NCBI RefSeq assembly: GCF_019232825.1 | Contig: NZ_JAFAND010000035.1 | Location: 62,001 to 126,000, forward strand | Reading direction: 5' to 3' | From: Paludibacterium sp. | Lineage (GTDB): Bacteria; Pseudomonadota; Gammaproteobacteria; Burkholderiales; Chromobacteriaceae | Length of the DNA: 64,000 nt | Program-made: the position numbers and the translations under genes | In this document: piece after piece, positions 1 through 64,000 of the stretch | How positions within the stretch are numbered: position 1 is the first letter of the stretch | How the letters are laid out: every line of letters starts with the position of its first letter | The notes under the pieces: model-generated | Told to the model about the DNA's origin: nothing | What the model saw: the letters and a program-made list of their open reading frames with translations, nothing else | The model's database searches: none

Positions 1-642
1 CTCAACCTTGGCGACCACGTCGGCGACACGCCGGAAAACGTCGCCGCCAATCGCGCGCTGGTCCGCCAGCGGTTGCCGGCGGAACCGGCCTGGCTCGTGC
101 AGACCCACAGCATACTGACCGTCGCGGCGGAAACGGTACGCGCACCGACGGAAGCCGACGCGAGCTTCACCCGCCAAGCCGACACCGTCTGTGTCGTCAT
201 GACCGCCGACTGCCTGCCGGTACTGCTGTGCGACCGGCAAGGCACTGTCGTCGGCGCGGCCCATGCCGGCTGGCGCGGGTTGTGCAACGGCGTGATCGAG
301 ACCTTGGCGCAAGCCATGGCGACGCCGGGCGAGCAACTGATGGCCTGGCTCGGCCCGGCCATCGGCCCGGACGCGTTTGAAGTGGGTGCGGAAGTGCGCG
401 CAGCGTTCATGGCAATCGATCCAAGGGCGGCGCAGGCCTTCACCGAGATCGACCGCGACAAGTATCTGGCGGACATCTATTTGCTTGCCCGACAACGGCT
501 GAACCGGCTCGGGGTCGAGGAGATCCACGGCGGCGACCGCTGCACGGTCATCGAACGCGGACAGTTTTTCTCCTACCGCCGCGATGGCCGCACCGGCCGC
601 ATGGGCAGCATGATTTGGCTGGCGGATGACAGTGCAATGTAG
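1..642 (+). CDS. pgeF: Polyphenol oxidase/laccase-domain protein (purine nucleoside phosphorylase YfiH family), 5' truncated
   Basis: The reading frame is open from the first base of the window, so the N-terminus lies outside it; about 213 residues remain. Family members are zinc enzymes linked to peptidoglycan editing and to purine nucleoside phosphorolysis. The opening NLGDHVGD, then MTADCLPVLLC and AAHAGWRGLCNG, carry the conserved Cys and His metal ligands, and GPAIGP and the C-terminal FSYRRDG are also family signatures. An internal ATG at 73 lies inside the conserved domain and is not the start. prfC follows 66 bp downstream on the same strand. Confidence 0.93.
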   Translation, partial: LNLGDHVGDTPENVAANRALVRQRLPAEPAWLVQTHSILTVAAETVRAPTEADASFTRQADTVCVVMTADCLPVLLCDRQGTVVGAAHAGWRGLCNGVIETLAQAMATPGEQLMAWLGPAIGPDAFEVGAEVRAAFMAIDPRAAQAFTEIDRDKYLADIYLLARQRLNRLGVEEIHGGDRCTVIERGQFFSYRRDGRTGRMGSMIWLADDSAM

Positions 643-708
643 GTAGAAGGTGCATTCCATCTAGCAAATAAGGTAAAATTGCGCCCTTTAGCCGCATCCG
701 CCGACGAC

Positions 709-2319
709 ATGTCCACAGAACTCACCCAGCTTGCCGAACAGGTGGCCCGCCGCCGCACTTTCGCCATCATTTCCCACCCCGACGCCGGTAAAACCACGCT
801 GACCGAGAAGCTGCTGCTGTTCTCGGGCGCCATTCAACAAGCGGGCACGGTCAAGGGCAAGAAAACCGGCAAATTCGCCACCTCCGACTGGATGGAGATC
901 GAAAAGCAGCGCGGCATTTCCGTCGCCTCGTCGGTGATGCAGTTCGAATACCGCGACCACACGGTCAATCTGCTCGACACCCCGGGTCACCAGGACTTTT
1001 CCGAGGACACCTACCGCGTCCTGACCGCGGTCGACTCGGCGCTGATGGTGATCGACGCCGCCAAGGGCGTGGAGGAACAGACGATCAAGCTGTTGAACGT
1101 CTGCCGGCTGCGCAATACGCCGATCGTCACCTTCATGAACAAGTACGACCGCGAGGTGCGCGACTCGCTGGAGCTGCTCGACGAGGTCGAGAGCATCCTC
1201 AAGATCCGCTGCGCGCCGGTTACCTGGCCGATCGGCATGGGCAAGACCTTCCGCGGCGTGTATAGCCTGCTGACCGACGAGGTCATTCTGTTCGAGGCCG
1301 GCAGCGAAAAGCTGTTGACCGAGGTGGAAGTCATCCAAGGCATCGACAATCCGCGCCTGGCGGAGCTGTTCCCGTTGGAAATGGAACAACTGCGCATGGA
1401 AATCGAACTGGTCAAGGGCGCATCGAACGAGTTCGACCTGCAGGCCTTCCTCGATGGGGAACTGACCCCGGTGTTCTTCGGCTCGGCGATCAACAATTTC
1501 GGCGTGCGCGAAATCCTCAACGCGCTGATCGACTGGGCGCCGCCGCCAAGCGAGCGCGACGCCACCGTGCGTCACGTGCTACCGGCCGAGGCACCCTTCT
1601 CCGGTTTCGTGTTCAAGATCCAAGCCAACATGGACCCCAAGCACCGCGACCGCATCGCTTTCCTGCGCGTCTGTTCGGGCCGCTTCGAGCGTGGCATGAA
1701 GATCAAACACCTGCGCCTGAACCGTGACATCGCCGCCTCCAGCGTGGTGACCTTCATGGCGCATGCGCGCGAAACCGTCGAAGAGGCGTTTGCCGGCGAC
1801 ATCATCGGCATTCCCAATCACGGCAACATCCAGATCGGCGACAGCTTCTCCGAAGGCGAAGCGCTCGCCTATACCGGCATTCCGTTTTTCGCGCCGGAGC
1901 TGTTCCGTACGGTACGCATCAAGAACCCGCTCAAGCTCAAGCAATTGCACAAAGGCCTACAACAGCTCGGCGAGGAAGGCGCTGTTCAGGTATTCAAGCC
2001 GCACAATGGCGGCGATTTGATCCTGGGCGCGGTGGGCGTACTGCAATTCGAAGTGGTCGCCTCCCGGCTGGCGGCGGAATATAGCGTCGACGCGGTATTC
2101 GACTCGACCAACATCTGGAGCGCGCGCTGGGTCAGCTGCCCGGACCGCAAGAAATTGGAAGAATTCGAATCGGCACTCGTCAACCAGATGTCGATCGACG
2201 CCGGCGGCAACCTGGCGTTCCTCGCCACGAGCCGGGTCAATCTGAATCTGACTCAGGAGCGCTGGCCGGATATCGTCTTCCATGAAACGCGCGAGCACGC
2301 GGTCAAGCTGAACGATTGA
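709..2319 (+). CDS. prfC: Peptide chain release factor 3 (RF3)
   Basis: RF3 is the translational GTPase that recycles RF1 and RF2 from the ribosome after termination; it is cytosolic. The 536-aa product has G1 SHPDAGKTT near residue 22, G3 DTPGHQDF and G4 MNKYDRE, followed by the beta-barrel and C-terminal RF3 domains. Its length is close to the E. coli protein (529 aa). I chose ATG 709 because the protein then starts at [16 protein letters not shown]; a TTG at 679 would only add a short non-conserved extension. A 16-bp perfect inverted repeat follows the stop. Confidence 0.97.
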
Positions 2320-2324
2320 CGACC

Positions 2325-2364
2325 CTCTAGGCGCAAATCGCCCAGTAGCGATTTGCGCCTAGAG
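2325..2364. repeat. Perfect 16-bp inverted repeat between prfC and the TetR gene
   Basis: Arms CTCTAGGCGCAAATCG (2325–2340) and its exact reverse complement (2349–2364) are separated by an 8-nt loop. It lies just after the prfC stop and ends 51 bp before the TetR start. There is no following T-run, so it may act as a terminator hairpin, an operator for the regulator, or both. Confidence 0.7.
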
Positions 2365-2415
2365 CAAGGGCTCCAAACGTGCGACAATAACCAAAATCAG
2401 AACTGTCATACTGCC

Positions 2416-3060
2416 ATGAGCCGAACGCGCATCAAGACTTACGACCGCATCATCCAAGAAAGCCTGACGCTGTTTAACGAGCAAGGCGAGCGCAGCATCA
2501 CCACCAATCACATCGCGGCGCACCTCGGCATCAGCCCCGGCAACTTGTATTACCATTTCCGCAACAAGGAAGAGATCGTCTATCAGATCTTTTTGCAGTA
2601 CCGCGATTTCATCAACAGCCGTCTGGCCGCGCCCAACAATCGCGCCATGACGGTGGACGATCTGGTCAATTATCTCGACACCGCCTTCCAGGCGATGTGG
2701 CAGTTCCGCTTCATGTTCTACGATTTGCCGGGCCTGCTCGCGCGCAACCCGCAACTGCAGTCCGAGTACCACCAGTTCGTCAACACCGATTTGCAAAACC
2801 TGCTCGGACGGCATTTCGAGGAATTCATCCGTCTGGGGCTGCTCAAGATGGAAAAAGAAGACATCGGCCCGATCGGCACCAATATTTGGCTGGTGGTGAA
2901 GTTTTGGTTCGCCTTCGAACAGACGTCGCGCCCCAAGGCGCCGATCACCGAACTGTCCGGCTACCGCGGCGTGCGCCAGGTGCTGGCGCTGCTCAAGCCC
3001 TACGTGCAACCCGAGTTTTCCGCGGCCTACAAAATGTTGGCCGACCGTTACCCCTGCTGA
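2416..3060 (+). CDS. TetR-family transcriptional regulator (LaoR-like candidate)
   Basis: The 214-aa protein has an N-terminal TetR helix-turn-helix at about residues 10–55, including TTNHIAAHLGISPGNLYYHF, and a ligand-binding C-terminal half rich in aromatic residues. ATG 2416 was preferred over an upstream TTG frame start inside the inverted repeat. Its end overlaps the end of the GMC oxidoreductase gene by 13 bp (convergent). Pseudomonas aeruginosa laoABCR also combines a TetR regulator with a GMC dehydrogenase, a small protein and an aldehyde dehydrogenase, so a similar regulatory role is inferred from context. Confidence 0.85.
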   Translation: MSRTRIKTYDRIIQESLTLFNEQGERSITTNHIAAHLGISPGNLYYHFRNKEEIVYQIFLQYRDFINSRLAAPNNRAMTVDDLVNYLDTAFQAMWQFRFMFYDLPGLLARNPQLQSEYHQFVNTDLQNLLGRHFEEFIRLGLLKMEKEDIGPIGTNIWLVVKFWFAFEQTSRPKAPITELSGYRGVRQVLALLKPYVQPEFSAAYKMLADRYPC

Positions 3061-4676
3061 ATCCCGGCGGCGCCCAGACGAGCCGCCAATGCCTCTGCGG
3101 CGCGCAGCGAAAAGGCATACACCGACAATTGCGGATTGGCACCGACACTGGTGGGAAACACCGACCCGTCGATGATCGTGAGGTTGGCCAGTTGCCAATG
3201 CCGTCCCTGATGATCGACCACCCCAGCGCGCTCATCCGCGCTCATAGCCGCCCCGCCCATCACGTGCGCGCTGACCACGCGCGCAAGCCCGCTCTCCAAC
3301 GGCAAGGCATTGATAAGCCGCTGCGCTTCGCGCCAGGAGCCTACTCGCCGCGCCGATTCGTGCACGGTCAGCACCGACTCGGCGCCGGCGGCGAACTGCA
3401 GTTCAGCCATCGTCAGCCACCCCCGGCGCAGCGCATCCCACACCACATCATTGAGCGGGTAGTCGAGCTGCGGCGCGCCATCGCGGGTCAGCTGCACCAC
3501 CCCGCCCTGGCTGTCTGGGTGGAAGCCGTCGCGCACCAGCGCCAGCATCACTTGCAACTGCGGCAAATCGCGCATCAAAGCCGCATGGTCGGTGCCGAAG
3601 CCGGACAAAGTCGCCGACAGGATCAGCGGATGCACCGGCGGCACTTCCAGCTTATAGCCCAGCGGCCCATCGATGGCCTGGGTATACATGAAATGATCGC
3701 TATAGAGCGTCTGCGGCGCGCCGTCGAAGGCATCGACGCGCTGCTTGAAACGCGCGCCCGACAACGCCACGGGATGCAGAAAGGTGCGCCGCCCCAGTAC
3801 GCCGTGCGGATCGGGCGCCTGGCTGCGCAACAGCAACGCGGGGGTGCCGATGGCGCCGGCGGACAACACCACTTGACGCGCCTGGACCGTCACCGTGCGT
3901 CCAGAGGGGCGCAGCCCATCGTCCGCCAAAGCGAGACAATGGAGTGCGGCCACCTGATCGCGCGCGGCATTCAATGCCAGCGATTCGACCCTCAGCCGGG
4001 TCAGCAGGTGTGCGCCCTGTCGCAACGCGGCAGGAATGGTGGTTACCAGCATCGATTGCTTGGCGTTGGTGGCGCAGCCCATGCCGCAGTAACCCAAGTT
4101 CCAGCAGCCACGCACATTGCGCCGAATCTGGCCATAGGGAATGCCCAGCGCGCGGCAGCCGCGCCCCAGCACCTGATTGTTGGCGTTGGGCTCGACCAGC
4201 CAATCGGCCACGCCCAATCGCGCCTCGGCGCGGGTGAACCAGGGCGCCAATTCCGCGTCGGTGAGCGTCTTTAGGCCATGCTGTTCGCGCCACCACGCCA
4301 GCGTCGCCTCCGGCGTGCGAAACGACGATGTCCAATTCACCGTGGAGCTGCCGCCGACCGTGCGTCCTTGCAAAATGGTAATGCCGCGATCGGCGGTCTT
4401 GCGCGCCGCAGACTCTTGATAGAGCGCGGGATAAGCCTCGCGCTCAAGAAGATGAAAGTCGCGCGAGCTTTTCAGCCCGCCCTCCTCGATCATGATCACC
4501 GATAAGCCGCGCGCGGCCAGCACTTCGGCCGCCATGCCGCCACCGGCGCCGCTGCCGACGATCACCACGTCGGCGCGCATGGTCAGATCCTGTGTGAGCC
4601 GCGCTGCGTCGGTCACCCGCCACCCCTGTGCAAGTCCTTCTTCCCACGGATCGGGAATACGCGTTAAGGCCGTCAT
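3048..4676 (-). CDS. GMC-family FAD-dependent alcohol dehydrogenase (LaoA-like)
   Basis: This 542-aa flavoenzyme probably oxidises long-chain alcohols to aldehydes. It shows the dinucleotide-binding motif VVIVGSGAGGGMAAEVL near residue 35, the GMC signature GRTVGGSSTVNW, and C-terminal SAHVMGGAAMS and VFPTSVGANPQLS segments carrying the active-site region. ATG 4676 overlaps the upstream gene stop in an ATGA arrangement, indicating translational coupling. It is the last gene of a three-gene operon with the Tat-signal protein and the aldehyde dehydrogenase. The lao assignment rests on gene order and family; the actual substrate is unknown. Confidence 0.9.
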   Translation of the reverse strand: MTALTRIPDPWEEGLAQGWRVTDAARLTQDLTMRADVVIVGSGAGGGMAAEVLAARGLSVIMIEEGGLKSSRDFHLLEREAYPALYQESAARKTADRGITILQGRTVGGSSTVNWTSSFRTPEATLAWWREQHGLKTLTDAELAPWFTRAEARLGVADWLVEPNANNQVLGRGCRALGIPYGQIRRNVRGCWNLGYCGMGCATNAKQSMLVTTIPAALRQGAHLLTRLRVESLALNAARDQVAALHCLALADDGLRPSGRTVTVQARQVVLSAGAIGTPALLLRSQAPDPHGVLGRRTFLHPVALSGARFKQRVDAFDGAPQTLYSDHFMYTQAIDGPLGYKLEVPPVHPLILSATLSGFGTDHAALMRDLPQLQVMLALVRDGFHPDSQGGVVQLTRDGAPQLDYPLNDVVWDALRRGWLTMAELQFAAGAESVLTVHESARRVGSWREAQRLINALPLESGLARVVSAHVMGGAAMSADERAGVVDHQGRHWQLANLTIIDGSVFPTSVGANPQLSVYAFSLRAAEALAARLGAAGIQQG

Positions 4677-5188
4677 CGCAACATTCCCATAATGCGGGCG
4701 GGACGCTGGTAGCCGATGTGCGGCCAACTGACCGGATTGCCATACCAGGCAGCCGCCATCAACGCGTGCAACGCCTGATAGCCGGTGCGCAGCAAGCGCC
4801 AGCGACTCAGCTGCCAGCCGCGCAGAAAAGCATCGATCTCGGCGGGGGTGGCGCGGTGCCACGGATTGGCGACGCCGGCGACGTAGCGGCGCCCCCAGCG
4901 GCTGGTCAAAAGATCCAGCAATTGGCGCAACTCGCGTTGCAACCCGGTGGGCAACGAGGCAATGGCTTGATCCACCCCCTGCACCACCAGCGCCGGGTCC
5001 ATCTGCGCGGCGGCCAGCATGACCGGCGCCACCGCGCTGAGCATCAGCGCGTCATGCGCCGACAAGAACACCCGCGGATAAGCTGGCTGTGGAATCAGAT
5101 CGCCATCGGGCCGTGCCCACCAGCCCGCGCCGGCGAGCAAGAGCCCGCCGGCGAGCCCGGTTTGAATCAGTTGGCGCCGGGTCAGCAT
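4673..5188 (-). CDS. Tat-signal small protein of alcohol oxidation operon (LaoB-like)
   Basis: The 171-aa protein begins with a twin-arginine type leader (LTRRQLIQTGLAGG followed by LLLAGAG), suggesting export in a folded state or together with a partner. The remainder is helical with many Trp residues and no catalytic motif I recognise. Its ATG shares one base with the stop of the aldehyde dehydrogenase gene (TGATG), and its stop overlaps the GMC start. By position it is probably a partner of the GMC dehydrogenase, as LaoB is in Pseudomonas; this is inference. Confidence 0.82.
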   Translation of the reverse strand: MLTRRQLIQTGLAGGLLLAGAGWWARPDGDLIPQPAYPRVFLSAHDALMLSAVAPVMLAAAQMDPALVVQGVDQAIASLPTGLQRELRQLLDLLTSRWGRRYVAGVANPWHRATPAEIDAFLRGWQLSRWRLLRTGYQALHALMAAAWYGNPVSWPHIGYQRPARIMGMLR

Positions 5189-6612
5189 CAGCGCACCATC
5201 CACTTCAACAACCGGCGCGCCAAACCGCCATAGGGCGGCAGCAACATCCAGCGCGTGTTGAGCCGCGGCTGGCGGTAGACCGGCTTGAGTTTGGAAAACG
5301 TCAAAAAGCCCTCGTAGCCATGGTAGTGCCCCATGCCGGAGGGACCGACGCCGCCGAACGGCAGGTCGTCCTGGATCACATGCAGCATGGTTTCGTTGAC
5401 CACCACCCCGCCCGACACCGTCCGTTTCAGCACCGCCGTTTGCGTGCGCTTGTCGTCGCTGAGCAGATACAGGGCCAGCGGGCGTGGCCGCCGGTTGATA
5501 TAGTCGATCGCCTGATCCAGATTGTCGTACTCGACCAGCGGCAATACCGGCCCGAAGATTTCCTCCCGCATCAGCGTCGCGTCGTCCGGACACTGCCAAA
5601 CCAGCGTCAACGGCAGCTTGCGCCGCTCGGCGAGCGACTCGCCGCGCGGGTTGATCGCCCGCACTTCTGCGCCGGCCGCGCGCGCGCCCTCGATCCAGCC
5701 AGACAAGCGCTCGTAGTGGCGCGGACTGATGATGGCGGTGTAATCGGCATTGTCGGCCAGGGACGGATAAAGCCGGGTCGCGGCCTCGGCAAGCGCGTCG
5801 ATCAGCGCTTGCCGGCGGCCGCGCGGCACCAGCACATAATCCGGCGCCACGCAGGTTTGCCCGGCGTTCATGAGCTTGCCGGCGGCAATTACCGTAGCGG
5901 CGCGCGCCAGGTCGGCATCCGGCGCCACCAGCGCCGGCGACTTGCCGCCCAACTCCAACGTCACCGGCGTCAAGTTGTCCGCCGCCGCGCGCATGACATC
6001 GCGCCCCACCGGCGTCGAGCCGGTGAACAGCAGGTGATCAAACGGCAAACGGCAAAATTGCTGCGCCAATTCGACCGGGCCATTGAACACGCGCACCACG
6101 TCACGCCCGAGCGCCTGTTCGAGCAATTCGGCCAGCAACGCGCCGGTACGCGGCGTAAATTCCGACATTTTGATCATCGCGCGGTTGCCGGCGGCGAGCG
6201 CAGAGACCAGCGGCCCAAGCGCCAAAAACAGCGGGTAATTCCAAGGCACGACGATGCCGACCACACCCAGCGGCTGCGGCAGGACTTGATTGCTGGCCGG
6301 CGCGAACCACACCGACACCGCGCGGCGCTGCGGCCGCATCCAGCGCTTAAGGTGCCGCTGCGCATGACGGATGCCCGCCAACGAGGGAAACAGCTCCGCC
6401 AGCCGGGTTTCGACCGGGCTGCGGTGGCCGAAATCGGCGCTAATGGCATCGGCAATGGCGTCTTGCTGCGCAACCAGCATGGCGGCCAGGCGCGCCAGGC
6501 GTTGGCGGCGCGCAGCCAAATCGGACCACGGGTCATGGCGGCTGGCCTCGCGCATGGCGGCAAACGCCGCTTCGAGCACAGCGACCTCGGACATGGGGGA
6601 CGGGCTACCCAT
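5188..6612 (-). CDS. Coniferyl-aldehyde-type aldehyde dehydrogenase (LaoC-like)
   Basis: The 474-aa NAD(P)-dependent aldehyde dehydrogenase should convert the aldehyde made by the neighbouring GMC enzyme to the acid. Visible motifs are VPWNYPLFLALGP, LFTGSTPVGRDV, ELGGKSPALV with the general-base Glu, and NAGQTCVAPDYV with the catalytic Cys. Two adjacent ATGs (6615, 6612) follow an AAGGAG ribosome-binding site; the second has the better spacing. First gene of the three-gene operon, transcribed divergently from the LpxO-like gene. Confidence 0.92.
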   Translation of the reverse strand: MGSPSPMSEVAVLEAAFAAMREASRHDPWSDLAARRQRLARLAAMLVAQQDAIADAISADFGHRSPVETRLAELFPSLAGIRHAQRHLKRWMRPQRRAVSVWFAPASNQVLPQPLGVVGIVVPWNYPLFLALGPLVSALAAGNRAMIKMSEFTPRTGALLAELLEQALGRDVVRVFNGPVELAQQFCRLPFDHLLFTGSTPVGRDVMRAAADNLTPVTLELGGKSPALVAPDADLARAATVIAAGKLMNAGQTCVAPDYVLVPRGRRQALIDALAEAATRLYPSLADNADYTAIISPRHYERLSGWIEGARAAGAEVRAINPRGESLAERRKLPLTLVWQCPDDATLMREEIFGPVLPLVEYDNLDQAIDYINRRPRPLALYLLSDDKRTQTAVLKRTVSGGVVVNETMLHVIQDDLPFGGVGPSGMGHYHGYEGFLTFSKLKPVYRQPRLNTRWMLLPPYGGLARRLLKWMVR

Positions 6613-6732
6613 CATCTCTCCTTGCTGGGCCCGCTCCAACGAGTGTTTGGAGTCGGAACTCTACACAGAGTACCACCGGCAAAAACATCATGTCATTAGC
6701 ATGGCCGCCGGGCCGGCAGCGAAAACAATAAA

Positions 6733-6748
6733 ATGACCGTTGGTCGTA
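6733..6748. promoter_or_regulatory. Candidate operator in the divergent aldehyde dehydrogenase/lpxO intergenic region
   Basis: GACC-GTT-GGTC (6735–6745) is a short palindrome in the 234-bp gap between the two divergent genes. TetR proteins often bind such sites, and the TetR gene sits at the far end of the operon. The assignment is tentative because the site is short and could be chance. Confidence 0.3.
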
Positions 6749-6846
6749 TTATTTTTACCACGCGCCCCCCTTGACCGGCTAGGCACAATCATGACATTGG
6801 GTTATAAAGAGCAGGTAGCCAACATGCATTTACCCAAGGACATTGC

Positions 6847-7764
6847 ATGCCCTATAGCAAGCTGCTGATTCTGGCCGCCTTCGCGGCATCGACGATTTAC
6901 ATCCATTTTCGCGGCCGGGTACGGCTCGGCTTCTGGCGTCAATTGAGCGACCACTCGACCCTCATGGCGCCGATCAACTGCGTGATGTATCTGTTCTCGC
7001 GCGTACCCGCCAAGCCCTATCTGTCCGAGGCGCAATTTCCCGAATTAAAAACGCTGACGGCCAACTGGGAGCGCATTCGCGAAGAAGCACTGCGCTTGTA
7101 CGGCGCTGGCGATATCAAAGCGTCCAGCCGCTATGACGACCTTGGGTTCAACTCTTTTTTCAAAACCGGTTGGAAACGCTTCTATCTGAAGTGGTATGGC
7201 GCCGACCATCCATCGGCGCGTGAACGCTGCCCCTACACCACGGCACTGCTGGCGCAATACCCGCAGATCAAAGCCGCCATGTTCACCGCACTCCCCCCCG
7301 GCGGACGGCTGGTACAGCACCGCGATCCTTACGCAGGTTCGGTCCGCTACCATTTGGGGCTGATCACACCCAACGACGACCACTGCTATATCGCAGTCGA
7401 CGGACAACGCTACAGCTGGCGCGACGGTCAGGCGGTGTTGTTTGACGAGACCTATCTGCACTACGCCGAGAACGCCAGCGGGCAAAACCGCATCATTCTG
7501 TTTTGCGACGTCGAGCGGCCGATGTGGTTTCCCCCCGCCGCGTGGCTCAATCGCCTGCTGGGGCGCATCCTGCTCGCCGCCGCGCGCTCGCCCAATCAGG
7601 AAGGCGACCATACCGGCGGATTGAACCGCGCCTTCCACTACGTGCAGCAGTTGCGCCTGTTCGGCAAGCGCATCAAAGCGCGGAACCGCTTTGCCTACTA
7701 TTGCCTCAAATGGCTGCTGCTGGCCGGCCCGATCGTGCTGTGGCTGTGCTGGGATGCGCTGTAG
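6847..7764 (+). CDS. lpxO: Lipid A 2-hydroxylase-like aspartyl/asparaginyl beta-hydroxylase (LpxO family)
   Basis: LpxO enzymes are Fe(II)/2-oxoglutarate dioxygenases that hydroxylate a secondary acyl chain of lipid A at the inner membrane. The 305-aa product has an N-terminal membrane anchor (residues about 4–20), the metal motif QHRDPY, the second His in TYLHYAENAS, and the co-substrate Arg region NRIILFCD. A C-terminal hydrophobic segment (WLLLAGPIVLWLCW) gives a second anchor. Length and anchors match LpxO. It is a single gene followed by a GC hairpin. Confidence 0.88.
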   Translation: MPYSKLLILAAFAASTIYIHFRGRVRLGFWRQLSDHSTLMAPINCVMYLFSRVPAKPYLSEAQFPELKTLTANWERIREEALRLYGAGDIKASSRYDDLGFNSFFKTGWKRFYLKWYGADHPSARERCPYTTALLAQYPQIKAAMFTALPPGGRLVQHRDPYAGSVRYHLGLITPNDDHCYIAVDGQRYSWRDGQAVLFDETYLHYAENASGQNRIILFCDVERPMWFPPAAWLNRLLGRILLAAARSPNQEGDHTGGLNRAFHYVQQLRLFGKRIKARNRFAYYCLKWLLLAGPIVLWLCWDAL

Positions 7765-7781
7765 CGCGCTGCCTTCCGGTT

Positions 7782-7801
7782 CGGGGGCGCGACGGCCCCC
7801 G
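7782..7801 (+). terminator. GC-rich hairpin after the lpxO-like gene
   Basis: A 7-bp stem (CGGGGGC/GCCCCCG) with a 6-nt loop starts 17 bp after the stop. It lacks a T-run, so terminator function is uncertain. Confidence 0.4.
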
Positions 7802-7880
7802 CCTCCGCTTAGTGCTTAATCAGCGGTGAGAACCAAACAGCCAGCCGCTTCTCTCTGAAAATCATCCGGCACCGGCGCAG

Positions 7881-7904
7881 CGTGCGTTCGCGAAGCAACG
7901 CACG
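7881..7904. repeat. 24-bp palindromic element, copy 1
   Basis: The structure is CGTGCGTT-N8-AACGCACG with spacer CGCGAAGC. Copy 2 (9743) carries the same spacer in inverted orientation, and copy 3 (18199) has the same arms with a different spacer. Copies 1 and 2 bracket the DUF6933-like/ATPase gene pair. Confidence 0.8.
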
Positions 7905-8014
7905 GCCGCCCAAGGTGGTGTGGCGGGCACGGAGAACCTTCAGGTATTGCACCCCTCTCCCCGCACTCACACAATCTATTCTGTCCAAAGAACAACCACT
8001 CCCGCCCCGTCGCC

Positions 8015-8671
8015 ATGTTTCTATTCAATTGCACCCAAAATGCCGCCAACCAGCTCCACCGCCGGCAAAACAGCCAGACCAAAACGTGGATCACCGCCCC
8101 ACCCGAAGCCTTGACGGCGCGCGCATGGCGCTGGCAGCTGCATGCCGCCACGATCCGTAGAAAGCGGGTTTTTGTGGCCATGGAACACAAAACACACTTT
8201 GCCTTGCTGTTATGGGATATCAAAAGGGGCGATGGCGCTGCCGTGTTCAAGCAGATGCTTGAACACATCGGTAACCAAGCAAGGCTCTTGAGCGCGTGGC
8301 TGGAAATACTCTCCGTACCCGCGACGGAGACAGCGTTGACACACATGATGGATGCTCACCGTCAATTTGCCTTTGTCGTCGGAGACATCGATCGCAGCGT
8401 CCAGAGCCACATAAACGATGTGATTCAGCAAGTGGAGAGTCTTGCCGCCCACTATGGACTGCCTCAAAACATCCAGGCCACCATGGCATGGGAATGGACC
8501 GTCAACGACAACCTGTGCAGCCAGCGTGGCGGCGAGTATTTTTATCCAAACGAGGCATGGTACAGCGAATGGCTACAGGCTTTTTCCAGCATTGGCGCAC
8601 GTCAATTAGCCTCGTTGCCCGGGCAGTATCAAACATTGCATCTCGGCATGCCGGGCCAGTTTCATTACTAG
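8015..8671 (+). CDS. DUF6933-like protein, first gene of ATPase cassette
   Basis: The 218-aa protein begins MFLFNCTQNAANQL, similar in style to the start of DUF6933 proteins, and continues with a Trp/Arg-rich segment and VAMEHKTHFALLL. No catalytic motif, signal peptide or membrane segment is visible. The function is unknown. The start has no clear ribosome-binding site, so translation could begin elsewhere in frame. It ends 7 bp before the ATPase gene, and the pair forms a cassette bounded by inverted 24-bp palindromes. Confidence 0.65.
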   Translation: MFLFNCTQNAANQLHRRQNSQTKTWITAPPEALTARAWRWQLHAATIRRKRVFVAMEHKTHFALLLWDIKRGDGAAVFKQMLEHIGNQARLLSAWLEILSVPATETALTHMMDAHRQFAFVVGDIDRSVQSHINDVIQQVESLAAHYGLPQNIQATMAWEWTVNDNLCSQRGGEYFYPNEAWYSEWLQAFSSIGARQLASLPGQYQTLHLGMPGQFHY

Positions 8672-8678
8672 GGGCGTC

Positions 8679-9728
8679 ATGATCAAGCAGATTAGTCGTT
8701 CGGAACAACTCTCGCGGCTGATACTGCGCGGCTACAAGTCCGTGGAGGAATGCGACCTCGAACTAGGCCGGCTTAACGTTTTGATCGGCGCAAATGGCGT
8801 GGGCAAGTCCAATTTCATTGGTTTTTTCCGCTTGGTCAACCGCATCCTGGACCAACAACTGCAAACGTCCGTTGGCCTAGCTGGCGGCCCCGACGCCATG
8901 CTGCACTTCGGCCGCAAAAGAACGGAAGCGCTGCATGCCGAATTGTATTTTGGTCATTACGGTTATCGCTTCACCCTACAACCGACCCAAGACAACCGGA
9001 TGATGTTTGCGTGTGAGGCGCTATGGTCGATGATGCATGGAGAGGGGCTTCCCGGCACTGGGCATTTTGAGACGCACTATAAAGACCGAGGTAAGCACGG
9101 CGACATTTGGCAGTTTGTCGTCCCGGCGATGCGCAGCTGGCGTCTGTTCCACTTCCACGACACCAGTGCCAGCGCCCTGGTCAAGCAAATACACAGCATC
9201 AACGACAATGAATATTTGCGTGATGACGCCCGTAATTTAGCCGCCTTTCTTCTGCGGCTAAAGAATCACCATGACGAGCATTATCGGCGCATCATCAAGG
9301 CCGTTCGCCTAATTGCGCCGTTCTTCGATGACTTCCATCTGTGCGCCACCGTCGGCAATCAAGAGAAAATTCAGCTTGAATGGACCGAACTGGGCCAGGA
9401 CCAACCCTTCCCTGCCGGCGCCTTGTCCGATGGAACGCTGCGATTTATCTGTTTGGCCGCGGTGTTGCTGCAGCCCGAGGAATTCATGCCGGCGACTATC
9501 CTTATTGACGAACCTGAACTGGGGCTACACCCTTTCGCCATCAATGAGCTTGCCGGATTGATGAAATCCGCCGCCCGGCGGCGCCAACTGATCATCTCAA
9601 CTCAGTCAGTGGAACTCGGGTATGAATTCGACGCGGCAGACCTCATCGTCGTCGACAAGTGTCATGGCGCATCCACGTTCTTTCGCCCGGATAGCGGGAC
9701 GATGGGCCGTATCCACCTGCCGGCGTAA
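8679..9728 (+). CDS. AAA-family (RecF/SMC-like, AAA_21) ATP-binding protein
   Basis: The 349-aa ATPase has Walker A IGANGVGKSNF near residue 38, an ABC-like signature region GALSDGTLRF, Walker B TILIDEPELGLHP and a downstream STQS segment. This is the arrangement of stand-alone AAA_21 ATPases found in overcoming-lysogenization-like, anti-phage and toxin–antitoxin loci. No TOPRIM or nuclease domain is present. It is coupled to the DUF6933-like gene by a 7-bp gap. A defence or stress role is only a contextual hypothesis. Confidence 0.85.
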   Translation: MIKQISRSEQLSRLILRGYKSVEECDLELGRLNVLIGANGVGKSNFIGFFRLVNRILDQQLQTSVGLAGGPDAMLHFGRKRTEALHAELYFGHYGYRFTLQPTQDNRMMFACEALWSMMHGEGLPGTGHFETHYKDRGKHGDIWQFVVPAMRSWRLFHFHDTSASALVKQIHSINDNEYLRDDARNLAAFLLRLKNHHDEHYRRIIKAVRLIAPFFDDFHLCATVGNQEKIQLEWTELGQDQPFPAGALSDGTLRFICLAAVLLQPEEFMPATILIDEPELGLHPFAINELAGLMKSAARRRQLIISTQSVELGYEFDAADLIVVDKCHGASTFFRPDSGTMGRIHLPA

Positions 9729-9742
9729 GGTCAACCTGAGGT

Positions 9743-9766
9743 CGTGCGTTGCTTCGCGAACGTACG
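9743..9766. repeat. 24-bp palindromic element, copy 2
   Basis: CGTGCGTT-GCTTCGCG-AACGTACG differs at one arm base from the inverse of copy 1 at 7881. It lies 14 bp after the ATPase stop, closing the cassette. Confidence 0.8.
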
Positions 9767-9770
9767 CCAC

Positions 9771-9806
9771 AAAAACAGCCCGCCGGGCGCGTGCCTGGCG
9801 GGCTGT
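9771..9806 (-). terminator. Intrinsic terminator of the fadBA transcript
   Basis: A 10-bp stem (9775–9784 with 9797–9806) reads ACAGCCCGCC/GGCGGGCTGT. On the minus strand it is followed by a T5 run. It lies 20 bp after the fadA stop. Confidence 0.88.
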
Positions 9807-9825
9807 TGCGTAACGGACAGTCGGC

Positions 9826-11028
9826 TTAGAGGATTTCCAGAATCCCCGCCGCGCCCATGCCGGTGCCGATGCACATGGTCACCATGCCGTAGCCCTGCTT
9901 GCCCTGATTGCGCATGCCATGCACCAAGGTGGCGGTACGGATGGCGCCGGTGGCGCCCAGCGGGTGGCCCAGCGCGATCGCGCCGCCGTGCGGGTTGATC
10001 ACCGTGGTGTCGAGCTCCAGGTCGCGGATCACCGCCAGCGATTGCGCGGCGAAGGCTTCGTTCAGCTCGATCCACTTCAGATCGTTCTGGGCGATGCCCG
10101 CTTGACGGCAAGCCAGCGGAATCGCTTCTTTCGGCCCGATGCCCATGATGGCCGGCGGCACGCCCTTGACCGAGAAGGTCACGTAACGCGCCAGCGGCGT
10201 CAGGTTGAATTGCTTGAGGATCTTCTCGGAAACCAACACCACCGCCGCGGCGCCGTCGGACGTCTGCGAGCTGTTGCCGGCGGTGACGGAACCCTTGGCG
10301 TCGAACACGGTTTTGAGCTTGGCCAAGCCCTCGAGCGAGGTATCGGCGCGCGGACCTTCGTCGGTGTCGAGCAGCTTCTTGCTGATCTGCACTTCACCGG
10401 TTGCCAGGTTCGGACGGCGCAGCGTCACCTCGAACGGCGTGATTTCCGACTTGAACGCGCCGGACTGAATGGCGGCCAGCGCGCGGCGATGCGACTCCAG
10501 CGCGAAAGCATCCTGATCCTCGCGCGACACCTGCCATTGCTGCGCCACCTTTTCGGCGGTCAAGCCCATGCCGTAGGCGATGGCGTAATTTTCGTCCTTG
10601 GCGAAGATTTCCGGGTTCAGCGCAACCTTGTTGCCCATCATCGGCACCATCGACATCGACTCGGCGCCGCCGGCAATCACCACGTCGGCCTCGCCCAAGC
10701 GAATACGGTCGGCGGCGATCTGCACGGCGTTGATGCCGGACGAGCAGTAACGGTTGATGGTCACGCCGCCGACGGTATCCGGCAGGCCGGCCAACAGCAC
10801 GCCGATACGGGCCATGTTCAGACCCTGCTCGGCTTCCGGGAAGGCGCAACCGACCACTGCGTCGGAAATCAGGCTGGTATCGAGCGTCGGCACTTGCGCC
10901 AACGCGCTCTTGATCACATGGGCGAGCAGGTCGTCCGGACGCACGTTGCGCAACATGCCGCGCGGCGCTTTGCCCACCGGCGTGCGGGTCACGGCGACGA
11001 TGTAGGCTTCTTGAACTTGCTTAGTCAT
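9826..11028 (-). CDS. fadA: Acetyl-CoA C-acyltransferase (3-ketoacyl-CoA thiolase)
   Basis: The enzyme catalyses the last step of beta-oxidation, thiolysis of 3-ketoacyl-CoA. The 400-aa product has nucleophilic Cys in NRYCSSGINAV, the His in NEAFAAQSLAV/NPHGGAIALGHP, and the second Cys in VTMCIGTGMGAAG, the full thiolase triad. GGAG precedes ATG 11028. It lies 14 bp downstream of the multifunctional fadB-like gene, and the two probably form one complex-encoding operon. Confidence 0.95.
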   Translation of the reverse strand: MTKQVQEAYIVAVTRTPVGKAPRGMLRNVRPDDLLAHVIKSALAQVPTLDTSLISDAVVGCAFPEAEQGLNMARIGVLLAGLPDTVGGVTINRYCSSGINAVQIAADRIRLGEADVVIAGGAESMSMVPMMGNKVALNPEIFAKDENYAIAYGMGLTAEKVAQQWQVSREDQDAFALESHRRALAAIQSGAFKSEITPFEVTLRRPNLATGEVQISKKLLDTDEGPRADTSLEGLAKLKTVFDAKGSVTAGNSSQTSDGAAAVVLVSEKILKQFNLTPLARYVTFSVKGVPPAIMGIGPKEAIPLACRQAGIAQNDLKWIELNEAFAAQSLAVIRDLELDTTVINPHGGAIALGHPLGATGAIRTATLVHGMRNQGKQGYGMVTMCIGTGMGAAGILEIL

Positions 11029-11042
11029 GATGCTTTATCTCC

Positions 11043-13421
11043 TCAATTACGCAGCGGCTTGCCGGTGGTCAGCATGTTGGCAATGCGGTCCTGGGTCTTG
11101 CTGTTCTTGAGCAAGGTCATGAAGGCCTTGCGCTCCAGATCCAGAATCCACTGCTCGTCGACCTCGGTGCCGGCATCGACGTCGCCGCCGGTCATCACGT
11201 CGGCGATGAGCCCGGAGATGAAGAAGTCGTGCTGGCTGATGAAACGCCCTTCGAGCATGTTCACCAGTTGGCCCTTGATCGATGCTGCGCCGGTGCGGCC
11301 CGCAACCGGGAAAGACTTCACCTTGAGCGGCGGACGGTAGCCGGATTCGGCCAGCGCCAGCGCCTGCTGTTTGGCGACGTACAACAGTTCATAGGCGTTG
11401 AACACCACCACGTCGGTCGGCCGGAAATAACCGATTTCCTGCGTCTCGATGGCGCTCGTGCCTACCTTCGCCATGGCGACGGCCATGAAATAATCCTTCA
11501 ACGACGCCAGCACATCGCCACCCTTGGCTTGCTGCGAGGCGCGCAACGCGAATTCCTTGCAGCCACCGCCGCCGGGCAACAGACCCACGCCGACTTCGAC
11601 CAGGCCGACGTAGGATTCGAGCGCGGCCACCGCACGGTCGACGTGCATGGCGAACTCGCAACCGCCGCCAAAGACGTAGCCTTGGGTTGCGGCCACGGTC
11701 GGCACCGGGCTGTAGCGCAAGCGCATCGAGGTATCCTGGAAGCGGCGCACCATGCTCTCGATGCTGTCCCAGTCGCCCATCATGAACGCCGGCATCATCG
11801 ACTGCAGGTCGGCGCCGACCGAGAACGGCTCTTCGGTTTGCCAGATCACCAGCGCCTTGAAGCGTTCCTCGGCGATATCGAGCGCGGTATTCAACCCTTC
11901 GAGCACATCGGGGCCGATGGCGTGCGCCTTGCTCTTGAACGACACCACCAGGACGTCGTCGCCGGTGGTAAAGGCGCGCACGCCATCGTTCTCGAACACG
12001 GTATCGCCCAGCGGAGCGGACTTCTCGCCCAGCACGCGCGCCGGCGCCAATTGGCGGCTATAGACGTCTAGCGTGGAGCGGCCAACCAGACGGCCGCCGG
12101 CGGCGTCGAACGAGCCCTCGGCGAAATGCACGCCGCTGCGGTCCGCGGCCAGCGCCCAGGCGGGCAACGCCGCCGAGGACAGCGCGCGGCCGGCTTCGAC
12201 GTCTTCCTTGATCCAGCCGACCACTTGCTGCCAGCCGGCGGACTGCCAGGTCTCGAACGGACCGACGCTCCAGCCGAAGCCCCAGCGGATGGCGAAGTCG
12301 ACGTCGCGCGCGGAATGGGCGATATCGGCCAGATGCACGGCGATGTAATGGAACACGTCGCGGAAGCACGCCCACAGGAACTGAGCCTGCGGATGTTGGC
12401 TCTCGCGCAGCGCCTTGAACTTGGCGGCCGGGTCGGGATTCTTGAGAATGTCCTTGACCGCGTCGTCGCCCTTCTCGCCCGAGCCGACGTATTCGCCGCT
12501 CGCCGGGTCGAGCACGAACATCTGCTTGCCTTCCTTCTTATAGATGCCGACCTTGGTCTTGGCACCCAATGCGCCGGCGGCGATCAGCTTCTGCAGCCAC
12601 TCCGGCGACTTGAACAGACCATGCCACGGATCGTTGGGCAAGGTGTCCTGCATGGTCTTGACCACATGGGCGAAGGTATCGAGTCCCACCACGTCGGCGG
12701 TGCGGAAGGTCGCGGACTTCGGCCGGCCCAGACGCGGCCCGGTCAGATCGTCGACCACGTCGAAGCGGATGCCGAATTTCTCGGCATTGGCGATGGTGGC
12801 CAGCATCGAGAACACGCCGATGCGGTTGGCGACGAAGTTCGGCGTGTCCTTGGCGCGGATCACGCCCTTGCCGAGCGTGGTCACCAGGAAGCGCTCGAGG
12901 TTGTCGAGCATCTCGGCGTTGGAACCGCGGCACGGGATGATTTCCACCAGGTGCATGTAGCGCGGCGGATTGAAGAAATGCACGCCGCAGAAGTGCGGCT
13001 TGAGGTTGTCCGGCAGGCTGTCGGCCAGGGTATTGATCGACAGGCCGGAAGTATTGGTCACGAAGATCGTGTTGTCGCCCAGATGCGGCGCCACCTTGCG
13101 GTACAGATCGGTTTTCCAGTCCATGCGCTCGGCAATGGCCTCGATCACCAGATCGCAGTCTTTCAGCAGGGACAGATGGTCGTCGTAGTTGGCCGGCGTA
13201 ATGGCGCCGATGGCATCCTTGCCCGCCAGCGGCGACGGTTTTTGCTTCTTGAGCGCGTCGATCGCCTTCAAGGCGATGGCATTCTTGTCGCCGGTCGTGG
13301 CCGGCAGGTCGAACAGCACGGTCGGCACGCGGGCGTTAGCCAGATGAGCGGCGATTTGCGCCCCCATCACGCCGGCGCCGAGCACCGCCACCTTACGCAC
13401 GATGAACTTGGTTTGAGACAT
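11043..13421 (-). CDS. fadB: 3-hydroxyacyl-CoA dehydrogenase/enoyl-CoA hydratase fusion
   Basis: The 792-aa bifunctional enzyme performs hydration and NAD-dependent oxidation in beta-oxidation. The N-terminal Rossmann motif is VAVLGAGVMGAQIAAHLANA, then the 3HCDH domains (residues about 10–400, with HFFNPPRYM), then a C-terminal crotonase domain with the oxyanion-hole segment GYVFGGGCEFAMH. The domain order (dehydrogenase first, hydratase last) is that of the betaproteobacterial form and opposite to E. coli FadB. ATG 13421 follows GAGGAA; a longer upstream frame has no support. Confidence 0.94.
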   Translation of the reverse strand: MSQTKFIVRKVAVLGAGVMGAQIAAHLANARVPTVLFDLPATTGDKNAIALKAIDALKKQKPSPLAGKDAIGAITPANYDDHLSLLKDCDLVIEAIAERMDWKTDLYRKVAPHLGDNTIFVTNTSGLSINTLADSLPDNLKPHFCGVHFFNPPRYMHLVEIIPCRGSNAEMLDNLERFLVTTLGKGVIRAKDTPNFVANRIGVFSMLATIANAEKFGIRFDVVDDLTGPRLGRPKSATFRTADVVGLDTFAHVVKTMQDTLPNDPWHGLFKSPEWLQKLIAAGALGAKTKVGIYKKEGKQMFVLDPASGEYVGSGEKGDDAVKDILKNPDPAAKFKALRESQHPQAQFLWACFRDVFHYIAVHLADIAHSARDVDFAIRWGFGWSVGPFETWQSAGWQQVVGWIKEDVEAGRALSSAALPAWALAADRSGVHFAEGSFDAAGGRLVGRSTLDVYSRQLAPARVLGEKSAPLGDTVFENDGVRAFTTGDDVLVVSFKSKAHAIGPDVLEGLNTALDIAEERFKALVIWQTEEPFSVGADLQSMMPAFMMGDWDSIESMVRRFQDTSMRLRYSPVPTVAATQGYVFGGGCEFAMHVDRAVAALESYVGLVEVGVGLLPGGGGCKEFALRASQQAKGGDVLASLKDYFMAVAMAKVGTSAIETQEIGYFRPTDVVVFNAYELLYVAKQQALALAESGYRPPLKVKSFPVAGRTGAASIKGQLVNMLEGRFISQHDFFISGLIADVMTGGDVDAGTEVDEQWILDLERKAFMTLLKNSKTQDRIANMLTTGKPLRN

Positions 13422-13532
13422 GGCTTCCTCGTTGAATAAATACAGCTGTTTAACAGCGGCATGTCTTCCGCCGCGACTTGCCGGCGAAACCCACCGCTTC
13501 TCGGCAGGGCCCCTCAACCCTCCCGTACTGCC

Positions 13533-13562
13533 GGCGGGCGGCGCCCAACGGCGCCGCCCGCC
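13533..13562 (-). terminator. Strong GC hairpin between fadL and fadB
   Basis: A 13-bp perfect stem (13533–13545 with 13550–13562) closes a 4-nt loop, starting 28 bp after the fadL stop. No T-run follows, so it may be a Rho-independent-like pause, an mRNA stabiliser or a partial terminator separating fadL from fadBA. Confidence 0.55.
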
Positions 13563-13590
13563 TCCACCACGCCTCTAACCGTTCAAAGGA

Positions 13591-15018
13591 TTAGAAGCTG
13601 TAGTTGTAAGCCAGACCAATCAACTGCAGATGGGTCTTATACGAACCCGTCGTGGTTTCGCCGTTGCCGGTGCAAGAGCCGCCCGTCGCCGTCACGCCGG
13701 CCGGGCTGCAGTTGTCGGTGTAGTTCAGATTGGAGTTTTTGAACCACACGTAGCTGTAGGCGAAATCGATCGAGTTGTTCTTGTCGAACTTGTAGTTGGC
13801 GCCCAGCGACAGCCAAGTGCGATCGCTATCCGGCAGCGCCGGGTCGCGCAACTGGTCGCTCGGCACCGGGCTTTGCTCGTAGGCAACACCCGTACGCAAC
13901 AGCAGGCTGTCGCTGTACTTGTAGTTCATGCCCAGCGCGTAAGTCCAGCTATCCTTCCAGTTCTGGTTGATCACCATCGCCCCTTCACCCTGCTGGCTGA
14001 AGTTCACGGTGATGTTCTGCATGACCGAGTGCCCCCACCAGGTCGCCGTCCCCATCACGGCCAACTTGTCGTTCAGGTCGTGATAGAAACTGGCGGAGGC
14101 GGAATCCGGCGTATCCACGCTGACACTAGCGTTCGAGGTGGCATGCTTGCTATTCAACAGACCAACGATGGTGCTATTGAGCGCGCCGCCGCCAACACCG
14201 CTGTAATCCCAGGTGGCGGTACCGTTCAGCGTGGTATTGATCTTGGAGCGATAGGCCAAACCAAAGCGGGTATGGTCATCCAGCTTGTACAGCCAGCCAA
14301 CGTTGAAGCCGTAACCCCAGCCATCGGCATTCAACCCAACCTGTCCATCGCCCAACGTCGGCGCAACCCCCATCAACGCCGCACCAGTAGCGCCACCGAG
14401 GGCGAAGCCGGCCAGAAACACACCGGTCTGCGTATCCACGGCCTTTTGTAAATTGGCCTTCATATACTGCGCCGATACGCCGAAGCCGAAGCTGTTGTGA
14501 TCGTCCAGCTTGAACGAAATCGATGGGTTGAAGTTGACCGTCTGCAACCCGATGCTTTCCAGCGCGTAGCGATTGATCGAGTTGTAGCCGTAGTTCAGCT
14601 TGGCGCCGAACGGCACGAAGATACCCAACCCGGCAGTGAATTTATCGTCGATTTTGTGCGACAGGTACATCGTCGGCGCAATCACCGAACTTGGCGCGAA
14701 GCCGCTATTGGTCGTGCTGCCGCTGAGGCCAATACGTGTCGTTGTGTTCAGATAGCGGTGCGAACCGTTATCGGTGTAGGTCGAGTCCGGAATAACATCG
14801 GTCACGCCGAACTGGATCTGCGTGCCGTCCAATTCGGACAAGCCGGCCGGGTTGTAATAGATAGTGGAAGGGTCTGCGGCTTCGGCGGCGTTGGCATGCG
14901 CGGTACCTTGGGCGGACACGCTCTGCGAACCGAAGTTATAGCCAGATGCCAGCGCTTGGCCCGACAGCGCCGCGGCGCCCATGGCCATGACCGACAAGCT
15001 GAGGAGCTTGAGTCTCAT
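13591..15018 (-). CDS. fadL: Outer-membrane long-chain fatty acid transporter (FadL/TodX family)
   Basis: The 475-aa porin imports long-chain fatty acids. A signal peptide (MRLKLLSLSVMAMGAAALSG, cleavage after ALA near residue 24) precedes the FadL N-terminal plug pattern SGYNFGSQSVSAQGTAHA and STIYYNPAG. The rest alternates like beta-strands and ends in Phe (LAYNYSF), as expected for outer-membrane assembly. It sits upstream of fadBA on the same strand, matching the pathway. Confidence 0.94.
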   Translation of the reverse strand: MRLKLLSLSVMAMGAAALSGQALASGYNFGSQSVSAQGTAHANAAEAADPSTIYYNPAGLSELDGTQIQFGVTDVIPDSTYTDNGSHRYLNTTTRIGLSGSTTNSGFAPSSVIAPTMYLSHKIDDKFTAGLGIFVPFGAKLNYGYNSINRYALESIGLQTVNFNPSISFKLDDHNSFGFGVSAQYMKANLQKAVDTQTGVFLAGFALGGATGAALMGVAPTLGDGQVGLNADGWGYGFNVGWLYKLDDHTRFGLAYRSKINTTLNGTATWDYSGVGGGALNSTIVGLLNSKHATSNASVSVDTPDSASASFYHDLNDKLAVMGTATWWGHSVMQNITVNFSQQGEGAMVINQNWKDSWTYALGMNYKYSDSLLLRTGVAYEQSPVPSDQLRDPALPDSDRTWLSLGANYKFDKNNSIDFAYSYVWFKNSNLNYTDNCSPAGVTATGGSCTGNGETTTGSYKTHLQLIGLAYNYSF

Positions 15019-15065
15019 GTTATCCCTCTCGATGCATATAATATTTGGTTTGTCGTATTTTATGC

Positions 15066-15082
15066 GAAACGCAAAGCGTTTC
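15066..15082. promoter_or_regulatory. Palindrome downstream of the fadL promoter
   Basis: GAAACGC-AAA-GCGTTTC is a perfect 7-bp inverted repeat in the fadL 5' leader, starting 47 bp upstream of its ATG. It shares GAAAC/GTTTC halves with PsrA-type sites but has a wider spacer, so binding by the regulator at 18233 is uncertain. Confidence 0.45.
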
Positions 15083-15089
15083 AGCAGGG

Positions 15090-15117
15090 ATAGTACCAGA
15101 GAATTAGAGTATGTCCA
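15090..15117 (-). promoter_or_regulatory. Candidate sigma70 promoter of fadL
   Basis: Read on the minus strand, TGGACA (15117–15112) and TACTAT (15095–15090) are separated by 16 bp, just ahead of the palindrome in the leader. Confidence 0.5.
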
Positions 15118-15139
15118 CTAAAAAACCGAGCACTTGTTC

Positions 15140-15153
15140 CAAACGCGTGTTTC
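15140..15153. promoter_or_regulatory. PsrA-like operator upstream of fadL
   Basis: CAAAC-GCGT-GTTTC fits the published Pseudomonas PsrA pattern (C/G)AAAC-N2–4-GTTT(G/C). It lies about 23 bp upstream of the fadL -35. A TetR/PsrA-like gene is 3 kb away. Confidence 0.5.
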
Positions 15154-15204
15154 ATATTACAGCTTTGCAACACCACCACGTCAAACGAATCAAACAACTG
15201 AAAA

Positions 15205-15576
15205 TCAAGCAATTTGCCGAGACTTCCCCTGATCATCGACCGCTACATAGGTCATAATCACTTCTGCTGCCAAGACGGTATTGCCGTCTGACCTTTCGAC
15301 CAGGGCCGATACTTTGAGCACCAATGAGCTCTGCCCCTTACGTAGACATTCGGCATAAAGTGTCACGGTATCATTCAAATATACCGGCACCTGCAACTGA
15401 AACGTGTTGATGGACACCGCCGCCACCGCCCCCTGGGTCAGATGCTCGCCCACCAGCATCGCCGCCTGGTCGATCAGCCCAAAAAGCCAGCCGGCGCGCA
15501 CCCTGCCATAGCTATCCAAACTATCCTGCAGCGCCTGGACGCGCAGCACAGGCGACCCCGATGGAACTTGCGTCAT
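15205..15576 (-). CDS. Acyl-CoA thioesterase (hotdog fold)
   Basis: The 123-aa single hotdog-domain protein probably hydrolyses acyl-CoA esters. It contains LFGLIDQAAMLVGE (the helix carrying the catalytic acid) and strands such as VPVYLNDTVTLYAE and AAEVIMTYVAVD. ATG 15576 is preceded by GGAG at good spacing; the longer frame adds a proline/glycine-rich tail with no support. It lies 64 bp downstream of fadE and is probably cotranscribed with it. Confidence 0.82.
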   Translation of the reverse strand: MTQVPSGSPVLRVQALQDSLDSYGRVRAGWLFGLIDQAAMLVGEHLTQGAVAAVSINTFQLQVPVYLNDTVTLYAECLRKGQSSLVLKVSALVERSDGNTVLAAEVIMTYVAVDDQGKSRQIA

Positions 15577-15640
15577 GACCACTCCGGGAGAAATGCCCGA
15601 GCCACTGCGGCGGCCCGGGCAAGGCAAATGTTGCATTGCA

Positions 15641-18100
15641 CTAAAAAATCAGCCGTTCCAGCAAACCTTCGTCGTGCCTATCAAGTTTCATGTCAAAGTC
15701 ATCAACCATGATCACGTCGCGCTTGAGCTTGCGCGCACGGGTCAGCGCGTCGAACTCGGCCTGGGTGATCAACCCCTGCTGTAAGGCTTCCCCCAGACGC
15801 TCGCGTGCGGTCAAGGTCTTGAATTTGCCTTCGCGCGCCAACTTGCGCAGCTTGTGCTCCAACGGTTCGGTATCGAGGATCGCCTGCAGGGCGATCGGCA
15901 TCACGCCAACCGGATCGCGCTCATCCTGGGCAACGAAGATACCCTGCGTCAGCCGCGAACGCGCCCCGCCCGGCGTCATCACCGCGCGCGCCACTTGCGT
16001 GCCCAATTTGTCCGACGGCGGGGTAAGCGTCAGCCCCCACGGGAAAATCAAGCGGCGCAGCACCCAGGCCAGACCGCGGCTTGGCAGATTGTTCAAGAAG
16101 CCGTGCATCGCCTGCTGCACGTCGTACAACGCCGACTCCACCGCCCAGCACACCAACGGCAGGTCTTCCTTCTGCGCGCCATCGCGCTCGAAACGCTTGA
16201 GCGCCGCGGTAGCGATATAGAGCCCGGACAGCATGTCGCCCAAACGGGCCGACAGCTTCTCGCGGAACTTGAGCGTGCCGCCAAGGCTGAACATCGCCAT
16301 GTCCGACAATAGCGCGAAAGCGCTGGAGAAACGGGTCACCTGCTTATAATAGCGGCCGGTTGCCCCGCCTTTCGGGCTTCGGACCAGCGCGGCGCCGGTC
16401 AAGCCCATCCACAACGCGCGCACCTTGTTGCTGCCGACGAAGCCGATATGGCTGGTGAAGGCGTCGTCGAACTCGGCCAGGTTGTTGTCCATCGCCGCGC
16501 GCATTTCGCGCAGCACATACGGATGGCAACGGATGGCGCCCTGACCGTAGATGATCATCGAGCGGGTCAGAATATTGGCGCCCTCGACCGTGATGGCGAT
16601 CGGAATCGCCTGATAGGCGCGGCCGAGGTAATTGCGCGGCCCGAGCACCACCGTCTTGCCGCCGTGGATGTCCATGGCGTCATTGACCACTTTGCGCATG
16701 CGCTCGGTATTGTGATACTTGAGCACCGCGGACAGCACCGACGGTTTTTCGCCCAAGTCCAGCCCGGTCAACGCCAGATCCTGCGACGCCTCCATTTGAT
16801 AAGTATGGCCCGCGACACGAGCCAGCGCCTCGTCGACGCCCTCGAATTTGCCGACCGGCAGGCCGAATTGGTCGCGGATGCGCGCGAAGGCGCCGGTGAC
16901 GAAGCTCGCCAGCTTCCCAGAAGCCACCGACATGGCCGGCAGCGAGATGCAGCGCCCCACCGACAGACACTCGACCAGCATTCGCCAGCCCTGGCCGACA
17001 TACTCTTGACCGCCGATCACCCAATCCATCGGAATGAAAACGTCCTTGCCCCAGGTCGGCCCGTTCATGAACACGGCGCCGCCGGGGAAATGGCGCCGGC
17101 CGATATGCACGCCCTCATACGCGGTTGGCACCAGCGCGCAGGTAATGCCGATATCCGGCTGATCGCCCAACAGGTGATCCGGATCGAACAACTTGAAAGC
17201 CAGGCCGAGCACAGTGGCCACCGGCGCGAGCGTAATCCAGCGCTTTTCCCAGGTCACGCGGATACCGAGCACATTGTCGTGGCGCGCGCCGCTATGCGGA
17301 TCGGTATAAGACCCGCGGCACACCACGCCGTAGTCTGGAATGCTGCCCGCGTCGGAACCGGCATACGGGCTCGTGAGCGCGAAGCAAGGGATGTCCTCGC
17401 CGCGCGCCAGCCGCGGCAGATAGAAGTCTTTCTGCGCTTCAGTGCCATAGTGCTGCAGCAACTCGCCCGGGCCGAGCGAATTGGGCACCATCACCGACAC
17501 GGCGGCCGAGCCGCTGCGCGTGGCGAGCTTGGTCACCACCTTGGCGTGACCGTAGTTGGAGAATTCCAGGCCGCCGTACTTCTTCTGGATGATCATCCCC
17601 AGGAAGCCGTTGCGCTTGATGAAGTCCCAAACCTGTTCGGGCAGGTCCTTTTCCTCGTGGGTGATCGCCCAATCGTCGATCATGCCGCACAACGTCTCCG
17701 TCGGACCATCGATGAACGCCTGCTCTTCGGGCGACAGCTTCGGCGCAGGGAAAGACGCCAGCCGGTCCCAATCGGGCTTGCCGGAAAATAGATCACGGTC
17801 CCACCACACGGTGCCGGCATTGATCGCTTCCTGTTCGGTTTGCGACATGGCCGGGGTGATTTTTTTGAAAATGGCGAACACCGGGCCAGTCAGCACCAAG
17901 CGGCGCAACGGCACGACGTTCAGCACAACGGCGACGGCGATGAACACGCCCCACACCCAAGACGCCGCCATGACACCCGGCGCCATAAACGGCAATCCGG
18001 CCAGCCAGACAGCCACCCCAGCGCTCCAGCCGAGCACCGGAGCGCGGAAGTACGCCAGCGCGCCCAAAAGCACGATCAGGACGACAATAGATAACAACAT
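15641..18100 (-). CDS. fadE: Acyl-CoA dehydrogenase, long membrane-associated form
   Basis: The enzyme introduces the trans-2 double bond at the first step of beta-oxidation using FAD. At 819 aa it matches the long FadE type: an N-terminal hydrophobic region of about 75 residues (MLLSIVVLIVLLGALAYF and following segments), then the acyl-CoA dehydrogenase domains with CFALTSPYAGSDAGS and VEGANILTRSMIIYGQGA, and a C-terminal DUF1974-type extension. GAGGAGAAGG precedes ATG 18100. Upstream lies the PsrA-like regulator. Confidence 0.95.
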   Translation of the reverse strand: MLLSIVVLIVLLGALAYFRAPVLGWSAGVAVWLAGLPFMAPGVMAASWVWGVFIAVAVVLNVVPLRRLVLTGPVFAIFKKITPAMSQTEQEAINAGTVWWDRDLFSGKPDWDRLASFPAPKLSPEEQAFIDGPTETLCGMIDDWAITHEEKDLPEQVWDFIKRNGFLGMIIQKKYGGLEFSNYGHAKVVTKLATRSGSAAVSVMVPNSLGPGELLQHYGTEAQKDFYLPRLARGEDIPCFALTSPYAGSDAGSIPDYGVVCRGSYTDPHSGARHDNVLGIRVTWEKRWITLAPVATVLGLAFKLFDPDHLLGDQPDIGITCALVPTAYEGVHIGRRHFPGGAVFMNGPTWGKDVFIPMDWVIGGQEYVGQGWRMLVECLSVGRCISLPAMSVASGKLASFVTGAFARIRDQFGLPVGKFEGVDEALARVAGHTYQMEASQDLALTGLDLGEKPSVLSAVLKYHNTERMRKVVNDAMDIHGGKTVVLGPRNYLGRAYQAIPIAITVEGANILTRSMIIYGQGAIRCHPYVLREMRAAMDNNLAEFDDAFTSHIGFVGSNKVRALWMGLTGAALVRSPKGGATGRYYKQVTRFSSAFALLSDMAMFSLGGTLKFREKLSARLGDMLSGLYIATAALKRFERDGAQKEDLPLVCWAVESALYDVQQAMHGFLNNLPSRGLAWVLRRLIFPWGLTLTPPSDKLGTQVARAVMTPGGARSRLTQGIFVAQDERDPVGVMPIALQAILDTEPLEHKLRKLAREGKFKTLTARERLGEALQQGLITQAEFDALTRARKLKRDVIMVDDFDMKLDRHDEGLLERLIF

Positions 18101-18198
18101 AGCCTTCTCCTCGTGTTGACCCTTGTTCCGGCTTGTCGCGGCGCCATGCCATCGATCTGCCGGATTTTATTGTCGGCCGGGCATTCGCCCGGTCCGTC

Positions 18199-18222
18199 CG
18201 TGCGTTGCTACATAAACGCACG
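18199..18222. repeat. 24-bp palindromic element, copy 3
   Basis: CGTGCGTT-GCTACATA-AACGCACG lies in the 132-bp gap between fadE and the TetR gene. The arms are identical to copy 1 while most of the spacer differs, showing that the arms are the conserved part. Confidence 0.78.
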
Positions 18223-18232
18223 CTACCGCTAT

Positions 18233-18871
18233 TCAACCGCGCGCCGGCGCCACCAGGGCGCTGACCACGTACGGTAGCAGGTGCTTGACGATCATGTCCG
18301 GATCGCGCGCGCTGACCACCTGGCTGCGCGTGAAAATTTTCAGCACGTCATTGCCGGCGAAGGCATTGAACATGACGCTGAAGGAAAAATGCATGCGCCA
18401 CGCCCGCTCGTCGGCGGAAAGACCGGGCAGCACGCGCTCGAACGCCGCGTTGTAACGGTCGACGAACACGCTGTATTGCTGCGACAGCGTGTCGCGCAGC
18501 ACCCGGTGGTTCTCCACCAAGGTGCGCGACATCAAACGCACGAACATCGCCCCGCCGCGTGACGGATCTTTCGACAACATCAGACAAGGGCGGATAAAGC
18601 TCATGACCAACCCCTCCACCGTCGGCGTCGACGACTTTTCCAGCACGTCGAGCTCCGTCAGACACGCGGTGATCAGCGGAGCCAGCCGCCGCAGGAACAC
18701 CGCCTCGAACAAGGCATCCTTGGAACCGAAGTGGTAATTGACGGCGGCGAGGTTGACGCCGGCTTGCTGCGTAATCATGCGCAGCGAGGTACCTTCGAAA
18801 CCATGCTCGACAAACAGGCGCTCGGAAACATCGAGTATCCGGCTGGTCGTATCGGGCTTGGTGCTGTCCAT
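18233..18871 (-). CDS. TetR-family fatty-acid regulator (PsrA-like)
   Basis: The 212-aa repressor-type protein has an N-terminal HTH (residues about 10–57, with LRMITQQAGVNLAAVNYHFG) and a C-terminal effector domain. The extended HTH with VNLAAVNYHFGSKDALFEAVF resembles PsrA, which senses long-chain acyl groups in pseudomonads. It is upstream of fadE on the same strand. A PsrA-like box overlaps its own -10, suggesting autoregulation, and a second lies near fadL. Confidence 0.85.
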   Translation of the reverse strand: MDSTKPDTTSRILDVSERLFVEHGFEGTSLRMITQQAGVNLAAVNYHFGSKDALFEAVFLRRLAPLITACLTELDVLEKSSTPTVEGLVMSFIRPCLMLSKDPSRGGAMFVRLMSRTLVENHRVLRDTLSQQYSVFVDRYNAAFERVLPGLSADERAWRMHFSFSVMFNAFAGNDVLKIFTRSQVVSARDPDMIVKHLLPYVVSALVAPARG

Positions 18872-18934
18872 GCTGTCTCCTGGTTTGTTCTTGTTATTGG
18901 CGCGTATCGCTCACCACGTTTAGAACAGTTGTTT

Positions 18935-18965
18935 GAAACTTACGTTTTAATTTGACACATGTCAA
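18935..18965 (-). promoter_or_regulatory. Promoter and overlapping PsrA-like operator of the TetR gene
   Basis: On the minus strand TTGACA (18965–18960) and TAAGTT (18942–18937) are 17 bp apart. The half-site pair GAAAC-TTAC-GTTTT (18935–18948) overlaps the -10, a geometry suited to repression. Confidence 0.6.
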
Positions 18966-19018
18966 TAGAGGACGGCTTTTATTCGAACGTTTGTCCACCG
19001 CCGCAATGACAATATAAT

Positions 19019-19051
19019 GAAAAACGCCAGCATGACAAGCTGGCGTTTTAA
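19019..19051. terminator. Bidirectional intrinsic terminator after metZ
   Basis: An 11-bp stem AAAACGCCAGC/GCTGGCGTTTT (19021–19031 with 19039–19049) and a 7-nt loop give a T-run in both directions. It ends the long operon finishing with metZ. Confidence 0.88.
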
Positions 19052-19086
19052 ACGGACCGGCGCACGAAAATGGCCGGGAACATACG

Positions 19087-20262
19087 TTACAACCCGCGCA
19101 ACAAATCCACCTTCAAATCATCGAGATGTTCCAGCCCCACCGCGACCCTCAGCAGCCCCTCGACGATGCCGGCCCGTTCTCGCGCCTCTGCAGTTACCCG
19201 CGCGTGCGTGGTCGAGGCCGGATGGGTCAGCGTGGATTTGACGTCCCCCAGATTCGCGGTACGCGAAATCAGTTCGATGCCGTCGACGACGCGCCACGCC
19301 GCCTCGCGCCCGCCCTTGATCACGAAGGACAGCACCGCGCCCCCCAGGCGCTGTTGGCGCATGGCCAACGCGTGCTGCGGGTGGCTCGCCAAACCGGGGT
19401 AGTAGACGCGCTCGACCTGTGGCAGCGTCGACAGCCACTCGGCCAACGCCAGCGCCGTCGCGCACTGCCGCTCCATGCGGATAAACAGCGTTTCCAGCCC
19501 GGAGAGCAGCACCCAGGCGTTGAACGGAGACAACGAGGGACCGGCGGTGCGCACATGCAAATAGATCGGCTCGATCAAACGATCGCTGCCAACTACCGCG
19601 CCGCCGAGCACCCGGCCATGGCCGTCGAGGAACTTGGTGGCCGAATGCACCACCAAGTCGGCCCCAAGCGCCAACGGCTGCTGCAGCGCGGGCGAGCAAA
19701 AACAATTATCGACCACCAAGAGCGCGCCATGCGCATGGGCGAGTTCGGCCAAGGCGGCAATGTCCGCCACCTCGGTCAACGGATTGGATGGCGTCTCCAC
19801 GAACAGCAGCCGGGTATTGGGCCGGATGGCCGCGCGCCACGCATCCAAGTCGGTCGGCGGCACGAAAGTGGTGTCGATGCCGAAGCGCGACAGTGTGCCG
19901 GAGAACAGATTCAGCGTGGAGCCGAACAGGCTTTGCGACGACAGCAAATGATCGCCCGCCTGCAGATTGCTCATCATCACGGCTTGGATGGCCGCCATGC
20001 CGCTCGCCGTGGCGATGGCGCGCTCGCCGCCCTCCAAGGCCGCAAGCCGCGTCTGAAAGGCATTGACGGTCGGGTTGGTGAAGCGGGAATAGGTATAGCC
20101 TTCCTGTTCGCCCAAAAACAGGCGCGCGCCCTCTTCCGCGCTGTCGAAGGTAAAGCTGGACGACAAATAAACGCCCTGGCTATGCTCGCCGAACGCGCTC
20201 AATTCGCGACCGGCGCGCACGGCCAGGGTTTCGGGATGCAATGGCTGATTGGATGCTGTCAT
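19087..20262 (-). CDS. metZ: O-succinylhomoserine sulfhydrylase
   Basis: This PLP enzyme makes homocysteine directly from O-succinylhomoserine and sulfide in methionine synthesis. The 391-aa product has the Cys/Met metabolism fold with SRFTNPTVNAFQTRLAALEGG, VDNCFCSPALQQP and the PLP lysine in VVHSATKFLDGHGRVLGG. metZ follows purF by 39 bp, an arrangement seen in several proteobacteria. Closely related lyases (MetB) are the main alternative, but the purF neighbour favours MetZ. Confidence 0.92.
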   Translation of the reverse strand: MTASNQPLHPETLAVRAGRELSAFGEHSQGVYLSSSFTFDSAEEGARLFLGEQEGYTYSRFTNPTVNAFQTRLAALEGGERAIATASGMAAIQAVMMSNLQAGDHLLSSQSLFGSTLNLFSGTLSRFGIDTTFVPPTDLDAWRAAIRPNTRLLFVETPSNPLTEVADIAALAELAHAHGALLVVDNCFCSPALQQPLALGADLVVHSATKFLDGHGRVLGGAVVGSDRLIEPIYLHVRTAGPSLSPFNAWVLLSGLETLFIRMERQCATALALAEWLSTLPQVERVYYPGLASHPQHALAMRQQRLGGAVLSFVIKGGREAAWRVVDGIELISRTANLGDVKSTLTHPASTTHARVTAEARERAGIVEGLLRVAVGLEHLDDLKVDLLRGL

Positions 20263-20301
20263 CGTTTCTCTTTGAAATTTCTCTTTAATATTTAGTCGCG
20301 G

Positions 20302-21834
20302 CTAGATCAAATTCTGCTCCGCCACGTTCAGGTTCAGATCGATAAACTGCGACGCGGCCTCTTCCTCGCCGGCTTTGGCCGCGAGGCGCGAGCACTCGAT
20401 GGCGTCGAGGTAGGCTTGCGAAATGTCGCCGGTAATGTATTGGCCATCAAAGCACGACGTCTCGAACACCGACAGCGCCGGATTGACACTGTGCACCGCC
20501 TCCATCAGCGCGTCCAGATCCTGATAGATCACCGCGTCCGCACCGATTTCACGCGCGATGTCCTCCTCGCTGCGGCCGGTGGCCAGCAATTCGGCCCGCG
20601 TCGGCATATCGATACCATAGACATTGGGAAAGCGTACCGCAGGCGCGGCGGAAGCGAAATAGACTTTCTTGGCGCCGGCATCACGCGCCATCTGCACGAT
20701 CTCTTTCGACGTCGTGCCGCGCACGATGGAATCATCCACCAACAACACGTTACGGTCCTTGAACTCGGTGGCGACAGGGTTGAGTTTCTGGCGCACCGAT
20801 TTCTTGCGCACGGCCTGGCCGGGCATGATGAAGGTGCGGCCGATATAGCGGTTTTTGATGAAACCCTCGCGATAGGGCAAACCCAGGCTGTTGGCCAATT
20901 GCAGTGCACTCGGACGGCTGGTATCGGGGATCGGCATCACCACGTCGATATCGATCGCCGGCAATACGCGCCGCACCTTTTCGGCCAGCTTCGCGCCCAT
21001 GGCAATGCGCGCGAGATAAACCGAGGCGCCGTCGATGACCGAATCCGGCCGCGCGAAATAAACGAACTCGAACAGACAGGGCGCGCGCCGCGTGCTGCCG
21101 GCGCACTGGCGCGCGTGCATGTCGCCCTCGAAAGTCACGTACACCGCCTCGCCCGGCTCGACGTCGCGCAGCAACTCAAAGCCGGAGCAGTCGAGCGCGA
21201 CCGACTCGGAGGCGAACATGGTTTCCGTCTTGTCGCCGTGCCGATGCACCCCCATCACCAGCGGACGAATCCCATTGGGATCACGGAAGGCCACCAAGCC
21301 ATAGCCGGCGATCATCGCCACCACGGCATAAGCGCCCTGCACCCGGCGATGCACCGCCTCGACCGCGCCGAACACCGCGTCCGCCGACAACTCGAAGCCT
21401 TCGACGCGCTGGGCGATCTCGTGGGCGAACACGTTGAGCAGCACCTCGGAGTCGGAGCGCGTGTTGATGTGGCGCAGGTCATGCCGGAACATATCGGCCT
21501 TGAGCTCATCGGTATTGGTGAGATTGCCGTTGTGCGCCAACACGATGCCGAAGGGTGAATTGACATAGAACGGCTGCGCCTCGGCCAGGTTCGTGGCCGA
21601 ACCGGCGGTGGGGTAACGCACGTGCGCGATGCCGGCCGTGCCTTGCAGCGAGCGCATGTTGCGGGTACGGAAGACATCGCGCACCATGCCGCTGCCTTTA
21701 TGCATGTGAAAGGTTTTACCTGCGGCGGTGACGATGCCGGCCGCGTCCTGACCGCGATGTTGCAGCACCTGCAAACCGTCGTACAGCAATTGATTGACGG
21801 CCGACTGACCGACTACGCCCAAAATTCCACACAT
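20302..21834 (-). CDS. purF: Amidophosphoribosyltransferase
   Basis: The enzyme performs the first committed step of purine synthesis, transferring glutamine ammonia to PRPP. ATG 21834 places the N-terminal nucleophile directly after Met ([11 protein letters not shown]), as required once Met is removed; a longer frame would bury it. Class II glutamine amidotransferase motifs (ALVHNG-like [19 protein letters not shown]) precede the PRPP loop [13 protein letters not shown]. It has 510 aa. A terminator-like hairpin lies between cvpA and this start. Confidence 0.97.
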
Positions 21835-21865
21835 ATCCGCTCTCTTCCAGAAACCGAATGCACAT

Positions 21866-21911
21866 AAAAAAAGCGGAAATCTTGAATTGAAGATATCAAG
21901 ATATTCCGCTT
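21866..21911 (-). terminator. Intrinsic terminator between cvpA and purF
   Basis: On the minus strand an AAGCGGAA…TTCCGCTT stem (21898–21911 with 21871–21883, one bulge) is followed directly by T7 (21872–21866). It overlaps the last codons of cvpA and ends 31 nt before the purF start, so it may attenuate purF expression. Confidence 0.78.
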
Positions 21912-22414
21912 GTCTCACCCCTGTTCGGGTAATTCAGGCTGCCGGCCAATATTGGCGGCAGCCAAGGCCTTAAGGCGAGCGCCCCGGCCTCCAACGGCGG
22001 CGCCAGCAGCGCGTTGCGCCAGACCGGCTCGCGCGGCAAATCGGTCAGACCGGCGATCAACGTCAGCACAACCAGCACCAGCGCCCCGCGCGCCAAGCCG
22101 AAGCCCGCGCCGAGAATCCGGTTGACGCCGCCAAGCCCGGCCGAATCCAACAACCCCGTCAGTACGGCACGCAGCAGACAAGACGCGAGCCAGGCCACGA
22201 AGAACACGGCGATAAACGCGGCGACCATGCGCAGACCGTGCCCCGCCAGCGCGCTAGGCACAAAACCGGTCATGCTGGGCGCGAACTGTTTGGCGCACCA
22301 GAAAGCGATCAGCCAAGCGCCGAGCGACAACACCTCGACCACCAGCCCACGCACCAGCCCGACCACGACGGAGCCGAGCAGGATGGCCAGTGCGATGAAG
22401 TCGAGCGTGGTCAC
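21896..22414 (-). CDS. cvpA: CvpA family inner-membrane protein
   Basis: CvpA is a four-helix inner-membrane protein named for colicin V production and associated with purF. The 172-aa product shows four hydrophobic segments, beginning [19 protein letters not shown] and including [19 protein letters not shown] and [15 protein letters not shown] chose GTG 22414, which gives the family N-terminus [11 protein letters not shown] just after the preceding stop; an in-frame ATG at 22453 would overlap the SPOR gene by 35 bp. Confidence 0.9.
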
Positions 22415-22418
22415 GGCG

Positions 22419-23189
22419 TCACTGCCCCACCACAATGCCGGAGACGCCGGCATGGGCTAATTTTTTCAAGACGGCATTGGCGTCGGCGCGACTGGCGAAC
22501 GGTCCGACGCGCACCCGCGTCGCCGCCCCCTTGCTGGTCTGCACCTTGCTGAAACGGGCGTCCACGCCGAGCTCGGCCAGCTTGGCTTTCAACGCATCCG
22601 CCTTGACAGGATCCGACAGCGCCGCCAGTTGAATCACGAACTTACCATCCGCGGCGGGCTTCGCGGCGGCCGGCGCGGTATCGGCGCCATCGGCGCGGCC
22701 TTCAAGGATGGCGGCCGGATCGACGGTCTTATGCGGCTTGGCGATGGCGGGCGGCTTGGGTTTGGCCGGCTTGGCATGCGGCGCGGAAGATTCCTGCGCA
22801 TGCTTGTGCACAGGCTGAGAGGCCTCGGCGGCAGCTTGCCGAGCGGGTTTCGCATGGGGCGCAGAGGCGCCGGCCGCACCAGGCTTGAGGGCGGGCGTCA
22901 CAGGCTCGGCGACGGTGGAGAGCGACTCGGGCAACGCGGTGACATCGGGATGGGATGCTTCTTTCGGCGCGGAAGAAACCACCGGCGCCGCAGGCGCGGC
23001 CTGCGCGGCGCCGGAAGCCACGCCGACCACCAGCACGGACTCGGGCCGCATCGGCTGCTCCTGCACGCGGCCCAGCACCTTCCACAACACCACGGTGGCA
23101 ATCAGCACCAGCACCACGGCGCCCACCAGACGGCGGCGCGCGCGCTTTTTCAGCAGCAGCAGCTCTTCTTGAGCGGACAGACCGGCCAT
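22419..23189 (-). CDS. SPOR-domain membrane protein (DedD-like)
   Basis: The 256-aa bitopic protein probably binds denuded peptidoglycan at the septum. It has a basic cytoplasmic start (KKRARRR), one membrane segment (about 21–38, VGAVVLVLIATVVLWKVL), a long Ala/Pro/Lys-rich periplasmic linker (about 60–175) and a C-terminal SPOR domain (FVIQLAALSDPVKADALKAK to VLKKLAHAGV). It is located between folC and cvpA as in many beta- and gammaproteobacteria. Confidence 0.9.
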   Translation of the reverse strand: MAGLSAQEELLLLKKRARRRLVGAVVLVLIATVVLWKVLGRVQEQPMRPESVLVVGVASGAAQAAPAAPVVSSAPKEASHPDVTALPESLSTVAEPVTPALKPGAAGASAPHAKPARQAAAEASQPVHKHAQESSAPHAKPAKPKPPAIAKPHKTVDPAAILEGRADGADTAPAAAKPAADGKFVIQLAALSDPVKADALKAKLAELGVDARFSKVQTSKGAATRVRVGPFASRADANAVLKKLAHAGVSGIVVGQ

Positions 23190-23196
23190 GCAATCC

Positions 23197-24465
23197 TCAG
23201 GTAAGTGTCTGCCGGGCAGACATCACCTCGGCAACGGTATGGAACGACCCGAAAACGACGATTCTATCATTCTCTGCGGCAACCGATAAGGCGCTTTTCC
23301 ATGCGTCGGAAACCGTGCCGAGAACATGCACATTTTTCACCCCTTGCGCGCGCAGCCGCTCGGCGATGCGTGCGCCGCTTTGTCCGCGCGGCATATCGAG
23401 CCCGCCGACGAACCAGCCGTCGAATTCCGTCACGGCCAAATCGGCCACCGCCTCCAAATCCTTGTCGGCCAGCATGGAAAAGACCGCATACCGATTTTCG
23501 GCAAACGGCAGCTGACGCAGGTTGGCCACCAGGGCACGCACCGCATGCGGATTGTGGCCGACATCCAAGACGACCTGCGGCCGCCCCGGCAGCACCTGGA
23601 AACGGCCGGGCCAATCGACTTCCAGGAGCCCGCGCTTGATGGCGCCCAGATCGACCGGCAGCCGCTCGAACAGCAACGCCAGCGCCGCCAAGGCGGCAGA
23701 GGCGTTGCCGATCTGATAGGCGCCGCGCAGCGCCGGCAGCGGCAGCGCGTGCCACTGCCGCTCGCCCAAGTGGAACGACCATTGCTGTTCCAAACGGACA
23801 TTGCCGAAATCGCGCCCAAGCAGATACAACGGCGCGCCGATGGCGGCGGCGTGATCGATCAGACGCTGCGGCGGATGGGGGTCGGCGCAAACAGCCGGAC
23901 GGCCGGAACGGAAAATGCCCGCCTTTTCATAGCCGATGCTTTCGCGGTCGGGACCGAGGTAATCCTGATGATCGAGATCGACGCTGACGACGACCGACAC
24001 ATCGGGCTCGAACGCGTTGACGGCGTCAAGCCGGCCGCCCAGCCCGACTTCCAGCACCATGACGTCCACGTCGGACTGCAGAAAGTGCCACACCGCCGCC
24101 AGCGTGCCGAATTCGAAATACGACAGCGGCACCTCTCCCCGCCCCGCCTCGACGGCGCAAAACGCCGCGATGAGCGCATCGTCGTCCACCGGCCGCATAT
24201 CGATGGCCACGCGCTCGTTGTAGTGCAGGATGTGCGGCGAGGTATACGTGCCGACCTTATAGCCGGCGCGATTGAGCATGGTCGACAGCATGGCGCTGAC
24301 AGACCCTTTGCCGTTGGTGCCGCCGATCATGATGACCGGACAGGCGGGCTTGAGCGCCATCGCGTCGCGCACGCGGCCGACACGCTCAAGCCCCAGATCG
24401 ATGGTCTTACCGTGCAGGGTTTCAAGATAGGACAGCCATTCCGGCAGGGTGCGAGCTTGCATCAT
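23197..24465 (-). CDS. folC: Dihydrofolate synthase/folylpolyglutamate synthase
   Basis: The enzyme adds glutamate to dihydropteroate and folates. The 422-aa product has the P-loop MIGGTNGKGSVSAML, TYTSPHILHYNERV, and the Mur-ligase C-terminal element VVLDVGHNPHAVRAL. ATG 24465 overlaps the stop of the ygfX-like gene (ATGA); a second ATG follows immediately. The upstream frame extension overlaps that gene and is not used. Confidence 0.95.
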   Translation of the reverse strand: MMQARTLPEWLSYLETLHGKTIDLGLERVGRVRDAMALKPACPVIMIGGTNGKGSVSAMLSTMLNRAGYKVGTYTSPHILHYNERVAIDMRPVDDDALIAAFCAVEAGRGEVPLSYFEFGTLAAVWHFLQSDVDVMVLEVGLGGRLDAVNAFEPDVSVVVSVDLDHQDYLGPDRESIGYEKAGIFRSGRPAVCADPHPPQRLIDHAAAIGAPLYLLGRDFGNVRLEQQWSFHLGERQWHALPLPALRGAYQIGNASAALAALALLFERLPVDLGAIKRGLLEVDWPGRFQVLPGRPQVVLDVGHNPHAVRALVANLRQLPFAENRYAVFSMLADKDLEAVADLAVTEFDGWFVGGLDMPRGQSGARIAERLRAQGVKNVHVLGTVSDAWKSALSVAAENDRIVVFGSFHTVAEVMSARQTLT

Positions 24466-24899
24466 CGTGATACCTGAAGAGTGGGCGCCAAAGCGCCCCA
24501 ACGAACGAAAACCCGCAAACGGCGCAACGCGTCGCGCGGCGCCGCATCGGCGAGCAGCACGCAAAACGCGCGCCGCCCGGCGCGGCGATAATGAAGCACG
24601 ATCAACCCGGGCAAGGCAACACTGCCGTCGTCGAGCGCCACTTCTTCACGCACGCCGTCCTGCCAAACCGACAAGCGCGCGCCGGCGCGCACTTCGATGG
24701 CCTCGACCCGGCATGCCGCCCGCCATAGACGCCAGGCCAGCCAGGGCAACGGCGCGAATAGCCACCCAGGCGCGGCCAAGGGCCACGCGAACCAGGCGGC
24801 CGCCAGGCATGCGGCGAGCACGGCCGCCCATAAGCGCGACGGCGCGAGCGGCACGCGAAAATCCGCCGCGGTCGCCAAAGCCGGCGCCGCCGGAATCAT
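24462..24899 (-). CDS. YgfX-family inner-membrane protein
   Basis: The 145-aa protein has two membrane segments close together (about 23–55: LWAAVLAACLAAAWFAWPLA and WLFAPLPWLAWRLW) and a C-terminal soluble part with LIVLHYRRAGRRAFCVLL and RRLRVFVRWG, typical of YgfX/CptA (PF07254). In E. coli YgfX pairs with SdhE (YgfY) and has been called a toxin. Here no sdhE is adjacent; the upstream partner, overlapping by 4 nt, is an unrelated acidic protein. Confidence 0.72.
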   Translation of the reverse strand: MIPAAPALATAADFRVPLAPSRLWAAVLAACLAAAWFAWPLAAPGWLFAPLPWLAWRLWRAACRVEAIEVRAGARLSVWQDGVREEVALDDGSVALPGLIVLHYRRAGRRAFCVLLADAAPRDALRRLRVFVRWGALAPTLQVSR

Positions 24900-25255
24900 T
24901 CGAGCTCGTCGGCCGCGTCGCGGTTGGTGATATCTCCCTCGACGCTATCGAAGACCTGAGAATGGATCTCGACGTCGAACCATTCCCAAAAAGCCTTGAG
25001 CGACCTGTCCTGGGGCCACAGCGCGGAATCCTCGCACCAACCGGCCAGTTCCATTTGGAACAACTGCTCGTAAATCTCATCCAGATACGCGATGCATTGC
25101 TCGGGCTCGTCGAAGTCCGGCAGCAGGATCGCGTTGCAATTGCTGCGCAAGGTATCCAGCGTCAGATCGAGGTCGTTGTCCGGCAACGCGTGCAGCCATT
25201 GATGAAAAGGTTGTTTGGGCTTGATTACCGCCACCGAGCGATCGACAAAATACAT
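24896..25255 (-). CDS. Conserved acidic protein of unknown function, 119 aa
   Basis: I do not recognise a named family. The protein begins MYFVDRSVAVIKPKQPFHQWL and is rich in Asp, Glu and Trp, with a strongly acidic C-terminus. There is no signal peptide or membrane segment. ATG 25255 follows AAGGA. Its stop overlaps the start of the ygfX-like gene (ATGA), so the two are probably translated together. It is the first gene of the operon leading to metZ and is divergent from uup. Confidence 0.75.
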   Translation of the reverse strand: MYFVDRSVAVIKPKQPFHQWLHALPDNDLDLTLDTLRSNCNAILLPDFDEPEQCIAYLDEIYEQLFQMELAGWCEDSALWPQDRSLKAFWEWFDVEIHSQVFDSVEGDITNRDAADELE

Positions 25256-25372
25256 GGGGCCGTCCTTCTGCTGATTTGACCAGGCAGGCATTGTAACAGC
25301 CGAGACAAACCCGCGCGAAGGTTCCACCGTCGACATGCTACAATCGGACGGTTTTCCCGCATCCGATTCACC

Positions 25373-27286
25373 ATGGCACTCATTACCGTCGAAAAAGCCT
25401 GCCTGGCCTTTGGCCACCACGCCTTGCTGGACCACGTCGATTTCTCGCTCGAACCGGGCGAGATCGTCGGCCTCATCGGCCGCAACGGCGCCGGAAAATC
25501 CTCACTACTCAAGGCCATTGCCGGCGCGACCCGTCTCGACGACGGCCGCATCAACATCAAGGGCGACATCTCGGTGGCCTTCGTGCCGCAAGAACCGGCG
25601 CTCGACCCGGCGCACACGGTCTTCGAGGCGGTGGCCGAGGGACTCGGCGCACTCAAGCAGTTGATCACCGACTACCATCGGCTGACCTCGCGACTGGAGC
25701 AGCCGCAGGCCGAGCACGAAGCGCTGTTGACGGAGATGGCGGCCATCCAGCACGCGCTCGAAGCGCAAGGCGGCTGGCAATTCGACGCGCAGATCCGCGC
25801 CGCGCTCGGCCACTTGAGCCTGCCGGCCGATACGTTGGTCGGAGAACTCTCCGGCGGCTGGAAAAAACGCGTGGCCCTGGCGCGGGCGCTATGCGCGCGG
25901 CCGGATGTACTGCTCTTGGACGAACCGACCAACCACCTCGACGTCGACGCCATCGTCTGGCTGGAGGATCTGCTCAAATCCTTCGGCGGCAGCGTGCTCT
26001 TGATCACCCACGACCGCCGCTTCCTCGATCATACCGTGACCCGCATCGTCGAACTGGACCGCGGCACCCTGAGGAGCTACCCCGGCTCGTTCGCCGCCTT
26101 CCTCAGCCAAAAAGCCGACGAGCTGGCGGCCGAAGCGGAACAAAACCGGATATTCGACAAATTCCATGCCCAAGAGGAAGTCTGGATCCGCAAGGGCATC
26201 GAGGCGCGGCGCACACGCAACATGGGCCGCGTGCGCCGGCTGGAAGAGCTTCGCCGTCAGCGCGCGGCGCGGCGAGAGCGCCTGGGCCAGGTCAATTTCC
26301 AACTCGACAGCGGCGAACGCTCCGGCAAGCTCGTGGCCGAGCTTGATCAAGTCAGCAAGGCTTTCGCCGGCCGCACGCTCATCGACCATTTCAGCACGCG
26401 CATCCTGCGCGGCGACAAGATCGGCCTGATCGGCCCCAACGGTATCGGCAAAACCACGCTGCTCAAACTCATCCTGGGCGAGCTCGAACCGGACAGCGGC
26501 AGCGTGCACCGCGGCACCAATCTGCAGATCGCCTATTTCGACCAGTTCCGCGAACAATTGGACGAAAATGCCAGCGTGGTCGACATCATCAGCCAAGGCA
26601 ACGAGTTTCTCGACATCGGCGGCACGCGCAAGCATGTCATGAGCTATCTAGAGGATTTCCTGTTCGAGCCGGCGCGGGCGCGAAGCCCGGTGCACTCTCT
26701 TTCGGGCGGCGAGCGCAACCGTCTGCTGCTCGCGCGGCTGTTCACCCGCCCCGCCAACGTGCTGGTACTGGACGAACCGACCAACGATTTGGACATCGAT
26801 ACGTTGGAATTATTGGAGGAATTGCTCGCCAGCTATAACGGCACGGTATTCCTGGTCAGCCACGACCGCGCCTTTCTCGACAACGTGGTCACGCAGGTCA
26901 TCGCCTTCGAGGGCAACGGCCGCCTGGAAGAAGCGCCAGGAGGCTATCAGGACTGGCTTGACACCAAAGCGCGCATGGCCAGCCTGCAAGCGGCGGCGCC
27001 GAGCCGGGCCGCCGAGCCCTCGCCGGCCAAAGCCAAACAAGACAAGCCCCGTAGCGGCAAAGCGAAGTTATCCTACAATGAAAACCGGGAATTGGCCGAA
27101 TTACCGGATTTACTGGAAAAACTGGAAGCCGAGCAAGCGGCGCTCAACGAAAAACTGCTCGACCCCAATTGTTACCGTGACACGCCGCTGGAGGCGCGCG
27201 CCTGGCAGGCGCGCATTGAGGAAATCGAGGCGCTGCTGTTGGAAAAACTGGCACGCTGGGAAGAACTGGAGGCCAAACAAAAATGA
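25373..27286 (+). CDS. uup: ABC-F family ATPase Uup
   Basis: ABC-F ATPases act on ribosomes or in DNA transactions; Uup affects precise transposon excision in E. coli. The 637-aa protein has two ATPase domains with Walker A GRNGAGKSS and GPNGIGKTT, signature motifs LSGGWKKR and LSGGERNR, and Walker B LLLDEPTNHLD and LVLDEPTNDLD. The linker includes WIRKGIEARRTRNMGRV, typical of Uup, and the C-terminal coiled coil (about 560–637) distinguishes it from other ABC-F members. It overlaps the next gene by 4 bp. Confidence 0.93.
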   Translation: MALITVEKACLAFGHHALLDHVDFSLEPGEIVGLIGRNGAGKSSLLKAIAGATRLDDGRINIKGDISVAFVPQEPALDPAHTVFEAVAEGLGALKQLITDYHRLTSRLEQPQAEHEALLTEMAAIQHALEAQGGWQFDAQIRAALGHLSLPADTLVGELSGGWKKRVALARALCARPDVLLLDEPTNHLDVDAIVWLEDLLKSFGGSVLLITHDRRFLDHTVTRIVELDRGTLRSYPGSFAAFLSQKADELAAEAEQNRIFDKFHAQEEVWIRKGIEARRTRNMGRVRRLEELRRQRAARRERLGQVNFQLDSGERSGKLVAELDQVSKAFAGRTLIDHFSTRILRGDKIGLIGPNGIGKTTLLKLILGELEPDSGSVHRGTNLQIAYFDQFREQLDENASVVDIISQGNEFLDIGGTRKHVMSYLEDFLFEPARARSPVHSLSGGERNRLLLARLFTRPANVLVLDEPTNDLDIDTLELLEELLASYNGTVFLVSHDRAFLDNVVTQVIAFEGNGRLEEAPGGYQDWLDTKARMASLQAAAPSRAAEPSPAKAKQDKPRSGKAKLSYNENRELAELPDLLEKLEAEQAALNEKLLDPNCYRDTPLEARAWQARIEEIEALLLEKLARWEELEAKQK

Positions 27287-27795
27287 TGCGACGCACTTGT
27301 GCCGTATTGCTGATCCTGCTCTTGGCGGCTTGCAGCAGTCCCCCGCCGCTCAAGCAGCGCCCCTGGTCGCAAAGCGGCCGGCAGCAGCAATACGATCTGT
27401 CGCATCTACAGGCTGACGGCGCCGGTCGAGAAATTCTGATGTACACGCTCAGCCTGTTGGACGTCGGCTACCAATTCGGCGGCAGCAACCCGGCCGCCGG
27501 CCTCGATTGCAGCGGCATGGTCAGCTACATCTACCTCAACGCCGTCGGCGTGCGACTGCCGCACAACGCCGCGCAAATCGCCAACCTCGCCCGCCCGATC
27601 GACGCCGCCGAGCTGCGCGTCGGCGATCTGGTATTTTTCAACACGCTCAACCGCCCGTTCTCGCACATGGGCATCTACATCGGCGACGGCAAATTCGTGC
27701 ACGCCCCGCACACCAATAGCGTGATTCGCATCGACCGGCTGGACAACCGCTATTTTGCCGCCCATTTCGAGGGCGGGCGCACCCTCTTCAGCTGA
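27283..27795 (+). CDS. NlpC/P60 peptidoglycan hydrolase lipoprotein
   Basis: The 170-aa C40 peptidase probably cleaves stem peptides in the periplasm. A lipoprotein signal (lipobox LLAAC at residues 12–16) is followed by the NlpC/P60 domain with the catalytic Cys in LDCSGMVSYIY, the His in FSHMGIYIGDGKFVH and a following His in APHTNSV. It overlaps the uup stop by 4 bp and is probably coupled to it. Confidence 0.9.
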   Translation: MMRRTCAVLLILLLAACSSPPPLKQRPWSQSGRQQQYDLSHLQADGAGREILMYTLSLLDVGYQFGGSNPAAGLDCSGMVSYIYLNAVGVRLPHNAAQIANLARPIDAAELRVGDLVFFNTLNRPFSHMGIYIGDGKFVHAPHTNSVIRIDRLDNRYFAAHFEGGRTLFS

Positions 27796-27895
27796 AAGCA
27801 CCCGGCCGCGCCCTAGCTCGCGCCCGGTCTTGGCGGTATGATCGAAGCATTACGATTTCATCTCACGTCACCCGATCTGACCCAAGGAAAGTAAA

Positions 27896-29089
27896 GTGGA
27901 ACTGTCATCGCGCGTACTCGCCATCAAGGAATCCCCCACGCTTGCCATTACCGCCAAGGCGCAGAAACTCAAGGCCGAAGGCCGAGACGTGGTCGCGCTC
28001 GCCGCCGGCGAGCCCGACTTCGATACGCCGGCGCACATCAAGGCCGCGGCGATCGAAGCCATCAACAAGGGCTTTACCAAATACACGCCGGTGGCCGGCA
28101 TTCCCAGCCTGAAGCAGGCGGTGGTCGATAAGTTCAAGCGCGACAACGGCGTCGACTATACGACCAAGCAGATTCTGGTTTCCGTGGGCGGCAAGCAAAG
28201 CTTCTTCAATCTCTGCATGGCGCTGATCGGCCGTGGCGATGAAGTGGTCATTCCCGCCCCCTACTGGGTCTCGTACCCCGATATCGTGTTGTTGGCCGAG
28301 GGCACGCCGGTGGTGGTGAACTGCGGCATCGAACAAGGCTTCAAGCTGACCGCCGCCCAGCTGGAAAAGGCCATTACGCCCAAAACCAAGCTGCTGGTAC
28401 TCAACAGCCCGTCCAATCCGACCGGCGCGGTCTATACGCTGGAAGAGCTCCGGGCGTTGGCCGAGGTGCTCAAGCGCCATCCGCAGGTGATGATCGCCTC
28501 GGACGACATGTACGAACACGTTCTCTTGGGCGACACCCGCTTCTACAACATTCTCAACGCCGCGCCGGAACTCAAGGACCGCACCATCCTGCTCAACGGC
28601 GTCTCCAAGGCCTACTCGATGACCGGCTGGCGCATCGGCTATGCCGGCGGCCCGGAATGGCTGATCAAGGCGATGGAGAACATCCAATCGCAATCGACCT
28701 CCAATCCGACCTCGATCTCGCAGGTGGCGGCCGAAGCGGCGATCACGGGCGATCAAGGCTGCATCACGCCAATGCTGGAAGCCTTCAATCAGCGCCACGT
28801 GTTCGTCGTCGACTATTTCAACCGCATCCGCGGCCTGAAGTGCCTGCCGGCCGGCGGTGCCTTCTACGCATTTGTCGATGCCCGCGCGGCCATCGCCAAT
28901 CTGCACGCCGAGGGCAAGATCGCCGAAGCGACGGACATGGCGCTCGGCACCTACCTGCTGGAAACCCAGGACGTGGCCGTGGTGCCTGGCTCCGCCTTTG
29001 GCGCGGAGGGCTACTTCCGCATCAGTTTCGCCACCAGCATGGGCAATCTGGAAAAGGCGCTGGCGCGCATCGAAAAGGCGCTCGGCTAA
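27896..29089 (+). CDS. aspC: Class I aspartate aminotransferase
   Basis: The PLP transaminase interconverts aspartate and oxaloacetate with glutamate/2-oxoglutarate. The 397-aa product has AAGEPDFDTPAHI, NSPSNPTGAVY, the PLP lysine in NGVSKAYSMTGWRIGYAGG and the substrate-binding Arg near GYFRISFA. This is the type Ib arrangement found in Neisseriales and Bacillus. It starts at GTG 27896 after AAGGA. A terminator hairpin follows. Confidence 0.93.
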   Translation: MELSSRVLAIKESPTLAITAKAQKLKAEGRDVVALAAGEPDFDTPAHIKAAAIEAINKGFTKYTPVAGIPSLKQAVVDKFKRDNGVDYTTKQILVSVGGKQSFFNLCMALIGRGDEVVIPAPYWVSYPDIVLLAEGTPVVVNCGIEQGFKLTAAQLEKAITPKTKLLVLNSPSNPTGAVYTLEELRALAEVLKRHPQVMIASDDMYEHVLLGDTRFYNILNAAPELKDRTILLNGVSKAYSMTGWRIGYAGGPEWLIKAMENIQSQSTSNPTSISQVAAEAAITGDQGCITPMLEAFNQRHVFVVDYFNRIRGLKCLPAGGAFYAFVDARAAIANLHAEGKIAEATDMALGTYLLETQDVAVVPGSAFGAEGYFRISFATSMGNLEKALARIEKALG

Positions 29090-29101
29090 CCGTCTCCCGC
29101 C

Positions 29102-29135
29102 GCCCTTGCCGTGTTCCGCGCGGCAAGGGCGTTTT
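29102..29135 (+). terminator. Intrinsic terminator after aspC
   Basis: A 10-bp stem GCCCTTGCCG/CGGCAAGGGC (29102–29111 with 29121–29130) is followed by G and TTTT. It starts 13 bp after the aspC stop. Confidence 0.88.
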
Positions 29136-29221
29136 CATGTCATGACAATGGCAATATTACCGATTGCGTTCCCGGGACTCCCTTCCTAAGCTGAAAACCA
29201 TAACAAGCTAAGGAGAGACCC

Positions 29222-29521
29222 ATGCGCAAACTGATCCTGTTGTTTTGGCCATCGTTCGTCATCGCCTGTCTCGCGTCGGTGACCTTCTTCGCCCTGTTCG
29301 ACCCCTACGAGCTCAAACTGCACGGCACTCAGCTATTCAGCGACAAACGCGCCGCCTACACTTTCTTTCTGCTCGCCGCGTGGGCCTTCGGCGCGCTCAA
29401 CACCGCCGTGGTATTTTTCCTGCAGAAATCCGAGTCCGACGTCAACGGCTTTTGCCCGATGCTGAAGCACAACGCCAGCGTCGGCGATCCGGACGCTCCC
29501 GACGGCCAGGCACAGCCATAA
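29222..29521 (+). CDS. Small two-helix membrane protein, unknown function
   Basis: The 99-aa protein has two hydrophobic helices (about 5–25, LLFWPSFVIACLASVTFFAL, and about 46–66, TFFLLAAWAFGALNTAVVFF) and a polar C-terminal tail with one Cys. AAGGAGAG at good spacing supports ATG 29222. I recognise no family. It stands alone between the aspC terminator and a convergent transporter gene. Confidence 0.8.
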   Translation: MRKLILLFWPSFVIACLASVTFFALFDPYELKLHGTQLFSDKRAAYTFFLLAAWAFGALNTAVVFFLQKSESDVNGFCPMLKHNASVGDPDAPDGQAQP

Positions 29522-29547
29522 AAAAAGCAGCCGCGATGCGGCTGCTT
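29519..29547. terminator. Bidirectional terminator between small membrane gene and transporter
   Basis: A 10-bp stem AAGCAGCCGC/GCGGCTGCTT (29525–29534 with 29538–29547) has an A-run on its left. On the minus strand this gives a T-run suited to end the transporter transcript. Confidence 0.88.
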
Positions 29548-29569
29548 CGGTTTGTCGTGCCGGCAGCAC

Positions 29570-30946
29570 TCAGAAAACGTGCAAGCCTTTGAGCATGACG
29601 ATCAGGATCAACAACGGCGACACCCAGCGCAGCACGGTAAAGACCGCGTCGAGCAGTCCTTGATTACGCAGCCGGCCATGATTGGTCAGCTCCTGCTCGA
29701 AACGCTGTTTGCCCCACACCCAACCCACGAACAGACACAGACCAATGCCGCCGAGCGGCATCATGATGTTGGACGTCATGAAATCGAACAGATCAAAGGT
29801 GGTCATGCCGAACAGCTTGAAGCCGGCCATGCTGCTGTTCGACAGCGCGCAAGTAGCGCCCACCAGCGCCAACAGCGCCAGCGACAGCCAGGTGGCGGTC
29901 GAGCGCTTCATCTTGAAATGCTCGTTCATCAGCGCGATCGGCACCTCCAGAATCGACAACATCGCCCCCATCGACGCCACGGCGGTCAGCACGAAGAAAG
30001 CAAACATGAACACGTGCCCAAACAGCATATTGTGGAACACGGCGGGGATGGTAATGAACAACAGCGACGGGCCGGCGGCCGGTTTGAAACCGAAAGCGAA
30101 CACGGCGGGGAAAATGGCGATGCCCGCCAGCATGGAGACGAACAGGTCGGCGCACATGACGCGGAAAGCCGTGGCGGGAATATTCTGGTCGTCGCGGAAG
30201 TAGCTGCCGTAAGTCATCATCGTGCCCATACCGATCGACAACTTGAAAAACGCGAGGCCGACCGCTGTCAGCACCACTGCGCCGGTTATCTTGCTGAAAT
30301 CCGGCTGGAACAGGAACTTCAGCCCTTCGGAAGCCCCGGGCAACATCAGGCTACGCACCCCGACCACCACCAGCAGCACGAACAACAGTGGCATCAGCTT
30401 CTTGGTCGCCGCCTCGATGCCCTTGGAAACGCCCAAAAGCAATATGCAGCCCATCAGCACCAGCACCAGCCATTGCCACAGGAGCGATTGCAGCGGGTTG
30501 GAAATCAACTGGCCAAAGACGCTCTCGGTCACCTTCGGATCGCTGGTCAGCAAACCGGAACCGGCGGCCTTGAATACATAGGCGAACACCCAAGCCGCCA
30601 CTTCCGAATAAAACGCCATGATCAGGAACGCCGACAGCACGCCCAGCACGCTGATCAGCCACCACGGCTGGCCGGCCGGAGACAGGGTCTTCATGGCGGT
30701 ATAGGCATTGGCCTTGGCTTTGCGGCCCAGCATGATCTCGGCGATCATCACCGGCAAGCCGACCAGCAGCGTGGCCAGCACGTAAACCACGAGGAACCCG
30801 GCGCCCCCGTTGGTGCCGGTCAGATAGGGGAATTTCCAGATATTACCCAGTCCCACGGCGGATCCCAGCGTCGCGGCGAGCACGCCGAAACTCGAGGTAA
30901 ATCCGTCGCGAGAGGCCGCTGAGGCGGCTTTATTTTCTTCTTTCAT
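29570..30946 (-). CDS. Sodium-dependent transporter, neurotransmitter:sodium symporter (SNF) family
   Basis: This 458-aa inner-membrane protein probably imports amino acids or related amines with Na+. It begins with the family signature FGVLAATLGSAVGLGNIWKFPYL-like region (residues 17 on), containing the unwound TM1 substrate/Na+ site. About 11–12 hydrophobic segments follow. The substrate cannot be deduced. It lies downstream of argE on the same strand with hairpins between. Confidence 0.9.
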   Translation of the reverse strand: MKEENKAASAASRDGFTSSFGVLAATLGSAVGLGNIWKFPYLTGTNGGAGFLVVYVLATLLVGLPVMIAEIMLGRKAKANAYTAMKTLSPAGQPWWLISVLGVLSAFLIMAFYSEVAAWVFAYVFKAAGSGLLTSDPKVTESVFGQLISNPLQSLLWQWLVLVLMGCILLLGVSKGIEAATKKLMPLLFVLLVVVGVRSLMLPGASEGLKFLFQPDFSKITGAVVLTAVGLAFFKLSIGMGTMMTYGSYFRDDQNIPATAFRVMCADLFVSMLAGIAIFPAVFAFGFKPAAGPSLLFITIPAVFHNMLFGHVFMFAFFVLTAVASMGAMLSILEVPIALMNEHFKMKRSTATWLSLALLALVGATCALSNSSMAGFKLFGMTTFDLFDFMTSNIMMPLGGIGLCLFVGWVWGKQRFEQELTNHGRLRNQGLLDAVFTVLRWVSPLLILIVMLKGLHVF

Positions 30947-30977
30947 AACTGATCTCTTTGTAACCCAACAACATTAA

Positions 30978-31017
30978 CCGCCCTCTTTGGGGCGGCATCC
31001 TGTGCCCTTATAGGGCA
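30978..31017 (-). terminator. Two adjacent short hairpins between argE and the transporter
   Basis: CCGCCC/GGGCGG (30978–30983 with 30990–30995) and TGCCCT/AGGGCA (31003–31008 with 31012–31017) lie in the 123-bp gap. They may end argE transcription or form a transporter leader structure; no long T-run is present. Confidence 0.35.
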
Positions 31018-31069
31018 TAAGTGATTTTGCGTGTTTTTCCGTGCAAGTGCAAAGGGACTATTGTCCGTA

Positions 31070-32239
31070 TTACCGCAGGCGGCAGAGAATTTCCCTTAAG
31101 TCCGCCAGCCAGGCATCACAAATCGTTAACTGCTCGGCTTCGATATACTCATCCGGCCGGTGCGCCTGTTCGATCGACCCAGGACCGAGAACGACACAAG
31201 GGAAGCCCGCCGCGCTGAAGCAGCCGGCCTCGGTGGTGTAGGCAACCGCCTGGCGCGGCTGATCAGGACACAACTCGGCGATATACCGCATCAATGCGCC
31301 GTCCTCGGGCGACTCGAACGGCGGACAATCGATCAAGGGCGCGATGTCGATACCGGCCTCCGGTGCTTGGCGCCGCATCTCCTCCGCCAGCGTGGCGGCA
31401 TAATCCCGCACCGAGTCGATGTAGCGCGACAAAGGTTCGCCAGGAAGCCAGCGGCACTCGAAGACGAACTCGCACTCGCTCGGCACGATATTGGCCGCGC
31501 TGCCGCCATGGATGAGCCCCGTCTGAAGCGTGGCGAACGGCACATCGTACAGGGGCCGTGCACGGCCAAACTGCGCTTCGGCGTCGGCCAGCTTGCGGAT
31601 GTGACCGATGAGCCGCGCCGCGTACTCGATGGCATTGACGCCCAGCGGCGTCAGCGACGAATGCGCCGCGCGCCCGCGCACCCGGCAACGGAAATGGGCA
31701 ATGCCCTTATGGGCCACCACCGGCCGCATCAACGTCGGCTCGCCGATCACGCATCCCGCCACCGGCACACCGCGCGCAATCAAATCGGACACCAGCCGCG
31801 GCACGCCCAGGCACCCCACTTCCTCGTCATAAGACAGCGCGAACCCCACCGGCTGCCACAACCGTCCCGCGGCATGCACAGCCAGCACCGAAGGCAGCCA
31901 GGCCAGCACGCAGGCGATAAATCCCTTCATATCCGCCGCCCCGCGGCCGTACAGGCGCCCATCCCGCGCCGTCAACACAAACGGCGGACTCGACCACGCC
32001 TGACCATCCACCGGCACCACGTCGCTATGACCGGAAAGAATCAGCGCCGGCCGTTCCGCCGGCCCCAACAGCGCAAACAGATTGGCCTTGGTCCGATCGT
32101 CGTTGTAGGTCAGCCGACAATCGACGCCAAGGCCGGCGAGGTACTGGCGCACCCAATCGATCAGCGCCAGGTTGGAATGGCGGCTGGTGGTGTCGAAGGC
32201 CACCAGCGTGGTCAGCAAGGCAGAGGAATCGGTCGGCAT
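31070..32239 (-). CDS. argE: Acetylornithine deacetylase
   Basis: The M20-family zinc hydrolase removes acetyl from N-acetylornithine in arginine synthesis. The 389-aa product has the metal motif SGHSDVVPVDG, LYGRGAADMKGF with the bridging Asp, the catalytic Glu-Glu in SYDEEVGCLG and the late His in AHRPDEYIEAEQL. ATG 32239 follows GGAG. Other M20 amidohydrolases are possible, but the motifs fit ArgE best. It is divergent from the 4.5S RNA gene. Confidence 0.88.
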   Translation of the reverse strand: MPTDSSALLTTLVAFDTTSRHSNLALIDWVRQYLAGLGVDCRLTYNDDRTKANLFALLGPAERPALILSGHSDVVPVDGQAWSSPPFVLTARDGRLYGRGAADMKGFIACVLAWLPSVLAVHAAGRLWQPVGFALSYDEEVGCLGVPRLVSDLIARGVPVAGCVIGEPTLMRPVVAHKGIAHFRCRVRGRAAHSSLTPLGVNAIEYAARLIGHIRKLADAEAQFGRARPLYDVPFATLQTGLIHGGSAANIVPSECEFVFECRWLPGEPLSRYIDSVRDYAATLAEEMRRQAPEAGIDIAPLIDCPPFESPEDGALMRYIAELCPDQPRQAVAYTTEAGCFSAAGFPCVVLGPGSIEQAHRPDEYIEAEQLTICDAWLADLREILCRLR

Positions 32240-32295
32240 GGTCGCTCCGTCGCGGACGGCGTGTCGCCGGCCGCTCAACAAGACTGAAAAAGGGC

Positions 32296-32324
32296 GTGAC
32301 AGGTTCATATCAACTGGCTATACT
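32296..32324 (+). promoter_or_regulatory. Sigma70 promoter of the 4.5S RNA gene
   Basis: GTGACA (32296–32301) and TATACT (32319–32324) with a 17-bp spacer lie just upstream of the SRP RNA, predicting transcription to begin near 32331. Confidence 0.7.
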
Positions 32325-32335
32325 CGCTTCCTCTT

Positions 32336-32436
32336 ATGGCGGGTCTCCCCGCATTGCATCGCGGTTCACCTGGTCAGGTCCGGAAGGAAGCAGCCAAAGC
32401 CGCATCGTGCAAGTGCCGGGGGTCAGGCTCGCCACC
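32336..32436 (+). ncRNA. ffs: 4.5S RNA, signal recognition particle RNA (small bacterial type)
   Basis: The conserved SRP domain IV is unmistakable: GGTCAGGTCCGGAAGGAAGC, with the GGAA tetraloop and asymmetric loop, flanked by pairing arms (GGCGGGTCTCCCCGCA on the left and GTGCCGGGGGTC…GGCTCGCC on the right). The RNA binds Ffh for co-translational targeting. A sigma70 promoter lies upstream and a T7 run (32444–32450) follows. The ends are approximate by several bases. Confidence 0.95.
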
Positions 32437-32679
32437 TCTCCCCTTTTTTTGTCTCAAATTATGTCATTTTCTTACGCCATTGCGACATTGGCATAAAATT
32501 CCATTGTTCTCAACAATTAGAATCAGCTAACATTGCGTAAAATTACTTAGCCCCAAACCTTCTGAATTTTTACAAAGTTTTGGGATACCCAATTTAGATA
32601 TTTTGCTAGTGTTAGATTGTCGGTCACCCCGAACAACGACTAGAAAATCGATTCGACTTGCCAATGAGAGGACATCAAC
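32437..32679 (+). promoter_or_regulatory. AT-rich control region of the HTH gene, with palindromic operator candidate
   Basis: After the 4.5S terminator T-run there is about 230 bp of AT-rich non-coding DNA. TTGGG-ATA-CCCAA (32580–32592) is a perfect inverted repeat lying between TTTACA (32569) and TTTAGA (32593), an 18-bp spaced promoter candidate. It may be the autoregulatory site of the downstream HTH protein. Confidence 0.5.
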
Positions 32680-33003
32680 ATGAAACTGTTCGAAAAAATC
32701 ACCAATCCGCGTGAAATCCGCCGTAAGCTCGGCCTGAACCAACAAGAGTTCTGGAGCCGCATCGGCGTTACGCAATCCGGTGGCTCGCGCTACGAAAGCG
32801 GCCGCAACATGCCCAAGCCGGTACGTGAACTGCTGCGTCTGGTGCATGTCGAGCAGATCGATCTGTCCAAGGTTCGCCGCGAAGACTTCGAAATCGTGGA
32901 ATACCTGAAAGAGACCCACCCGGACTTGTACAAGAGCCTGCGCAAGGCCGTACGCGCCAAGATGGAGACGCAGGAAAGCGGCGTCGAAGCGCTGCTCGGC
33001 TAA
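32680..33003 (+). CDS. Helix-turn-helix (XRE/YiaG-type) DNA-binding protein
   Basis: The 107-aa protein has one HTH (about 9–45) with IRRKLGLNQQEFWSRIGVTQSGGSRYESGRNMPKP split around the recognition helix, and a charged helical C-terminus with EYLKETHPDLYKSLRK. It resembles small HTH proteins common in betaproteobacteria; targets are unknown. A palindrome in its promoter suggests autoregulation. A bidirectional terminator follows. Confidence 0.85.
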   Translation: MKLFEKITNPREIRRKLGLNQQEFWSRIGVTQSGGSRYESGRNMPKPVRELLRLVHVEQIDLSKVRREDFEIVEYLKETHPDLYKSLRKAVRAKMETQESGVEALLG

Positions 33004-33021
33004 TTACGCCAACCACGCACG

Positions 33022-33058
33022 AAAAAAGGCGGGGCGCCTCATGCGCTGCCGCCTTTTT
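33022..33058. terminator. Bidirectional intrinsic terminator
   Basis: AAAAAGGCGG (33023–33032) pairs with CCGCCTTTTT (33049–33058), giving T-runs both ways between the convergent HTH and universal stress protein genes. Confidence 0.85.
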
Positions 33059-33078
33059 CACGCCCTCGCCATCCGGTC

Positions 33079-33528
33079 TCACTTGCCGTTATAGCGAACC
33101 AGCAAGATCGGCACATCGCACAGCTTGAGCACACCTTCAGCCACACTCCCCATCAATAGGTGCATCACGCCGGTCCAGCCGTGGGTTCCCATGACCACCA
33201 GATCGGCACCCCAGGTCGTCGCATCCTCTACCAACACCGAGGCGATCTTATCGCCCCAGCTCTCGAGAATCTTGCATTCCGGCGCGATACCCAGCGCTTG
33301 CGCCTTTTCATGGGCTTGCTTGAGCACCAGCTCGCCGGCCTCCTTGACCGACTTCTGCAGCTCCGAAGCATCGAGGAACTCCGTTCCGCCCCAGCCAAAC
33401 TGCGCCAAGTCCACCACGTGCACCATGCGCACCTGGGCGCCGCACTCGGTCGCCAACTTGCAAGCTTCCGCCAGCGCCAGGTTCGAGGTGTCGCTATCGT
33501 CCACCGGCACAAAAATTCGTTGGTACAT
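33079..33528 (-). CDS. Universal stress protein, UspA family
   Basis: The 149-aa single Usp domain protein begins MYQRIFVPVDDSDTSNLAL and ends with the ATP-binding pattern GTHGWTGVMHLLMGSVAEG followed by VPILLVRY, matching G-2x-G-9x-G-(S/T). It is therefore likely to bind ATP. AGGAGGGGC precedes ATG 33528. Monocistronic by its surroundings. Confidence 0.93.
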   Translation of the reverse strand: MYQRIFVPVDDSDTSNLALAEACKLATECGAQVRMVHVVDLAQFGWGGTEFLDASELQKSVKEAGELVLKQAHEKAQALGIAPECKILESWGDKIASVLVEDATTWGADLVVMGTHGWTGVMHLLMGSVAEGVLKLCDVPILLVRYNGK

Positions 33529-33654
33529 GATGCCCCTCCTTTGATGGGAGTTACGCTCCCTGCAAATCCAGTCTAGCAAAGCACTCAGCCGGATGATTGA
33601 TACAGATTAAAACTGTCGATTAGACTAAGCGCCATTTAGCGAGAGATCACGACA

Positions 33655-34101
33655 ATGGCCCGAATACCGCTTAGCCTGCCCGACCCTGTTTTGTTCGAAA
33701 CGCTGCTCGATGTCCGCATCGGCGATATCAATTATGGCAACCACATGGCAAATGATGCAATTTTAAGATATGCACATGAGGCCAGGTTGCGCTTCCTACA
33801 GCAGTACGGCTATAGCGAACTGGACATCGAAGGCTATGGCATCATCATGGCGGACGCCGCCATCAACTACAAGGCGGAAGTCTTTCATGGCATGACCTTG
33901 CGCGTAAAACTCGGCATCCGCGACATCTCCCGCCATGGCTTCGACCTTGTCTACCAGGCAGTCGATGACAAGAGCGGTCAAGAAGTGGCAAGATTGAAAA
34001 CGGGTATCGTCTTTTTCGATTATGCAAACAGAAAAATAGCCCTGATTCCGCCGGCATTCCTGGCGCGCTTTCAGGACAAGGCAGGAGGCGCCAAACCATG
34101 A
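33655..34101 (+). CDS. Acyl-CoA thioesterase (4HBT hotdog family)
   Basis: The 148-aa hotdog protein has the 4-hydroxybenzoyl-CoA thioesterase-type motif VRIGDINYGNHMANDAI with the conserved Asp, followed by the long helix ILRYAHEARLRFLQQYGY. Its substrate is unknown. It overlaps the TerB-like gene by 4 bp (ATGA), forming an operon with that gene and xerC. Confidence 0.85.
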   Translation: MARIPLSLPDPVLFETLLDVRIGDINYGNHMANDAILRYAHEARLRFLQQYGYSELDIEGYGIIMADAAINYKAEVFHGMTLRVKLGIRDISRHGFDLVYQAVDDKSGQEVARLKTGIVFFDYANRKIALIPPAFLARFQDKAGGAKP

Positions 34102-34562
34102 GACCCTACCGAGTCAATTCTCCGCAAGCGATGGCACGTTTCATCGCCATGTTCATGATCACCGACGGCGAAATGGACGAGCGCGAGCTCGACGCGCTGG
34201 AAAAGGTGATGGCCTATGACCTTTTGGGCTTAAGCCGCAAACAGTTCACCCAGGTGCTGGTCGATTACTGCGACGACATTTCGGACGAAGCGGAGCAAGA
34301 CGGCACGATCCACCTGATCGACCGTCAACGCATCGATGCGCTGCTGGAAGAAGTCACCGACCACAGCAAGCAGCTGTTGACCTGCGCGCTGGCGATGGAT
34401 GTCGCCAAGGCAGACGGCGACATCAGCCCACCCGAGATGGCCTTGCTGCGCCATTTGATGCAATGCTGGGACATCACGCTGACCGATATCGAAGCTGCCA
34501 TCGTCAAGGCTTCACGTCGGCAGACCGGTGCCGCGGCTCAGGCACAGAATGCCCTGGACTGA
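34098..34562 (+). CDS. TerB-like helical protein
   Basis: The 154-aa all-helical protein has two similar halves with acidic turns (ITDGEMDERELDALEKVM and KADGDISPPEMALLRHLM), the pattern of TerB/tellurite-resistance-like domains, which bind metal ions. No tellurite operon is nearby, so the name describes the fold only. It is coupled to the thioesterase upstream, and its last 14 bp overlap the xerC start. Confidence 0.75.
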   Translation: MRPYRVNSPQAMARFIAMFMITDGEMDERELDALEKVMAYDLLGLSRKQFTQVLVDYCDDISDEAEQDGTIHLIDRQRIDALLEEVTDHSKQLLTCALAMDVAKADGDISPPEMALLRHLMQCWDITLTDIEAAIVKASRRQTGAAAQAQNALD

Positions 34563-35442
34563 CGCGATCGACGGCTTCCTGACCACGCTGCGGCGCGAAG
34601 GGAAGAGTCCGAACACGGTGGGCGCCTACCAGCGCGACCTGCACGCGTTAGCCGAATTAGCCGATGGCGCGGCGCCAGCCGCGCTGACGGCGGCCAACGT
34701 CCGTCATTTTGTCGCAAAACTGCATGCGCGCGGCCTCTCCGGCCGCAGCCTCGGCCGCATGCTATCCGCTTGGCGCGGCCTATTCGACTGGCTGATCGCG
34801 CGCGGGCAACACGACGTCAACCCCTGTCTCGGACTGCGCCCCCCGAAGGAAGGGCGGCGGCTGCCGCATGCGCTGGCGGTGGATGCGGCGGCGGCGCTCT
34901 TGGACGGCGTCGCGCCGGATTCGCTGCTGGATTGCCGCGATAAGGCGATGTTCGAATTGATGTACTCGTCCGGCTTACGCCTGTCAGAACTGGCCGGACT
35001 TGACATCGAGGACGTGGATTTCGACCAAGGGCTCGCCCGGGTGGTCGGCAAGGGCAATAAAACGCGGGTGGTGCCGATTGGCGGCCAAGCGCGCCAAGCA
35101 CTCCAGGCATGGCTCGCTCAACGGCTGGCGCAAAGCGGCGAGACCGCGCTATTTACCGGCCAGCGCGGACGGCGTCTGGGCGCGCGGCAAATCGAGAAGC
35201 GGCTTGACCTCTGGAGCGTGAAGAGCGGCGCGAGCCAGCACGTGCATCCGCACATGCTGCGCCACTCGTTCGCCTCGCACCTGCTGCAATCGTCGGGCGA
35301 CCTGCGCGCCGTCCAGGAATTGCTCGGCCACGCCAACCTGTCCACCACGCAAATCTACACCAGCCTCGACTACCAGCATTTGGCGCAGGTCTACGACGCG
35401 GCTCACCCGCGCGCCAAGCGCCGCAAGGGATCAGACGACTAA
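34549..35442 (+). CDS. xerC: Tyrosine recombinase XerC
   Basis: The site-specific recombinase resolves chromosome dimers at dif with XerD. The 297-aa product has an N-terminal SAM-like domain (FLTTLRREGKSPNTVGAYQRDL) and the catalytic set: Arg in SSGLRLSELAGL, Lys in GKGNKTRVVP, HMLRHSFASHL (His, Arg), His in LLGHANLS and the Tyr in TTQIYTSLD. I chose ATG 34549, giving the typical XerC length. The end overlaps the convergent cinA-type gene by 12 bp. Confidence 0.92.
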   Translation: MPWTDAIDGFLTTLRREGKSPNTVGAYQRDLHALAELADGAAPAALTAANVRHFVAKLHARGLSGRSLGRMLSAWRGLFDWLIARGQHDVNPCLGLRPPKEGRRLPHALAVDAAAALLDGVAPDSLLDCRDKAMFELMYSSGLRLSELAGLDIEDVDFDQGLARVVGKGNKTRVVPIGGQARQALQAWLAQRLAQSGETALFTGQRGRRLGARQIEKRLDLWSVKSGASQHVHPHMLRHSFASHLLQSSGDLRAVQELLGHANLSTTQIYTSLDYQHLAQVYDAAHPRAKRRKGSDD

Positions 35443-35931
35443 CGGCGCCGCCTCGATGCGCGCAATCAAACGCGAGAGCGCTCTTTCCACCGTCTGCCGG
35501 CGCACCGCCGCGCGATCGCCGTCAAAATGGCAAACGAATGCCTCGCATTCGCCCCCTGCGCCAGCCAACGCGAACCACACCATCCCCACAGGCTTGTCCG
35601 GCGAACCGCCGCCCGGCCCCGCCACGCCGGACACCGCGACCGCCCAATGCGCGCCGGCGCGGCGCAATGCGCCGGCGGCCATCTCGCGCACGGTGCGCTC
35701 GCTGACGGCGCCCGCCGCGGCGAGCGTTTCCACGCGCACGCCGAGCATGTCCTGCTTGGCTTGGTTGCTATAGGTCACGAATCCATAGCCGAACCAGTCA
35801 GACGAGCCGGCAATGTCGGTCAGTGCAGCGCTGATCATGCCGCCCGTGCACGATTCGGCCGTGGCCACCGTCTCGCCGCGCGCGCGCAACGCTTCACCGA
35901 GCCTGCGCGCCAAGGCTTCAATGTTTTCCAT
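35431..35931 (-). CDS. pncC: CinA C-terminal domain protein (nicotinamide-nucleotide amidase)
   Basis: The 166-aa enzyme deamidates NMN to nicotinate mononucleotide in pyridine nucleotide recycling. Signature segments are TVATAESCTGGMISAALTD, SDWFGYGFVTYSNQAK and AVSGVAGPGGGSPDKPVG. It lacks the N-terminal CinA domain, as in the E. coli PncC form. ATG 35931 follows GGAG and lies 13 bp inside the pgi 3' end, so it is coupled to pgi. Confidence 0.92.
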   Translation of the reverse strand: MENIEALARRLGEALRARGETVATAESCTGGMISAALTDIAGSSDWFGYGFVTYSNQAKQDMLGVRVETLAAAGAVSERTVREMAAGALRRAGAHWAVAVSGVAGPGGGSPDKPVGMVWFALAGAGGECEAFVCHFDGDRAAVRRQTVERALSRLIARIEAAPLVV

Positions 35932-37576
35932 GACGGCTCCGGAAATGGCCAATCAACCCGTTGGTCGAGCAATCGTGCTCGTGCGCGGGGGCCAACTGCG
36001 GCGACAGTTGCGGCAGAATCACCTTCGCCAGCTGCTTGCCGTATTCGACCCCCCATTGATCGAACGAGTTGATGCCCCAGATCACCCCTTGCACGAACAC
36101 CTTGTGCTCGTACATCGCCATCAGCATGCCCAAGCTATAGGGCGTAATCCGGTCCAGTGCGATGGTATTGGACGGCTGATTACCCGGGAACAGCTTCTGC
36201 GGCAGCAGCATGTCGACCATGTCGCCCGGCATGCCGGCCATCTCGGACAACACCTCGCTTTCGGTCTTGCCGTGCATCAATGCCTGGGTTTGCGCCAGGC
36301 AATTGGCAACCAGAACTTGATGTTGACTACCCGTCTCGTAATGACTGTTCATCGGCACGATGAAGTCGCAAGGAACAAGCCGCGTCCCCTGATGCAGCAA
36401 TTGGAAAAAGGCGTGCTGGCTATTGACACCCTCCTCACCCCAGATGACCGGGCCGGTATCGAAATCCAGCCGTTCGCCATAGCGGCCGACGCGCTTGCCG
36501 TTCGACTCCATGTCCATTTGCTGGAGATGGGCCGGCAGGCGGCGCAGACCGTGATCGTAAGGCATGATCGCGTGAGTATGCGCACGATAGAACGTGTTGT
36601 ACCAAACCCCCAGCAGCGCCAACACCACCGGAATATTGCGGATGAACGGCGTTTCGAAGAAATGGCGGTCCATGGCGTGCCCGCCCGCCAGGAACTGACT
36701 GAAATGCTCGAAGCCGATCGACAGCATGACCGGCAAGCCGATGGCCGACCAGACCGAATAGCGTCCGCCGACCCAGTCCCAGAACCCGAACATATTGGCC
36801 GGATCGATGCCGAAGGCGGCCACCGCCTCGCAATTGGTCGACACGGCGACGAAGTGACGCGCCACCGCGGCCTCGCCGAGCACACCGGTGAGCCACTGCC
36901 GGGCGGCATGGGCGTTGAGCAGGGTTTCGGGCGTGGTAAAGGATTTCGAGGCCACGATGAACAGCGTGGATTGCGGATCGAGCGTGCGTAGCGTACGGGC
37001 AATGTGCTGGCCATCGACGTTCGAGACGAAGTGCACATTGAGCCGCTCGCTGGCGTACGGCGCGAGCGCCTCCGCCACCACCAACGGCCCTAGATCGGAG
37101 CCGCCGATACCGAGGTTGACCACGTCGGTGATCGGCTGGCCGGTGGCGCCGAGCCAGGCACCCTCGCGCACCGCGTTGCTGAAGTCGCGTAGGCGCGCGA
37201 GCACGGCATGCACCGCCGGCACCACGTCCGCGCCATCCACCGCCAGGGATGCCTCTGCAGGCATTCGCAGCGCGGTGTGCAGCACGGCGCGATCTTCGCT
37301 GACGTTGATGTGCTCACCCTCGCGCATGCGTGCCATCCAACCGGCCAGATCGGCCGCATCGGTCAGGTCGATTAACAGTTCCAGCGTGCGGTCGGTAATG
37401 CGGTTCTTCGAATAATCGAGCAGCAAGCCGTCGAGTTCGATGCTGAAACGCTCGAAGCGATGCGGATCGGCCTCGAACAGCTGGCGCATGTGCATATGGC
37501 GCGTGGCGCGCTGATGCTGGTGCAGTTTCGCCCAGGCAGAGGAAGTATTGATGTCGTTGCTGCGAATCACAGGCAT
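35918..37576 (-). CDS. pgi: Glucose-6-phosphate isomerase
   Basis: The glycolytic isomerase interconverts glucose-6-P and fructose-6-P. The 552-aa product has GIGGSDLGPLVVAEAL, IVASKSFTTPETLLNA, EEGVNSQHAFFQLLHQG with the catalytic Glu/His region, and the PGI signature GVIWGINSFDQWGVEYGK with the catalytic Lys nearby. ATG 37576 gives a normal length (E. coli 549 aa). It is downstream of orn with a terminator between. Confidence 0.96.
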   Translation of the reverse strand: MPVIRSNDINTSSAWAKLHQHQRATRHMHMRQLFEADPHRFERFSIELDGLLLDYSKNRITDRTLELLIDLTDAADLAGWMARMREGEHINVSEDRAVLHTALRMPAEASLAVDGADVVPAVHAVLARLRDFSNAVREGAWLGATGQPITDVVNLGIGGSDLGPLVVAEALAPYASERLNVHFVSNVDGQHIARTLRTLDPQSTLFIVASKSFTTPETLLNAHAARQWLTGVLGEAAVARHFVAVSTNCEAVAAFGIDPANMFGFWDWVGGRYSVWSAIGLPVMLSIGFEHFSQFLAGGHAMDRHFFETPFIRNIPVVLALLGVWYNTFYRAHTHAIMPYDHGLRRLPAHLQQMDMESNGKRVGRYGERLDFDTGPVIWGEEGVNSQHAFFQLLHQGTRLVPCDFIVPMNSHYETGSQHQVLVANCLAQTQALMHGKTESEVLSEMAGMPGDMVDMLLPQKLFPGNQPSNTIALDRITPYSLGMLMAMYEHKVFVQGVIWGINSFDQWGVEYGKQLAKVILPQLSPQLAPAHEHDCSTNGLIGHFRSRHGKH

Positions 37577-37598
37577 GCGAAGCGTCCGAAATGAAACC

Positions 37599-37620
37599 GG
37601 CCCCGCTATCGGGGCCAAAA
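37599..37620 (-). terminator. Hairpin between orn and pgi
   Basis: GGCCCC and GGGGCC arms (37599–37616) form a 6-bp stem. On the minus strand it is followed by GGTTTCATTT. It falls in the 47-bp orn–pgi gap and probably reduces read-through into pgi. Confidence 0.55.
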
Positions 37621-37623
37621 AGC

Positions 37624-38169
37624 TTATAACTTCAGGAAGTTGTCTCGGTAATAGCGCATTTCCTCAATCGATTCGAGGATGTCCGCCAGCGCCTCGTGCT
37701 TGCCCTTCTTCACCACGCCGCGCGCCAAATCAGGCTTCCAGCGCTTACACAGCTCTTTCAGGGTCGAAACGTCCAAATTGCGGTAATGGAAGTGCGTCTC
37801 AAGCGTCGGCATCCAGCGCGCCATAAAGCGGCGGTCCTGACAGATGGAGTTGCCGCACATCGGCGAGGTGCGCGGCACCGTGTACTCTTGCAGGAACGCC
37901 AGCATCTGCGCTTCGGCGCCCGCCTCGGTCAGCGTGGAAGCACGCACACGCTCGATCAAGCCGGATCGGCCATGCGTGGCCTTGTTCCAGTCGTCCATGC
38001 CGTCGAGCACGCTGTCGGGCTGATGCACGACCAGCACCGGCGACTCGGCGACGATATTCAGCTGGCTGTCGGTAATCACGACAGCCAGTTCGATAATCCG
38101 GTCGGTATCGGGGTTCAGGCCCGTCATTTCCATGTCGAGCCAGATGAGGTTGTTTTGATCTTGTGCCAT
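37624..38169 (-). CDS. orn: Oligoribonuclease
   Basis: This 3'-to-5' exonuclease degrades dinucleotides, including pGpG. The 181-aa product is a full-length DEDDh enzyme: [13 protein letters not shown] with the Asp/Glu pair, the mid-protein [10 protein letters not shown] with Asp, and [10 protein letters not shown] with His and Asp. It is divergent from the M48 protease gene. Confidence 0.97.
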
Positions 38170-38248
38170 ACTTACTCGTCTTTGCTAGTATCGAGTCATT
38201 TTCCGCTATTGCCGTCTATCCGGCAAACCTCACAAGAAAAGATATTGG

Positions 38249-39496
38249 ATGGCAGCCGTCTTTACCAAGGTATTTTTTGTCGTCGTACTACTGACCTTCT
38301 CTCTACGCGTATGGCTGGCCTTACGCCACAGCCGTCACATTGCCGCGCGCCGCGCCGCCGTCCCGGCCGAATTCGCCGCCGACATCACGCTCGAATCGCA
38401 CCAGCGCGCCGCCGACTATACGCGCGCTAAACTGAGGCTTGGCCTGGTATCCGGCGCGGTCGATCTCGCGCTCCTGCTGGCGTTGACGCTCGGTGGCGGC
38501 CTCAATGGGCTCTGGACGCTGGCCAGCCCCCTCGCGAACCACCCCGTCTTGCAGGGCACGGCCTTCATCGCCCTCGTGCTGGCGCTGTCCGGCCTGATCT
38601 CGCTGCCGCTGTCTCTGTATGCCACTTTCCGGCTGGAGGCCCGTTTCGGCTTCAACAAGATGACATGGGGCCTGTTTGTGCGCGACGGCATCAAAAGCCT
38701 GATGATCGGCGCCATCATCGGCCTGCCGCTCATCGCGCTGGCGTTGTGGCTAATGACCGTTACCGGCCGCCATTGGTGGTTGTGGCTGTGGCTCGTCTGG
38801 ACCGGTTTTAGCCTATTGATGGTCGTCGTCTACCCCACGGTCATTGCGCCGCTCTTCAACCGCTTTTCGCCATTGGCGGACCAGGCGCTCAAGGCGCGCA
38901 TCGAAGCGCTGCTCGCCCGCACGGGCTTCCGCAGCCAAGGGGTGTTCGTCATGGACGGCTCCAAGCGATCCAGCCATGGCAATGCCTATTTCACCGGCTT
39001 CGGCAGTGCCAAACGCATCGTCTTCTTCGACACGCTGGTCGAACATCTGACCCCGGCGGAAATCGAAGCCGTGCTGGCGCACGAGCTTGGCCACTTCAAG
39101 CTGCGTCACGTGCTAAAACGCATCGTCACCACCTTTTTACTGTCCCTGGCCGCGCTGTGGCTGCTCGGTCGACTGATCGACGCCGCCTGGTTCTACCAAG
39201 GACTCGGGCTTGCGAGCCAGGGACCGGCACAAGCCTTGCTGCTGTTTTTCCTGGCGCTGCCGGCCTTCACCTTTCCGCTGACCCCGCTGATGAGCCGCCT
39301 TTCGCGACGTCACGAGTTCGAAGCCGACGATTTCGCCGCGCGAGAAACCGACGCGCGCGACCTGATCAGCGCACTGGTGAAGCTCTATCGCGATAACGCC
39401 GCCACATTGACGCCCGATCCGCTGTATTCGGCGTTCTACGACTCGCACCCGCCCGCCGTGCTGCGCATCGCCCATCTGAAAGGAGAACCGTCATGA
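38249..39496 (+). CDS. M48-family integral membrane zinc protease (Ste24/CAAX protease-like)
   Basis: The 415-aa protein has multiple membrane segments (from residue 4; about 6–7 overall) and the gluzincin motif VLAHELGHFKLRH, with the third ligand Glu in RRHEFEADDFAA. An N-terminal region like DUF-containing Ste24 proteins precedes the catalytic domain. Bacterial members are presumed to act in membrane protein quality control. It overlaps the phhB-like gene by 4 bp. Confidence 0.92.
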   Translation: MAAVFTKVFFVVVLLTFSLRVWLALRHSRHIAARRAAVPAEFAADITLESHQRAADYTRAKLRLGLVSGAVDLALLLALTLGGGLNGLWTLASPLANHPVLQGTAFIALVLALSGLISLPLSLYATFRLEARFGFNKMTWGLFVRDGIKSLMIGAIIGLPLIALALWLMTVTGRHWWLWLWLVWTGFSLLMVVVYPTVIAPLFNRFSPLADQALKARIEALLARTGFRSQGVFVMDGSKRSSHGNAYFTGFGSAKRIVFFDTLVEHLTPAEIEAVLAHELGHFKLRHVLKRIVTTFLLSLAALWLLGRLIDAAWFYQGLGLASQGPAQALLLFFLALPAFTFPLTPLMSRLSRRHEFEADDFAARETDARDLISALVKLYRDNAATLTPDPLYSAFYDSHPPAVLRIAHLKGEPS

Positions 39497-39822
39497 GGCT
39501 CGCCGACCAACACTGCTCGCCGGACACTGCCCGGCAAACGCCTGACGCCCGCGAGATGGAACGCCTGCTCACCGAGCTGCCGGGTTGGCAGATCGAAGAC
39601 AAGACGCTGGTTAAGACCTACCGTTTCAGCGACTATCACCGCACGATGGCCTTCGTGAACGCGCTCGCCTGGATTGCCCATCAGCAGGACCACCACCCCG
39701 ATCTATCGGTGCACTACAACCGCGTGCGCGTGGTCTGGAGCACCCACGATGCCGGCGGCCTCACCCTGAACGATTTTATTTGCGCCGCACGCTGCCAGGC
39801 GCTCCAGGCGGACGCCGCATGA
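39493..39822 (+). CDS. phhB: 4a-hydroxytetrahydrobiopterin dehydratase (PCD/DCoH)
   Basis: The enzyme recycles the 4a-carbinolamine of tetrahydropterin. The 109-aa product has the diagnostic AWIAHQQDHHPDLSVHYNRV with the catalytic histidines, and LTLNDFICAARC. No phenylalanine hydroxylase gene is adjacent. Overlaps on both sides (4 bp with the protease, 4 bp with rsgA) show tight translational coupling. Confidence 0.94.
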   Translation: MRLADQHCSPDTARQTPDAREMERLLTELPGWQIEDKTLVKTYRFSDYHRTMAFVNALAWIAHQQDHHPDLSVHYNRVRVVWSTHDAGGLTLNDFICAARCQALQADAA

Positions 39823-40688
39823 CCGACGCCCATCAGACTGGACAGATCATTCGCAACCATGGCCGGCGCTTCGTCGTCGAGGCCGACGGACAAGAGTACG
39901 ATTGCACGACACGCGGCAAGCGCGTCGATTACGCCTGCGGCGACAGGGTACGCTTGCTGGTGCAAAACCGCGAACAAGCGGTGATCGAAAGCGCCGAGCC
40001 GCGCCGTAGTTTGTTGTACCGCCAGGATGACTGGCGCACCAAATTGATCGCCGCCAACGTGACCCGCATCCTGTTCGTCACTGCCGCCGTCCCCACTCCA
40101 AGCGAAGAACTGCTCAACCGTTGCCTGATCGCCGCCGAGGCGGCCGACATCGAACCGGTCATCGTGGCGAACAAAGCCGACCTGGCCGAAAGTTCAGGCT
40201 ACCTGGCCAAGCTCGCGCCCTACCAGGCGCTGGGCTATCCGCTCGTCACCCTGTCGGCCAAGCTGGATACCGCCGCGCTGCTACCTTGGCTCGCAGGCCA
40301 GACTTCGGTCATGGTCGGCCAATCCGGCATGGGCAAATCGACGTTGACCAACGCCCTGCTTCCCCATGCCCGCGCGCGCACGGCGGAGATCTCCGCTGCG
40401 CTCGATTCCGGCCGCCACACCACCACCCATGCCACGCTCTATCATCTTGATGCGCAAAGCGATTTGATCGACTCGCCAGGTCTGCAGGAATTCGGTCTCA
40501 GACATCTGCAAGCGACCGATTTGATCCATTATTTTCCCGAAATGCGGCCGCTTATCGGCCAATGCCGGTTCCACAATTGCACCCATCGCGCAGAGCCTGG
40601 CTGTGCGGTTAAACAGGCGGCCCAAGATGGGCTGATCATGCCCTTCCGGCTCAACCTGCTGCAACGGTTGACCAGTGAATTAATATAA
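39819..40688 (+). CDS. rsgA: Small ribosomal subunit biogenesis GTPase RsgA
   Basis: This circularly permuted GTPase matures the 30S subunit. The 289-aa product has an N-terminal OB fold, then G4 VANKADL before G1 GQSGMGKSTLTNALL, and G3 LIDSPGLQEFG, followed by a zinc-binding CRFHNCTHRAEPGC knuckle. ATG 39819 overlaps the phhB stop; the longer frame start is not supported. Confidence 0.96.
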   Translation: MTDAHQTGQIIRNHGRRFVVEADGQEYDCTTRGKRVDYACGDRVRLLVQNREQAVIESAEPRRSLLYRQDDWRTKLIAANVTRILFVTAAVPTPSEELLNRCLIAAEAADIEPVIVANKADLAESSGYLAKLAPYQALGYPLVTLSAKLDTAALLPWLAGQTSVMVGQSGMGKSTLTNALLPHARARTAEISAALDSGRHTTTHATLYHLDAQSDLIDSPGLQEFGLRHLQATDLIHYFPEMRPLIGQCRFHNCTHRAEPGCAVKQAAQDGLIMPFRLNLLQRLTSELI

Positions 40689-40829
40689 TTTACGGCGAAT
40701 CATTATGCTTTTATCATGAAATTATAATTAGAACCATCCGTTTACAATTTTTTGCTCCCTCCGTATTCTCTCCCTATAACGAATGAAACAACGCGTTAGA
40801 TCGTTGCGTAAACCAGGAGGAGAGTAAAG

Positions 40830-41567
40830 ATGACCAAGCGCATTGCATTGGTGACCGGTGGCATGGGCGGCATCGGCACCGCCATTTGCAAGGAATTGGG
40901 GCTGGCGGGTCACACCGTGGTCACCACCTACAGCAAACCCGGCAAGGAGGCGGCCTGGCTGGACGAGATGAAGGCACAGGGCCTTGAGGTTCATGCCTAC
41001 CATTGCGACGTCACCGATTTCGACCTATGCAGCCGCATGGTCGATCAGGTGCACGACGAAATCGGCCCGATCAGCATCCTGGTCAACAACGCCGGCATCA
41101 CCCGTGACGGCACCTTCCGCAAAATGAATTTCGACGACTGGCACGCCGTGCTGCGCACCAATCTGGATTCGGTATTCAACATGACCCGGCCGGTCATCGA
41201 AACCATGATCGAGTGCAACTGGGGCCGCGTGATCAACGTGTCGTCCATCAACGGCCAGAAGGGTCAGTTCGGTCAAACCAACTACTCGGCCGCCAAAGCG
41301 GGCATGCATGGCTTCACCATGGCGCTGGCGCAAGAGGTCGCGCGCAAGGGCATCACCGTCAACACGGTATCGCCCGGTTACATCGCCACCGACATGGTGA
41401 TGGCCGTGCCGGAAGATGTACGCGAAAAGATCGTCGCGCAAATTCCCGTGGGACGGCTGGGCAAACCGGAAGAAATCGCCGCGCTGGTCGCCTTCCTCGC
41501 CTCGGACCAAGCGGGCTTCATCACTGGCGCCAATATCGCCATCAACGGCGGCCAGCACACCAAGTAG
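40830..41567 (+). CDS. phaB: Acetoacetyl-CoA reductase
   Basis: This NADPH-dependent short-chain dehydrogenase makes (R)-3-hydroxybutyryl-CoA for polyhydroxyalkanoate. The 245-aa product has TGGMGGIGTAICKEL, NNAGITRDGTF, the catalytic Ser/Tyr/Lys in INVSSINGQKGQFGQTNYSAAKAG, and the ending INGGQHTK, all matching PhaB rather than FabG. AGGAGGAGAG precedes the ATG. No phaA or phaC is present in the window. Confidence 0.93.
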   Translation: MTKRIALVTGGMGGIGTAICKELGLAGHTVVTTYSKPGKEAAWLDEMKAQGLEVHAYHCDVTDFDLCSRMVDQVHDEIGPISILVNNAGITRDGTFRKMNFDDWHAVLRTNLDSVFNMTRPVIETMIECNWGRVINVSSINGQKGQFGQTNYSAAKAGMHGFTMALAQEVARKGITVNTVSPGYIATDMVMAVPEDVREKIVAQIPVGRLGKPEEIAALVAFLASDQAGFITGANIAINGGQHTK

Positions 41568-41572
41568 CATCG

Positions 41573-41606
41573 CGGCGTCGCGGGAACCTCGCGACGCCGA
41601 TCTTTT
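41573..41606 (+). terminator. Intrinsic terminator after phaB
   Basis: A 10-bp stem CGGCGTCGCG/CGCGACGCCG (41573–41582 with 41590–41599) is followed by ATCTTTT, beginning 6 bp after the phaB stop. Confidence 0.85.
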
Positions 41607-41648
41607 CTATGCTCAACGGCATTCGCCACCACGCGAAACGGAGGGACC

Positions 41649-42086
41649 ATGGCACAGCATCCATCCCTGCGGCGCTGGCTCGAATACTACATGAGCTGCG
41701 TCGGCACACTCGGCAATCTGATGTTCTATTTTCAGGCTTACGAAATATTCGACAGCCAGTCCGCAGGCGCCGTCTCGCTGCCCGGTTTCGCCATTAGCGT
41801 GGTCGCGCTGTCGAGTTGGATGTTCTACGGCCTGATCATCCACAACGTACCGCTCGTCGTGGCCAATGCGTTCGGGGTCGCCGGCGCGCTGGCGGTGATC
41901 TCGGGACTGCTCTACTACACCCCCCCTGACTCGGGTCTATCTGCAAACCTTTTGCGGACAGACCCTACTCGTGCCGTCCAGGCGGAATGGCCGCATCCAG
42001 AACGCGCGCGACGCGCGAGCCGAGCCGCATCAAGCGCTCCAGCGTCTGCGGCGACAGCTTCTGCACATCGTCGAACCAGGTATTGA
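41649..42086 (+). CDS. SemiSWEET-like transporter with probable frameshifted C-terminal extension
   Basis: Residues about 14–92 form three membrane helices of the SemiSWEET/PQ-loop type (VGTLGNLMFYFQAYEIF, VVALSSWMFYGLIIHN, ANAFGVAGALAVISGLLYY). These proteins are usually below 100 residues. Here a C7 tract (41920–41926) directly follows LLYYT; with one more C the next codon would be TGA and the protein would end at about 93 residues. The present 145-aa frame instead runs 122 bp into the opposite-strand regulator as an Arg/Ala-rich, transporter-unlike tail. Confidence 0.75.
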   Translation: MAQHPSLRRWLEYYMSCVGTLGNLMFYFQAYEIFDSQSAGAVSLPGFAISVVALSSWMFYGLIIHNVPLVVANAFGVAGALAVISGLLYYTPPDSGLSANLLRTDPTRAVQAEWPHPERARRASRAASSAPASAATASAHRRTRY

Positions 42087-42513
42087 GCAAATCGAGCAGA
42101 TCGTACAACGCGCGCATCCGCTCGCGCTCGGCGGCCGATGCCACCCCCGCCGTTTCGTCGCGCAGCCCTTCGCGCAAGAACTGTAGCGTCGGTTCGATTT
42201 CGCGCCGGCGCTTTTCTTGGGCGAAACGCCGCAAGACCTCCCACGCATCGTCCGGCATGGTAAAGAATTCGCGCCGGTCCCCCGGCTGCGGCGCTTGAAG
42301 GATCAAGCGCGCCACCGTCAGCGTCTTGAGACCGGCGCCGACATTGGAGCGCGACAACCCCAGGCTGCCGGCGATCTCATCGGCGTTGAGCGGGCGCGGA
42401 GACAGGAACAGCAAGGCGCAGATCTGGCTCGCGGTGCGGCTCAACCCCCAGTCACGCCCCATCTCGCCGAAATGCAGTACCAGGCGCTCGGCTAGCGGCG
42501 ACAAATTCTTCAT
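41965..42513 (-). CDS. GbsR/MarR-like winged-helix regulator
   Basis: The 182-aa protein begins MKNLSPLAERLVLHFGEMGRD and has the HTH ADEIAGSLGLSRSNVGAGLKTL and wing APQPGDRREFF, as in GbsR-type regulators that bind osmoprotectant precursors in Bacillus. The C-terminus is helical. ATG 42513 was chosen because the domain begins there. A 12-bp palindrome lies 28 bp upstream, in the gap to the divergent msrC-like gene. The regulated genes are unknown. Confidence 0.83.
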   Translation of the reverse strand: MKNLSPLAERLVLHFGEMGRDWGLSRTASQICALLFLSPRPLNADEIAGSLGLSRSNVGAGLKTLTVARLILQAPQPGDRREFFTMPDDAWEVLRRFAQEKRRREIEPTLQFLREGLRDETAGVASAAERERMRALYDLLDLLNTWFDDVQKLSPQTLERLMRLGSRVARVLDAAIPPGRHE

Positions 42514-42540
42514 GTTCTCGTCATTCCTGATGTTATCGTT

Positions 42541-42552
42541 ATTTCCGGAAAT
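42541..42552. promoter_or_regulatory. Candidate operator of the GbsR/MarR-like regulator
   Basis: ATTTCCGGAAAT is a perfect 12-bp palindrome between the divergent regulator and msrC-like genes, a usual place for a MarR-type autoregulatory site. Confidence 0.45.
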
Positions 42553-42623
42553 GGCAGGCCGCGACAAGACGAAAAACGCCCCTCGCGCTATTATCTTAGT
42601 CTGTTCAATTTGAGTATGACACC

Positions 42624-43112
42624 ATGGCAGAAAACCTGATCATCCAGCACGACGCCGACAAACCCACGCGCTACCAAACGTTGCTGCCGCAAGCTCAGGC
42701 GCTGCTCAGCGGCGAAACCGACCTGGTGGCCGGCCTGGCCAATGTGTCCGCCATGCTGAAGATGAGTTTTGATTGGCTATGGGCCGGTTTTTATCTGGTC
42801 AAACACGATCAACTGGTGCTCGGTCCATTCCAAGGACCGCTGGCCTGCACCCGCATCGGCCATGGCAAAGGTGTCTGCGGCAGCGCATGGGCGCGCGCGG
42901 AAACGCTCGTCGTGCCGGACGTCGACGCGTTTCCGGGGCATATCGCCTGCTCGTCGGACGCGCGCTCGGAAATCGTCGTGCCGTTGTTTGACGCCCGCAA
43001 AGAGGTGGCTGGGGTATTGGATATCGATAGCGTCCGTGTCGGGGAATTCGACGCGGTGGATGCGGACTATCTGCAGCAACTCGCGGCGTTGATCACGCCG
43101 CTGTTCCGGTAA
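42624..43112 (+). CDS. msrC: Free methionine-(R)-sulfoxide reductase, GAF-domain type
   Basis: The enzyme reduces free Met-R-sulfoxide. The 162-aa GAF protein keeps the three cysteines of the family, in GPLACTRIGHGKGVCGSAW and HIACSSDARSEIVVPL, matching the Cys84/94/118 pattern of E. coli fRMsr. It is a single-domain, full-length protein, so a pure signalling GAF role is less likely. Confidence 0.92.
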   Translation: MAENLIIQHDADKPTRYQTLLPQAQALLSGETDLVAGLANVSAMLKMSFDWLWAGFYLVKHDQLVLGPFQGPLACTRIGHGKGVCGSAWARAETLVVPDVDAFPGHIACSSDARSEIVVPLFDARKEVAGVLDIDSVRVGEFDAVDADYLQQLAALITPLFR

Positions 43113-43117
43113 CAAAC

Positions 43118-43140
43118 GGGGAAAGGACCGCCCTTTCCCC
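43118..43140. terminator. Hairpin between convergent msrC and guaC
   Basis: GGGGAAAGG (43118–43126) pairs with CCTTTCCCC (43132–43140) over a 5-nt loop, 12 bp before the guaC stop codon. Confidence 0.7.
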
Positions 43141-43151
43141 TCTCGCACGCC

Positions 43152-44099
43152 TCAACGGTGAACGACGATGCGCTCCACGTCGCGCAACGCGTTCAGATCG
43201 CGTCCGCCGGCGTAACTGATCGACGACTGCAAATCCTCCATCAGCTCGATCAAGAGCTTGCGCATGCTGCCCTTGTATTCGACCAGGATCTTCTTGCCTT
43301 CGACGTTGACATAGGCGCCCTTGTTGTACTGCGAGGCGCTGCCGAAATATTCCTTGTAGTGCTTGCCGCTGATTTCAACGATGTTGCCGGCCGATTCGTC
43401 ATAACCGGCGAACAGCGAACCCGCCATCACCATGGCGGCGCCGCAGGCGATCGCCTTGGCCACGTCGCCATGCTCGACCACGCCGCCATCGGCGATGACC
43501 GGCACCTTGACCGCCTGGGCGCAATCCAACGTCGTCGACACCATCGGCCGGTGGAAGCCGGTCTTGTTTTTAGTGATGCACACGCGGCCACCGGCAATGC
43601 CGGCCTTGATCGCGTCGCAACCCCAGGCTTCCAGATCGCGCGCCGCTTCGGCCGTGGCAATGTTGCCACCGATCAGGAAGCTCTCCGGGAACATGTCCTT
43701 GATCACTTTGATCATGCGCTCCGCCTTGACGCACCAGGCATTGGCGACATCCATGGTAATGAAATCTGGCGTCAGTCCAGCCGCTTTCAGTTCATTGAGC
43801 TGTACCAGCGTGTCGTCGTTGACGCCGGTGCTGATCGAGGTGAACAGCCCCTTGTCCTTCATGTCGGCGACAAAGCGCACCACGTCGATCTCGAAGCGAT
43901 GCATCGTGTAGAACCAACCCTGACGCGCGAAGTATTCGCAGGTATCGGCATCGACCACGCTCTTCATGTTCGAGGCATAAACCGGCATCACAAAGCGATG
44001 CTTGCCGAGTACCACGGAGGTATCGCACTCCTTGCGGCTGTCGACGACGGTTTTTTTCGGTACCAGATAAATATCGGCGTAGTTCAGTTCAGTGTTCAT
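43152..44099 (-). CDS. guaC: GMP reductase
   Basis: The enzyme converts GMP to IMP with NADPH. The 315-aa product has the IMPDH/GMPR barrel with MPVYASNMKSVVD, GGNIATAEAARDLEAWGCDAI, the catalytic Cys loop GGRVCITKNKTGF and VIADGGVVEHGDVAKAI. There is no CBS domain and the loop fits GMP reductase rather than IMP dehydrogenase. ATG 44099 begins the conserved MNTELNYADIYLVPKK; the longer frame runs back through the leader hairpin. Expression seems controlled by that leader. Confidence 0.92.
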   Translation of the reverse strand: MNTELNYADIYLVPKKTVVDSRKECDTSVVLGKHRFVMPVYASNMKSVVDADTCEYFARQGWFYTMHRFEIDVVRFVADMKDKGLFTSISTGVNDDTLVQLNELKAAGLTPDFITMDVANAWCVKAERMIKVIKDMFPESFLIGGNIATAEAARDLEAWGCDAIKAGIAGGRVCITKNKTGFHRPMVSTTLDCAQAVKVPVIADGGVVEHGDVAKAIACGAAMVMAGSLFAGYDESAGNIVEISGKHYKEYFGSASQYNKGAYVNVEGKKILVEYKGSMRKLLIELMEDLQSSISYAGGRDLNALRDVERIVVHR

Positions 44100-44220
44100 G
44101 TTCGTGCTCGTCCAAATGCGGGATTGGAAAAAGAGAGGGCCCCAAACAAAAAGGGAGCCGTCATGGCTCCCTTGTTGCAACTTGCCCTGCGCTTCCGGTT
44201 GCCGGTCGCACACGCAATTA
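44100..44220 (-). promoter_or_regulatory. guaC 5' leader with intrinsic terminator (candidate attenuator)
   Basis: On the minus strand a 9-bp stem (AAGGGAGCC/GGCTCCCTT, 44173–44165 with 44159–44151) is followed by T's (to 44148), then 48 nt to the ATG. Upstream of it lie small potential stems (CCGG-CAA-CCGG, and GCAAC/GTTGC alternatives). The parA gene upstream already has its own terminator, so this hairpin most likely controls guaC itself. It matches no riboswitch class I can name. Confidence 0.6.
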
Positions 44221-44227
44221 CGGGACG

Positions 44228-44257
44228 AATCTACGCCGTCGGAAGGCGGCGAGTCAA
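44228..44257 (-). promoter_or_regulatory. Sigma70 promoter of guaC
   Basis: On the minus strand TTGACT (44257–44252) and TAGATT (44233–44228) are 18 bp apart, predicting a start near 44220 and a leader of about 120 nt. Confidence 0.65.
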
Positions 44258-44301
44258 GCGCCTTTCGACCAAATATCTTCACATCAACAGATTTTGTCGG
44301 C

Positions 44302-44333
44302 AAAAAAACAACGCCCGGCAATCACGCCGGCGT
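44302..44333 (-). terminator. Intrinsic terminator of the ParA-like gene
   Basis: ACGCCGGC pairs with GCCGGGCGT with one bulge (44333–44326 with 44319–44311, minus strand), followed by TGTTTTTTT. It overlaps the stop codon. Confidence 0.78.
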
Positions 44334-44983
44334 CACTTGTCGCACCAATCGTCGTCTTGTTGCCCAAGCCACTGCAAGATCGGCGCCCAGGCTTCGCGAT
44401 CGCGCGCGCTGCGGCCCATCGGCAAGTCAAACACACTCAGGCCCTCCGCCGCTGCCTGCACGTACAGTTGCGTGTCGCGCAACCACCCCAGCACCGGAAT
44501 GTCGTGACCGGAAAGGAAATGCTCCAGATCGCGCGCCGAACGGGTGCGCGGGTCGACGCGCATGCCGACCACGCCCATGAAAACCCGGCTCTTGCGCAGC
44601 GCCTTTTCGGCCAAAATCTGCTGAAAGAAATCTTCAGTCGCCCACATATCGAATGGCGACGGCTGAATCGGAACCAGCACGCGATCGACCCGGCGCAACA
44701 AAGCCGTGAGCTTCTTGCCATGTAACCCGGCAGCGCTATCGAGCACCATGATCTGCGTGCCGCGCGGCGGCCGGGCCGGTTCGCCGGCCGTCACCTCCCA
44801 CCCTTGAATCGTCGGCAGCTCATGCGCGCGGCTGGACAGCCAGCGCAATGAGGACTGCTGCCGGTCCACATCGCCCAACATCACCTGACGTCCCGTACTG
44901 GCGTAAAATCCGGCCAAATTCGTCGCCAAGGTCGATTTGCCGCTCCCTCCCTTGGGATTGGCCACCAGAATCGATTGCACCAT
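44333..44983 (-). CDS. ParA/MinD-family ATPase
   Basis: The 216-aa P-loop ATPase has the deviant Walker A ANPKGGSGKSTLATNLA near residue 8, GDVDRQQSSLRWL and IMVLDSAAGLHGKKL. It resembles stand-alone ParA-like ATPases that position cellular cargo. No ParB gene is adjacent. ATG 44983 follows AGGGGG. The last part carries HDIPVLGWLRDTQLYVQAAAEG. Cargo unknown. Confidence 0.85.
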   Translation of the reverse strand: MVQSILVANPKGGSGKSTLATNLAGFYASTGRQVMLGDVDRQQSSLRWLSSRAHELPTIQGWEVTAGEPARPPRGTQIMVLDSAAGLHGKKLTALLRRVDRVLVPIQPSPFDMWATEDFFQQILAEKALRKSRVFMGVVGMRVDPRTRSARDLEHFLSGHDIPVLGWLRDTQLYVQAAAEGLSVFDLPMGRSARDREAWAPILQWLGQQDDDWCDK

Positions 44984-45089
44984 GTCTGCCCCCTGTTCGC
45001 CCACTATACCAGAAGCATGGTTTTTCAGAACATTTTGCCCCAATGTCAAGACCTTTTCCCCACAGGAGCGACTGCTGCCTATACTATTA
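44984..45089. other. Intergenic DNA upstream of the ParA-like gene
   Basis: This stretch should hold the promoter of the ParA-like gene (minus strand); I could not assign a convincing -35/-10 pair. It ends at the TA dinucleotide that borders the MITE. Between 44984 and 45492 the only structured content I see is that MITE. Confidence 0.5.
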
Positions 45090-45362
45090 AGGACCCTCTG
45101 AACAAGTTATTTACCGCTGCGGCGGCCCCTGGCGGAATGGGGTGCGCGGCGCGGGGCGCAGTGGATGGTCATTCCATCCACAAACCGCGCAACAAAGCAG
45201 ACCGGCCGCCAGGCGCCGCCCCGAAGGGTTTGGCCAACAACAGGCCGCCTGACGGCGTTGCGCTCCTTGGCATCGCAGAATAACTGCGACCTGCGTCGCG
45301 CGCCTTGCATTCGGCCTGTTGTTGACCAAACGCGGCGGCAAATAACTTGTTCAGAGGGTCCT
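45090..45362. mobile_element. 273-bp MITE with 32-bp terminal inverted repeats
   Basis: The ends start AGGACCCTCTGAACAAGTTA and are inverted copies: the first 24 bases match perfectly and the next eight have two differences. TA flanks both sides (45088–45089, 45363–45364), a target duplication typical of the IS427 group of the IS5 family. There is no coding frame. A second inverted repeat of 20 bp with one mismatch (45228–45247 with 45312–45331) and a TCGCAG-CTGCGA hairpin lie inside. It would depend on a transposase supplied elsewhere. Confidence 0.88.
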
Positions 45363-45492
45363 TATGGGTTTTATGCGTATTGGTTTTGCCGGACGCCAGG
45401 AATGCTTTGACATCAAAAGGTTGCCGCAGCGTCTCAGCAGCCCCCTAAGCTGAAGAAGAGGGATTTCACCCCTCATCGCAAGGGAGCACACC

Positions 45493-45621
45493 ATGATCGC
45501 GCTATTTGTCTCGCTCATCGCCCTTGGGGCGTTGTTGGCACTGGTTGTGGAACATGTCTGGCTCGACGAGGTCTGGCAGGAGAGGCTATCCCATGTCATT
45601 CCCGATATTCATCGCGGTTAA
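45493..45621 (+). CDS. Small 42-aa single-helix membrane protein
   Basis: The frame begins MIALFVSLIALGALLALVV, one hydrophobic helix, and continues with a short amphipathic tail (EHVWLDEVWQERL…). AAGGGAG lies at good spacing before ATG 45493. It precedes the nfeD gene by 51 bp on the same strand and may be translated from the same transcript. I recognise no family; the ribosome-binding site and helix are the only support. Confidence 0.55.
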   Translation: MIALFVSLIALGALLALVVEHVWLDEVWQERLSHVIPDIHRG

Positions 45622-45672
45622 GTGACACGGCCTGGTCCATATGATCAACAACTGAACTTCGATAACGAGAAT

Positions 45673-46131
45673 ATGTCTCTTCACACGCTGCTTGATACCG
45701 CCGCGATCCCCTGGCTGGTGTGCGCGCTCATTGCACTGGGCACCGAGTTCATGACCGGCACGCTGTATCTGCTGGTTTTTGCCATCGCGCTCGCCGGGGG
45801 CGGCGTTGCCGCCCTCTTTGCCGCAGAACAATTGTCGCAGTTTCTTGCCGCGAGCCTCGCCGGGATCGTCGCCTTCGCAGCGGTCCTCGCCTGGAAGCGG
45901 CGGCAGCCGCCTGTACGACGGCACGCGCAGGATGACCCGGACCTTGGCCAGGAAGTGCGTGTGGTATCGGTTCAGGCCGCCGATCCAAGCCTCGCCCGCG
46001 TGTTCTATCGCGGCGCGCAATGGGATGCGCGGCTGATCGATCCGGCGCCGAGCGAGGGTCAAATGGGGTTTATCGTCGGACGTGACGGCAATCTGCTGCA
46101 CGTCTCCCGCCACTTAACGGAAGGTCAATAA
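45673..46131 (+). CDS. NfeD-family membrane protein
   Basis: The 152-aa protein has two or three membrane helices (about 10–70: WLVCALIALGTEFMTGTLYLLVFAIAL-like segment broken by FAAEQ, and LAGIVAFAAVLAW) and a C-terminal OB fold (GQEVRVVSVQAADPSLARVFYRG, split). NfeD proteins act with stomatin/flotillin-type partners in membrane quality control. The stomatin gene follows 4 bp downstream. Confidence 0.88.
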   Translation: MSLHTLLDTAAIPWLVCALIALGTEFMTGTLYLLVFAIALAGGGVAALFAAEQLSQFLAASLAGIVAFAAVLAWKRRQPPVRRHAQDDPDLGQEVRVVSVQAADPSLARVFYRGAQWDARLIDPAPSEGQMGFIVGRDGNLLHVSRHLTEGQ

Positions 46132-46135
46132 CAAT

Positions 46136-47044
46136 ATGGAATTCGCCATTGCACTCTTCATCGTCGTCCTGTTGTTCGTGCTGCAGGCCGTGCGCGTCGT
46201 GCCGCAACAGCATGCCTACATTCTGGAACGGCTGGGCCGCTTCCATGGAATACTGGCGCCGGGGCTCAACATCATCATTCCCTTCATCGACCGCATTGCC
46301 TACCGCCACAACCTGAAGGAGATTCCGCTCGACGTGCCCAGCCAGATCTGCATCACGCGCGACAACACCCAATTGAAGGTCGACGGCATTCTGTACTTCC
46401 AGGTCACCGACCCGCAGCGCGCCTCGTACGGCTCAAGCGACTACGTACTGGCGATTTCCCAGCTAGCCCAGACCACACTGCGTTCCGTCATCGGCAAGAT
46501 GGAGCTGGACAAGACCTTCGAGGAACGCGACGAGATCAATAGCTCGGTCGTTGCCGCTTTGGACGAGGCCGCCATCAGCTGGGGCGTGAAAGTGCTGCGC
46601 TACGAAATCAAGGATCTGGTGCCACCGCAGGAAATCCTGCACGCCATGCAAGCACAGATCACCGCCGAACGCGGCAAACGTGCCCGCATCGCCGAATCCG
46701 AAGGACGCAAGATGGAGCAGATCAACCTGGCCACCGGCGCACGCGAGGCCGCCATCCAGGAATCCGAAGGCCGGCGCCAGGCCGCCATCAATCAAGCGCA
46801 AGGCCAAGCCGAGGCGTTACGCCTGGTGGCCGACGCCACCGCCGAGGCGTTGACGCGGGTCGGGGCCGCCATCGGCAAGGAAGGCGGCATGGCCGCGGTC
46901 AACCTCAAGGTCGCCGAACAGTACGTCGCCGCCTTCAGCCAACTGGCCAAGGAAGGCAACACGGTGATCATGCCGGCCAACGTTGCCGACATGGGCGGAC
47001 TGATCGCCAGCGCGATGCGCATCGTCAAGGAAACGAACCGCTAA
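46136..47044 (+). CDS. Stomatin/prohibitin (SPFH, band 7) protein, QmcA-like
   Basis: The 302-aa membrane-anchored scaffold has an N-terminal helix (residues 3–20, FAIALFIVVLLFVLQAV), the SPFH domain (VPQQHAYILERLGRFHGIL to ISWGVKVLRYEIKDLVPP) and a long Ala/Glu/Gln-rich coiled coil (about 175–240) that drives oligomerisation. Paired with NfeD upstream, the usual partner arrangement. Confidence 0.92.
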   Translation: MEFAIALFIVVLLFVLQAVRVVPQQHAYILERLGRFHGILAPGLNIIIPFIDRIAYRHNLKEIPLDVPSQICITRDNTQLKVDGILYFQVTDPQRASYGSSDYVLAISQLAQTTLRSVIGKMELDKTFEERDEINSSVVAALDEAAISWGVKVLRYEIKDLVPPQEILHAMQAQITAERGKRARIAESEGRKMEQINLATGAREAAIQESEGRRQAAINQAQGQAEALRLVADATAEALTRVGAAIGKEGGMAAVNLKVAEQYVAAFSQLAKEGNTVIMPANVADMGGLIASAMRIVKETNR

Positions 47045-47123
47045 GCAGGGCGCAGCCGGGCCAGCGCTTGAATTGCTGACCGGCTGCCGCCATAATCACC
47101 GAATACCAATTGCTGCGCCGCCA

Positions 47124-47654
47124 ATGAAATTCTTATCCGACCTATTTCCGGTACTGCTTTTTTTCGCGGTTTACTCCTTCAGCCGCAATATCTACCTGGC
47201 CACTTCCGCCGCGATTGCCGCCACCGCCCTGCAGGTCGTCTGGTCGCTGATCCGTCACCGCAAGGTCGACACCATGCTATGGGTCAGCTTTGCCCTGATC
47301 GTCGTGCTGGGCGGCGCCACTCTGCTGCTGCATGACAAGCACTTCATCATGTGGAAGCCGACCGTGCTGTATTGGATCATGGGGGGCGGCCTGCTGATCG
47401 GGCAGATGGCGGGCAAAAACGGCATCCGCGCAATGATCGGCAAGCAAGTCGAATTGCCGGATACCGTATGGCGCAAACTCTGTTACGCCTGGTCGGCATT
47501 TTTCCTGCTGGTGGGCGCAATCAATCTGTTCGTCGCCTACCGCTTCAGCGAAGCGGTATGGGTCAACTTCAAAATGTTTGGCGTGCTCGGCCTCTTGGTC
47601 GTGTTCGCCATCGCGCAGAGCTTGGCTTTGTCGCGCTACGTCAAGGAAGACTGA
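47124..47654 (+). CDS. yciB: Inner-membrane spanning protein YciB (septation protein A)
   Basis: The 176-aa protein has five membrane segments, beginning [15 protein letters not shown] and including [17 protein letters not shown]. The family pattern [15 protein letters not shown] and the tail with [10 protein letters not shown] are clear. YciB contributes to envelope synthesis at division. ATG 47124 begins the conserved MKFLSDLFP. It is followed by yciI and bolA, a common betaproteobacterial order. Confidence 0.94.
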
Positions 47655-47655
47655 C

Positions 47656-47958
47656 ATGCTGTACGCCATCATGGCCCGCGATGCCGCAGATTCCCTTCCG
47701 GCGCGCCTCGCTGCGCGGCCGGCCCACCTGGCGCGGCTCACCGTGCTGCAGGAGCAGGGCCGGTTGATCGTGGCCGGGCCCTTTCCGGCAATCGACGCCA
47801 GCGACCCTGGCCCCGCCGGCTTTAGCGGCAGCCTGATCGTCGCCGAATTCGATAGTTTGGACGCCGCGCGCCAGTGGGCCGATGCCGACCCGTACGTGGC
47901 CGCCGGCGTCTATGCCGGGGTGGAAGTCAAGCCCTGGCGCAAGGTGTTTCCCGCATGA
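47656..47958 (+). CDS. yciI: YciI-family protein
   Basis: The 100-aa ferredoxin-like fold protein begins [18 protein letters not shown] and has [23 protein letters not shown] with the conserved His, and [16 protein letters not shown]. Its biochemical role is poorly defined in the family. It starts 1 bp after yciB and overlaps bolA by 4 bp, so the three are coupled. Confidence 0.92.
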
Positions 47959-48221
47959 GCGACACCTTGGCCCAGATGGAACAACGCCTGGCCGCTTTGG
48001 CGCCGTCGCGGCTCGATATTCGCGACGATAGCCAGCTGCATGCGGGCCATGCCGGCGCACGCGCCGGCGGCGGGCATTACCATCTCACGATTACCAGTAC
48101 GCAATTTAGCGGCTTAAGCCGCGTGGCAAGGCATCGCCTGGTCTATCAAACACTTGGCGATCTGATGCAAACCCGGATTCATGCGCTAGCGATCGATGCG
48201 CTGGCTCCCGACGAATCCTGA
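47955..48221 (+). CDS. BolA-family protein
   Basis: The 88-aa protein has the BolA fold: [46 protein letters not shown] split across its helices, and the terminal [11 protein letters not shown]. Family members bind glutaredoxins through a [2Fe-2S] cluster or act as DNA-binding morphogenes. The His-rich HAGHAG and GHYH residues are candidate ligands. It precedes the parvulin pair. Confidence 0.92.
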
Positions 48222-48242
48222 ATACAACTCAAGGGGTAACCA

Positions 48243-49034
48243 ATGAAACGCACTAAACTGGCCAGTCTTCTGATTGCCGCCGCCATCTGCCTGCCGAGCT
48301 TGGCCATGGCGGAGTCCGTCGCCATCGTCAATGGCACGCCGATCGACAAAACCAAGGTCGACCAGGTCATTGCCCAGATCATCAAGAACAGCAATGGCCA
48401 GGCGCAGGACACCCCGGCGCTGCGCGAAAAGATCAAGAATTCGCTGATCAACCAGGAGCTGGCGCTGCAAGAAGCGAAACGCCGTGGCCTGGACAAGTCC
48501 GCCGACGTGCAAGACCAAATCGCGCAGGCCTCCAACAGCATTCTGCAAGAAGCGCTGGCCGCCGATATCATCAAGCAGCACCCGATTGACGACGCCGCGG
48601 TGAAAACGCGCTACGACGCCTTTGCCGCCAAGATCAGCGGTTCGACCGACATGCACCTGCAGCAGATCGTCGTTACCAGCGAAGCCGACGCCAAGAAAGT
48701 GGTTGCCGACCTGAAGAAACCGGGCGCGCGCTTCGATCAGCTGGCCAAGGCCCGCTCGATCGACCCGGCCGCCAAGGAATCCGGCGGGGAAATGGGCATC
48801 CTCAACAGCACCAATATGCCGCCGGTGCTGGCTGATGGCGTGAAGAGCCTGAAGGCGGGCCAAGTCACCGTCATCTCGGCGGGCAACCTGTGGCACGTGG
48901 TCAAGCTGGTCGAAGCCCGTCCGGCCAAGCCCGCGCCGCTGGATCAACTGAAGCCGCAAATCGTGCGCCAGCTGCAGGAAGAAGAGATCGATCAGGCCAT
49001 CACCTCCCTGCGCACCCAGGCCAAAATCCAATAA
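48243..49034 (+). CDS. Periplasmic parvulin-type peptidyl-prolyl isomerase, first of tandem pair
   Basis: The 263-aa chaperone/isomerase has a signal peptide (about 1–23, ending AMA-ES), an N-terminal SurA-like helical domain with NGTPIDKTKVDQVI, a divergent parvulin domain (about 130–225: DMHLQQIVVTSEADAKKVV, GGEMGILNSTNMPPVL) and a C-terminal helix. AGGGG precedes the ATG. The parvulin domain starts HLQQIVV rather than HAQHILV, so catalytic efficiency may differ from its neighbour. Confidence 0.9.
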   Translation: MKRTKLASLLIAAAICLPSLAMAESVAIVNGTPIDKTKVDQVIAQIIKNSNGQAQDTPALREKIKNSLINQELALQEAKRRGLDKSADVQDQIAQASNSILQEALAADIIKQHPIDDAAVKTRYDAFAAKISGSTDMHLQQIVVTSEADAKKVVADLKKPGARFDQLAKARSIDPAAKESGGEMGILNSTNMPPVLADGVKSLKAGQVTVISAGNLWHVVKLVEARPAKPAPLDQLKPQIVRQLQEEEIDQAITSLRTQAKIQ

Positions 49035-49053
49035 CGGAGCACTCGGAATACCC

Positions 49054-49845
49054 ATGAAAAAAACACTCATCGCAGGCGCACTTGCCTGCGCGCTCGCCGC
49101 CGCCGCGACGTTGGCCGCCGACATTCAAGTCAACGGCACGCCGATTTCCCAGACCCGCATCGACGCCGTCACCAAGATGATGAACGCGCAAGCGCAGTCG
49201 CAAGGCCAGCAGGCCGACCCGCGCATGCCGGACATGGTTAAGCAGCAATTGATCACGGCCGAGGTGTTGAGCCAAGAAGCGAAGCGCGAAGGCATCGACA
49301 AGCAGGCCGACGTGCGCGCCGAAATCGATAACGCTGAAGCGATGACGCTGGCCAATCACCTGATCCAGCAATACGTGGCCGCCCACCCGGTCAGCGACAG
49401 CGACGTCAAGGCCGAGTACGACCGGCTCAAAGCCGCCACGCCGCCGAAGAAGAGCTACCATGCTCAGCACATTCTGGTGAAGACCGAGGCCGAAGCCAAC
49501 GCCATTCTGTCCGCGCTCAAGAAGGGCAAGCCGTTTGCCCAGCTGGCAAAGGAAAAATCGCTCGACCCGGGCAGCAAGGCGACCGGCGGCGACCTGGGCT
49601 GGAACGATGCCGAGACCTTTGTCGGCCCGTTTGGCGACGCACTGACCAAGCTCGCGAAGGGGCAAATCACCAGCAAGCCGGTTCAGACCCAATACGGCTG
49701 GCACATCATCAAGCTCGATGACGTGCGCACCGAGGCCTTCCCGGAAATGGACGCACTGCGCCCGCAACTGGAGCAACAGCTGCAATCGCAGCACATCGAG
49801 AAATACATTGCCGATCTGAAGGCCAAGGCCAAGATTCAGCAATAA
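49054..49845 (+). CDS. Periplasmic parvulin-type peptidyl-prolyl isomerase, second of tandem pair
   Basis: The 263-aa paralogue has a signal peptide (ALAAAATLAA, about 1–22), the same N-terminal domain with NGTPISQTRIDAVT, and a canonical parvulin domain: SYHAQHILVKTEAEANAIL, GGDLGWNDAETFVGPFGDAL and TQYGWHIIKLDDV, with the paired His. It lies 19 bp after the first copy. Such PpiC-type proteins assist outer-membrane protein folding. A strong terminator follows. Confidence 0.94.
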   Translation: MKKTLIAGALACALAAAATLAADIQVNGTPISQTRIDAVTKMMNAQAQSQGQQADPRMPDMVKQQLITAEVLSQEAKREGIDKQADVRAEIDNAEAMTLANHLIQQYVAAHPVSDSDVKAEYDRLKAATPPKKSYHAQHILVKTEAEANAILSALKKGKPFAQLAKEKSLDPGSKATGGDLGWNDAETFVGPFGDALTKLAKGQITSKPVQTQYGWHIIKLDDVRTEAFPEMDALRPQLEQQLQSQHIEKYIADLKAKAKIQQ

Positions 49846-49864
49846 TTACCCACCCGGGTGCGCG

Positions 49865-49905
49865 CGAGCCGCGTCTTGGCGACAAGACGCGGCTCGACGT
49901 TTATT
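49865..49905 (+). terminator. Intrinsic terminator after the parvulin pair
   Basis: A 14-bp stem CGAGCCGCGTCTTG/CAAGACGCGGCTCG (49865–49878 with 49883–49896), a GCGA loop and a following ACGTTTATT end the plus-strand run. Its end overlaps the convergent AraC gene stop. Confidence 0.88.
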
Positions 49906-50629
49906 CCCGATCGGCAAATGCCGACGGCGTCACCCCGTGCAAACGACGAAACGCCTGAATGAAGGCGCTGGCACTGCGATACCCCACAGTCAGCGCCACC
50001 TCCGTCACCGGCCGGCCTTCCATCAACATCGCCAGCGCGCGCCAAACACGCAGCTGTTGCCGCCACTCGCCGAAGCCTAAGCCGGTTTCCGCGCGAAAAT
50101 GACGGATGAACGTACTGCGCGACATCTCCGCCCGCGCCGCCCAAACCGCCAAATCCGCCGCATCGTCCGGCATCGCCAGCAATGCCTCGGCCACGCGCCG
50201 CAAACGGCGATCCACGGGCAAAGGCACTCCCGCCGCCACCGAGGGGGCATGCGCGAGCGCATCGGCCAGTACGAGCGCGTATAGCGCCCGCCGCCGCCAC
50301 GGCATTGCCGGGTCCGATATCCGTGCCAACGCCTCCTGCGTCAGCGCGGTCATCCGCACCACCTTGAGCGTCGCCGGCGCGCGACGGCAGAAACCACCCG
50401 CGTCGACATAGACCATCTCTCCCTCGACCGCGGCCGGATAGTCCGCCTCATGCGCACAGCGCGGCGGCACCCAGCCCAGACAGCCCGCGGGCACCAGCCA
50501 ACGCGTCCCGCCAGTCTGCACCTGCACCGTTCCTGTGCGCACCACGAACAATTGCCCGGCGTCATGGCTATGCTGGCCGGTGCGCTGGGCGCGCGCATGC
50601 CGCAAAGGGGTCACGGTGAGCACGGACAT
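49901..50629 (-). CDS. AraC-family regulator with cupin sensor domain
   Basis: The 242-aa protein has an N-terminal cupin (about 1–90, with HSHDAGQLFVV and WVPPRCAHEA) and a C-terminal double HTH (about 160–240, with MSRSTFIRHFRAETGLGFGEW and EVALTVGYRSASAFIQAFRRLHG). Regulators of this type often control adjacent efflux or small-molecule genes. The NTF2-like gene is divergent 99 bp away and is a likely target. Confidence 0.9.
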   Translation of the reverse strand: MSVLTVTPLRHARAQRTGQHSHDAGQLFVVRTGTVQVQTGGTRWLVPAGCLGWVPPRCAHEADYPAAVEGEMVYVDAGGFCRRAPATLKVVRMTALTQEALARISDPAMPWRRRALYALVLADALAHAPSVAAGVPLPVDRRLRRVAEALLAMPDDAADLAVWAARAEMSRSTFIRHFRAETGLGFGEWRQQLRVWRALAMLMEGRPVTEVALTVGYRSASAFIQAFRRLHGVTPSAFADRE

Positions 50630-50728
50630 ATTGATCCGATAAAGATATTTATTGAGAAAATACAGAAATTATTGCAATCGCGGTAGGCAGACAATGGCGT
50701 TTCCATCCCTGTTACCGAGGACATTCTC

Positions 50729-51103
50729 ATGGACCTACGTCAAATTGTCGTCGACGCATTACAGGCCGTTCTGTGCCGCCAGGCCGATCCGGCGGATTAC
50801 TTCTCGCCCGACTACCGCCAACAAGTCGACGGCCGGCTGCTCGACTATGCGGCTTTCACTCGTCATCTGGACACACTGCGGCAACATGTGGCCACATTCT
50901 CCATTCGCTTCGACCAGTTGATCGTGGAAGCGGATAAAGTGGTCAGCGTCCACTACACTACGATCGTCAAACACGACGGCACACGCGCCGAATATAAAGT
51001 CATCGCCATTTTCACCGTCGCGGCAGGACGCATCGTGCGCTGCGAGGAGTTGACATACATGCTGGAGGGAGAGCCCCAGGAACGCGACCTGGGTTCACGC
51101 TGA
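50729..51103 (+). CDS. NTF2-like/SnoaL-fold small protein
   Basis: The 124-aa protein has the cone-shaped fold pattern of nuclear transport factor 2-like proteins: an N-terminal helix (MDLRQIVVDALQAVL), YFSPDYRQQVDGRLLDYAAF, and strands VVSVHYTTIVKHDG, EYKVIAIFTVAAGRIVRCEEL. No catalytic residues can be assigned. It is divergent from the AraC gene and probably controlled by it. Confidence 0.8.
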   Translation: MDLRQIVVDALQAVLCRQADPADYFSPDYRQQVDGRLLDYAAFTRHLDTLRQHVATFSIRFDQLIVEADKVVSVHYTTIVKHDGTRAEYKVIAIFTVAAGRIVRCEELTYMLEGEPQERDLGSR

Positions 51104-51104
51104 C

Positions 51105-51887
51105 TCACACCTCGTCGTCGTCCCACGGCGGAGACCGCTTGTCGAGGAAGGCCTTCACGCCAAGGCGCAGCTCCTCGCCGCCGACCGCCTGCAGATAGGC
51201 CAACCGCGCCTGCTGCAGGTGCTCGTCGCGCGACTGCTGCGGCGCGGCATCGATCAGTCCTTGCGCCAACGCCACCGCCTGTGGCCCTTGCCGCGCGACC
51301 TTCTCCGCCAGACTGATCGCGACGATCTTGGCGAAGCCGGCATCGACCACTTCCTCAACGAGCCCGATTTGGCAGGCGCGTTCCGCATCCACGCTCTCTC
51401 CGGCCAGCACCAGACGCCGAGCCCATGCCTGCCCCACCTTGTCGGTCAAGCGCTTGATACCGCCCGCGCCGGAAATCAGCCCGACCCGCGCCTGCGGCAT
51501 ACCCAGCATGGCACCGCGTTCGGCGACGATGAAATGGCACGACAAGGCACACTCGAGACCGGCGCCCAGCGCAAAGCCATTGACCGCCGCCACGGTCACA
51601 CCGTGGAAGGCGCGCAATCCCTGGCAGACGTCGATCAAGGCGTCGAGCAGCGCCTCGGCCTGAACCGGGTCGCCGGTTGCCAGCAACGTCAACGACAAGC
51701 CGGCGGAAAAAAAGGTATCCCCCGCGCCGGTCAGCACCAACGCGCGAATCGATGCATCCGCTTGCAATGCCGTCAGTTGCGCTGAAAGTGCTTGCAGACT
51801 GTCGACCGTCATCAGATTGGCTGGCGGATGGTTCATCGTAACGATGGCCGTGTGGCCCAGGTACTCGAGCGTCAGCAGTGGCGTCAT
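51105..51887 (-). CDS. Enoyl-CoA hydratase/isomerase family protein
   Basis: The 260-aa crotonase has the oxyanion-hole segments GAGDTFFSAGLSLTLL and VNGFALGAGLECALSCHF and the helix MLGMPQARVGLISGAGGIKRL. The usual Glu of hydratases near residue 144 is replaced in the MPQARVGL segment, so an isomerase or other crotonase activity is possible. It converges tightly with the NTF2-like gene. Confidence 0.88.
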   Translation of the reverse strand: MTPLLTLEYLGHTAIVTMNHPPANLMTVDSLQALSAQLTALQADASIRALVLTGAGDTFFSAGLSLTLLATGDPVQAEALLDALIDVCQGLRAFHGVTVAAVNGFALGAGLECALSCHFIVAERGAMLGMPQARVGLISGAGGIKRLTDKVGQAWARRLVLAGESVDAERACQIGLVEEVVDAGFAKIVAISLAEKVARQGPQAVALAQGLIDAAPQQSRDEHLQQARLAYLQAVGGEELRLGVKAFLDKRSPPWDDDEV

Positions 51888-52048
51888 AGTCTGCCTGCCT
51901 TAAGCGCCGGCAAGCGGCGGAAGGTTCACCTGATTTGTTTCTAGCCGTCAACCACGCAAATGCAACAAGAATTTATTTCAATCAGTTTTATGACAATGGG
52001 AAATAATATCGACCGCCATGCCATGGGGAGTGCTGCTAGAATGCTGCG

Positions 52049-52708
52049 ATGATCGAAACCAGCTTGATGGTGATTTTTTTGGCCGGCCTGCTCGGCGGCG
52101 GCCACTGTATCGGCATGTGCGGCGGCATCGTCGCCGCGCTGACGCTGCCGCTGCCGCGCGACAAAAGCCGCTTCGTGATGCTGCTGGGCTTCAACGCGGG
52201 ACGGCTGGCGAGCTACACGCTCATCGGCACGCTTCTAGGTGGATTGGCCGGCGCCGCGCTGCTGCGCGCCCACCCGTTGCAGCTCGGCCTTTATCTGCTC
52301 GCCGATCTGATGATTATCGCCATCGGACTCTATCTGGCGGGCCTCTCCGCCTTCGTCACCCGGATCGAGCGCCTTGGACAGCCGGTTTGGCGCCGGCTGC
52401 AGCCGTTGGCCCGGCGTTTGCTGCCGATCCGCCACCCAGGACAGGCCGTGATGGCCGGCGCGCTATGGGGCTGGGTGCCCTGCGGGCTCGTCTATAGCGC
52501 CGGTTTGTCGGCACTGGCCAGCGGCCACGCGCTCGATGGCGCGCTGGTCATGCTGTGCTTCGGTCTGGGCACCTTGCCCAATCTGCTCGCCATGGGGTTA
52601 TTCGCCGAAGCGCTGAAGACAAAACTGCAACAAAAAGCCGTCCGCACCGTCGCCGGGCTCGCGGTCGCGGCACTGGGCGCGGCGCAATTGGCGCGCCTCT
52701 TGTTTTAG
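52049..52708 (+). CDS. Sulfite exporter TauE/SafE-like (UreH-type) membrane protein
   Basis: The 219-aa protein has six membrane helices and the metal-site-like motif GGHCIGMCGGIVAAL near residue 19. This is the DsbD-like two-Cys subfamily found near cytochrome oxidase or copper/nickel genes and implicated in metal handling. Here it is followed convergently by a Zur/COG0523 operon, so metal transport is plausible but unproven. It overlaps that operon end by 4 bp. Confidence 0.85.
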   Translation: MIETSLMVIFLAGLLGGGHCIGMCGGIVAALTLPLPRDKSRFVMLLGFNAGRLASYTLIGTLLGGLAGAALLRAHPLQLGLYLLADLMIIAIGLYLAGLSAFVTRIERLGQPVWRRLQPLARRLLPIRHPGQAVMAGALWGWVPCGLVYSAGLSALASGHALDGALVMLCFGLGTLPNLLAMGLFAEALKTKLQQKAVRTVAGLAVAALGAAQLARLLF

Positions 52709-53640
52709 GCCGACAAGCCCTCACACTGGCAGGCGCGCAAAGCAGCCTCCACCGCGTGCGCATCGATATGCGGCGCGATCAGTTCGAAGCGGTTATCGCG
52801 CCGCCAAGCGACCTGCGTCGCGCCCCACTGCCCATCGGTCCAATTGAGCCAAACCCAGTCGTCCATGACGCGGAACACGCCCTTGGCGCGCTGCAGTCCC
52901 GGCACGCGCGTCGGCAACGTATCGAAAAAATCGGTCAGACGCTCGGCATCGAAGGCGCTATCCGCATCGAACGTCCATCCCTGCGATTGCCAGTCGGACG
53001 GCATGTCGCGTGCGAGCGGCGGCCGGTAGGCCTGCCGACGCGCCGTATTGTCGAGCTTGAGCCAACCGGGCTCAACGGCGCCCTCGCGCACCTCGGCCAC
53101 CAGGGTCTTGGGAGGAAATAGCGCCGCCGCCTGACGCCGAAACGCTTCCATGGTCGGCACATCGGCCAAATCGATCTTATTGGCCACCAACACGTCCGCC
53201 AGGGTGATCTGATCGCGGTACATCGGCTGGCGCTGATAATTGCCGTCGACGAATTGGCGCGGATCGACCAGCGTCAGAACGGCGCCCACCGTCAACGCCT
53301 CGGCCAGCGGCGGTTGCCGCAGCTCGTCGATCACACCGGCCGCGTGCGCGAGCCCGCTCGCCTCGATCAGCAGCCGATCGGGCTTGGCGCGGCGCAGCAA
53401 CGTGGCCACGGTCACGGTCATCTGCGGCCCGGCAACACAGCACAGGCAACCGCCGGCGATCTCCGCCACCGGCACGTCGCCGCCGGACAACACCGCGCCG
53501 TCGATGCCCACTTCACCGAATTCGTTGACGATCAACGCCCACTTTTCATCGGCCGGCTTGTGCGCGATCAGGTGGCGCAGCGCGGTGGTCTTGCCGACGC
53601 CGAGAAATCCGGTAAACAAATTCACCGTAACGGGGTTCAT
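52705..53640 (-). CDS. COG0523 (CobW-family) GTPase, putative zinc metallochaperone
   Basis: The 311-aa G3E GTPase has Walker A LFTGFLGVGKTTALRHL, the metal-binding GGCLCCVAGP, NEFGEVGIDG and the NKIDLADVP specificity motif, with the C-terminal CobW_C domain from about 210. Coupling to zur (ATGA overlap, 53637–53640) and a Zur box upstream place it in the zinc-starvation class that delivers zinc to client enzymes. ATG 53640 is chosen; the frame extends upstream only by overlapping zur. Confidence 0.93.
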   Translation of the reverse strand: MNPVTVNLFTGFLGVGKTTALRHLIAHKPADEKWALIVNEFGEVGIDGAVLSGGDVPVAEIAGGCLCCVAGPQMTVTVATLLRRAKPDRLLIEASGLAHAAGVIDELRQPPLAEALTVGAVLTLVDPRQFVDGNYQRQPMYRDQITLADVLVANKIDLADVPTMEAFRRQAAALFPPKTLVAEVREGAVEPGWLKLDNTARRQAYRPPLARDMPSDWQSQGWTFDADSAFDAERLTDFFDTLPTRVPGLQRAKGVFRVMDDWVWLNWTDGQWGATQVAWRRDNRFELIAPHIDAHAVEAALRACQCEGLSA

Positions 53641-54074
53641 ACCAAGCACCTCTGACAAGTCCCAGTCAGCACCAGATTTTGCGCTTGCAGGACAAACCCC
53701 ACCGCCGCGGTCGCGGCGGATAGACTCGACAGACTCGAGCCTGCATCCAGCTCGCAAACCGCGCCGCAGCCGCGGCAGACCAGAAACAGCGACTCGTGCG
53801 TCGCGCCCACGTGGTCGCACACGATGTAACCATTCAGCGCCTCGACCCGGTGCAAGAGCCCCTGTTCCACCAGAAAATCGAGCGCGCGGTATACCGTCGG
53901 CGGCGCGGCGCTGCCGCCCCGCTCCTGCTGCAGATCCGCCAGCACCTGATAGGCCTTGACCACGCCATCGTGGCGCAGCACCAGTTCCAGCACCTGGCGG
54001 CGCAATGTCGTCATTTTGCAGCCGCGCGCCTGGCAATGGCGTTCGGCCTCGGTCACAAAGCTTTGCACATCCAT
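53637..54074 (-). CDS. zur: Zinc uptake regulator Zur (Fur family)
   Basis: This 145-aa zinc-responsive repressor has the winged helix (TLRRQVLELVLRHDG, then PPTVYRALDFLVEQGL), the regulatory-site segment DHVGATHESLFLVCRGCG and two structural CxxC pairs (CRGC and CQRC at the C-terminus). The CxxC at the extreme end is typical of Zur. It is the first gene of the operon; a perfect Zur-type palindrome lies 28 bp upstream. Confidence 0.94.
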   Translation of the reverse strand: MDVQSFVTEAERHCQARGCKMTTLRRQVLELVLRHDGVVKAYQVLADLQQERGGSAAPPTVYRALDFLVEQGLLHRVEALNGYIVCDHVGATHESLFLVCRGCGAVCELDAGSSLSSLSAATAAVGFVLQAQNLVLTGTCQRCLV

Positions 54075-54101
54075 CTGGCGAAATCCGGATAAAAAAGCAC
54101 G

Positions 54102-54118
54102 ATGTTATATTATAACAT
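54102..54118. promoter_or_regulatory. Zur box upstream of zur
   Basis: ATGTTATA-T-TATAACAT is a perfect palindrome matching the proteobacterial Zur consensus core GTTATANTATAAC. It lies between zur and the divergent cytochrome c' gene, so autoregulation of the zur–COG0523 operon is strongly suggested. Confidence 0.9.
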
Positions 54119-54234
54119 TTTGCCTTTACAAGTTTTAACAGCGCGGTCCGGCAACCTCATTCCATTGTGATAAAATACCCGCACTCACAATGCGCCCATC
54201 GGCGGCGCCCACCATCAACCAACATCGTGACACC

Positions 54235-54669
54235 ATGAAAAAACTGCTCCTGACAATGCTGCTGACGACGCTGGCCGTGCCGACGCTCGCCGGCCCGGGC
54301 GGCGCGGAACGCCAGCAGGCATTCAAGAAAATTCTGCTGCAATTTGAACCGATGGGCATTGTCGTCCGCGGCCGAGCACCGTACAACAAGGCCGATTTCA
54401 TCATGCACGCGGACGCGCTCAAGCAGATCGCGGGCCAGCCCTTCACGCTGTTCGCCCCCAACAGCATCGACGCCAAGAGCCGCGCCAAACCGGAAATCTG
54501 GAGTCAACCGGCCAAATTTCAGGCAGCCAAGGACGCGCTGCTGAAGTCGGTCACCGATCTGGACGCCGCCGCGCACAACGCCGACTTGGCCACCATTCGC
54601 AGACAATATGACGTCGTGGCGCAGAGCTGCAAAAACTGCCACGACAGCTTCCGCGGCCCGAAGGTTTAA
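54235..54669 (+). CDS. Cytochrome c' family periplasmic c-type cytochrome
   Basis: The 144-aa protein has a signal peptide (about 1–20, MKKLLLTMLLTTLAVPTLAG) and a single C-terminal heme motif SCKNCHDSFRG after a four-helix-bundle pattern, as in cytochrome c'. Such proteins bind NO or shuttle electrons. The b561 gene converges from the other side of the terminator. ATG 54235 starts at the signal peptide. Confidence 0.88.
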   Translation: MKKLLLTMLLTTLAVPTLAGPGGAERQQAFKKILLQFEPMGIVVRGRAPYNKADFIMHADALKQIAGQPFTLFAPNSIDAKSRAKPEIWSQPAKFQAAKDALLKSVTDLDAAAHNADLATIRRQYDVVAQSCKNCHDSFRGPKV

Positions 54670-54692
54670 GCCAGCCGCCCACCGAGACATGC

Positions 54693-54719
54693 AAAAGCCC
54701 GCGAAACCGCGGGCTTTTT
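54693..54719. terminator. Bidirectional intrinsic terminator
   Basis: AAAGCCCGCG and CGCGGGCTTTTT arms (54694–54703 with 54708–54719) close an AAAC loop between the convergent cytochrome genes, giving T-runs both ways. Confidence 0.88.
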
Positions 54720-54740
54720 AACAGGCGGCGCCGGAGAGAC

Positions 54741-55406
54741 TCAGCCGCCGGCACCCACCACCAAGGCCAGCACCACGCCGGCCGACACCAGCAGGCTAAT
54801 CAGCGCCAAACGCAGCGGCGCGAAATACAGCGGCGCCACCTCGCCATCAAACGCCTTGCGCCCAGAGAGCATGGCGCCGATCAGATGATGCCGTTTGAAC
54901 ACGCGATGATAGAGCACTGCGGCCACATGCACGCCGACCATCAGCAGGATCAGATTAAAGAGCGTCTTGTGCACGTCAGTCACGCTTTCCGAGCGCGCCG
55001 CGTCGATCAGATGCGCCAGTGGCCCGTTATAGAGATAACTGTCGACATCGGAGGCGAACAAACCCGTGGCGACCTGGCAAACCAGCACCAGGATCAAGGC
55101 CAACACCATCAAGCCGCCCAGCGGATTATGGCCGGGCAGTTGATGCTCGGACAGTTGTCCGCGCAAATAGCGGCGAATGACGCCGGGGCGCGGAAGAAAA
55201 TCACTGAAACGCGCGGTCTGGCTGCCGAAAAACCCCCAGATCATCCGGAACAGGAGCAATACCGCCACCCCCTCCCCGCACCAAATGTGGTAGCGCAGCC
55301 AATCGCCCCCCTGGGAGCCGGTATACCACATACCGGCAAACAGTCCGACCAACCCCCAGTGGAATAGCCGGGTGGGCAGATCCCACACCGCCACGACTTG
55401 CTTCAT
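54741..55406 (-). CDS. Cytochrome b561-type membrane protein
   Basis: The 221-aa diheme b-type cytochrome has four membrane helices with His ligands in TRLFHWGLVGLF, RYHIWCGEG, DVHKTLFNLILLM and GVHVAAVLYHRVF. Such proteins oxidise quinol and pass electrons to soluble c-type cytochromes; the neighbouring cytochrome c' is the natural partner. ATG 55406 follows GGAG; the longer frame start is Cys/Arg-rich and unsupported. Confidence 0.9.
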   Translation of the reverse strand: MKQVVAVWDLPTRLFHWGLVGLFAGMWYTGSQGGDWLRYHIWCGEGVAVLLLFRMIWGFFGSQTARFSDFLPRPGVIRRYLRGQLSEHQLPGHNPLGGLMVLALILVLVCQVATGLFASDVDSYLYNGPLAHLIDAARSESVTDVHKTLFNLILLMVGVHVAAVLYHRVFKRHHLIGAMLSGRKAFDGEVAPLYFAPLRLALISLLVSAGVVLALVVGAGG

Positions 55407-55467
55407 CAGTCCAAACTCCTTTATTCCAACGTAGTGGACAGCATAGAGGGGAAAGCTTAACCAGCGC

Positions 55468-56799
55468 TTATGCCGTTGGCAATGCCTTGCGCGCCAGCAG
55501 CAGCAGGCCAGGCACCGGCTGGCCAAGCTCAACCCGCACCGGCACCTGATGCAAGGCCATCAGCGTGAAGCCGGATGCCGCCAGTTCGGCGCGCAAATAA
55601 TCCTGACGGTGGTTATAGCGCCCGCTCGGCGTGATCCCGAACGGACCATCCGCGAAACGTTCCTCCACCGAGGCTACCAGCCAGCCGCCGGGCGTCAGCG
55701 CACCCGCCGCCGCGCGCAGGAAGGGGGCAAGCGCGCCAAAGTAAATGAAGGTGTCGGCACTGGCGATCAGGTCGTATGCCGCGACATGGCACTGTAAATG
55801 CGCGACGATTTCCTCTTGGGCAAGATGGTGATAACACTGCTTGTCCGCCGCCAACGCCAAGCTCTTGGGCGACAGATCGACACCCGTCAGCGTGCGCGCC
55901 CACGGCTGCAGATAAGGCCCGCACAGGCCCGTGCCGCAACCGGCGTCGAGCACCGACAAGCCTCCGGCGGGTAACGCCAATTTTGCCAGCGCCTCGCCCA
56001 TCAATGCCGGAATCCGATATGCCAGCGTATCGCACATTTTGCTGTCGAAAAGCGCGGACGCCTGATCGAAATACTGCTCCAAATAGGCGTCTGAGGCGCG
56101 TGGCGGCACATTCTCAACCGTGCACGCCGCCAACATATGCACGGCGATCGGGTGCGCCGGCTCGATGCGCAGCCATTGCCGGTAGACCTCCGCGGCCTCG
56201 TCGATGCGGCCCAGCACGTAAAACGACGTGGCCAACATTTGATACGGCTTGTCATCATACGGCGGCAACACATAAGCCTGACATTCGCAGCGCGCCGCCT
56301 CCAGCACATGCCCCAGCGCCGTGTGCGCCGCCGCCAAGTTGCGCCAGGCGTCCGCGCGCGCGCCATCCAACGCGACGGCCTTTTCGAAGGCCGTCAGCGC
56401 ATCCTCGGCGCGCTCGCCGCGCAACAACACCGCGCCCAGATTGCTCCACACTTGCGCTTGGTGCACATCGCGCTCCAGCGAAGCGATAAAAGCGGCGGCG
56501 GCCTCGCCGTCCCGTCCCAGCGCGGCCAGCAGGTTACCCAGATCGTTATGCCACTCGGCGCGCTCAGGCGCCAAGGCCACCGCATGCCGCATCGATGCCA
56601 ACGCGGCCTCGGCTTGGCCACACTGGTACTGCCACAGACCGAATCGATGATGCGCCTCGGCCCAGCCGGGCCATTGCGCCAGCAGTTGCCGGTACCCCTC
56701 GCCGGCGGCCTCGAGCCGCCCATCGCATTGCGCCTGCCAGGCGGTGGCCAATAGGGCTTGCGCCGCTGGCGGGACAAATTGCGGTGGTTTCGCGCTCAT
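55468..56799 (-). CDS. TPR-repeat SAM-dependent methyltransferase
   Basis: The 443-aa protein has about five TPR repeats (residues 12–215: AEAHHRFGLWQYQCGQAEAALASM type repeats, split) followed by a class I methyltransferase domain with VLDAGCGTGLCGPYL and LTGVDLSPKSLALA. The target is unknown; TPR–methyltransferase fusions of this kind are annotated near glycan or lipid biosynthetic genes elsewhere. Here it is alone, divergent from the two-component output gene. Confidence 0.88.
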   Translation of the reverse strand: MSAKPPQFVPPAAQALLATAWQAQCDGRLEAAGEGYRQLLAQWPGWAEAHHRFGLWQYQCGQAEAALASMRHAVALAPERAEWHNDLGNLLAALGRDGEAAAAFIASLERDVHQAQVWSNLGAVLLRGERAEDALTAFEKAVALDGARADAWRNLAAAHTALGHVLEAARCECQAYVLPPYDDKPYQMLATSFYVLGRIDEAAEVYRQWLRIEPAHPIAVHMLAACTVENVPPRASDAYLEQYFDQASALFDSKMCDTLAYRIPALMGEALAKLALPAGGLSVLDAGCGTGLCGPYLQPWARTLTGVDLSPKSLALAADKQCYHHLAQEEIVAHLQCHVAAYDLIASADTFIYFGALAPFLRAAAGALTPGGWLVASVEERFADGPFGITPSGRYNHRQDYLRAELAASGFTLMALHQVPVRVELGQPVPGLLLLARKALPTA

Positions 56800-57033
56800 G
56801 GGCGCCTCCCAAAAAAAAGCGACGGACCATTCCGCCGCACCTTTCTATACATTATTTTACGTTTTTTTACGCGCCTAGCTTTAATTTTGCTTACCCGCCC
56901 GCATCAGCGCAAATTGCTTGCATTCTTTTCCCAGTCGGCAATAATGACAACTGATATAGAAACACCACGAAATCTACGCACTCTACATAATGCCGTTGCA
57001 CACCTGACAAAAATTCGCCGGCTTGAGGACCCC

Positions 57034-58194
57034 ATGCCCGCTTCGCTCATTTTGCTGGTTGACGACAACGAATTTACCCTTGACCTTCAGGTGCATTACC
57101 TCGAACAGGCCGGCCTGACTTGCCATGGCGTCAATAGCGGGCAGCAGGCGGTCGATTTCTGCCGCCAACATCGTCCTGACTTGATCGTGATGGACATGGC
57201 CATGCCGGAGATGGATGGCATGCAGACCACCGTCGCACTGCGCCAACTGTTCGGCGACGACTGGGTACCGATCCTGTTTCTGTCGGCATACGACGAAGAG
57301 GATCAAGTGCTGGCGGGATTGGCCAGCGGCGGCGACGATTACCTGACCAAGCCGGTCAAGCCCGAATTTCTCTTGGCGAAAATCCGGGTATTTCTGCGCA
57401 TCGCCAGCCTACAGCGGCAAATCGCCCAAGACGCGGTGCGTCTGGCCCGCTACTACGAAGAAAATGAATTCGAACAGACGCTGGCACTGGAGCTGATTCA
57501 GCGTCTCACCTACCGCTCTTTCGTCGGCCAGGCGCACATTTGGCACCGGCTCCACCCTGCCGGCATTTTCAACGGCGACATCATCTGCCGCAGCGACGCA
57601 GCGCTCAACACCGAACATTTTCTTCTTGCCGACTGTACCGGCCACGGCTTAACGGCCGCCATCAGCGCCCTGCCGGTCATCGACGGTTTTTACGAACTGG
57701 TCAAGCAATACCTTTCCACCAGCCTGCTCGCCAGCGGCATCAACAAGAAACTGCACAGTCTGCTGCCCACCGGCCGCTTCGTCGCGGCCGCCCTGTGTTC
57801 GATCGATTACGACCGCCACACGCTTTCGGTCTGGAACGGCGGCATTCCCTGTGCGCTATTGATCGGGCCTGGCGGGCAGTTGCGGCACGCCTTCGATCCA
57901 CGCTGCCCGCCGCTGGGCATTCTGGACGAAGACGAATTCGACAGTACCTTGGAGGTTGCGAACTGGCAGGAGGGCGATCTGCTGGTGCTGACCTCCGATG
58001 GCATCACCGAAGCCAGCACGCCTCAAGGCGAACAGTTCGGCCTGGCCGGCGTACTGAGCGCCATCAAGTCCAGTTGGCCCGATGCCGTCGGCAGCAGCAT
58101 TTTGAACGCGGTGAAGCAGCACTTGAATGGCGACGATGCCAAAGATGACGTCTCCCTGCTGATCATCCAGCTGCACAGGCCCGCGGCGGGCTGA
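57034..58194 (+). CDS. Response regulator with PP2C (RsbU/SpoIIE-type) serine phosphatase output
   Basis: The 386-aa protein has an N-terminal receiver domain (phosphoacceptor Asp in LIVMDMAMPEMDG, Lys in YLTKPVKPEFL) and a C-terminal SpoIIE-like PP2C phosphatase (IFNGDIICRSDAALN, LLADCTGHGLTAA, VLTSDGITEAST, AKDDVSLLII). It probably dephosphorylates an anti-sigma antagonist in a partner-switching system; no such partner genes are adjacent. I chose ATG 57034, which has GAGG 6 nt upstream and begins at the receiver domain, over ATG 56944. Confidence 0.9.
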   Translation: MPASLILLVDDNEFTLDLQVHYLEQAGLTCHGVNSGQQAVDFCRQHRPDLIVMDMAMPEMDGMQTTVALRQLFGDDWVPILFLSAYDEEDQVLAGLASGGDDYLTKPVKPEFLLAKIRVFLRIASLQRQIAQDAVRLARYYEENEFEQTLALELIQRLTYRSFVGQAHIWHRLHPAGIFNGDIICRSDAALNTEHFLLADCTGHGLTAAISALPVIDGFYELVKQYLSTSLLASGINKKLHSLLPTGRFVAAALCSIDYDRHTLSVWNGGIPCALLIGPGGQLRHAFDPRCPPLGILDEDEFDSTLEVANWQEGDLLVLTSDGITEASTPQGEQFGLAGVLSAIKSSWPDAVGSSILNAVKQHLNGDDAKDDVSLLIIQLHRPAAG

Positions 58195-58463
58195 CCCTCC
58201 CATTGCGCAACAAGGATCAGCGCTTGAAACGGCCGATGGCGCGAGCCAAGTAGGCATCGCCGGCCGCCGCCGACATTGCCACGCCAAGTGTCACCGCAAA
58301 CTGATCATTCCCTCACACGTCTAGCCGAGCACGCTTCCTGCCCCCGCACATCACTTTTCTACCCGTTCGCGCCAAAAATTCGTTCAAACTCAAGCACAGG
58401 CGATTGCCTAAGTAGAACCTGCGACAGCCTTGTCGCCTGTTATGACTACTTAAGGAGATCACC
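58195..58463 (+). other. 269-bp non-coding gap before the small secreted gene
   Basis: I see no gene here. It contains the presumed promoter and the AAGGAGAT ribosome-binding site (58451–58458) of the next gene; no further motif is convincing. Confidence 0.5.
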
Positions 58464-58694
58464 ATGACCCGTCCGTTTTTGTTGGGGCTGATTGCCCTGC
58501 TGTACGCTCATGCAGTGCAAGCGCATAGCGCCCCGCCGATCCTCGGTCCCTTCCGTCCGTGTTCCGATACCGAGCACGCCGAGAAATTCGATCGCACCAT
58601 GAAAGCAATCCGCAATGTCGCGGAAGATCCGGTCCGCTACCATCTATCCCTGAAAGACTTTCTGGAGTGCGAGTACAGCCGGGAAGAGCGCTAG
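58464..58694 (+). CDS. Small secreted protein, unknown function
   Basis: The 76-aa protein has a signal peptide (MTRPFLLGLIALLYAHAVQA, cleavage near residue 20) and a mature part of about 56 residues with two Cys (RPCSDT, LECEYS) that could pair in the periplasm. AAGGAGAT supports the start. I recognise no family. A hairpin follows. Confidence 0.75.
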   Translation: MTRPFLLGLIALLYAHAVQAHSAPPILGPFRPCSDTEHAEKFDRTMKAIRNVAEDPVRYHLSLKDFLECEYSREER

Positions 58695-58715
58695 GCCACT
58701 TCCCGCCTAACCCGC

Positions 58716-58741
58716 GCCCCTCGATGCCTGGCACGAGGGGC
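58716..58741 (+). terminator. Hairpin after the small secreted gene
   Basis: GCCCCTCG/CGAGGGGC (58716–58723 with 58734–58741) forms an 8-bp stem with a 10-nt loop. No T-run follows. Confidence 0.5.
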
Positions 58742-58812
58742 CGCCTGTCTTGCGCCATTTTGCACTACGCTGAAAGTGCGCCGCGGTCATCCCGCGGCCG
58801 AGGACACGCGCG

Positions 58813-59577
58813 ATGAAGCTGCTGATCTACTCGGACCTGCACAACGAATTCACCCCCTTTACCGCCATAGACGACGCCTGCGCCGCCGCCGACGTCATCG
58901 TGCTGGCCGGCGACGTCGACCTCCATTGCCGTGGCGTGCGCTGGGCACAGGCACTCAGCGCGCAGGCGGACGGCAAACCGGTGCTGATGGTGGCCGGCAA
59001 CCACGAGTTCTATAACGGCCACTTCACCCGGACACTGGCCGAGATGCGCCGAACCGCACAGGGCAGCACGGTGCACGTGTTGGAGAACGATGTCATCACC
59101 CTCGATGGCGTACGTTTTCTCGGCTGCTCGCTGTGGACCGACTTCGCGCTTTATGGCGACCCGGTTCCGGCAGCCCAAGCCGCCGGCCGCGGCATGAACG
59201 ACTACCGCCTGATCGGCCAGGGAGACGACGAACATTCGCTCAGACCGGAAGACACACTGTCGCGGCACCGCCTGTCGCGCGCCTGGCTCGCGCAGCAATT
59301 GAAGCAGCCATTCGACGGCCCGACCGTAGTCATCACCCACCACGCCCCCAGCGGCCGGTCCCTGCCGCCATCGCGCCAAGGCGAGGTGGTGTCGCCCGCC
59401 TACGCCAGCAACCTGGAAAACCTCGTCGGCGCGCCGGTCGCCTTGTGGATACACGGCCATATCCACAGCTCGTGCGATTACATCCTCCACGGCACCCGCG
59501 TGATCTGCAACCCACGCGGCTACATGCCGATCCAGCCCAACCCGCAGTTCAACCCGGCGTGCCTGATCGAACTCTGA
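58813..59577 (+). CDS. Calcineurin-like metallophosphoesterase
   Basis: The 254-aa protein has the complete metal-site set: YSDLHNEF, LAGDVDLHC, VAGNHEFYNG, ITHHAPSG and WIHGHIHSS. Substrates are unknown; related proteins hydrolyse phosphodiesters or nucleotides. There is no signal peptide, so it is probably cytosolic. Single gene. Confidence 0.9.
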   Translation: MKLLIYSDLHNEFTPFTAIDDACAAADVIVLAGDVDLHCRGVRWAQALSAQADGKPVLMVAGNHEFYNGHFTRTLAEMRRTAQGSTVHVLENDVITLDGVRFLGCSLWTDFALYGDPVPAAQAAGRGMNDYRLIGQGDDEHSLRPEDTLSRHRLSRAWLAQQLKQPFDGPTVVITHHAPSGRSLPPSRQGEVVSPAYASNLENLVGAPVALWIHGHIHSSCDYILHGTRVICNPRGYMPIQPNPQFNPACLIEL

Positions 59578-59700
59578 CCCAGCGAAAAAACAGCAGCATC
59601 GCGCAGCGCCGGCACAGCGCACCCAAATTAGCTTGCATAACAAAAGCTAATTATTTATTCTCACAATTACAAATGCATAAAACAGAAGAGGACGGCAGTC

Positions 59701-60204
59701 ATGACAAAAGGTTCATTCGAGGAAATGAACTGCCCGATCGCACAAACCCTGCAAGTCGTCGGGGAATGGTGGTCGTTACTGATCGTGCGCAATGCCTTTT
59801 GCGGCATGCGCCACTTTGACGAGTTCCAGCAGCACCTGGGCATCAGCAGCAACATCCTGTCGGCCAGACTGGCGCATCTGACCCAGAACGGCATTCTGCA
59901 ACGCAGCGAGGCGCAGGACGACCGGCGCAAGGTCTGCTATCGGCTGACAGAAAAGGGAGAGGCGCTCTATCCGATTTTGATTGCCATGACCGCCTGGGGC
60001 GAGCGTTGGCAACCGGGGGAGGACGGGCCGCGCCTGGTGTTGACCGAGCGCGCGACGGGGCTTGCCGTCGCCGGCGTGGCGGCGATCTCCGTCGACGGGC
60101 GCCCGTTGTCGTTGGATGCCCTGGAATTACAAGCGGGACCCGGCGCGGATCAGCGTACCCAGATGTTGGTCGAGGCCCGATTGACCGCCCAGGCAAATCA
60201 GTGA
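59701..60204 (+). CDS. HxlR-family transcriptional regulator
   Basis: The 167-aa winged-helix protein begins MTKGSFEEMNCPIAQTLQVVG with the conserved N-terminal Cys (C11) used for redox or electrophile sensing in many HxlR members, then GEWWSLLIVRNAF, FQQHLGISSNILSARLAHLTQNGIL and the wing RRKVCYRLTEKG. A longer C-terminus (about 105–167) exceeds the family core. GAGGA precedes ATG 59701. It heads the acyl cluster that follows and probably controls it. Confidence 0.88.
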   Translation: MTKGSFEEMNCPIAQTLQVVGEWWSLLIVRNAFCGMRHFDEFQQHLGISSNILSARLAHLTQNGILQRSEAQDDRRKVCYRLTEKGEALYPILIAMTAWGERWQPGEDGPRLVLTERATGLAVAGVAAISVDGRPLSLDALELQAGPGADQRTQMLVEARLTAQANQ

Positions 60205-60243
60205 GCAACCGCATTTCCACAAACCAACCATGAAAGGATAGCG

Positions 60244-61926
60244 ATGGCGAATGACCGGATTTGGCTTAAATCCTACCCGCCGGGCGTGCCCGCGGAGATC
60301 GACCCCGCGGCCTATGCGTCACTGACGCAGCTGATGGCGCAGTCGTTTCAGCAGCACGCACAACGCAAGGCGTACAGCTGCATGGGGCACAGCATGCGCT
60401 ACGGCGAGCTGGACCAGCAGTCGCGCGCCCTGGCTGCCTGGCTGCAATCCGCCGGCCTGATGCGCGGTAGCCGCGTGGCCGTGATGATGCCAAACATCCT
60501 GCAGTATCCGCTGGCCGTGGCGGCGATCTTGCGTGCCGGCATGACGGTGGTCAACGTTAACCCACTGTATACGCCGCGCGAATTGTTGCATCAGCTAAAT
60601 GATTCCGGCGCCGAAGCCATCATTGTGCTGGAGAACTTTGCCTCGACGCTGGCGGAGGTGCTGGCCAAGACCAGCGTACGTCATGTGCTGTTGACCCGCC
60701 TGGGGGATTTGCTTGGACCGTTGCAAGGCCCGCTGACCAACCTGGTGGTGCGCAAAGTAAAAAAAATGGTGCCGCCCTATCGGTTGCCGCAGGCGGTCTG
60801 GCTAAAAACCGCGCTGGCGAAGGGGCACTCGCTACCGTTGCAGCCGGTGGACTTGGGACACGAGGACATCGCTTTCCTGCAATATACCGGCGGCACCACC
60901 GGGGTAGCCAAGGGAGCGGTGCTGACACATCGCAATATCATTGCCAATATGCTGCAAAACGATGCCTGGGCTGGCGTCGTGCTGCGCCGGGTCGAGGGGC
61001 AGTTGGTGATTTTGTCGGCCCTGCCGCTGTATCACATCCTATCGTTGACCGCCTGCATGATGATGGGGACGCATTGGGGGGCGCACGCCATTCTGATTCC
61101 CAATCCGCGCGATATGCCGGGGCTGGTTAAAACCCTGGCGCGGCACCGGGTGCATTTCTTCCCTGGCGTCAACACGCTGTTCAATGGCTTGCTGAATCAA
61201 CCCGGGATTGCGCGGGTCGATTTTTCTCAATTGAAGATCTCGCTCGGCGGCGGCATGGCCGTACTCGCCACCACCAGCGAACGTTGGCAAAAGGTCACGG
61301 GAACGCCGATTCTGGAAGGCTACGGACTGACGGAAACCTCGCCTTGCGCGACGCTCAATCCACCAGACATCAAGGGCTTTACCGGCGCCATCGGCTTGCC
61401 GATCCCCTCCACCGACATTGCGATTCTGGACGACGGCGGCAATCATCTGCCGCCCGGCTCGGCGGGAGAAATCGCCATTCGCGGGCCGCAAGTGATGCGC
61501 GGCTACTGGAACCGCCCGCGGGACACTGCCCAGGTGATGACCGCCGACGGCTTTTTCCGTACGGGAGACGTGGGCGTGATGGACGCCGCCGGCTTCGTGC
61601 GCATCGTCGACCGCAAAAAAGACATGATCCTGGTGTCCGGTTTCAACGTGTATCCGAACGAGATCGAAGCCGTGATCTCCACGCACCCCGGCGTGCTGGA
61701 GTGCGCCTGTATCGGCGTGCCCGACGCGCAGAGCGGCGAAGCGGTCAAATTGTTCGTGGTGCCGCGCGATCCCGCGCTGAACGCGGAGCAGCTGCTGCAA
61801 TTCTGCAAGGAACAACTGACCGGTTATAAAAAACCCCGCTATATCGTATTCCGCAACGAGCTGCCAAAAACCAACGTCGGCAAGATTCTCCGCCGCGCGT
61901 TGCGCGAAGAGCAGCAGCCGTCCTGA
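60244..61926 (+). CDS. Long-chain fatty-acyl-CoA ligase (FadD-like)
   Basis: The 560-aa adenylate-forming enzyme activates a carboxylic acid to the acyl-CoA. Motifs are the AMP-binding YTGGTTGVAKGAVLTHRN, the middle GYGLTETSPCATLNPP and the C-terminal FRTGDVGVMDAAGFVRIVDR and KTNVGKILRRAL with the catalytic Lys. It sits 39 bp after the HxlR gene and upstream of a diiron oxygenase gene. A dedicated acid substrate seems likely, since fad genes elsewhere in the window do not include this cluster. Confidence 0.92.
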   Translation: MANDRIWLKSYPPGVPAEIDPAAYASLTQLMAQSFQQHAQRKAYSCMGHSMRYGELDQQSRALAAWLQSAGLMRGSRVAVMMPNILQYPLAVAAILRAGMTVVNVNPLYTPRELLHQLNDSGAEAIIVLENFASTLAEVLAKTSVRHVLLTRLGDLLGPLQGPLTNLVVRKVKKMVPPYRLPQAVWLKTALAKGHSLPLQPVDLGHEDIAFLQYTGGTTGVAKGAVLTHRNIIANMLQNDAWAGVVLRRVEGQLVILSALPLYHILSLTACMMMGTHWGAHAILIPNPRDMPGLVKTLARHRVHFFPGVNTLFNGLLNQPGIARVDFSQLKISLGGGMAVLATTSERWQKVTGTPILEGYGLTETSPCATLNPPDIKGFTGAIGLPIPSTDIAILDDGGNHLPPGSAGEIAIRGPQVMRGYWNRPRDTAQVMTADGFFRTGDVGVMDAAGFVRIVDRKKDMILVSGFNVYPNEIEAVISTHPGVLECACIGVPDAQSGEAVKLFVVPRDPALNAEQLLQFCKEQLTGYKKPRYIVFRNELPKTNVGKILRRALREEQQPS

Positions 61927-61970
61927 GGGAGTCTCCCACTGATTGCTTCACACACACGAGGAAAAACGAG

Positions 61971-62882
61971 ATGGAAGCGACGCTACAAGAAAGCAATCCG
62001 ATCGTCATGGACGATCCAAGCCGCAAGATGGTGCGCACCTTGATCGGGGCTTCGCACCGCAAGTTACTGATGCTGGATTCCGTTGTGGATTGGCAATGCG
62101 GGGTGGACCGCGCCAATCTGCCCAAACTCGAACAAGCAGCATGGATGTATGGTACGCCGTACTGGGATCAGCTGACACCTGAGCAAAAGAACGAAGTACT
62201 GTGGCTGGAAACCTCACGCGACGTTTCGTACTTCATCTGGCTGGAGCAGGCGCTGCCGGTGCTGTACGTCGGGTACGTTAATCAGTATCACGACGTGCTG
62301 ACACCGGATATTCGCGAGTACCTGATGATTTTCTCGCGCGAGGAAATCGTGCACACGCTGATGTTCCGCCGCTATCTGGAAGTCGCGAACCTACCGTTGT
62401 GGAGCCATCCGGAAAGCATTCCGCAGTTTTCTCAGTTTGAATCGCAGTTGCCGGTGCTGCACCCTGTCTACGGTATTTTGTGGAATCTGCTGATCGAGTG
62501 GTTCGCCGAACTGAACTCGATCTATCAAACGCAACACGAGGGTATCGACCCGCTGACGCGCAGCATGTTCAAGGAACATCACATGGAGGAGGTGCGGCAC
62601 ATCGCCTTTGCCAAGAGCGTGGTGGAAAACTATTTTGCTCAGGCGCCGGGCGATGAATTCAAGCAAGTACAGGCATTTTTCCGCAAGGGCTATCAGTTCC
62701 TGGTCGACGAATACACCTATATGCCCGAGATTGCCCGCTTTACCTCGTTTGAGTTCCCGATACAGCCGCACGAAACGCAGAAGATTGCAGAAATTCGCCA
62801 ATCGGAAAGCAATCGAAAACTGAATGAAATCCGTTTTCGGGACGTGAACGAATGGTGCAAGCGCTACGGCATCATTGACTGA
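61971..62882 (+). CDS. AurF-like non-heme diiron oxygenase
   Basis: The 303-aa protein has the ligand set of AurF-type diiron N-oxygenases and related oxidases: E92 (IWLEQALP), E125xxH128 (SREEIVH), E176 (NLLIEWFAEL), H203 and E207xxH210 (EHHMEEVRH). Spacing between ligands, including H-x3-E-x2-H, matches AurF. It lies 44 bp after the acyl-CoA ligase gene. The reaction could be hydroxylation, N-oxidation or desaturation of an acyl substrate; this is inference from context. Confidence 0.85.
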   Translation: MEATLQESNPIVMDDPSRKMVRTLIGASHRKLLMLDSVVDWQCGVDRANLPKLEQAAWMYGTPYWDQLTPEQKNEVLWLETSRDVSYFIWLEQALPVLYVGYVNQYHDVLTPDIREYLMIFSREEIVHTLMFRRYLEVANLPLWSHPESIPQFSQFESQLPVLHPVYGILWNLLIEWFAELNSIYQTQHEGIDPLTRSMFKEHHMEEVRHIAFAKSVVENYFAQAPGDEFKQVQAFFRKGYQFLVDEYTYMPEIARFTSFEFPIQPHETQKIAEIRQSESNRKLNEIRFRDVNEWCKRYGIID

Positions 62883-62962
62883 ACGCGCTTCTTCCGCCGT
62901 GGAAGCCTCCGCGGCGGTTTCCTGACTGCTTTCACTATCTTGCTGCTGCAAGGGGGCTTCCT

Positions 62963-63757
62963 ATGCTCGACATTCTTCCGCTTCAGAGTTCGTATCACAT
63001 CGCCGAACTACGTATTGCCAAGCCACCGGCGCATTTCATGGATCTGGAAACCCTGCGCGCGCTGCGGCATGCCTACGAGCAGGCCGAGGCCGAGGGTTGG
63101 CAAGGCTTGATATTGTCTGGCGTGCCCGGTTTTTTTTCTTCCGGCATCGATCTCATTCCGCTACTGCAAAGCGATGTGGCCGCCGTGCATGACTATTGGC
63201 ACGCCGTGTTCGATCTTGCCTGCGCGATGGCGCGCAGCCCCATACCGACCATTGCCGCCATTACCGGCCACTGCCTTGCGTCGGGCACTCTGCTGGCGCT
63301 CTTTGCCGATTATCGCCTCATGGCACAAGGCAACTGGGGTATCGGCCTGAATGAAGTCCGTGCCGGCGTGGCATTACCGGATTGTTTCCAGTTGCCGCTG
63401 CGCCGGGCGGTGGGCGTGCGTCAGGCCGAGCAGATGCTGGTCTTCGGTCGGATTCTCACGCCGCAGCAAGCCTTGAACATCGGGCTGGTGGATGAGTTGG
63501 CTGAGCCGGAGGCATTGCTGGACTTGGCCGTGCAACGGCTGGAAGCCTTGCTGGCGCTTCCGGCGCACAGCATGCGCTCCACTCGCGCCATTAGCCGTCA
63601 GGATCTGTCGAATGTTTTTACCGAGGTTGACGCGCTGCCGGTAGAGGATTTTGTCCAGGCGTTTCTCGACGCCCAAACACAGACGGCGTTACGCCGGGTC
63701 GCCGATGAGATCGTACGTAAGGCGACCCGGACCGGACGCGCTGTCAACGGACCATGA
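62963..63757 (+). CDS. Crotonase-family (enoyl-CoA hydratase/isomerase) protein of the diiron cluster
   Basis: The 264-aa protein has the oxyanion-hole element GVPGFFSSGIDLIPLL and the helix GHCLASGTLLALFADYRL. Glu in LNEVRAG occupies the hydratase catalytic position and QAEQMLVFG supplies the second candidate acid. AAGGGGGC precedes the ATG. It continues the acyl-tailoring run with the ligase and diiron oxygenase. Confidence 0.87.
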   Translation: MLDILPLQSSYHIAELRIAKPPAHFMDLETLRALRHAYEQAEAEGWQGLILSGVPGFFSSGIDLIPLLQSDVAAVHDYWHAVFDLACAMARSPIPTIAAITGHCLASGTLLALFADYRLMAQGNWGIGLNEVRAGVALPDCFQLPLRRAVGVRQAEQMLVFGRILTPQQALNIGLVDELAEPEALLDLAVQRLEALLALPAHSMRSTRAISRQDLSNVFTEVDALPVEDFVQAFLDAQTQTALRRVADEIVRKATRTGRAVNGP

Positions 63758-63785
63758 TGGGAACGGGTTCTCGCCGGAGGCTGCC

Positions 63786-64000
63786 ATGAATTTGTACTTG
63801 CGACTGCTGTATACCTGGATCCGCGCCTGCTTCAAATCTCGTATTCAAATCGGGGATGTGATCGAACTGGCATTGACGGTATTGCCCAATGACCTGGATT
63901 TCAACGGACACATGAATAATGGCCGTTACATGACCATTGTCGATTTGGGCCTGATCGAATACATGACGCGATGCGGTTTTTTGCGGCAAGCGCTTAAGCG
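63786..64000 (+). CDS. Acyl-CoA thioesterase-like hotdog protein, 3' truncated
   Basis: The frame runs to the window end, giving 71 complete codons. It begins MNLYLRLLYTWIRACFKSRI and shows the hotdog motif LPNDLDFNGHMNNGRYMTI with the conserved Asp and the following helix, as in THEM6-like thioesterases. It starts 28 bp after the crotonase stop and is probably in the same transcript. The C-terminus and catalytic completeness cannot be judged. Confidence 0.8.
   Translation, partial: MNLYLRLLYTWIRACFKSRIQIGDVIELALTVLPNDLDFNGHMNNGRYMTIVDLGLIEYMTRCGFLRQALK

Follow-up and report, generated by a model that had tools for sequence, protein, structure and literature searches.

A conserved gene cluster in Paludibacterium places an AurF-family diiron protein among fatty acyl enzymes and may tailor a long-chain fatty acid

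AurF itself acts on an amine, and the chemistry known in its family is N-oxidation, with halogenation known through distant kin; the question raised by the right edge of the window (the whole 64,000-nucleotide stretch of Paludibacterium sp. DNA analyzed here) is what such a diiron protein does in a run of fatty acyl genes. The initial annotation had proposed that an HxlR regulator, an acyl-CoA ligase, the AurF-type protein, a crotonase and a hotdog thioesterase, separated by gaps of 28 to 80 bp, form an acyl tailoring cluster that continues beyond the window. Family and profile matches confirmed all five genes on a single strand in that order (Table 1), and the computed gaps are, in order, 39, 44, 80, and 28 bp. 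The continuation held only for the thioesterase gene (5786 to 6304 in locus L004, the window's own cluster), which crosses the window edge and ends the cluster 304 bp past it; the cluster stops there, since the gene called after it, RhuM-Fic (window-equivalent positions 65030 to 66001), lies on the minus strand, followed by genes named by eye as lipA and lipB. The known catabolic operon that would have spoken against the proposal was not found: no acyl-CoA dehydrogenase, hydroxyacyl-CoA dehydrogenase, or thiolase occurs among the called genes from HxlR to lipA/lipB, and a standard beta-oxidation operon was therefore rejected. The upstream neighbor, a phosphoesterase gene (58813 to 59577), is also absent from the five other genomes of the genus, so the empty-site comparison fixed no insertion edges. 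Our reading, held with about even confidence, is that the cluster is an operon under HxlR control whose products tailor a long-chain fatty acid by ligation, diiron oxidation, isomerization, and release.

Table 1. Features of the cluster, in window positions
Feature	Positions	Strand	Evidence
Candidate operator and promoter	59626..59661	+	Inverted repeat over promoter-like boxes, upstream of HxlR
HxlR-family regulator, 167 aa	59701..60204	+	PF01638, 8.5e-22
FadD-type long-chain acyl-CoA ligase, 560 aa	60244..61926	+	NF005463, PF00501/PF13193, tree
AurF-family ferritin-like diiron oxidase/oxygenase, 303 aa	61971..62882	+	PF11583, 1.5e-19
Crotonase-fold protein, 264 aa	62963..63757	+	PF00378; best solved relatives 1sg4, 1xx4
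Hotdog-fold thioesterase (4HBT_2), 172 aa	63786..64304 (window part 63786..64000)	+	PF13279, 4.7e-19

Comparison with other genomes, in which genes were predicted with a codon-model caller, showed that this arrangement recurs. Close homologues of the diiron protein (66 to 72% identity) were found in nine other genomes, and a ligase and a crotonase accompany the diiron gene in all nine; the contrary outcome, homologues mostly without these partners, did not materialize, since both are present in 10 of 10 genomes at an identity of at least 66%, the window's included. The exact order HxlR-ligase-AurF-crotonase-thioesterase, which the annotation had suggested looking for, is intact in six of the nine and rearranged or shortened in three, and the thioesterase is present in eight, being absent from locus L040. 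Conservation of the cluster in nine other genomes makes a chance run of genes very unlikely. A ligase is retained in 10 of 10 clusters despite at least one exchange: locus L031 carries an unrelated ligase at another position, and the ligase of locus L030 groups in the tree with housekeeping FadDs, with moderate support (86/82). Across the 10 clusters, the conserved block contains no gene besides the five or six named here. The cassette seems to be mobile, and the carriers that have a species name, among them Pseudoduganella buxea and Undibacterium crateris, are strains in culture. Among the 25 diiron matches in the order sample, 23 were distant (23 to 31% identity) and were set aside; surroundings were examined for 7 of these 23, with neighbors assessed visually on the first 60 residues of each and the diiron gene of L056 uncalled. 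By the same inspection, the neighbors in L053 and L054 resemble housekeeping genes, and L057 has a short carrier-protein-like open reading frame adjacent and an AMP-ligase-like gene further off. The 10 plasmid records matched did not exceed 25.4% identity and 70% coverage and were likewise set aside.

A further co-occurring gene, which had been anticipated as support, came to light in eight of the nine other clusters and encodes a putative relative of a flavin-dependent fatty-acid double-bond isomerase. Two of the eight proteins were compared with solved structures, and each matched 2b9w over its length (E 4.9e-38 and 1.3e-37). This is the structure of PAI, the polyunsaturated fatty acid isomerase of Cutibacterium (Propionibacterium) acnes, which forms conjugated linoleic acid, although the proteins of the cluster relatives are distant from PAI. 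In a 343-genome family sample, close orthologues of this gene occurred in exactly the five genomes with a close AurF homologue. No PAI-like gene was found in the window's genome (163 contigs, 99% complete; E 0.001) with a query that recovers orthologues in the family sample and had no positive control within that genome, so that at the sequence level the window's cluster differs from the six-gene form; nor was one found near the cluster in L040, and no remnant above chance was seen beside the window's cluster or in L040. Because the PAI-like gene was not found in the window's genome or at the L040 locus, and the thioesterase is missing from the L040 locus, neither step appears essential to all members.

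Beyond these close relatives, the association of the diiron gene with ligase and crotonase no longer held: in a sister branch at 42 to 50% identity, a carrier protein and a ketosynthase take their place. There the diiron gene stands with genes for ACP, ketosynthase, MaoC dehydratase, FabG, and ferredoxin in 7 of 7 loci, all of which also have a carotenoid-isomerase-like flavoenzyme beside it. Taken over both groups (10 close and 7 sister loci), the diiron gene is accompanied by genes for activating or carrying fatty acyl groups at all 17 loci and by a flavoenzyme related to isomerases at 15. These partner genes associate the diiron lineage with fatty acyl thioesters and not with beta-oxidation genes. 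The sister branch might match the thailandene polyene cluster of Burkholderia; no diiron gene is mentioned in the thailandene passages of two reviews. A transcriptome table for Collimonas (PMC12542777) also contains an AurF gene, which was rejected as part of a different cluster, diaminopimelate decarboxylase and KAS III genes being listed alongside it. Our literature searches gave no description of the five-gene set, in line with the annotation's remark that it knew of no named pathway with exactly this set.

The diiron protein matches PF11583 at 70.7 bits (gathering cut-off, 29.6) over residues 17 to 299 of 303, and the complete ligand set attributed to it was borne out: E92, E125, H128, E176, H203, E207, and H210 (three histidines and four carboxylates) are invariant in 13 of 13 aligned homologues. 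The AurF ligand positions used for this comparison come in part from PMC12101540. The predicted structure (pLDDT 89.5) matched CmlI best (Z 19.9), with ribonucleotide reductase R2 proteins at up to Z 19.0 and AurF at Z 18.7. These scores do not clearly set AurF and CmlI apart from R2, and identity to the two is 12 to 13% across the aligned fold, so the fold does not reveal the reaction. A single-sequence search of solved structures with the protein gave nothing up to E 1, and a profile search gave an R2-like oxidase only (E 0.0016). The AurF Pfam family, matched over nearly the full length, the predicted ferritin-like fold with CmlI as its best match, and the complete seven-ligand 3-His/4-Glu set are all features of the arylamine N-oxygenases AurF and CmlI, and it is conceivable that the protein is a true N-oxygenase oxidizing an amine that is, or becomes, linked to a fatty acid. 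We regard this as quite improbable, given that identity is low, that the conserved set has no amine-making, amino-acid-activating, or amide-forming gene and suggests no amine pathway, and that all 17 loci pair the diiron gene with enzymes of fatty acyl type.

Oxidation of activated fatty acyl chains by AurF-like diiron enzymes has a parallel in the dimetal halogenases CylC and NocO, for which passages of PMC12101540 describe acyl-ACP as substrate. The resemblance of CylC to AurF, the action of its kin NocO on fatty acyl-ACP, and the fatty acyl-AMP ligase reported in passages on some CylC-type clusters would fit an enzyme here that chlorinates a fatty acyl chain; this is scarcely tenable, however, and was rejected on the motif, because ExxQExxH is absent, 13 of 13 homologues having Glu (E124) where that motif has Gln, and the window's protein has HxxEExxH in place of HxxDExxH. 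The two also differ in that the window's branch uses a CoA ligase, whereas CylC and NocO use ACP.

The partner enzymes suggest a CoA-bound long-chain substrate. The ligase scored 911.4 bits against the curated NCBIfam model NF005463 (long-chain-fatty-acid--CoA ligase; cut-off, 869). The crotonase reached no NCBIfam cut-off; its best solved relatives are the mitochondrial delta3-delta2-enoyl-CoA isomerases 1sg4 (3.3e-32) and 1xx4 (3e-27), with which it shares a one-glutamate active site. In nine of nine aligned crotonases, the Glu that we take to be isomerase-type is retained and the presumed hydratase-only Glu is replaced by Leu, and the protein is thus predicted to be most like a delta3-delta2-enoyl-CoA isomerase, although it lies in an oxygenase-thioesterase operon and not among beta-oxidation genes. 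The thioesterase had no meaningful relative among solved structures. A similar logic is found in the phenylacetyl-CoA (Paa) pathway, which combines a CoA ligase with a diiron enzyme that oxidizes a CoA thioester, an isomerase of the crotonase type, and a hotdog thioesterase; that pathway uses the multi-component PaaABCE epoxidase, whereas a single AurF-type protein and a fatty acyl-type ligase are found here, and the present cluster has no ring-cleaving or beta-oxidation genes.

A ligase and a delta3-delta2-enoyl-CoA isomerase are classic helpers in the breakdown of unsaturated fatty acids, a purpose that the pair could serve here just as well, the PAI-like gene of the relatives is akin to that of a linoleate isomerase, and HxlR control suggests induction. 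The cassette might accordingly channel polyunsaturated or oxidized fatty acids from outside the cell into breakdown or detoxification: HxlR would sense them, the ligase would activate them, and the diiron enzyme and isomerases would make their awkward double bonds fit for normal beta-oxidation while the thioesterase relieves CoA trapping. We consider this fairly unlikely: within the conserved blocks of all 10 clusters, whose flanking genes were annotated in part, there is no acyl-CoA dehydrogenase, 2,4-dienoyl-CoA reductase, hydroxyacyl-CoA dehydrogenase, or thiolase, a thioesterase counteracts degradation, and the ACP, ketosynthase, and dehydratase of the sister branch are marks of synthesis. 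The cassette is probably biosynthetic rather than catabolic.

For the tailoring operon, we infer the substrate class, the order of steps, and the diiron reaction as follows. Under HxlR control, the FadD-type ligase would convert a long-chain fatty acid to its acyl-CoA, and the AurF-family enzyme would oxidize the acyl chain with O2, double-bond insertion being our first choice and hydroxylation or epoxidation the second. The isomerase-type crotonase would then shift a double bond on the CoA thioester, and the thioesterase would release the free acid, which in most relatives the PAI-like flavoenzyme may isomerize; this last step is placed after release because free fatty acids are the only substrates of PAI. 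A more specific form of this scheme, unlikely enough that we offer it only tentatively, has the AurF-family protein act as a soluble desaturase of acyl thioesters, inserting a further double bond into an acyl-CoA that is already unsaturated and giving a diene that the crotonase shifts, the thioesterase frees, and, in relatives, the PAI-like enzyme conjugates. If this were so, polyunsaturated or conjugated fatty acids would have a new aerobic route, the diene being made in bacteria that are not known to produce polyunsaturated ones; the AurF family would gain a new reaction, which the sister branch would share in ACP-bound form. More generally, the fatty acyl context in 17 of 17 loci and the flavoenzyme context in 15 of 17 point to unrecorded C-H chemistry on fatty acids. 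As the cassette is small and seems to be both regulated and mobile, and as strains that carry it are in culture, the product is open to direct search; conjugated or polyunsaturated acids, if made, could give the cassette a use in their production.

Regulation of the operon is suggested by the region upstream of HxlR, a probable operator and promoter predicted from its sequence pattern. The inverted repeat AATTAGCTT-9-AAGCTAATT (59626 to 59652), with perfect 9-bp arms, overlies a -35-like TTGCAT (59633 to 59638) that is separated by a 17-bp spacer from a -10-like TATTCT (59656 to 59661), both boxes being read by eye. With a matrix built from five other loci, the window's site scored 25.4 and the second best site in the 64-kb window 17.7; this score is not independent, because the five sites were chosen by eye at a common CTTG after the window's own region had been seen (L048, a near copy of L047, was excluded). 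Of eight upstream regions, four (L004, L032, L047, and L048) have the common repeat among their top-ranking inverted repeats and four (L031, L033, L034, and L040) do not. A similar element lies upstream of HxlR in L032, L047, and L048, where the arms are clear, and in L033, L034, and L040, where the arms are poor and the element is retained as a sequence pattern only; it is not clearly retained in L031 and is absent near the L030 operon. The element also fits upstream of HxlR in L098, a locus fetched later.

The acyl cassette of the window (bases 62001-126000 of contig C22, in a genome of 4.18 Mb and 163 contigs) comprises five genes and ends 304 bp beyond the window. The initial annotation had described genes in one direction with short gaps, in a cluster running on past the edge. 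The arrangement holds, with all five genes on the + strand and gaps of 39, 44, 80 and 28 bp; what lies past the edge is the end of the thioesterase gene but no further cassette gene, the next being an opposed RhuM-Fic gene followed by lipA and lipB, so that the cluster stops at five genes in this genome. Its GC content is 58.9%, versus 61.6% for the window. The phosphoesterase gene on the left was not found in the genus's five other genomes, and the strain-specific stretch therefore probably extends past the cassette itself. The RhuM-Fic gene fuses both domains in a single protein and has a GC content of 56%, below its surroundings.

Genes of the cassette and its neighbors (L004, sequence read past the right edge of the window)
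Feature	Position	Strand	Remark
Calcineurin-like phosphoesterase	58813-59577		Left neighbor
HxlR	59701-60204	+	
FadD-type ligase	60244-61926	+	
AurF-family protein	61971-62882	+	PF11583
Crotonase	62963-63757	+	
Hotdog thioesterase	63786-64304	+	Completed by L004
RhuM-Fic protein	L004 7030-8001 (window-equivalent 65030-66001)	-	Right neighbor
lipA, lipB	Beyond RhuM-Fic gene		Named by eye

Close diiron homologs (66 to 72% identity) were found in nine further genomes, five by scanning genomes with species or strain names (Janthinobacterium sp. CG3, Pseudomonas sp. TTU2014-080ASC, Duganella sp. Root336D2, Pseudoduganella buxea, and Undibacterium crateris) and four from whole-genome samples (G013, G976, G1000, and G1319). 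The initial annotation had proposed searching for the same five-gene order and would have taken conserved co-occurrence with a shared tailoring or transport gene as support. The order HxlR-ligase-AurF-crotonase-thioesterase was kept in six of the nine (loci L032, L033, L034, L047, L048, and L098), followed directly by a sixth gene resembling that for PAI, a flavin-dependent fatty acid double-bond isomerase, and this gene was present in eight of the nine. Locus L030 reads AurF-crotonase-thioesterase-ligase-sixth gene, and HxlR was not found there; L031 reads HxlR-AurF-crotonase-thioesterase-unrelated ligase-sixth gene; L040 holds HxlR-ligase-AurF-crotonase and nothing more of the cassette. Counting the window's own, the ligase and crotonase genes occur in 10/10 loci, those for the thioesterase and HxlR in 9/10, and the sixth gene in 8/10.

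The PF11583 match spans residues 17 to 299 of the 303-residue diiron protein. The AurF-type ligand set, read as complete from the start, was borne out: counterparts of all seven iron ligands are present and invariant in 13/13 aligned homologs (nine close and four sister-branch sequences; L098 and sister loci L069 to L071 were left out). The structure model, of good quality (mean pLDDT, 89.5), had one Foldseek match below 0.001, CmlI (E = 5.6e-4). Fold comparison ranked CmlI first (Z = 19.9, with an rmsd of 3.4 across 267 residues), ahead of a putative class I ribonucleotide reductase protein (Z = 19.0) and AurF (Z = 18.7; rmsd, 4.2 over 286 residues); since rows at most 1 apart count as tied, the modeled fold indicates the superfamily, not the reaction. 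CylC-type halogenases are described as carrying ExxQExxH with a marker Gln (PMC12871659, PMC12101540), whereas all 13 aligned homologs have Glu there.

The crotonase reached no NCBIfam cutoff; its top solved relatives are mitochondrial 3,2-trans-enoyl-CoA isomerases (1sg4, 3.3e-32; 1xx4, 3e-27). Among nine of the 10 cluster crotonases (L098 absent), the glutamate used by isomerases is retained in 9/9, and the additional glutamate of hydratases is Leu in 9/9. The thioesterase motif DxDxNGHMNNGRY is retained in 8/8 aligned sequences. Two of the eight sixth-gene proteins were compared with solved structures, and each had a single clear relative, 2b9w (L034, E = 4.9e-38; L031, E = 1.3e-37), deposited as a putative aminooxidase, which we take to be the Propionibacterium acnes linoleate isomerase, PAI; the remaining six are 52 to 61% identical to the L034 protein. 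A 343-genome family sample was searched with the diiron and then the PAI-like protein (taken as the same sample because the listed genomes agree). The PAI-like protein had close matches (E values of 4.2e-147 or lower) in the same five genomes as the close diiron gene, a pattern explained by their linkage in one operon; within this sample, the close PAI-like gene thus never occurred without the cassette. A sixth match was distant (28%). In the window's genome, no PAI-like gene was matched, and no remnant adjoins the cluster.

We propose that the ligase would convert a fatty acid to acyl-CoA, the diiron protein would oxidize the chain, the crotonase would shift a double bond, the thioesterase would release the acid, and the PAI-like enzyme, where present, would isomerize it. 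This probable order is supported by the L031 ligase, which was exchanged without loss of the step, by the action of PAI on free acid, and by the ACP-based sister branch. Desaturation is the favored diiron reaction, since both isomerases need double bonds and PAI-type enzymes require a polyunsaturated acid; hydroxylation or epoxidation is the second choice. A catabolic or detoxifying role appears fairly unlikely: the cassette lacks the core genes of beta-oxidation and includes a thioesterase, which favors synthesis over breakdown. The initial annotation knew of no named pathway with exactly this set, and no description was found in the open-licence literature searched. The component enzyme families are all known already; the combination appears to be new, as do fatty acyl chains as the substrate class of a nonhalogenase AurF relative.

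Upstream from hxlR, a palindrome overlies a pair of promoter-like boxes, identified by eye, at 59626-59661. An operator matrix built from five other loci gave its window-wide best score there (25.4; next, 17.7) and, in the later-fetched L098, 47.8 directly upstream from hxlR. Four loci (L004, L032, L047, and L048) show the palindrome clearly, and three (L033, L034, and L040) have it in degenerate form; L031 fits the matrix poorly (14.3), and the scan found no operator-like site near the L030 operon. The pattern fits possible self-control by HxlR via this candidate operator.

Diiron matches are rare (E = 1e-30 or better, or 1e-20 for the window's own family; center genomes included): 2/398 genomes in the phylum sample (G013 and the genome of the window itself), 8/343 in the family of L030's genome (five close, three sister branch), 2/248 in that of L031's (one close, one sister), and 5/74, each of them close, in the genus to which G976 belongs. 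The window's own family had 4/61, its own and three sister-branch members, these three within one other genus of 19 genomes; the window's genus had none in its five other genomes. Such scatter is as expected for mobile genes. In the ligase tree (24 rows, midpoint root), the cluster ligase of the window shares a 100/100 branch with those of Janthinobacterium-Duganella-Undibacterium type carriers and lies apart from its own genome's housekeeping FadD, whose partner in the tree is the G013 housekeeping FadD (97/95). The cluster label changes three times, and the L030 ligase lies among housekeeping ligases (86/82); the ligase may therefore have been recruited more than once, with a single origin still conceivable.

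The sister branch (diiron identity, 42 to 50%) comprises seven loci (L049, L050, L051, L052, L069, L070, and L071). All share the order ketosynthase-MaoC dehydratase-ACP-AurF-FAD protein with FabG and ferredoxin nearby, and four add an alpha/beta hydrolase; families were assigned by Pfam for L049 and the extra flavoproteins and otherwise by similarity to L049. L051 and L052 each carry two extra flavoproteins of the same kind, three per locus. For the L049 FAD protein, the top NCBIfam model was carotenoid isomerase (3.1e-27), far under that model's cutoff. A flavoenzyme of the amine oxidase/phytoene desaturase kind thus accompanies the diiron gene in 15/17 loci (eight close, seven sister), the window's and L040 being those without. 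The sister cluster, with no description in the literature searched, has the look of a pathway to a polyene or an unusual fatty acid. Locus L057 (6268-7433, 11593-13413) has a distant AurF-like gene (23% identity) adjoined by a short carrier-protein-like ORF, with an AMP-ligase-like gene farther off; judged by eye, this locus may represent a third kind of acyl cluster. At L053 and L054 (two genomes, one genus), distant AurF-like proteins (27 to 29%) lie beside a gene that is PII-like by eye, unrelated to acyl genes.
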